Notes under the pieces: generated by a model
Seen by the model: only the letters and a program-made list of their open reading frames with translations
Database searches by the model: none
What the model was told of the DNA's origin: nothing
In this document: positions 1 to 21,614 of the stretch, piece after piece
Layout: every line of letters begins with the position of its first letter
Numbering within the stretch: the stretch's first letter is position 1
Program-made: the position numbers and the translations under genes
DNA from: a virus
Strand: one strand, 5' to 3'
DNA length: 21,614 nt
IMG/VR virus record: IMGVR_UViG_3300042554_000697
Coordinates: 1-21,614 of that record

Positions 1-1
1 T

Positions 2-91
2 ATCCATTTCGACGCCCTCACCTCGCACGCTGTCGCAGTTCAGATGTTTTCAGATTTGAAAAAAAATAAAGAAATCGGGGATAAAAAATGA
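2..91 (+). CDS. C-terminal end of an unidentified upstream gene (partial)
   Basis: Frame 2 is open from the window edge and ends at a TGA that overlaps the next gene's start as ATGA, the same junction style seen elsewhere in this operon. About 29 residues are visible, ending in a lysine-rich tail (KKNKEIGDKK). Nothing in this fragment identifies a family. Frame 1 is also open from the edge to a TAA at 67-69, so the frame choice rests only on the overlap. Confidence 0.4.
   Translation: MHFDALTSHAVAVQMFSDLKKNKEIGDKK
74..82 (+). promoter_or_regulatory. ATCGGGGAT-type ribosome binding site of the methyltransferase
   Basis: ATCGGGGAT lies 5 nt before the ATG at 88. It resembles the ATCGGGGGAT elements before the glycosyltransferase genes at 11249 and 16414, but has one G fewer and only a 3-bp ATC/GAT dyad. 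The G-run can pair with the CCUCC anti-Shine-Dalgarno core using a G-U wobble. Confidence 0.5.
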
Positions 92-1230
92 TAATAGAAA
101 GCCTGCGTTCATTGGCCACGCCAATTGAAAACTTAAAGGCTTTGCCTGGTAATCCACGCAAAGGTGACGTGGATGCGGTGGCGAAATCGCTGGAGCGTTT
201 CGGTCAGCGCAAGCCAATCGTGGCACGCAAAGATGATGGAACAATCATCGCTGGCAATCACACTTGGCAAGCCGCAAAGAAATTAGGCTGGAGCGAAATC
301 GCTGTGGCGTTTGTCGGTGACGATGACGTAACAGCCAAAGCCTATGCACTGGCAGACAACCGCACCGCCGAACTTGGCAGTTATGATGAACAAGCATTGA
401 TTGATTTAATTGAAGAAGTCCACGCAGTAGTACCTGAGTTTGTCCGTGATGCTGGTTGGTCTGATGATGCGGTAGCAGAATTGGTTGCCAAGATTGAAAG
501 CGAGCAACCGTTAAAAGAAATTGACGAAGATGAAATACCAGAGCCACCAGTTGAGCCAGTAACAAAACTTGGTGACATCTGGCAACTTGGTCGCCATCGC
601 CTGATGTGTGGCGATAGCACTGATGAAGCGCAAATTGCAAAGTTAATAAATGGCGAGATAATGGATGCTTTAATTACCGACCCGCCCTACGGCATCAATG
701 CAAATAAAATGCAATTAGGAAAAACAAAAGAAAATCCAGCCACATATCATCGCGGAGAAAATTGGGATAAAGAAAAACCAAAAATAAAAAAAATTCTAAA
801 TCTTGCACCAATACAAATAATATGGGGTGGAAATTATTTTAGTGATGAATTACCACCTACTAATCATTGGCTTTGTTGGTATAAAAAAATAAACAATTTA
901 AGTTTTAGTGAATTTGAATTGGCTTGGACAAATTTGGGGAAACAGGCTAGATTATTTGAACATCATTGGTCAGGTGAACAAAAATTTCATCCGACAATGA
1001 AACCTTTGCCAGTGATGATTTGGTGTTTGTCTTTCATTAAAGAAAATGCAAAAATTATTGATGTATTTGCAGGCGCTGGTTCTACATTGATTGCTGGAGA
1101 AAAAACAAATCATACAGTATATGCAATGGAATTAGATGCAATTTATTGCGATGTCATCATCAAGCGATGGGAAAATTTGACGGGCGAGAAAGCAGTGCTG
1201 GTGCAGAATGCCGAATCCGCCAAAGCCTAA
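88..1230 (+). CDS. ParB-domain DNA methyltransferase (N6-adenine or N4-cytosine type)
   Basis: This is a two-domain protein of 380 residues. Residues about 10-140 resemble the ParB/sulfiredoxin-like N-terminal domain (NPRKGD near 22-27, then IIAGNHTWQAAKKLGW) often fused to phage methylases. Residues about 160-380 are the methyltransferase: catalytic motif DPPYG at 198-202, HPTMKP at 301-306, and the S-adenosylmethionine motif FAGAG at 327-331. DPPY before FxGxG is the beta-class order, which methylates exocyclic amino groups. It probably protects phage DNA from host restriction or marks it; the target site cannot be read from sequence. The start at 88 has a G-rich ribosome site 5 nt upstream. 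The 3' end overlaps the small terminase by 23 nt. Between 661 and 1140 base composition falls to about 33% GC by hand count, against about 50% for 181-420, consistent with exchange of the target-recognition half. Confidence 0.9.
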   Translation: MIIESLRSLATPIENLKALPGNPRKGDVDAVAKSLERFGQRKPIVARKDDGTIIAGNHTWQAAKKLGWSEIAVAFVGDDDVTAKAYALADNRTAELGSYDEQALIDLIEEVHAVVPEFVRDAGWSDDAVAELVAKIESEQPLKEIDEDEIPEPPVEPVTKLGDIWQLGRHRLMCGDSTDEAQIAKLINGEIMDALITDPPYGINANKMQLGKTKENPATYHRGENWDKEKPKIKKILNLAPIQIIWGGNYFSDELPPTNHWLCWYKKINNLSFSEFELAWTNLGKQARLFEHHWSGEQKFHPTMKPLPVMIWCLSFIKENAKIIDVFAGAGSTLIAGEKTNHTVYAMELDAIYCDVIIKRWENLTGEKAVLVQNAESAKA

Positions 1231-1654
1231 TGAGTTAAAGCGTAAGATTGGCAATCCAGGCAAGCGGCCGCTGCCAGAATTAAAAAACGTAGTGGCGCTG
1301 CCAATGGCCGCAGAGCCACCAACACCGCCACGGCCACTTGGCCCTGAAGGCTTGAAACTTTGGAACCGCATTTGGGATGAAGGCAAAAGTTGGATTAGTC
1401 CAGCATCAGATTTAGAAATGGTCATCTTGCTTTGTGAGTCTATGGATGAACGAACTCAATTGCGTCTTCAAGTTCTCAAAGGTAGTGATTGGCGCGACCG
1501 CGTAGCGTTGCGGTCCTTAGAATCACAAATAGTTTCTATGCTATCCTCAATTGGATTTGACCCAATTTCAAGAACTAAGTTAGGAGTTGCTGAGGTGCAA
1601 AAACAAAGCGCTCTGGACCAACTTATTGCCCGTAGGCAGAAACGAACTGATTAA
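1208..1654 (+). CDS. Terminase small subunit, P27 family
   Basis: The 148-residue protein begins with the proline- and lysine-rich leader typical of P27-type small terminases (KRKIGNPGKRPLPE at about 11-24). A helical region follows (WNRIWDEGKSWI, then ASDLEMVILLCESMDERTQLR) that should bind the packaging-start DNA and recruit the large subunit. The C-terminus (ALDQLIARRQKRTD) is charged, also usual for the family. It overlaps the methyltransferase by 23 nt without a clear ribosome site, so translation is probably coupled. Its stop overlaps the large terminase start by one base (TAATG). Gene order and length fit the assignment. Confidence 0.88.
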   Translation: MPNPPKPNELKRKIGNPGKRPLPELKNVVALPMAAEPPTPPRPLGPEGLKLWNRIWDEGKSWISPASDLEMVILLCESMDERTQLRLQVLKGSDWRDRVALRSLESQIVSMLSSIGFDPISRTKLGVAEVQKQSALDQLIARRQKRTD

Positions 1655-3174
1655 TGACTGCCATTGGGGGATGGCCACCAAAGTATCTGTCAAAGGTTTC
1701 AGATAATGAATACCAACACAGCCGTGGCAATCAAGTTATTGACTTTGCTGAAACGCTTTGCAAGATAACTAAAGACTCTGTTGCGGGCAATGCTGGCCAG
1801 CCTTTAATCTTTCGTGATTGGCAAAGAGAACTGACTCAAAATCTCTTTGCTGTCAAAGACAATGGATATTTGAAACATAAGATTGCCTTGATTGGGCTTC
1901 CCCGCAAGCAAGGTAAATCAGCGTGGCTTTCTGCTGTGGCTCTTGAGCATTTGGCACTGGGTCCGTCAGGTGGCGAGATTTATTCTTGCGCCGCTGACCG
2001 TGACCAAGCCCGCATTGTTTTCAATAATGCAAAAGAGATGATTCGCTTGGAACCAGAATTGCAATTCTTGCAGGTCTATCGCGATGCAATTTACAATCCA
2101 AAAAACGGTGCAAGTTATCGCGTTCTCTCAGCCGAAGCATTTACTAAAGAAGGTCTATCACCAACCTTTGTTGCCTTTGACGAATTGCACGCACAGCCCA
2201 ATCGTGAACTCTTTGATGTAATGTCACTTGCGATGGGCGCACGAACAGAGCCAATGTTGGTGGCAATTACCACCGCTGGTGTTAAGACAGATTCAAGTGG
2301 TAAAGATTCACTGTGCTATGACCTTTACAATTATGGCAAGCGCATTGCATCAGGTGAAATTGAAGATTCATCATTCTTCTTTGCTTGGTATGAAGGCGAT
2401 GAAACCCTTGATTACAAAACAGAAGATGCGTGGAAATTAGCAAACCCTGGATACGGCGACATTTGCGCAGCCGATGATTTTGCCAGCGCGGTATTGAGAA
2501 CTCCAGAAGCAGAATTCAAAACTAAACGATTGAACATCTGGACATCTACTCAAACCGCCTGGCTTCCACACGGAACTTGGGAAGCGTTGGAAGATAAAGA
2601 GCGAACATCAGAACCAGGTGAAGAAGTTATCTTGGCATTTGATGGTGCATTCTCTAATGACTCAACAGCGTTGGTTGCCTGGTTACTTGGCGGAGAAAAA
2701 CCACATTTGATGGTTGTTGGATTATGGGAAAGGCCAGTAGATGCAGACAATACCTGGCATGTACCAGTCGCAGAAGTCGAACAAACAATCATCAACACTG
2801 CACGCGATAGTCGCTTTAGTGTGCGAGAAATTGTTTTCGACCCAGCCAGATGGCAGCGAACCTTTATGGTTCTTGACGAAGAAGGACTGCCAGTAGTCTC
2901 GTATCCAAACTCTGCAGAGCGCATGGTGCCTGCAACTCAGAAATTTTATGAAGCGGTTGTCAATCAATCCTTCACTCACGATGGCGATGAAAGACTTGCT
3001 CGCCATGTCAATAACTGTGTAACAAAACAATCATCACGCGGAGTGATGGTTAGCAAATCTTCAAGTAAGCGCAAGATTGATGCTGCTGTTGCCAGCATCT
3101 TCGGTTATGACCGCGCTACCCAGGCTCCAGAGCCTAAGCAACCAGTTCCAAAATTCTTTTCACTCAATCTCTAA
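1654..3174 (+). CDS. terL: Terminase large subunit (ATPase and nuclease)
   Basis: This is the DNA-packaging motor, 506 residues. The N-terminal ATPase half has a Walker A-like segment GLPRKQGKSAW at 81-91 and a Walker B with catalytic glutamate FDELHA near 175-180. A coupling-type ITTAG stands at 205-209. The C-terminal RNase H-like nuclease supplies acidic residues at D330 (AFDGAFSND), D397 (IVFDPARW) and D476 (KRKIDAAVAS). It cuts concatemeric DNA and translocates it through the portal. Length and motif order match Terminase_1-type enzymes paired with P27 small subunits. The start overlaps the small-subunit stop. The stop at 3172-3174 overlaps the AAGGAG of the next gene. What follows is not the portal but an adhesin cassette; the portal lies 9.1 kb downstream. 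Confidence 0.95.
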   Translation: MTAIGGWPPKYLSKVSDNEYQHSRGNQVIDFAETLCKITKDSVAGNAGQPLIFRDWQRELTQNLFAVKDNGYLKHKIALIGLPRKQGKSAWLSAVALEHLALGPSGGEIYSCAADRDQARIVFNNAKEMIRLEPELQFLQVYRDAIYNPKNGASYRVLSAEAFTKEGLSPTFVAFDELHAQPNRELFDVMSLAMGARTEPMLVAITTAGVKTDSSGKDSLCYDLYNYGKRIASGEIEDSSFFFAWYEGDETLDYKTEDAWKLANPGYGDICAADDFASAVLRTPEAEFKTKRLNIWTSTQTAWLPHGTWEALEDKERTSEPGEEVILAFDGAFSNDSTALVAWLLGGEKPHLMVVGLWERPVDADNTWHVPVAEVEQTIINTARDSRFSVREIVFDPARWQRTFMVLDEEGLPVVSYPNSAERMVPATQKFYEAVVNQSFTHDGDERLARHVNNCVTKQSSRGVMVSKSSSKRKIDAAVASIFGYDRATQAPEPKQPVPKFFSLNL

Positions 3175-3183
3175 GGAGCCACA

Positions 3184-3318
3184 ATGAAGAAAATAGATTG
3201 GGCAATCGCCGCTGAAGTTCTTGGTGTGGCTTTATTTACAGTCGGGGTTGCAATGATTTCCGTTCCGTTGGCGTTGATAGCGGTTGGCGGATTCTTAGTT
3301 TGGGCAACGGAGAAGTAA
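3184..3318 (+). CDS. Small hydrophobic membrane protein, 44 residues
   Basis: This short gene encodes 44 residues: a charged start (MKKID), about 33 almost uninterrupted hydrophobic residues (about 5-40) that could form one long or two tightly packed membrane helices, and a short charged end (WATEK). AAGGAG at 3173-3178 sits 5 nt before the ATG, and its stop overlaps the next start as TAATG, so it is a genuine coupled gene. No family is recognised. A holin-like or virion-associated membrane role is possible, but no lysin gene is nearby to support it. Confidence 0.7.
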   Translation: MKKIDWAIAAEVLGVALFTVGVAMISVPLALIAVGGFLVWATEK

Positions 3319-3668
3319 TGACTGCAGGTATTTACAACTTTACAATGGACCAAGGCTCCAATTGGAATCTCAATGTTCTTTACAAAGATTCAAATGGAGC
3401 AGCCATCAATTTGACTGGCTATACAGCAGCGATGCAATTGCGTCAGAACTATAATTCTGATGATGCTGTTTTGACATTGACTACATCTAATGGTGGCATC
3501 GTTATCACTGGCAATCTAGGAAAACTTGTATTGTCAGCAACTGCTACTCAAACAGGTAATTTAGATGCTGGATATTATGTTTATGATTTAGAAATTGCTT
3601 CGGGTGGAGTTGTCACAAGACTTTTCCAAGGACAAATCACAGTTGCAGGTGAGGTAACCCGTGTCTAA
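3318..3668 (+). CDS. Beta-rich phage structural protein (BppU N-domain-like), putative
   Basis: The protein has 116 residues. The ATG at 3318 is preferred over an upstream TTG because CGGAG lies 5 nt before it and it forms TAATG with the preceding stop. The sequence starts [17 protein letters not shown], then [12 protein letters not shown], and ends with [19 protein letters not shown]. This pattern (start of a fibre module, GYTA.MQLR, and a final strand about deriving a property with a numeric value) resembles small immunoglobulin-like proteins encoded beside phage fibres, including the N-terminal domain of baseplate BppU. It overlaps the collagen-like gene by 8 nt. It is probably a virion component or a connector for the fibre. 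The family assignment is from memory of pattern, not a search. Confidence 0.6.
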
Positions 3669-6363
3669 TAACATTGAAATTTTTGAGGATACAAACACCG
3701 TTGTTGTCAGCGATGTTGGCGTTGCTGGTCCACAAGGTCCTACAGGTGCAACTGGTCCTGCTGGTGCAACTGGTCCTGCTGGTGCAACTGGCGCAACAGG
3801 TGCAACTGGAATTCAAGGTGTAACTGGCGCAACTGGTCCAGTAGGTGCAACAGGTCCTGTTGGTGCTACTGGTGCAACTGGTGTTACAGGTCCTGATGGT
3901 GCAACTGGTCCAGTAGGTGCAACAGGAGCAACTGGTCCTGTCGGTGCGACTGGTGCAACTGGAGCAAGTGGCGCACAAGGTATTCAAGGCATTCAAGGCG
4001 TGCAAGGTATTGAAGGTCCAACTGGTGCTACTGGTCCTCAAGGAAATATCGGTGCAACAGGTCCACAAGGTGCTACTGGTCCAATTGGAGCAACAGGTGC
4101 AACTGGACCGATAGGTGCTACTGGTGCGACTGGTTCTACTGGTGCGACAGGTGCAGGAATTCAAATTCTTGGAACTTATCCAACTTTGGCTGCTCTACAG
4201 GCAGCGCATCCAACTGGTAATTCTGGCGATGCATACATTGTTGGTGCTGGTGATTTGTATGTGTGGAATACAGGAACAAGTTCTTGGGAAAATGTCGGAA
4301 ACATTCAAGGCCCAACTGGTGCAACTGGACCAACAGGACCGATTGGTGCCACAGGTTCAACTGGACCAGTAGGTGCTACTGGTGCTGAAGGTCCAACGGG
4401 AGCAACAGGTCCGACAGGACCAATTGGTGCAACAGGTGCAACAGGACCGACAGGTGCAACAGGTCCAACAGGTCCACAAGGAATCGTTGCTGGTCGTTAT
4501 TATTATTTCAATTCTTCAGTAACTGAATTGACTGGTTTCAAACAATTAGGTGAGGACCCAGTTGCTGCAGCAGAATCCACAACAACTGTCAATGTTGCTG
4601 GAAACACAACTTCTCTTCTTGCTTCATATATTTCAGTGCCATTCAATTTCACATTGATTCCTGGCGGAACTCAACGCTTCATTATGTATATGACAAAGCC
4701 AGCGAGCAATGACAACTTATCTGTTTTCTGTCGTTTGAAATTAGCAGATAACTCAGGAACAGTTCTTTCAACTATTGGCGATTCAGATACAGTATTGACT
4801 GGATGGAATGGTGCAGGTGCGCCAGTTCTAACTGAAACAGACATCACATTGCCAACAACATCAGTCTCTGTTGGACAGAGAATGATTGTTGAAGTTTATG
4901 GGGTCAATGGCGATGCAACTACACACAACTACAGTTTTATCACAGAAGGCACCACACATTATTCGTATGTGGTCACAACTCTTGAAGCGCCACAAGGTCC
5001 ACAAGGACCAACAGGTGCAACGGGTGCCACAGGTCCAATCGGGCCGACAGGCGCAACAGGTCCAACTGGACCTATTGGCGCAACTGGACCGATAGGTGCC
5101 ACGGGCGCAAATGGTGTTGACGGTGCCACAGGCGCGACAGGTCCAACGGGACCTATCGGTGCCACAGGCCCACAAGGACTTGCAGGTGTAGATGGTGCCA
5201 CTGGTGCCACTGGTCCAAGCGGTCCAATCGGTGCTACAGGTCCAATCGGTGCTACAGGACCACAAGGAGTTGCAGGCGATACTGGAGCAACAGGACCAAT
5301 CGGTGCTACTGGTGCCACGGGTCCACAAGGAATTCAAGGCATTCAAGGTGAAGTTGGTGCCACAGGTCCAATCGGTGCAACTGGACCAGTGGGTGCAACA
5401 GGCCCAGTTGGTGCAACAGGTCCAACAGGTATTGATGGCGTTACAGGTCCAACAGGACCAACAGGTGCAAGTGGTGCAACAGGTCCAGTAGGTGCTACTG
5501 GTGCCACAGGACCAACTGGTGCAACAGGACCACAAGGTGTTGAGTTTTCTCCATCTGCTCCTACATCAACAAATGTTCTTTGGGTTGATACTGATGAACC
5601 TGGTGATGCAGTTGTTCCTGCTGGTGGAACTACTGGTCAAGCGTTAGTTAAGGCTTCAAACTCTGATTACGATGCTGTTTGGTCATCAGTTGTTGGACCA
5701 ACAGGTGCAACTGGACCAGTTGGTGCTACTGGACCAACAGGTGCAACAGGACCAAGTGGTTCAAATGGTGCAGTTGGTGCAACAGGTGCGACAGGTGCAA
5801 CTGGTCCATCTGCGTTGACGACCAAAGGTGACATCGCTACTTATTCAACTACGGTTGACCGCTTACCAGTGGGAGCGAATAACACGGTCCTCACTGCCGA
5901 TTCAAGTACGGCGACAGGATTGAAATGGGCTGCTGCTGCTGGTGGCGGGAAAGTCTTGCAGGTGGTTCAGCAATTTTATTCAACTCAAACAGATAGCAGT
6001 TCATCAACTTTTGTAGATACAGGCATAACCTTAAACATTACGCCAAGTTCTACTTCTTCAAAAGTCTTGGCAATAGTGTCAATCAATGGTTGCTTAAAAA
6101 CTGAAGGCAATACAAGCAACTCTCTGTCGTTGAGGTTAATGAGAGGGGCAACTCAACTTATGGAGAGCGAGGATAATGGATTTACCAATTCCGCTTTGTA
6201 TTTGTATATGGGAACACTGGGTATGGTGTATTTAGACTCTCCAAACACCACTTCTGCAACTACATACAAAGTTCAGTTTAGAAATCCTATTGGCGCATCT
6301 TTGGTCAGAATTAATGCGAGTAGTAGTGAAAGCACAATAACATTAATGGAAATAGGTGCATAA
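3661..6363 (+). CDS. Collagen-like tail fibre protein, 900 residues
   Basis: This very long fibre protein has four Gly-X-Y blocks dominated by GAT, GPT, GPQ and GPI triplets, at about residues 23-165, 217-273, 446-625 and 679-717. Between them lie a small domain (166-216, with [14 protein letters not shown] and GDLYVWNTG), a larger beta domain (278-445) and a short linker (627-678). After the last block comes [10 protein letters not shown]...[14 protein letters not shown], a linker common in phage fibres. The C-terminal beta domain (about 760-900, with [16 protein letters not shown]) is probably the trimeric receptor-binding or trimerising head. Collagen triplets would form a triple-helical shaft. 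The start is GTG at 3661 with GAGG 6 nt upstream; the stop overlaps the next ATG. Threonine is frequent in the triplets, which makes O-glycosylation conceivable. Confidence 0.88.
3727..4155 (+). repeat. Collagen-type coding repeat, block 1
   Basis: About 143 codons of Gly-X-Y with a 9-nt unit of the form GGT-GCA-ACT or GGT-CCW-NNN. Repeats are alike at DNA level as well as protein level, so replication slippage or recombination between blocks is plausible. Confidence 0.9.
4309..4482 (+). repeat. Collagen-type coding repeat, block 2
   Basis: About 58 codons of Gly-X-Y, again GAT/GPT/GPI-rich, following a 51-residue non-collagen insert. It shares exact stretches of about 20 nt with block 3 (for example around 4451 and 5411). 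Confidence 0.88.
4996..5538 (+). repeat. Collagen-type coding repeat, block 3
   Basis: The longest block, about 181 codons of Gly-X-Y. It contains a [10 protein letters not shown] interruption resembling [10 protein letters not shown] in block 1, suggesting block duplication. Confidence 0.9.
5695..5811 (+). repeat. Collagen-type coding repeat, block 4
   Basis: About 39 codons of Gly-X-Y immediately before the conserved linker and C-terminal head domain of the fibre. Confidence 0.88.
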
Positions 6364-6635
6364 TGAAACCAATATCAGGTGGAGATGTTTTAGCACTTTT
6401 GATACCTAATGGTGGCTGGACTATTGCAGGTGATGATTATGAGGGCATCACTTTTATTGAGTGTGAGCCAATAACTAAAGCACAATTTGATGCTGCTTTT
6501 GCTAATTATGAATCATTAAAGGCTGAGCAAGAGGCAGTCAAGGCAGCAGACAAAGCAGCAGCAGAAGCAAAGCGACAGGCTCTACTAGACAAATTAGGCA
6601 TTACTGAAGAAGAAGCAAAACTTTTACTTTCATAA
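6363..6635 (+). CDS. Small protein with C-terminal coiled coil, unknown function
   Basis: The protein has 90 residues and starts at an ATG overlapping the fibre stop (TAATG). Residues 1-45 are mixed (GGDVLALLIPNGGWTIAG, DDYEGITFIE). From about 50 on it is an Ala/Lys/Glu-rich helix (KAEQEAVKAADKAAAEAKRQ) ending LLDKLGITEEEAKLLLS. The same helix-plus-LGxTExE ending appears in the gene at 11003, so the two small proteins share a C-terminal module. Its place directly after a fibre gene suggests a fibre-associated or fibre-assembly role, but the function is unknown. Confidence 0.7.
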   Translation: MKPISGGDVLALLIPNGGWTIAGDDYEGITFIECEPITKAQFDAAFANYESLKAEQEAVKAADKAAAEAKRQALLDKLGITEEEAKLLLS

Positions 6636-6674
6636 CAAGTATTTCAGCATTATGTTACAAACAAAGGACTATTG

Positions 6675-6872
6675 ATGGCCACAATAAAGTATTGGAACGG
6701 TAGCACTTGGGAGTTGGCAATTGTCGGCAAACAAGGCCCCGTTGGTCCGACTGGTCCAACAGGTTCTACTGGACCGACAGGACCACAAGGAGAAGCCTAC
6801 ATAAACCTAGATGGTGGCGCACCAGATAGCAATTACGGCGGATTGACCACAATTGATTGTGGCGGAGCATAG
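6675..6872 (+). CDS. Short collagen-containing tail protein
   Basis: The protein has 65 residues from the ATG at 6675, chosen because AAAGGA at 6663-6668 is well spaced; a TTG one codon earlier is less likely. The N-terminus (ATIKYWNGSTWELAIVGKQG) resembles the small domain that starts many phage fibre shafts. About seven Gly-X-Y triplets follow ([20 protein letters not shown]), then a short tail with GGAPDSNYGG. It may be a short side fibre, or a detached shaft segment that assembles with a neighbouring protein. A 39-nt gap precedes it, one of the few non-overlapping junctions in the cassette, and nothing is recognisable in that gap. Confidence 0.65.
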   Translation: MATIKYWNGSTWELAIVGKQGPVGPTGPTGSTGPTGPQGEAYINLDGGAPDSNYGGLTTIDCGGA

Positions 6873-6880
6873 GAGAAAAA

Positions 6881-7453
6881 ATGCCAGTTCAAATTCAATT
6901 TCGTAGAGGAACCGCTGCACAGTGGACTTCTACCAACCCAACTTTAGCCACTGGCGAAATCGGGCTTGAGACTGATACTTCCAAATGGAAACTTGGTAAC
7001 GGTTCAACTGCCTGGAACTCACTTGCATATGCCTACGCTGCTGGCGCTGCTGGCCCGACAGGTCCTACTGGTCCAAATGGAGCGACAGGTCCATCTGGTG
7101 CATCTGGTGCAACTGGAGCAACTGGTGCAGGTGGCGTTGATGCCATCAATGCACAAACTGGTACAACTTATACCCTTGCTTTGGCAGATAAAGATTCTCT
7201 TGTTACTGCAAGCAATGCTTCTGCAATCACAGTAACTATTCCACCAAATTCATCTATTGCTTTTGCAGTTGGTGACTTAGTAAATGTGATTCAAAAAGGC
7301 GCAGGTCAAGTTACCTTTGCACAAGGTTCTGGCGTGACAATTCGTTCGACAGGAGCAACAGCAACAGCACCTAAACTTCGCGCTCAGTATTCATCAGCAA
7401 CCTGCATCTATGAAGGCTCGGATGTATGGTATGTGGTAGGAGATATTTCCTAA
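6881..7453 (+). CDS. Tail fibre protein with Mtd-type N-terminal domain and collagen segment
   Basis: The protein has 190 residues from the ATG at 6881; AGGAG at 6871-6875 overlaps the previous stop and sets this start over an upstream ATG at 6857. Residues about 1-50 (IQFRRGTAAQW, LATGEIGLETDTSKWKLGNGSTAW) match the small trimerising domain at the N-terminus of the Bordetella phage major tropism determinant and many fibres. Next come about ten Gly-X-Y triplets (about 58-85), then a beta domain with TYTLALADKDSLVTASNASA, VTIPPNSS and GDLVNVIQKG, commonly seen at fibre tips. It ends at a stop overlapping the next gene. Probably a short trimeric fibre. Confidence 0.8.
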   Translation: MPVQIQFRRGTAAQWTSTNPTLATGEIGLETDTSKWKLGNGSTAWNSLAYAYAAGAAGPTGPTGPNGATGPSGASGATGATGAGGVDAINAQTGTTYTLALADKDSLVTASNASAITVTIPPNSSIAFAVGDLVNVIQKGAGQVTFAQGSGVTIRSTGATATAPKLRAQYSSATCIYEGSDVWYVVGDIS

Positions 7454-8007
7454 TGCCGATTCTTGGGGTTGTTGCATCATCAGTAAGAACCGCCCCCGAC
7501 ACTGGCGCTATGTTCCCACTACAGGTCGTCACTGTAGGCTCTGCTGGTGCGTCATCAGTAACATTCAATAATATTCCTAGCACCTATACCCATTTACAAA
7601 TTAGGTATTTTGCTACAAAAACGGCTAATGGTTCTTTGTATATGACTTTGAATGGAAACTCTACGGGCGGTAATTATAGACGCCATTCTTTGTATGCTGA
7701 TGGAACAAATATTGGGTCTGAAACTCCTGGACCAGGTTCAAATAATGTAGATGTTCAATGCGGCAATACCGCTGGTAGTTTCGCCATGGGAACTATTGAT
7801 ATTTTGGAATATGCTAATACAAACAAAAATAAATCTTTTCGTGTTTCTACTGCTCGCGATAATAATGGTACTGGTCTTGTGTGGTTCACATCAGGTGTTT
7901 GGTTTCAGACAACAACAATATCTTCTATAACATTCACGCCTGATTCAACAAACCTAAGCCAATTTTCACAATTTGCACTATATGGAATCAAGATTAAGGA
8001 AGCATAA
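7453..8007 (+). CDS. Tail beta-domain protein, first of three paralogs
   Basis: The protein has 184 residues. The ATG at 7453 overlaps the previous stop (TAATG) with AGGAG at 7438-7442, so it is preferred over the in-frame ATG at 7426. After a short leader the sequence VVTVGSAGASSVTFNNIPSTYTHLQI starts a beta-sandwich domain. It closes with SITFTPDSTNLSQFSQFALYGIK. The same opening and closing motifs bracket the N-terminal domains of the next two genes, which add a polyglycine domain that this protein lacks. It is likely a virion tip component or an adhesin without the glycine-rich extension. Confidence 0.7.
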   Translation: MPILGVVASSVRTAPDTGAMFPLQVVTVGSAGASSVTFNNIPSTYTHLQIRYFATKTANGSLYMTLNGNSTGGNYRRHSLYADGTNIGSETPGPGSNNVDVQCGNTAGSFAMGTIDILEYANTNKNKSFRVSTARDNNGTGLVWFTSGVWFQTTTISSITFTPDSTNLSQFSQFALYGIKIKEA

Positions 8008-9324
8008 ATGAGTACCTATACTCCTATTGCTAGTGCGAATACTCCAAGTGGCGTTTCATCTATTACTTTTGCCAATTTGCCACAAAATTATCAAGCGCTT
8101 CGCATTATTGTTGACGGCAGAGGTATCAGCGGTGCAGGATATAGTCAAATTTCTTACCGATATAATAACGATACATCTGCAAATTATAGTTGGGTTGCTA
8201 TGATTGGCGTTGGAAGCGGTACTGGTTTTTCAAATAAAGGCTCTAATCAAACTGCGTTTTATTGCGGTTTTATGACAGACCCAAGCACAACAATTGGTCT
8301 GCAAATAACTGAAATAAACAATTATGCAACACCTAACGCACACAAAATGGCAATTTCCAGATGGGGCTATGCAAACAGCGCTGCTAATTTGACACAAATT
8401 GCTGCTGGTCAATATCGCTCAATTAACCCCATCACAAGCATTACTGTATTCAATGCTGAAGGAACAGCATTTTCAACAGGCACAACAATTGATATTTATG
8501 GGATTGCCTCTGGTGGCCCTAAAGCATTTGGTGGAGATACTGTTACAACTGATGGTACTTATTACTATCACACATTCCGTAGTTCAGGCACATTCACACC
8601 AACACAAGCACTATCCAATGTTGACTATTTGGTAGTAGCAGGTGGCGGTGGCGGAGGTGGCACACAGGAGTATGGCGGTGGTGGAGGTGCTGGTGGTTAC
8701 AGAACTTCTATCGGTGGCTCTGCTTTATCATTGACTGCACAGGCTTACACAGTAACTGTAGGTGCAGGTGGAGCATCAAATAACAAAGGTTCTAATTCAG
8801 TATTTTCTTCTATCACCTCTACTGGTGGTGGTTTGGGTGGTAACTCAACAAATGCTGGAACTGGTGGAACCTCATTCCGAGGTGGTACTGGTGGTTCAGG
8901 TGGTGGTTCTGGTAATCAAAATCTATCTGGCGGCACTGGTAACGAAGGTGGATTTAGTCCAGTAGAAGGTTACGCTGGCGGTTCTGTTCCTTCCTGGCCT
9001 GGAAACGGTGCTGCTTCTGGCGGTGGTGGTGCTGGTGGCGTAGGCGGTAATGGTGGTTCTAACACTGCTGCTGGTGCTGGTGGTGTTGGTGTTTCCAATA
9101 GCATTAGTGGTACAGCAGTTTTTTATGCTGGTGGTGGTGGCGGTGGTAACGAATCAACATCATACGCAGGCGGCGCAGGTGGTAATGGTGGCGGTGGAAG
9201 TGGTAGAGGTTCAGGTGGTGCTGGTTCATCTGGTACTGCAAACACTGGCGGTGGCGGCGGTGGTGGCACTACTGGTCACTCAGGCGGTTCAGGCATTGTC
9301 ATTATTCGGTATTCAGCGGTATAG
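8008..9324 (+). CDS. Glycine-rich tail tip adhesin, second of three paralogs
   Basis: The protein has 438 residues. Residues about 1-170 are the shared beta domain (SGVSSITFANLPQNYQALRI to TTIDIYGI). Residues about 185-210 (YYYHTFRSSGTFTP, then VDYLVVAGGG) open a glycine-rich domain that runs to the C-terminal GGSGIVIIRYSAV. Such domains, with runs of five to eight glycines broken by short loops, are known from phage fibre tips such as Salmonella phage S16 gp38, where glycine strands pack as polyglycine II helices and loops bind the receptor. The order VVAGGGGGG...GIVIIRY is characteristic. AAGGA lies 7 nt before the ATG. It is inferred to contact the host surface. Confidence 0.8.
   Translation: MSTYTPIASANTPSGVSSITFANLPQNYQALRIIVDGRGISGAGYSQISYRYNNDTSANYSWVAMIGVGSGTGFSNKGSNQTAFYCGFMTDPSTTIGLQITEINNYATPNAHKMAISRWGYANSAANLTQIAAGQYRSINPITSITVFNAEGTAFSTGTTIDIYGIASGGPKAFGGDTVTTDGTYYYHTFRSSGTFTPTQALSNVDYLVVAGGGGGGGTQEYGGGGGAGGYRTSIGGSALSLTAQAYTVTVGAGGASNNKGSNSVFSSITSTGGGLGGNSTNAGTGGTSFRGGTGGSGGGSGNQNLSGGTGNEGGFSPVEGYAGGSVPSWPGNGAASGGGGAGGVGGNGGSNTAAGAGGVGVSNSISGTAVFYAGGGGGGNESTSYAGGAGGNGGGGSGRGSGGAGSSGTANTGGGGGGGTTGHSGGSGIVIIRYSAV
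8641..9282 (+). repeat. Polyglycine coding tract (first adhesin)
   Basis: GGT/GGC/GGA codons dominate over about 640 nt, with repeated GGTGGTGGC-type strings. It codes for the glycine-rich domain of the adhesin at 8008-9324 and explains the spurious long reading frames in other phases. Confidence 0.8.
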
Positions 9325-9337
9325 GGAGAAAATCTAA

Positions 9338-10660
9338 ATGCCAACTAATCCAAATATGGAAGCAATCCAAACTGTCACAGTCGGTGCTGGTGGCGCCTCT
9401 ACAATAGACTTTCAAAATATTCCGCAAACTTATACTGACCTTGTTATTTTATTGTCTGCGCGTCAATCAACTACTTCATTTCAAGGACAAAGACTGTATT
9501 TCAACAATACAGACACTAATTTGCGTAGCAATTATGTATTAGGTACTGGAAGTGGCACTCAAGCAGGCGCTCCTGCTAATGGTTATTTTGGAAGTATTGC
9601 TGGAACAAATGTAAGTGCAAGTGTTTTTGATAACACTTTTATTTATATTTCCAATTATACATCTACAAGTTTAGTAAAAACTTTCTCTGCTGAGAATATA
9701 GCACCTTCTAATGACAATTTAGCATATTTAGGCATAACCAATGGTACATGGAATTCAACTTCTGCTATAACAAGAGTTACTTTATTTCCTGATGGCGGAG
9801 GAAGTTACTTACAATATTCAAGCGCAACGCTCTATGGCGTGACATCTGCTGCTGTTGGCGCAAAGGCTACTGGCGGAATCATCAGTCAAGACAATACATA
9901 CTGGTATCACACATTTACTGCTTCAGGAACATTCACGCCGACTTCTAACATTACTGCTGATTACCTTGTAGTTGCTGGTGGTGGCGGAGGTGGTAACGCA
10001 GATGGAACTACTTACAATGGCGGTGGTGGTGGTGCAGGTGGACTTCGTTGCACTGTTACAGCAACAGGTGGCGGTGGTACTCTTGAATCACCAATTTCAC
10101 TTACTGCCTCAACAGCCTACACAATAACCATTGGTGCAGGCGGAGCAAGCAATACTCCAGGTGAAAATTCATCTATTTTAGGTACAGGTTTGACTACGAT
10201 TACATCAATTGGTGGTGGTCGTGGTAAAGGAGCAAATTCCAGCGCAGATGGTGGTAGTGGCGGAGGTGGCAGTGCTACTTCTCGCGCAGGTGGTTCTCGC
10301 ACAACCAATCAAGGTTATGACGGTGGAGCCAGCACATCTGGCTTTGATTCTGGCGGCGGTGGCGGAGGTGCTGGTGCTGTTGGTACAGCAGGTGCATCTA
10401 CTGGTGGAAATGGTGGCGCTGGTGTTACCACATCTATTTCTGGTTCTTCTGTAACCTATGCTGGCGGAGGTGGCGGTGGTGCTGCAACACCTGGTTCAGG
10501 TGGATTAGGTGGTGGAGGTGCTGGAGGAAATCCAACTGGAACTGCTGGTACTGCTAACAGTGGTGGTGGTGGTGGCGGCGTAAGAGATAATGTTGGTGGA
10601 CAATTCCGTTCAGGAGCCGCTGGTGGTTCCGGAATCGTAATACTTAGATACGCAAAGTAG
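9338..10660 (+). CDS. Glycine-rich tail tip adhesin, third of three paralogs
   Basis: The protein has 440 residues and the same architecture as its upstream neighbour. The N-terminal beta domain covers about 10-170 (TVTVGAGGASTIDFQNIP to SSATLYGVTS). The switch region YWYHTFTASGTFTP with DYLVVAGGGGGG stands at about 188-219. A long glycine-rich domain ends in GGSGIVILRYAK. The variable loops between glycine runs differ from the upstream copy, as expected if the two proteins recognise different receptors or variants. GGGAG at 9325-9329 precedes the ATG. It may be an alternative tip or a second subunit; the sequence does not say which. Confidence 0.8.
   Translation: MPTNPNMEAIQTVTVGAGGASTIDFQNIPQTYTDLVILLSARQSTTSFQGQRLYFNNTDTNLRSNYVLGTGSGTQAGAPANGYFGSIAGTNVSASVFDNTFIYISNYTSTSLVKTFSAENIAPSNDNLAYLGITNGTWNSTSAITRVTLFPDGGGSYLQYSSATLYGVTSAAVGAKATGGIISQDNTYWYHTFTASGTFTPTSNITADYLVVAGGGGGGNADGTTYNGGGGGAGGLRCTVTATGGGGTLESPISLTASTAYTITIGAGGASNTPGENSSILGTGLTTITSIGGGRGKGANSSADGGSGGGGSATSRAGGSRTTNQGYDGGASTSGFDSGGGGGGAGAVGTAGASTGGNGGAGVTTSISGSSVTYAGGGGGGAATPGSGGLGGGGAGGNPTGTAGTANSGGGGGGVRDNVGGQFRSGAAGGSGIVILRYAK
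9977..10632 (+). repeat. Polyglycine coding tract (second adhesin)
   Basis: A second Gly-codon-rich tract, similar in unit and length to 8641-9282, coding for the tip of the adhesin at 9338-10660. The two tracts offer obvious homology for recombination between adhesin genes. Confidence 0.8.
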
Positions 10661-10668
10661 AGGAAACA

Positions 10669-11016
10669 ATGGCACATTTTGCAGAGATTGACGGTGATGG
10701 AATCGTCAAGCAGGTACTCGTAGTACCTGACCAAGAAGAACATCGTGGGCAAGAGTTCCTTGCTAACGACTTAGGACTAGGTGGAACTTGGATTCAAACA
10801 AGTTACAATCACAGAATCCGTAAGCAATATGCTGGCATTGGTTTCAAGTATGATGCTGATGCTGATGTCTTTATTGCGCCACAACCATTCCCTTCGTGGA
10901 GCCTAGATGCTAACCACGACTGGCAGGCACCAAAGGCTAAGCCTGAAGATGGCTTGATGTATTTTTGGAACGAAGAAAAACTAGATTGGGAGGCGTTTGT
11001 CAATGACGCAATATAA
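10669..11016 (+). CDS. Small phage protein of a family familiar from marine phages, unknown function
   Basis: The protein has 115 residues with the pattern MAHFAEIDGDGIVKQVLVVPDQE, then NHRIRKQYAGIGFKYD, DVFIAPQPFPSWSLD and a closing tryptophan-rich segment (MYFWNEEKLDWEAF). I recognise this arrangement from small uncharacterised proteins frequent in cyanophage and other aquatic phage genomes, usually beside tail fibre genes. No catalytic motif is visible. GAGGAA at 10660-10665 precedes the ATG, and its end overlaps the next gene by 14 nt. A structural or fibre-accessory role is inferred from position only. Confidence 0.7.
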   Translation: MAHFAEIDGDGIVKQVLVVPDQEEHRGQEFLANDLGLGGTWIQTSYNHRIRKQYAGIGFKYDADADVFIAPQPFPSWSLDANHDWQAPKAKPEDGLMYFWNEEKLDWEAFVNDAI

Positions 11017-11224
11017 ACTCGTAGTTGATTGTGCTACAGGAAAGCAAGAATATATTGAATTGACTCCTGCTGAAATCGCAGAGCGTGACCAAATGGCTGC
11101 CGCTGCTGCTGAAGAGCAGGCAAAGCGTCAAGCAGAAGAAGAAGCCAAGGCTGCTGCAAAGGCTTCTGCTGAAGCAAAACTTGCTGCTCTTGGACTAACA
11201 GAAGATGAAATAAAGTCACTGTAG
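11003..11224 (+). CDS. Small coiled-coil protein, C-terminal module shared with 6363-6635
   Basis: The protein has 73 residues from the ATG at 11003, with GGGAGG at 10988-10993; a TTG two codons earlier is less likely. A short N-terminal part (TQYKLVVDCATGKQEYIELT) is followed by PAEIAERDQMAAAAAEEQ and a long Ala/Glu/Lys helix ending LAALGLTEDEIKSL. The end matches that of the small protein at 6363 (LLDKLGITEEEAKLLL). The helix could trimerise or act as a chaperone-like peptide for fibres. It closes the adhesin cassette. The function is unknown. Confidence 0.65.
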   Translation: MTQYKLVVDCATGKQEYIELTPAEIAERDQMAAAAAEEQAKRQAEEEAKAAAKASAEAKLAALGLTEDEIKSL

Positions 11225-11234
11225 TTCATATCTA

Positions 11235-11248
11235 ACATCGGGGGATGT
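11235..11248 (+). promoter_or_regulatory. Hairpin with ribosome site in the loop, before the GT4 gene
   Basis: ACATC-GGGG-GATGT forms a perfect 5-bp stem with a GGGG loop, ending directly before the ATG at 11249. The five-G run is the only ribosome site. An equivalent element with different outer base pairs (GAATC-GGGG-GATTC) stands before the gene at 16414. It could be an RNA hairpin or a dyad protein-binding site. Confidence 0.55.
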
Positions 11249-12328
11249 ATGAGATTCCATGTTGTAAGCCTGCCACATACGCAGGTCACGAAAGAATTTG
11301 CAGGATGCGCCTTCACCGAAAAGGTAAGGCGCTTTTGCATAATGATGACCAACCTTGGTCACGAAGTTTATTTATACGCTGGCGAGAAGGTTGAAGCGCC
11401 AGTCACAAAACTTATTACTTGCATCTCCGAAGAGCGCCGCGCACAGGCAGTTGGCAACAGCCACTACACGCAGGCATCATTCGATACCAGTGCGTTGCAC
11501 TGGCGTGTATTCAACACCAATGTGATTCGGCTGATGCAAAGCCACTTGCAGCCGCAAGATTTCATCTGTCTCATTGGTGGATACGCTCATAAAGAGATTG
11601 CTGATAAATACCCCAATCACATCATCGTTGAGTTCGGCGTGGGATATGGCGGCGTTTTTAGTAAGTATCGCGTTTTTGAATCATATGCCTGGATGCATTC
11701 AATTTATGCAGCCCACAAGAATCCGACTGCTGTTGATGGTCAATTCTTTGACACTGTGATTCCTGGATACCTAGAGCCAGAGATGTTCCCGCTTGGTGAA
11801 GGCAAAGGTGATTACTACCTTTTCATTGGGCGATTGATTGAACGCAAAGGTTACAAAATTGCTCAGGAAGTCTGCCAGCGCCTAGGCAAGAGACTTATCC
11901 TGGCAGGTCCTGGTGAGCAATCAGGATATGGAGAGTTTGTTGGCTCAGTAGGGCCAGAACAAAGAGCAGAGTTGATGAGCAATGCCATCGCAACCTTTGC
12001 TCCAACGCTGTATATCGAACCATTCGGAAATGTGGTGATTGAAGCCCAAGCCTGTGGCACACCAACAATCACAACCGATTGGGGAGCATTTACAGAGAAC
12101 AACATCAACGGTCTAACAGGCTACCGTTGCAGAACGCTGCAAGAATTTATGGATGCAGCCGAAAAGGTCAAGACACTAGACCGAAAGAAAATCAGAGAAC
12201 ATTCTGTTGGCAGATATGCATTAGATGTTATCGCCAAAGAATACGAAGATTACTTCCTCAGACTGCTAACCCTTTGGGATGGCGGTTGGTATCACTTAGC
12301 AGAAAAGGCAGGCAATGAGTCTATCTAA
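11249..12328 (+). CDS. Glycosyltransferase, GT4-like (GT-B fold)
   Basis: The protein has 359 residues. The C-terminal half carries the donor-binding signature of GT4 enzymes: FIGRLIERKG at 192-201, LILAGPG at about 216-222, and the E-x7-E motif EPFGNVVIE at 257-265 followed by AQACGTPTITT. The N-terminal half (FAGCAFTEKVRRFCIMMTNLGHEVYLYAG) is the acceptor-side Rossmann domain. It transfers a sugar from a nucleotide donor. The acceptor is unknown; a virion protein, such as the Thr-rich collagen fibre encoded upstream, or a host-surface glycan are both possible. It stands alone between the adhesin cassette and the portal, overlaps the portal start by 14 nt, and uses a hairpin-borne G5 ribosome site shared with the other glycosyltransferase. 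Confidence 0.85.
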   Translation: MRFHVVSLPHTQVTKEFAGCAFTEKVRRFCIMMTNLGHEVYLYAGEKVEAPVTKLITCISEERRAQAVGNSHYTQASFDTSALHWRVFNTNVIRLMQSHLQPQDFICLIGGYAHKEIADKYPNHIIVEFGVGYGGVFSKYRVFESYAWMHSIYAAHKNPTAVDGQFFDTVIPGYLEPEMFPLGEGKGDYYLFIGRLIERKGYKIAQEVCQRLGKRLILAGPGEQSGYGEFVGSVGPEQRAELMSNAIATFAPTLYIEPFGNVVIEAQACGTPTITTDWGAFTENNINGLTGYRCRTLQEFMDAAEKVKTLDRKKIREHSVGRYALDVIAKEYEDYFLRLLTLWDGGWYHLAEKAGNESI

Positions 12329-13703
12329 GAGACTTCGCGCTTCGGGCGAGAAGCGAGCAGAGAATCAGTTCGTTGAACCGCTGATTCCTGGCAGACCAGC
12401 ATATGCATCACCAGCAGGAGTTGATGTCAACTCTGAAACAGCAATTAGAATGTCAACAGTTTATGCCTGCGTTCGCTTACTTGGTGACACGATTTCATCA
12501 CTACCGCTTGGCGCATATGTTCGCCGTGGTCGCAATCGAATTTCTTATGCCGCTGTATATGGCGAAGTTCCAAACTGGGTCAATAATCCAAACCCAGAGA
12601 CAACACGCTTGGAGTTCTACGAACAAATCATCTCTTCGTTGAACTTGGAAGGAAATGCTTTCATCCTCAAAGTAATGGATGATATGGGCGAAGTTCTTGA
12701 ACTCTATGTTCTCAATCCACGCGATGTGCGTGTTGAGCGTCCAGTTCCAGGTCAACCGCTTCGCTATATGGTGCGCGATGCATTTGGAAACTTCTCTTAT
12801 GAATTAGGCGCAAATGAAGTTGTTCATATTCCGCTCTTTAGACTTCCAGGACAATTGCTTGGTCTTGGACCGATTGGTGCAGCCCGTGTAACTCTTGGTT
12901 CTGCGATGGCTGCTGAAGTTTATGCTGCTTCATATTTTGGCAACGCTGCCAATCCTGGTGGCGTTATTGAAGCGCCAGGTGATATGACAGAAGAGCAGGT
13001 TTCAGACCTTGCTCGCGATTGGAATATCACACATACTGGCCCATATAGAGCGGGCAAAATCGGCGTACTCACTGGCGGTGCTTCCTTCAAGCCATTGACT
13101 TTGAATGCTGCCGATGCCCAGTTGCTTGAAGTACGCCGCTTCGGGGTTGAGGAAATAGCCCGCCTATTCCGCGTGCCAGTCTCGCTACTGGGTCATCCTG
13201 TTGCTGGTGCAATGTCATTTGCATCAGTTGAAGCACAGAACTTATCGTTCGTGCAACACTCATTGCGTCCATTGTTGGAACGCATTGAACAGGCGCTCTC
13301 TCCTTTATTGCCAGAACCAGATGGATTTATCAAGTTCAATCTTGATGCTCTTCTTCGTGGCACAACTCTTGAGCGCTACGATGCATACACAAAAGGACTT
13401 CGTGAAGGATTCCTTTCACTCAATGATGTTCGCGCTGTTGAAGATTTGTCACCACTTGGCGAAGCAGGCGACCAACACCGTGTGCCATTACAGAACATTG
13501 ATGCTGCAGATGCACCTGAAGTTGGTATGAAGTTGCGTGCAGAAATTATTGCTCAACTTGTGCAGGTTGGCTTTGACCCACAGGCTGTTCTCAAAGCCTT
13601 GGATATGCCAACAATCAAGCACACTGGAGTTCCATCAACACAGTTGCAGGCGGTGTCAACTATTGACCCTGCAAGTCCCGAATCTGTATATGGAGTCGAA
13701 TAA
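12315..13703 (+). CDS. Portal protein, HK97 family
   Basis: The 462-residue protein has the typical opening of HK97-type portals (SETAIRMSTVYACVRLLGDTISSLPL at about 41-66). It also has NPNPETTRLEFYEQIISSLNLEGNAF, the NPRDVRV segment, and a late conserved region GVEEIARLFRVPVSLLG. Twelve copies form the DNA entry channel at one capsid vertex and dock the large terminase. Its start overlaps the glycosyltransferase end and its stop overlaps the protease start by one base, so translation is coupled. Length is usual for the family. Confidence 0.94.
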   Translation: MSLSKRLRASGEKRAENQFVEPLIPGRPAYASPAGVDVNSETAIRMSTVYACVRLLGDTISSLPLGAYVRRGRNRISYAAVYGEVPNWVNNPNPETTRLEFYEQIISSLNLEGNAFILKVMDDMGEVLELYVLNPRDVRVERPVPGQPLRYMVRDAFGNFSYELGANEVVHIPLFRLPGQLLGLGPIGAARVTLGSAMAAEVYAASYFGNAANPGGVIEAPGDMTEEQVSDLARDWNITHTGPYRAGKIGVLTGGASFKPLTLNAADAQLLEVRRFGVEEIARLFRVPVSLLGHPVAGAMSFASVEAQNLSFVQHSLRPLLERIEQALSPLLPEPDGFIKFNLDALLRGTTLERYDAYTKGLREGFLSLNDVRAVEDLSPLGEAGDQHRVPLQNIDAADAPEVGMKLRAEIIAQLVQVGFDPQAVLKALDMPTIKHTGVPSTQLQAVSTIDPASPESVYGVE

Positions 13704-14863
13704 TGCCCTATTACATATCCACCAGCCAAAATGATTGTGATGGTTGGGCCGCTGTCAAAGAAGAATCTGATGGCTCTTACACAACAATTGGATGCCACAC
13801 AAACAAGCAAGATGCGATTGACCAGATGGTTGCGATAAGCATTTCTGAAGGTATGGAACCAGGCGGGGAAGTAAATTCAAGGAGCAAAATGAAGAAGATA
13901 GAACGCCGCACATACATTGTGCAGGATGTCGAAGCACGCCAGGCAGAAGATGGTGTGATGCGTTTGTCAGGATATGCGGCTGTTTTCAATGACGCCAGCG
14001 TTCCACTACCATTCAAAGAGAGAATCGCTCCTGGCGCATTCCGTAAGACACTAAGCGAATCACCAGATGTCAGATTGCTTATCAATCACGAAGGATTGCC
14101 ACTTGCTCGCACCAAGAATGGCACATTGAAATTGACCGAAGATGACCGTGGATTGCGCTTTGATGCAGAACTTGCCGATACCCAAGAAGCCCGCGACATT
14201 TATACGCTGGTTCAACGCGGAGATGTTGACCAGATGAGTTTTGCTTTTCGTGTTATCCGCCAGAATTGGAGCAAGGATAAGAGCGAGCGCACATTGACAG
14301 AAGTATCACTTGCTGATGGCGATGTCTCAGTTGTCACATATCCTGCCTACCCAACCACCAGTGTTGAAGCCCGCAAGAAGATTGCTGACGCACTAGATGC
14401 CATCAAGGAAGGCCGCAAACTTGATGAGGATTCAATCAAGGCGCTTCGCGATTACCTATCCGAATTGCTAGATATTGAAGGCGAAGAAGAAGATGACGAT
14501 GAAGAGTACGATGAAGAAGAAGAGATTGAAGATGATTCTTCTCGCGCTGTTGATGTCGTTGGAGATTTTGTAGAATGGGATTCATCAGGCGGAACCGCCC
14601 GTGGTCGCATTGAGCATGTAATGAGAGAAGGAGTTCTTGGGATACCTGACTCTGATTTCTCCATCACTGCAGAAGAAGGAGACCCTGCAATCCTTATCCG
14701 CGTTTATCGCGAAGTTCGTGATGGATGGGAAGCAACTGAAGTTCTTGTTGGCCACAAGTCATCAGAACTTCGTGCCATTGACCCACTATCAGCGCCAAGT
14801 GAAGAACAAAGCCGCACAATTTCACTTCGTTTGGCCAAAGCAATTATCCAAAACACAAAATAG
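13703..14863 (+). CDS. Prohead maturation protease (S78 family), composite with flanking accessory domains
   Basis: The protein has 386 residues. Residues 1-55 form a small domain (DCDGWAAVKEESDGSYTTIGCH, KQDAIDQMVAISISEGMEPGGE). Residues about 63-225 are the S78 protease, with the catalytic histidine at H129 in INHEG and serine at S179 in QMSFAF. An acidic stretch (259-279) follows. Residues about 283-360 look like the Tudor-like HVA1 domain (GDFVEWDSSGGTARGRIE, DPAILIRVYRE, LVGHKSSELR). From memory, the N-terminal small domain and HVA1 occur adjacent in other phage proteins; here the protease sits between them. The protease removes capsid scaffolding peptides. A second in-frame start at 13889 with AAGGAG would give a 324-residue form beginning MKKIERRTY, the usual S78 start. 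The stop is 119 nt before the capsid gene. Confidence 0.88.
   Translation: MPYYISTSQNDCDGWAAVKEESDGSYTTIGCHTNKQDAIDQMVAISISEGMEPGGEVNSRSKMKKIERRTYIVQDVEARQAEDGVMRLSGYAAVFNDASVPLPFKERIAPGAFRKTLSESPDVRLLINHEGLPLARTKNGTLKLTEDDRGLRFDAELADTQEARDIYTLVQRGDVDQMSFAFRVIRQNWSKDKSERTLTEVSLADGDVSVVTYPAYPTTSVEARKKIADALDAIKEGRKLDEDSIKALRDYLSELLDIEGEEEDDDEEYDEEEEIEDDSSRAVDVVGDFVEWDSSGGTARGRIEHVMREGVLGIPDSDFSITAEEGDPAILIRVYREVRDGWEATEVLVGHKSSELRAIDPLSAPSEEQSRTISLRLAKAIIQNTK
13879..13884 (+). promoter_or_regulatory. Internal ribosome binding site inside the protease gene
   Basis: AAGGAG lies 4 nt before an in-frame ATG at 13889, exactly where S78 proteases normally begin. It would allow a short protease without the N-terminal 62-residue domain alongside the long form. 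Confidence 0.5.
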
Positions 14864-14866
14864 ATT

Positions 14867-14884
14867 TCTGCTCACAAGAGCAGA
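14867..14884 (+). other. Hairpin between protease and capsid genes
   Basis: TCTGCTC-ACAA-GAGCAGA is a perfect 7-bp stem with a 4-nt loop starting 4 nt after the protease stop. No T-run follows, so it is not a standard terminator. It may be an mRNA processing or stability element at the 5' side of the capsid message. The remaining 14885-14982 shows only the capsid ribosome site AAGGAG at 14968-14973; no convincing promoter was seen. Confidence 0.5.
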
Positions 14885-14982
14885 TACGAAGTCGGAGCGA
14901 GACTCACACCCTCAATGAGCGCCGTGAAATATCATCGCCACCACCTCGGACCCTTACAAACACTCACAAGGAGAACTCAATA

Positions 14983-16323
14983 ATGTCATACCTTGACAAA
15001 GTTGTTGAGCGCCGTGATGCAGTGAAGGCTGAAATGGATGCAGTTCTTGAAGCAGTTGCTGCTGAGAACCGTACCGACCTTACTGCTGAGGAAACCGAAA
15101 AGGTTGATGCCCTCGTTGAAGAATCACGCTCGCTCGATGCTAAGATTGAGAAGTTGACTGCACAGGCAGCAGCAGATGCAAAGGCAGCAGAAGCACGCGC
15201 TGTAGTTGCAGATGCACTACCAAAGGCAACAACTTCAATCGTTCGCGAAGCACGCACATACACACCAGAAGCAGGTCACTCATTCGTTCGTGATGCATTC
15301 AATGCTCAAGTTCGTGGAGACTTTGCTGCACAAGAGCGTCTTGCACGCCACATGAAGGAAGAGTCTGTTGAATCACGCGCAGTTGATACTTCAAACTTCG
15401 CAGGACTCGTAGTTCCACAATACCTCGTTGACCTCGCTGCACCTCTTGCACGCGCAGGCCGTCCAACTGCTGATTTCGCAACAAACAAGATGGCACTTCC
15501 TGCCGCTGGTATGTCGCTAGAAATTAGCCGTATGACCACAGGTACATCAACAGCAATCCAGGAAACACAGAACACTTCTGTTTCCAATACCGATGCAGAT
15601 GACACCCTGCTCTCTGTCCCAGTGCGTACCATCGCGGGACAACAGGACCTATCCCGCCAAGCAATTGAGCGCGGAACAGGCATTGATGCATTTGTTGTTG
15701 CTGACTTGATTCGTTCATTCCACACAACACTTGATTCACAGGTACTCAACGGAACTGGTTCCAATGGACAGTTCAAGGGTATCCGCGCTTCAGGTGGAAA
15801 CGCAATCACCTTCACATCAACAGCACCAACAGTTGCATTGCTATATCCAAAGTTGGCAGATGCTCTACAGCAAGTTCAGAGCAATGTGTTCACCACACCA
15901 ACTCACTGGATTATGCACCCACGCCGCCTAGCATTCTTGCTCGCTGCAGTTGATACTGCAGGCCGTCCAGTAGTTGTTCCAACTGCTAACGGACCAATGA
16001 ACGCTGCTGGAGTTGGCGCAGGCGCTGCTCAGTATGCAAACAGCGGATACCAACTTCTTGGTCTCCCAATCATCACTGATGCAAATGTTGCTACAAACTA
16101 CGGTGCAGCCACCAACCAAGATGAAATCTATCTTGTTGATGCACGCGAAATGCACCTCTGGGAGCAACCAGGCTCACCATTCTCACTCCGCTTTGATGCA
16201 ACTGCCCCTGGCAGCCTAACCATCAAGACTGTTGTGTATGGATTCTCTGCATTCACCGCAGAGCGCTATCCAAAGGCCGCTTCAATCATCAGCGGTACTG
16301 GTCTAGTTGCACCATCGTTCTAG
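14983..16323 (+). CDS. Major capsid protein, HK97 fold
   Basis: The protein has 446 residues. Residues 1 to about 100 are a charged helical delta (scaffold) domain (VVERRDAVKAEMDAVLEAVA, LTAEETEKVDALVEESRSLDAKIEKL), the part the upstream protease would remove. The shell domain follows, with FVRDAFNAQVRGDF, GLVVPQYLVDLAAPLARAGRP, the P-domain region HWIMHPRRLAFLLAAVD, and a late YLVDAREMHLWEQPGSPFSLRFD. These features and the position after portal and protease are standard for HK97-type capsids. AAGGAG lies 9 nt before the ATG. The cleavage position cannot be fixed by eye; the region around 125-140 is a candidate. The gene is followed by strong inverted repeats. Confidence 0.95.
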   Translation: MSYLDKVVERRDAVKAEMDAVLEAVAAENRTDLTAEETEKVDALVEESRSLDAKIEKLTAQAAADAKAAEARAVVADALPKATTSIVREARTYTPEAGHSFVRDAFNAQVRGDFAAQERLARHMKEESVESRAVDTSNFAGLVVPQYLVDLAAPLARAGRPTADFATNKMALPAAGMSLEISRMTTGTSTAIQETQNTSVSNTDADDTLLSVPVRTIAGQQDLSRQAIERGTGIDAFVVADLIRSFHTTLDSQVLNGTGSNGQFKGIRASGGNAITFTSTAPTVALLYPKLADALQQVQSNVFTTPTHWIMHPRRLAFLLAAVDTAGRPVVVPTANGPMNAAGVGAGAAQYANSGYQLLGLPIITDANVATNYGAATNQDEIYLVDAREMHLWEQPGSPFSLRFDATAPGSLTIKTVVYGFSAFTAERYPKAASIISGTGLVAPSF

Positions 16324-16332
16324 TTAGAACGA

Positions 16333-16348
16333 ACAACTAAATAGTTGT
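16333..16348 (+). repeat. Inverted repeat after the capsid gene (first stem)
   Basis: ACAACTA-AA-TAGTTGT is a perfect 7-bp dyad 9 nt after the capsid stop. Its last two bases are also the first two of the larger stem at 16347-16390, so the two structures compete at their boundary. Confidence 0.6.
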
Positions 16349-16390
16349 GTAGGAGCAGGTGGGAATCCCCCGACCTGCCTGCTCCTACAC
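16347..16390 (+). terminator. Strong hairpin after capsid gene, terminator-like without U-tract
   Basis: GTGTAGGAGCAGG at 16347-16359 pairs perfectly with CCTGCTCCTACAC at 16378-16390, leaving an 18-nt loop. The stem is GC-rich and lies 23 nt after the capsid stop, which fits a transcription attenuator or an mRNA 3'-end stabiliser for an abundant transcript. The bases after it (TTCCTAACG) are not a U-run, so it is not a textbook intrinsic terminator. The loop holds the C-rich element that can pair with the next gene's ribosome site. Confidence 0.6.
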
Positions 16391-16412
16391 TTCCTAACGA
16401 ATCGGGGGATTC
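16363..16412 (+). promoter_or_regulatory. Possible RNA switch sequestering the GT-A gene ribosome site
   Basis: GAATCCCCCGA at 16363-16373, in the loop of the preceding hairpin, is perfectly complementary over 11 nt to TCGGGGGATTC at 16402-16412, which contains the G5 ribosome site of the ATG at 16414. Pairing would form a pseudoknot over the start region. The same G-rich segment can instead fold locally as GAATC-GGGG-GATTC (16399-16412), exposing the Gs in the loop. The two folds exclude each other. Confidence 0.5.
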
Positions 16413-16413
16413 A

Positions 16414-17097
16414 ATGAAAACAGGACATAAAGTTTCAATCGGTGCGTGTGACCCAGGCACCGTCAATGCGGCGTGGGCATATCGGATGTTTCAACTCTGC
16501 CAAGACCGCCGTGACAAATTAGGGCCATTTGTCAGAATAAAAGGCTCTGGATTACTTTCCAAGATGCGCAATCGAATTGTCAAAGCATTTCTTGAAAATA
16601 CTGACTCAGATTGGCTCTTGATGATTGATGTGGATGAACAACTCTCCACAGAAGTATTTGATTTACTTATTCAAACCGCTCACGATAAAGAGCGACCAGT
16701 TGTATCAGGTTTAGTTTTCGCAGCCTTTGATGCTCACAAACACTTGTACCCAAAACCTGTACCAGCAATCTTTCAGGATGCGCCAGAAGGCTTCTTGCCT
16801 TTGTTCAAGTATGACCGAAATTCAGTCTTTCAGATTGATGCGTGTGGAACTGGTTGTGTTCTCATACATCGCAGCGTTCTTGAAAAAATGCGTGAGTACG
16901 CTGACCCAAACCAAGGTGAAGATTGGTGCTGGTTTTGGGATGGTCCGATTGATGGCAAATGGATTAGTGAAGATTTGCTGTTTTCGCGCCGTATAAGACA
17001 ATTGGGCTTTCCAATCTATGTCAACACAGCAGCAGTTTTACCCCATCAGAAGTCATATTGGCTATCAGAGGAACACCACCTATCGTGGAAAGAATAA
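16414..17097 (+). CDS. Glycosyltransferase-like protein, GT-A (GT2-like) fold
   Basis: The protein has 227 residues from the ATG at 16414; an upstream TTG at 16345 would start inside the hairpins and is rejected. The N-terminus (VSIGACDPGTVNAAWAYRMFQL) is a nucleotide-sugar fold start. RNRIVKAFLENTDSDWLLMIDVDE gives a metal-binding DVD at 72-74. CGTGCVLIHRSVLEKM lies near 144-159. WISEDLLFSRRIRQLG supplies the ED pair at 186-187, the usual catalytic acid region, and ends near a histidine (LPHQK). Its position directly after the capsid gene suggests it may modify capsid or tail proteins, as some actinobacteriophages are known to do, but the acceptor is unknown. It shares its ribosome-site hairpin type with the GT4 gene. 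Confidence 0.78.
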   Translation: MKTGHKVSIGACDPGTVNAAWAYRMFQLCQDRRDKLGPFVRIKGSGLLSKMRNRIVKAFLENTDSDWLLMIDVDEQLSTEVFDLLIQTAHDKERPVVSGLVFAAFDAHKHLYPKPVPAIFQDAPEGFLPLFKYDRNSVFQIDACGTGCVLIHRSVLEKMREYADPNQGEDWCWFWDGPIDGKWISEDLLFSRRIRQLGFPIYVNTAAVLPHQKSYWLSEEHHLSWKE

Positions 17098-17252
17098 AGT
17101 TTTGGCGGAAACAAACCGCAACCGCAACGCCCGATTTAGAACGGGCAGTTGCACCACAGGCAGAGAAGAGGAAAAAGCGTGGCACTAATAAACGCATACT
17201 GCACACTGTCAGACCTGAAGGAATCACTAAATATAGACGACATTCAGGATGA
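17085..17252 (+). CDS. Possible short basic protein overlapping the connector gene
   Basis: A GTG-start frame of 55 codons begins 13 nt before the GT-A stop and would fill the 81-nt gap before the connector. The sequence is basic (MERIKFWRKQ, EKRKKRGTNKR). It overlaps the connector by 74 nt and has a poorly spaced GAGG, so it is doubtful. Without it, 17098-17178 holds only the connector's ribosome site. Confidence 0.2.
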   Translation: MERIKFWRKQTATATPDLERAVAPQAEKRKKRGTNKRILHTVRPEGITKYRRHSG

Positions 17253-17787
17253 TACTGCGCTTGAAGCCGCAATCATGGCTGCCAGCAGAATGCTTGATGA
17301 TTACACAGGGCGATTCTTTTACAAGGATGGCACAACTGCCACACCAGTAACTCGTTACTACACAGCGCAGGATTGGTGGACAACCAATGTTGATGACATC
17401 ATCTACATCAGCGAAATTGCCACAGATGATAATTTTGACCAGTTATACACAACCGTGTGGGCAACTTCTGATTATATGGTTGAGCCTGTGAATAACCCTC
17501 GCCGTGGCTGGCCTTGGACTAGATTGCTCGCAATCGGCGCCTATATCTTCCCATTCAATCTGCCGCAATCAGTGCGTGTCAAAGGTGTCTGGGGTTGGAC
17601 TGCAATTCCTAATGAAATTCAAATGGCTTGCAAGATTCAGGCATCGCGTTTATTTATCCGCCGCCAGTCTCCATTCGGCATTGCTGGCAGTGCTGAACTT
17701 GGAACAGTTCGTTTGAGTTCTCGCCTAGACCCAGATGTTGAAATGCTTGCCCGCCCATTCCGCAAACTTTCCTGGATGGCAAAATGA
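17179..17787 (+). CDS. Head-tail connector protein, gp6-like
   Basis: The protein has 202 residues. The GTG at 17179 is chosen because GAAGAGG lies 7-8 nt upstream and MALINAYCTLSDLKESLNID is the normal opening of this family; a longer frame from 17149 lacks a ribosome site. After LEAAIMAASRMLDDYTGRFFY it carries a beta insertion, then NEIQMACKIQASRLFIRRQSPFG, the late helix typical of gp6/gp15-like adaptors. A ring of these sits under the portal and closes the filled head. The stop overlaps the next start (ATGA). Confidence 0.8.
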   Translation: MALINAYCTLSDLKESLNIDDIQDDTALEAAIMAASRMLDDYTGRFFYKDGTTATPVTRYYTAQDWWTTNVDDIIYISEIATDDNFDQLYTTVWATSDYMVEPVNNPRRGWPWTRLLAIGAYIFPFNLPQSVRVKGVWGWTAIPNEIQMACKIQASRLFIRRQSPFGIAGSAELGTVRLSSRLDPDVEMLARPFRKLSWMAK

Positions 17788-18191
17788 AACCCAGTTCGAT
17801 TCGCGATGCTCTCAAGAAGCAACTCGAACAAATCAAAGGTTTGCGTGCATATGACATTATGCCTGACTTGCCACAGCCACCTTGTGCTGTCGTTGGCCAG
17901 TTAGATTTCACTTTTGATTTGAACAACAGCCGTGGCTTAGACCAGGCAAACTTGGATGTCTATGTGCTAGTTCAGAGATTCTCTGAAAGAACAGCGCAAG
18001 ACAATCTTGACAAATACCTTGCTGGCTCTGGAGATTATTCAATCAAAGCAGCCATTGAATCAGATTTGACCCTTGGCGGTGCCTGCAACACTTTGCGTGT
18101 TACATCGGCAGAAGCAGGAACATATCTGTCAGGGGATGTTGAATATATTTCATATCGTTACCGTCTAACAATCTGGGGCCAAGGAGACTAA
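17784..18191 (+). CDS. Probable tail terminator or head-tail joining protein
   Basis: The protein has 135 residues with an ATGA overlap to the connector. The N-terminal helix (SSIRDALKKQLEQIKGLRAYDIMPDLPQPPCAVVGQ) followed by beta strands (FDLNNSRGLDQANLDVYVLVQRF) and a final strand pair (VEYISYRYRLTIWGQ) is the fold pattern of small tail-terminator or joining proteins, which cap the tail tube and bind the head. It stands between the connector and the tail tube genes, where that protein is expected. A separate head-closure protein was not identified, so this may serve that role instead. Confidence 0.65.
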   Translation: MKPSSIRDALKKQLEQIKGLRAYDIMPDLPQPPCAVVGQLDFTFDLNNSRGLDQANLDVYVLVQRFSERTAQDNLDKYLAGSGDYSIKAAIESDLTLGGACNTLRVTSAEAGTYLSGDVEYISYRYRLTIWGQGD

Positions 18192-18365
18192 ATGGCATAC
18201 ATAGTAAATTCTGACCGTTTCGTTTTGAAGAAAAAAGGCGAATCAGTATCAGAAAAAGAACTGCTTGAAGCAGGATGCAACATTGATGCGCTTGTCGCAG
18301 GTGGTCATCTTGTGTCAGCAAAGACCGCATCAGCAGTACCGACACAAGAAGGAGACACTAAATAA
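18192..18365 (+). CDS. Small protein between tail terminator and tail tube, 57 residues
   Basis: A short gene of 57 residues with AAGGAG at 18181-18186, 5 nt before the ATG. It starts AYIVNSDRFVLKKKGESVSEKELLEAG and continues CNIDALVAGGHLV before a polar end. Its stop overlaps the next ATG as TAATG, so it is fully built into the operon. The helix-turn pattern with ALVAGGHLV resembles small phage proteins found just before tail tube genes, but no function is known to me. Confidence 0.75.
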   Translation: MAYIVNSDRFVLKKKGESVSEKELLEAGCNIDALVAGGHLVSAKTASAVPTQEGDTK

Positions 18366-18778
18366 TGGCACGCATCGTATTGACGGATGTATCCGTTGTC
18401 ATCGGCGCCGTAGATTTATCTGACCATATTGCCAGCGTGACAATTTCAACATCAGAAGATGTCATTGACACCAGCGCATTTTCATCCACTATTGCTGCAG
18501 GCCGCACAAGAGTTGCTGGTCTTGCTGACAATTCTGTGACCCTAGAGTTCCACCAGGATTTTGCAACATCCTCGGTTGAGCAAACGATTTACCCGCTACT
18601 TGGTTCAGCAACAACCGTTGTTGTCAAGCCAACAAGCGCAGCAGTATCTGCAACAAATCCTTCATACACCTTCTCCGCTCTTGTATCTGAATGGCAAGAG
18701 TTGTCAGGTTCTGTGGGAGAATTGGCTACTGCAAGTGTGACCTGGCCAATCTCAGGCGCGATTACAAAAGGAGTATAA
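18365..18778 (+). CDS. Tail tube (major tail) protein-like, first tandem copy
   Basis: The protein has 137 residues. It starts MARIVLTDVSVVIGAVDLSDHI and continues TRVAGLADNSVTLEFHQDF, then VKPTSAA and SGSVGELATASVTWPISGAITK. The beta-rich plan and the place between terminator and chaperones fit a small tail tube subunit that polymerises into the tail shaft. The next gene is a close paralog, with about 80 identical residues of some 138 aligned by eye. AAGGAG at 18350-18355 serves the ATG at 18365. One of the two copies is probably the main tube; the other may be a minor form. Confidence 0.75.
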   Translation: MARIVLTDVSVVIGAVDLSDHIASVTISTSEDVIDTSAFSSTIAAGRTRVAGLADNSVTLEFHQDFATSSVEQTIYPLLGSATTVVVKPTSAAVSATNPSYTFSALVSEWQELSGSVGELATASVTWPISGAITKGV

Positions 18779-18781
18779 AGA

Positions 18782-19204
18782 ATGGCCCGTTTAGTTCTAA
18801 CAGATGCATATGTCGTGCTTGCAAGTACCGACATTTCTCAATATGTTACATCAGTTTCACTTTCATCCACACTTGATGTCGTTGAGACAACAAGCATGGG
18901 CAGCACCAGCAGAACCCGTGTGGCTGGTCTCCGTGATAATCAAGTGACGCTTGAATTCAACCAGGACTTCGCTTCTGGTGCATTAGAAGCATTGATTTAT
19001 CCAAGCGATGCATCAACAAAAATTGGCACTGCAGTTGCAATGACAGTCAAGCCGACTAGCGCTGCAACATCTTCAACAAATCCTGCATACGGATTCTCTG
19101 CTTTGATTACAGAATGGCAGAGCGTATCGGGTAGCGTTGGTGAGTTGGCTACTGTCTCCGTGACATGGCCTATCTCTGGCGCAATTACTAAGACAACAAC
19201 CTGA
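18782..19204 (+). CDS. Tail tube (major tail) protein-like, second tandem copy
   Basis: The 140-residue paralog of the preceding gene shares MAR-VLTD, TRVAGL-DN-VTLEF-QDFA, VKPTSAA and SGSVGELAT-SVTWPISGAITK. Differences cluster in the segments between these blocks (about 8-45 and 66-90), including a few-residue insertion before VKPTSAA. Conserved core with divergent surface fits two subunits that could mix in one tube or act at different places. GGAG (in AAAAGGAG) lies 9 nt before the ATG at 18782. A G5 ribosome site follows for the chaperone. Confidence 0.75.
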   Translation: MARLVLTDAYVVLASTDISQYVTSVSLSSTLDVVETTSMGSTSRTRVAGLRDNQVTLEFNQDFASGALEALIYPSDASTKIGTAVAMTVKPTSAATSSTNPAYGFSALITEWQSVSGSVGELATVSVTWPISGAITKTTT

Positions 19205-19225
19205 TAACTAATAGGGGGAAATACA

Positions 19226-19504
19226 ATGGATGGATTAGCAATCAAAGTAAAAACTGCCGATGGTAATGAGTCAATCTATAAACTGACTCCACGCATCATC
19301 GTTGCATTTGAGCAGAACTTTGGCAAAGGGTTGCCACACCTAATCGGCACCGAGCAGAAAATAGAACATATCTATTGGTTGGCTTGGAAAGCACAGCAAG
19401 TCAATGGAGTTGTGGTCAAACCATTCGGACCTGATTATTTAGATACAATTCTCAGCGCAGAATTGGATGCCGACCCAAATTTCGAATCCACCGCGAAAGC
19501 CTGA
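19226..19504 (+). CDS. Tail assembly chaperone, short (unshifted) product
   Basis: The protein has 92 residues in the unshifted frame: AIKVKTADGNESIYKLTPRIIVAFEQNFGKGL, then KIEHIYWLAWKAQQVNGV, and FGPDYLDTILSAELDAD before the shift site. This is the pattern of lambda gpG-like chaperones that bind the tape measure and tube subunits during tail assembly. GGGGGA at 19214-19219 is the ribosome site. It stands directly before the genes leading to the tape measure, as usual. The frame ends at TGA 19502-19504, 7 codons after the second slippery heptamer. Confidence 0.85.
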   Translation: MDGLAIKVKTADGNESIYKLTPRIIVAFEQNFGKGLPHLIGTEQKIEHIYWLAWKAQQVNGVVVKPFGPDYLDTILSAELDADPNFESTAKA

Positions 19505-19632
19505 CCTATACGGTTGCAGCAATTGCGGTGGAGACAGGCATTTCTCCTGTTGACTTGCTTGATGCCCCTGAAGGTATCTTGGAAGCAATAGGAATTTATT
19601 TGAAGGAGCGGGCAAAGAAAAATGGCAGATGA
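19226..19632 (+). CDS. Tail assembly chaperone, -1 frameshift product
   Basis: A slip back one base at 19474-19483 extends the chaperone in the -1 frame by 49 residues to a TGA at 19630-19632, giving about 135 residues (86 + 49). The extension reads RESLTYTVAAIAVETGISPVDLL and DAPEGILEAIGIYLKERAKK. The ETGISPxDLL segment is characteristic of the second half of actinophage chaperones, equivalent to the T part of lambda gpGT. The -1 frame is open and lacks its own start with a ribosome site. Its end overlaps the next gene's ATG at 19622 by 11 nt. Confidence 0.85.
19474..19532 (+). promoter_or_regulatory. Programmed -1 ribosomal frameshift signal
   Basis: Two canonical X-XXY-YYZ heptamers overlap in the zero frame: C-CCA-AAT at 19474-19480 and A-AAT-TTC at 19477-19483. 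Downstream, TCCACCGC (19487-19494) pairs perfectly with GCGGTGGA (19525-19532) around a 30-nt loop, starting 6 nt after the first heptamer and 3 nt after the second. Spacer and stem fit a stimulatory element. Confidence 0.8.
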
Positions 19633-20203
19633 AGTCATAGTTCTCACTGGCATCAAAGAGACAGTTGATGCTTTGAAAGAATTTGATAAATCTGCTGTTC
19701 GCCGATTCAATAAAGTTATCAATACGGAACTTGCTAATGCAGAACGCGATGCACACGGTATCGCACGTGGCATCGGTAACGGTAAAACAGATACTCCAAT
19801 GAGCGGTTGGCGGCCATACAATGCTGCCAACCCTCAGAGAAGTTCCCGTGGCGGTGTTGGATGGCCTGCCTGGAATACTGGTGAAGTTATCGCTGGTATT
19901 CGTAAAACTAAGGCTCAAGGCAAAGTTCGCGCCGATTACACAACTAGCGCTGGTGCTTTGATAAACAAATCAGCCGCTGGCGCAATCTTTGAAGTTGCTG
20001 GCCGCAATAATGGCAAGAATGCAACTGGCAGAAGGCAAGGCGACCAGTTTATGCGAACCTTATCTGCAAGATTCAAACCAGCATCACGTTTGGTCTGGCG
20101 CGTTGTTGATAAAGACCGCGCTAAAATTGAAGCCAATGTGAAGCGGGCTTTAGATGAAGCAAAAGCAGAATTACAGAGACATTTGAATAGAGAGCGGGCT
20201 TAG
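19622..20203 (+). CDS. HK97-gp10-like minor structural protein, putative
   Basis: The protein has 193 residues. It opens MADEVIVLTGIKETVDALKEFDKSAVRRFNKVI, the helical start seen in HK97-gp10-like proteins. In the middle it has RGGVGWPAWNTGEVIAG, then SAAGAIFEVAGR, similar to the conserved G-x-x-x-E-x-G strand of that group, and ends with a long charged helix (KDRAKIEANVKRALDEAKAELQRHL). gp10-like proteins usually act at the head-tail joint and are encoded before the tube gene; here it lies between chaperone and tape measure, so the assignment is tentative. AAGGAG at 19603-19608 is its ribosome site and it overlaps the frameshifted chaperone by 11 nt. Confidence 0.5.
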   Translation: MADEVIVLTGIKETVDALKEFDKSAVRRFNKVINTELANAERDAHGIARGIGNGKTDTPMSGWRPYNAANPQRSSRGGVGWPAWNTGEVIAGIRKTKAQGKVRADYTTSAGALINKSAAGAIFEVAGRNNGKNATGRRQGDQFMRTLSARFKPASRLVWRVVDKDRAKIEANVKRALDEAKAELQRHLNRERA

Positions 20204-20205
20204 AG

Positions 20206-21614
20206 ATGGCAGTTGGCGCAGTAGTAGCGCGAATCATAACCCAATATTCTGATAAGGGTTCCAAAGCCGCTAAAAAAGATATTGCCAACCTTGGCAAGAG
20301 TTTTGATAACTTCAGCAAAAATGCAGTACGGGCCTTTGCTGCTGTTACAGCCGCTGTTGGTGCTTTTGCTGTAAAGATTGGCAAAGATGCAGTGCAGGCT
20401 GCAATGGCAGACCAGAAGAGCCAAGCGCTTCTTGCGAACAGCCTACGCAATACCACTGGTGCAACTAATGCTGCCATTGCATCTGTTGAAAGTTACATTT
20501 CAAAACTACAGTTGCAAGTTGGCATTGCCGATGACGAATTGCGCCCTGCTCTTTCCAAACTCGCAGCAGTCACTGGAGATGTCGCCAGCGCCCAGCAATT
20601 ATTAGGAACTGCATTAGATGTATCAGCATTTTCTGGTGCCGACCTAAACAGTGCAACAAATGCAATTACAAAAGCCTTACAAGGTAACTTCCGTGGTTTG
20701 CAAAATTTAGTTAAAGGCATTGACCTAACTACTATAAAATCAAAAGATTTAGTTAAAATCTTCAAAGAAGTTGAAGCAATAACATCAGGTGCGGCTGCAA
20801 CTAGAGCAGATACTTTAGAATTTAGATTGGCAATTCTTCGCATTCGTTATAGTGAAATCCTTGAAACTCTTGGTTATCAATTACTTCCAGTCATAGAGCG
20901 ATTTGCCAAAGTTATTGAAACAAAAGTTTTGCCACAGGTAGAAGCCTGGATTGCTGCAAATGGCGAGAAGTTGACAACAGCATTTAGCAATGCCAGCACA
21001 GCAGCAGTAAATCTAATTGCCATTGCCATTTCATTCTCTGATTGGATTTCAAACAACATAGGTCTTGTCAAAACCTTTGCAATTATAGTTGGTGGATTGT
21101 TCGCTGTTGGTAAAGTTGCAGCATTTGCAACTGTAATTGGTAAATTAACTGCAGCCTTCACAGCCTTGCGAACATCAGCAGGTCTTGCTGCTGTTGCAAC
21201 AGCATACGCCACAGGTGGCGCTTCTGTTGCCTCGGCAACTGCCGCACTTGCCCTTATTGGTGGTGCTGCTGCTCTTACTGGTGGTTATATTGCTCTTAAA
21301 AATGCAGGCAATGAAGTCAGAGCAAAAAATGCTCAAGCCTTAGCAGGTAGTAGTTCTTCAGTTTCTGAACGTGGTCGAACAGCAGTTCGCGGTATGCGCA
21401 CACGTGGAACTACAGGTGGTGGCAATCTCATCACTAACTCATTACTCAATGCGCAGAATCAACTCAATAATGCCAAGAAAAAAGAACTTACTATTGAACA
21501 AAAAATCATCAATGCAATGCTCAAGAAGTATGGCTTGACATTGATGACTGCAGAAATTGAAGCCAAGGCAACTGCTGCTTCCATTCAAGAAAATCTAAAT
21601 CGTCAAGGAAGAAT
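20206..21614 (+). CDS. Tape measure protein, N-terminal part (runs off window)
   Basis: At least 469 codons are open from the ATG at 20206 to the window edge. The start is 2 nt after the previous stop, with GAGAGCGGG 10-20 nt upstream. The N-terminus (VVARIITQYSDKG, KKDIANLGKSFDNF) leads to a hydrophobic helix (about 41-58, AFAAVTAAVGAFAV). LQGNFRGLQNLVKGI is the phrase seen in many tape measure proteins. Two more hydrophobic stretches follow (about 286-312 and 346-364). The sequence then turns charged and helical (AQNQLNNAKKKELTIEQK). The protein sets tail length and enters the host envelope during DNA delivery. Position after the chaperone is decisive. Confidence 0.88.
   Translation, partial: MAVGAVVARIITQYSDKGSKAAKKDIANLGKSFDNFSKNAVRAFAAVTAAVGAFAVKIGKDAVQAAMADQKSQALLANSLRNTTGATNAAIASVESYISKLQLQVGIADDELRPALSKLAAVTGDVASAQQLLGTALDVSAFSGADLNSATNAITKALQGNFRGLQNLVKGIDLTTIKSKDLVKIFKEVEAITSGAAATRADTLEFRLAILRIRYSEILETLGYQLLPVIERFAKVIETKVLPQVEAWIAANGEKLTTAFSNASTAAVNLIAIAISFSDWISNNIGLVKTFAIIVGGLFAVGKVAAFATVIGKLTAAFTALRTSAGLAAVATAYATGGASVASATAALALIGGAAALTGGYIALKNAGNEVRAKNAQALAGSSSSVSERGRTAVRGMRTRGTTGGGNLITNSLLNAQNQLNNAKKKELTIEQKIINAMLKKYGLTLMTAEIEAKATAASIQENLNRQGR

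Follow-up and report, generated by a model that had tools for sequence, protein, structure and literature searches.

Does the short interval between the major capsid gene and the following glycosyltransferase gene of an uncultured phage encode an RNA switch, and if not, what does it encode? The window, by which we mean the whole 21,614-nt stretch of DNA analyzed here, is a 21.6-kb virus record that protein family searches identify as a tailed-phage late region, with genes in the order terminase, portal, protease, HK97-like capsid, GT2, connectors and tail genes. The HK97-like major capsid gene (14983..16323, + strand; PF05065, E 4e-17; phrog_2263, major head protein) is followed by the glycosyltransferase gene GT2 (16414..17097, + strand; phrog_34859, E 5e-25; PF00535, E 7e-4, below the curated cut-off), and a second glycosyltransferase gene unrelated to GT2, GT1, lies at 11249-12328. 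Capsid relatives point to freshwater Actinobacteria as the probable hosts. Freshwater actinophages, two isolates among them, carry glycosyltransferases (PMC10202952), and for one mycobacteriophage it has been proposed that phage glycosyltransferases glycosylate the capsid (PMC11256854). A protein search with GT2 returned only two distant matches among cultured phages (25% identity), and no homologue was found in bacterial genomes.

Results

A sequence-only reading of the window had described four pairings between the capsid and glycosyltransferase genes and proposed that they form a switch acting on GT2. A repeat search recovered three of them where they had been placed, and the fourth is likewise present in the sequence. 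The outermost, a 7-bp dyad (16333..16348, + strand; 16333-16339 with 16342-16348, 100%), exists and overlaps the long stem by two bases; only close relatives keep it, so that it lacks wide conservation. The 13-nt stem (16347-16359 with 16378-16390, 100% match) is part of a longer helix, since in the register common to relatives it reaches 17 bp, including two G-U pairs, between a 5′ arm at 16347..16363 and a 3′ arm at 16374..16390 (both + strand). It encloses the 10-nt loop AAUCCCCCGA (16364..16373, + strand), whose core CCCCCGA is nearly invariant in relatives. Positions 16363-16373 match the GT2 ribosome site over 11 nt (100%): UCGGGGGAUUC (16402..16412, + strand), whose G5 core is the ribosome site, is their perfect complement and is separated from the stem by an 11-nt linker (16391-16401). 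Comparison with relatives indicates that a perfect 11-nt match is peculiar to the neighbourhood of the window. The fourth pairing, a local 5-bp hairpin, corresponds to the dyad GAATC-GGGG-GATTC, that is, a mini-hairpin GAAUC-GGGG-GAUUC holding the GT2 ribosome-binding site (16399..16412, + strand).

Folding of 16320-16440 yielded −40.8 kcal/mol as compared to −25.4±3.1 kcal/mol for shuffled sequences (z = −5.0, none of 200 as low). The 17-bp stem and this z-score agree with the G+C-rich hairpin expected of an intrinsic terminator. The T run expected after the stem is absent, TTCCTAACG following it instead, and a terminator scan misses the hairpin; a U tract behind the hairpin is found in none of the relatives. 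Ordinary intrinsic termination is therefore not expected, and the contention that the interval holds more than a simple terminator is borne out to the extent that a real RNA structure is present without a U tract.

Relatives were gathered using GT2 protein, capsid protein and loop-pattern searches, which yielded several hundred loci. The capsid end and the GT2 start are both present in 385 loci (some contigs being counted more than once), representing 135 distinct intergenic sequences, and the hairpin occurs in every one of these (135/135). Likewise, all pattern matches with both sides recognisable (108/108) place the motif between capsid and GT2, and a covariance model found a single site per genome in 19/19 long relatives, second listings repeating that site on the opposite strand. 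In every relative showing it, the hairpin stands behind the capsid gene, whether a glycosyltransferase gene is present or absent, and starts some 20-30 nt past the capsid stop codon (~24 nt in the window).

Compensatory change, looked for as the earlier reading had suggested, is strong in the long stem against both shuffled and slid controls. In a set of 28 sequences less than ~86% alike, 92% of stem cells are paired (68% when shuffled) and 128 cells are double-changed as opposed to 35±6 in shuffled alignments; the covariation score of the stem is 0.78, slid controls ranging from 0.12 to 0.18. A permutation test gave 1255/1440 paired cells versus 970±12 permuted. The first helix of a potential H-type pseudoknot is thus kept by compensatory change. 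Across 90 distinct segments, leaving out a column occupied mainly by an A-A mismatch, G-U cells (141) far exceed A-C cells (12), which indicates that the element is a + strand RNA. A DNA element or a minus-strand RNA was rejected on the same excess and on the higher scores of the covariance model on the + strand. We also discarded a read-through or frameshift signal, given that in the window an in-frame stop occurs at most ~20 nt after the capsid stop, ahead of the stem, as well as a coding role for the ORF 16345-17097, which runs uninterrupted across the hairpin: the lengths of the intergenic intervals are spread over all three frames, and in 78/135 relatives the last 70 nt contain a stop in the frame of this ORF. 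None of 4227 Rfam families matched the window at gathering score, only chance-level matches appearing at E values up to 10, and a literature search conducted largely without subscription papers found no described equivalent. Altogether, a real, conserved and apparently undescribed structured RNA is well supported.

The loop has a different history from that of the stem. Among the 135 distinct sequences, (U)CCCCCGA is nearly fixed as CCCCCG(A/G), at times with six Cs, while the stem has turned over almost completely. This observation bears on an explanation according to which the element is an ordinary post-capsid terminator or mRNA-stabilising hairpin with a loop fixed by hairpin stability or common descent only. 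Related actinophages do in general have a strong hairpin right after the capsid gene: one of 10-20 bp closely follows this gene in most of the prophages and cultured mycobacteriophages whose capsids are 31-46% identical. Nevertheless, an explanation of this kind sits badly with a loop that stayed fixed as its stem was replaced, C5 is not known as a stable loop, and the U tract is missing; we consider it distinctly improbable. The distant hairpins themselves (L432-L458, L556-L559) have variable loops, no U tract and no CCCCCGA loop, and a covariance-model search of the related prophage and mycobacteriophage loci gave no match. These comparisons suggest that post-capsid hairpins are old and that the studied clade added the CCCCCGA loop.

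Could the loop be conserved because it pairs with the GT2 ribosome site? In a cis-acting pseudoknot switch, the C5 loop would pair with the G5 site of GT2, block its translation and compete with the local SD hairpin. C5 is found in the loop of all GT2-bearing relatives, G5 at the GT2 ribosome site in 81/82 distinct upstream stretches, never swapped for GGAGG, and the longest loop-leader match spans 5-10 nt in all 135 distinct GT-bearing sequences. The predicted loop:SD duplex (−11.0 to −19.1 kcal/mol where GT2 follows) is stronger than SD:anti-SD pairing (−8.4 to −11.4 kcal/mol) in every lineage and also stronger than the local SD hairpin, except in L406, where it equals the local fold. Pseudoknot formation carries an energy penalty, for which these values leave room, and the 11-nt linker is long enough in principle; loop-SD pairing is hence predicted to be energetically plausible wherever GT2 follows. 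Against this stands the geometry, as the realistic limit for the second helix of an H-type pseudoknot is 6-8 bp for a 10-nt loop, which makes 11 bp sterically unlikely. Furthermore, the covariation looked for between loop and SD did not materialize beyond the fixed core: 25 lineages gave 7.44 bp versus 7.32 bp permuted (p = 0.23), and the second helix is accordingly not seen to be kept by compensatory change. The 11-nt perfection in the window appears to be an extension of an invariant C5:G5 core, which covariation neither proves nor excludes. G5 sites are also widespread across these genomes, and the loop is intact where the next gene lacks a G-run site. On balance, we regard the cis switch as tentative and on the unlikely side.

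The latter point deserves attention. Hairpin and loop persist in phages without GT2. In five such loci (L383, L397, L398, L408 and L409), no G-run ribosome site precedes the next gene and the predicted duplex falls to −3 to −5 kcal/mol, whereas pairing stays at about −11.5 to −11.9 kcal/mol in GT2-less loci of the L380-L403 type (small ORF, CGGGGUGA) and in L404/L405 (GGGGG). The presence of GT2 changes at least 6 times on a capsid tree whose details are soft (140 columns only), and the loop is kept throughout, from which it follows that its conservation has a GT2-independent reason. Independent variation of loop and G5, which the sequence-only reading had named as evidence against a switch, was thereby found in part: the loop is unchanged in loci lacking a G-run site (L383, L397, L408 and L409) and many G5 sites elsewhere occur in the absence of a loop of this kind, yet the loop is complementary to G5 wherever a glycosyltransferase gene follows. 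As for the switch as a whole, the structure, the covariation of stem and SD hairpin, and the loop-G5 complementarity hold, while loop-SD covariation fails and the first dyad is not widely conserved. A switch between the loop and the glycosyltransferase ribosome site is consequently a hypothesis, possible but unproven. A promoter scan of the window revealed no promoter-like site between the capsid and GT2 genes.

GT2 itself behaves as a cassette that comes and goes with its own G5 ribosome site (L383, L397, L406, L409 and neighbours), L406 and L409 having nearly identical hairpins with and without GT2, respectively.

The local hairpin at the GT2 ribosome site fared better than the loop pairing, as it covaries (2.73 bp versus 1.55±0.09 permuted, 64 distinct sequences). 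The same holds for a mini-hairpin in the leader of GT1, ACAUC-GGGG-GAUGU (11235..11248, + strand), which carries a G5 ribosome site (3.43 bp versus 2.37±0.15 permuted, 28 distinct sequences). At both genes, the ribosome site therefore lies in a compensated hairpin, as in SD-sequestering leaders. G5 in itself is frequent as a ribosome site, each long record having 3-8 pattern matches, of which nearly all lie on the coding strand. Since these matches occur at many genes, the idea that G5 specially marks three genes is weakened. Gene by gene, G5 is conserved in 49/56 distinct upstream stretches of GT1, in the 81/82 of GT2 mentioned above and in 99/99 of a tail-chaperone-like gene, and in none of eleven other genes. 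What distinguishes the glycosyltransferase genes is the dyad around G5 (GAATC-GGGG-GATTC, GATTC-GGGG-GAATC, ACATC-GGGG-GATGT or GGTC-GGGG-GACC), which is absent at 83/83 chaperone sites and at 44/48 other G5 sites; the mini-hairpin is missing in 7/25 lineages. Where the slot before the portal gene holds an unrelated beta-1,4-glycosyltransferase-like gene (phrog_13126), the GGTC leader is found there too. In L162, a GGTC-GGGGG-ACC leader precedes a minus-strand gene of 329 aa located upstream of the portal gene, not directly before it; this gene has no Pfam or PHROGs match and may encode an unrecognised sugar-related enzyme. On sequence grounds, the case for tying the SD mini-hairpin to glycosyltransferases appears strong, its exclusivity not being proven.

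These shared leaders raise another possibility, namely that the capsid 3′ hairpin is a trans-acting regulator whose loop is antisense to the G5 sites of several genes, above all glycosyltransferases. The SD hairpins of the glycosyltransferase genes display UCGGGGGA, the exact complement of UCCCCCGA, in a hairpin common to the GT1 and GT2 leaders and to a third glycosyltransferase family at the GT1 slot; three GT2-less genomes (G008, G009 and G010) keep a glycosyltransferase gene with a UCGGGGGA leader at that slot, and the GA of the loop fits the glycosyltransferase leaders better than the chaperone sites. Opposing observations are that L434 keeps the G5 of the chaperone gene without a C5 loop, that at least one long record (G013) keeps a C-rich loop with no G5 site in an SD hairpin before a glycosyltransferase gene, and that both partners are invariant, so that covariation cannot decide. 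Control in trans seems improbable to us. A combined version, in which the UCCCCCGA loop of the capsid 3′ hairpin would pair with the UCGGGGGA ribosome-site hairpins in cis at GT2 and in trans at the glycosyltransferase gene of the portal-side slot, coupling virion-modifying enzymes to capsid expression, is rather unlikely.

Discussion

Most weight goes to a post-capsid boundary hairpin standing beside a separately structured glycosyltransferase ribosome site, which outweighs both cis loop-SD and trans control and to which we assign a probability of roughly 0.5. In this best reading, the long + strand hairpin with its (U)CCCCCGA loop most probably marks where the capsid message ends, a role suggested by its position, its stability and the same placement of hairpins in distant actinophages. 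It could shield the 3′ end of a capsid mRNA generated by processing or by premature ending or, alternatively, be transcribed through only in part, such that capsid protein would exceed the products of later genes. The second module would be the mini-hairpin, which covariation indicates carries the G5 ribosome site in and beside its loop and which probably damps glycosyltransferase translation. If the next gene is a glycosyltransferase gene, its G5 site is complementary to the C5 loop and lies within pairing distance of it, and an energetically plausible pairing might damp translation of this gene further. We infer termination, 3′-end protection and reduced translation, each as a step of function, from comparison of sequences. 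A boundary role alone leaves the fixed loop sequence unexplained, and loop-SD pairing cannot be the sole cause of loop conservation because the loop is kept in the absence of a glycosyltransferase gene or G5; the loop probably has a second partner, which may be a protein or a trans-acting RNA.

Several known systems offer partial parallels. Phage T7 has a post-capsid terminator, T-phi, behind gene 10. Like T-phi, the hairpin described here is a strong structure right behind the major capsid gene that is expected to raise capsid over downstream genes; unlike T-phi, it has no U tract, and its strictly conserved loop is complementary to the ribosome site of the following gene. The T4 gene 32 leader is a translational-operator pseudoknot, and it resembles our locus as a phage mRNA structure near a ribosome site in which a pseudoknot is possible. 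Here, on the other hand, the second helix shows no covariation, its partner is missing in some relatives and there is no known bound protein. CsrA-type GGA loops represent one kind of SD-sequestering leader hairpin, and the glycosyltransferase genes similarly have the ribosome site GGGGGA in a small hairpin, though one with a freely varying outer stem sequence and nearly confined to glycosyltransferase genes. Finally, comparative and metagenome surveys have yielded candidate structured RNAs (PMC2864571) which, like our hairpin, are covarying structures found by comparison and without an assigned function; in contrast to those candidates, our hairpin is unmatched by any Rfam family searched.

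The element is apparently an undescribed RNA of freshwater phages, present in every relative in which the capsid end is covered. With its fixed loop and the glycosyltransferase-linked ribosome-site hairpins, late-gene dosage control in difficult-to-culture actinophages gains two concrete parts that can be tested. Should loop and leaders interact, they would constitute a phage circuit tying glycosyltransferases to capsid expression.

Other parts of the late region also drew our attention. A long collagen-like Gly-X-Y repeat protein is encoded at 3661-6363. Upstream of the ORF starting at 19226, the GGGGGA ribosome site (19214-19218) is invariant in 99/99 stretches and has no dyad; the ORF (19226-19504), together with the next 120 bases, possibly encodes a tail assembly chaperone, whose overlapping extension downstream may require a frameshift.
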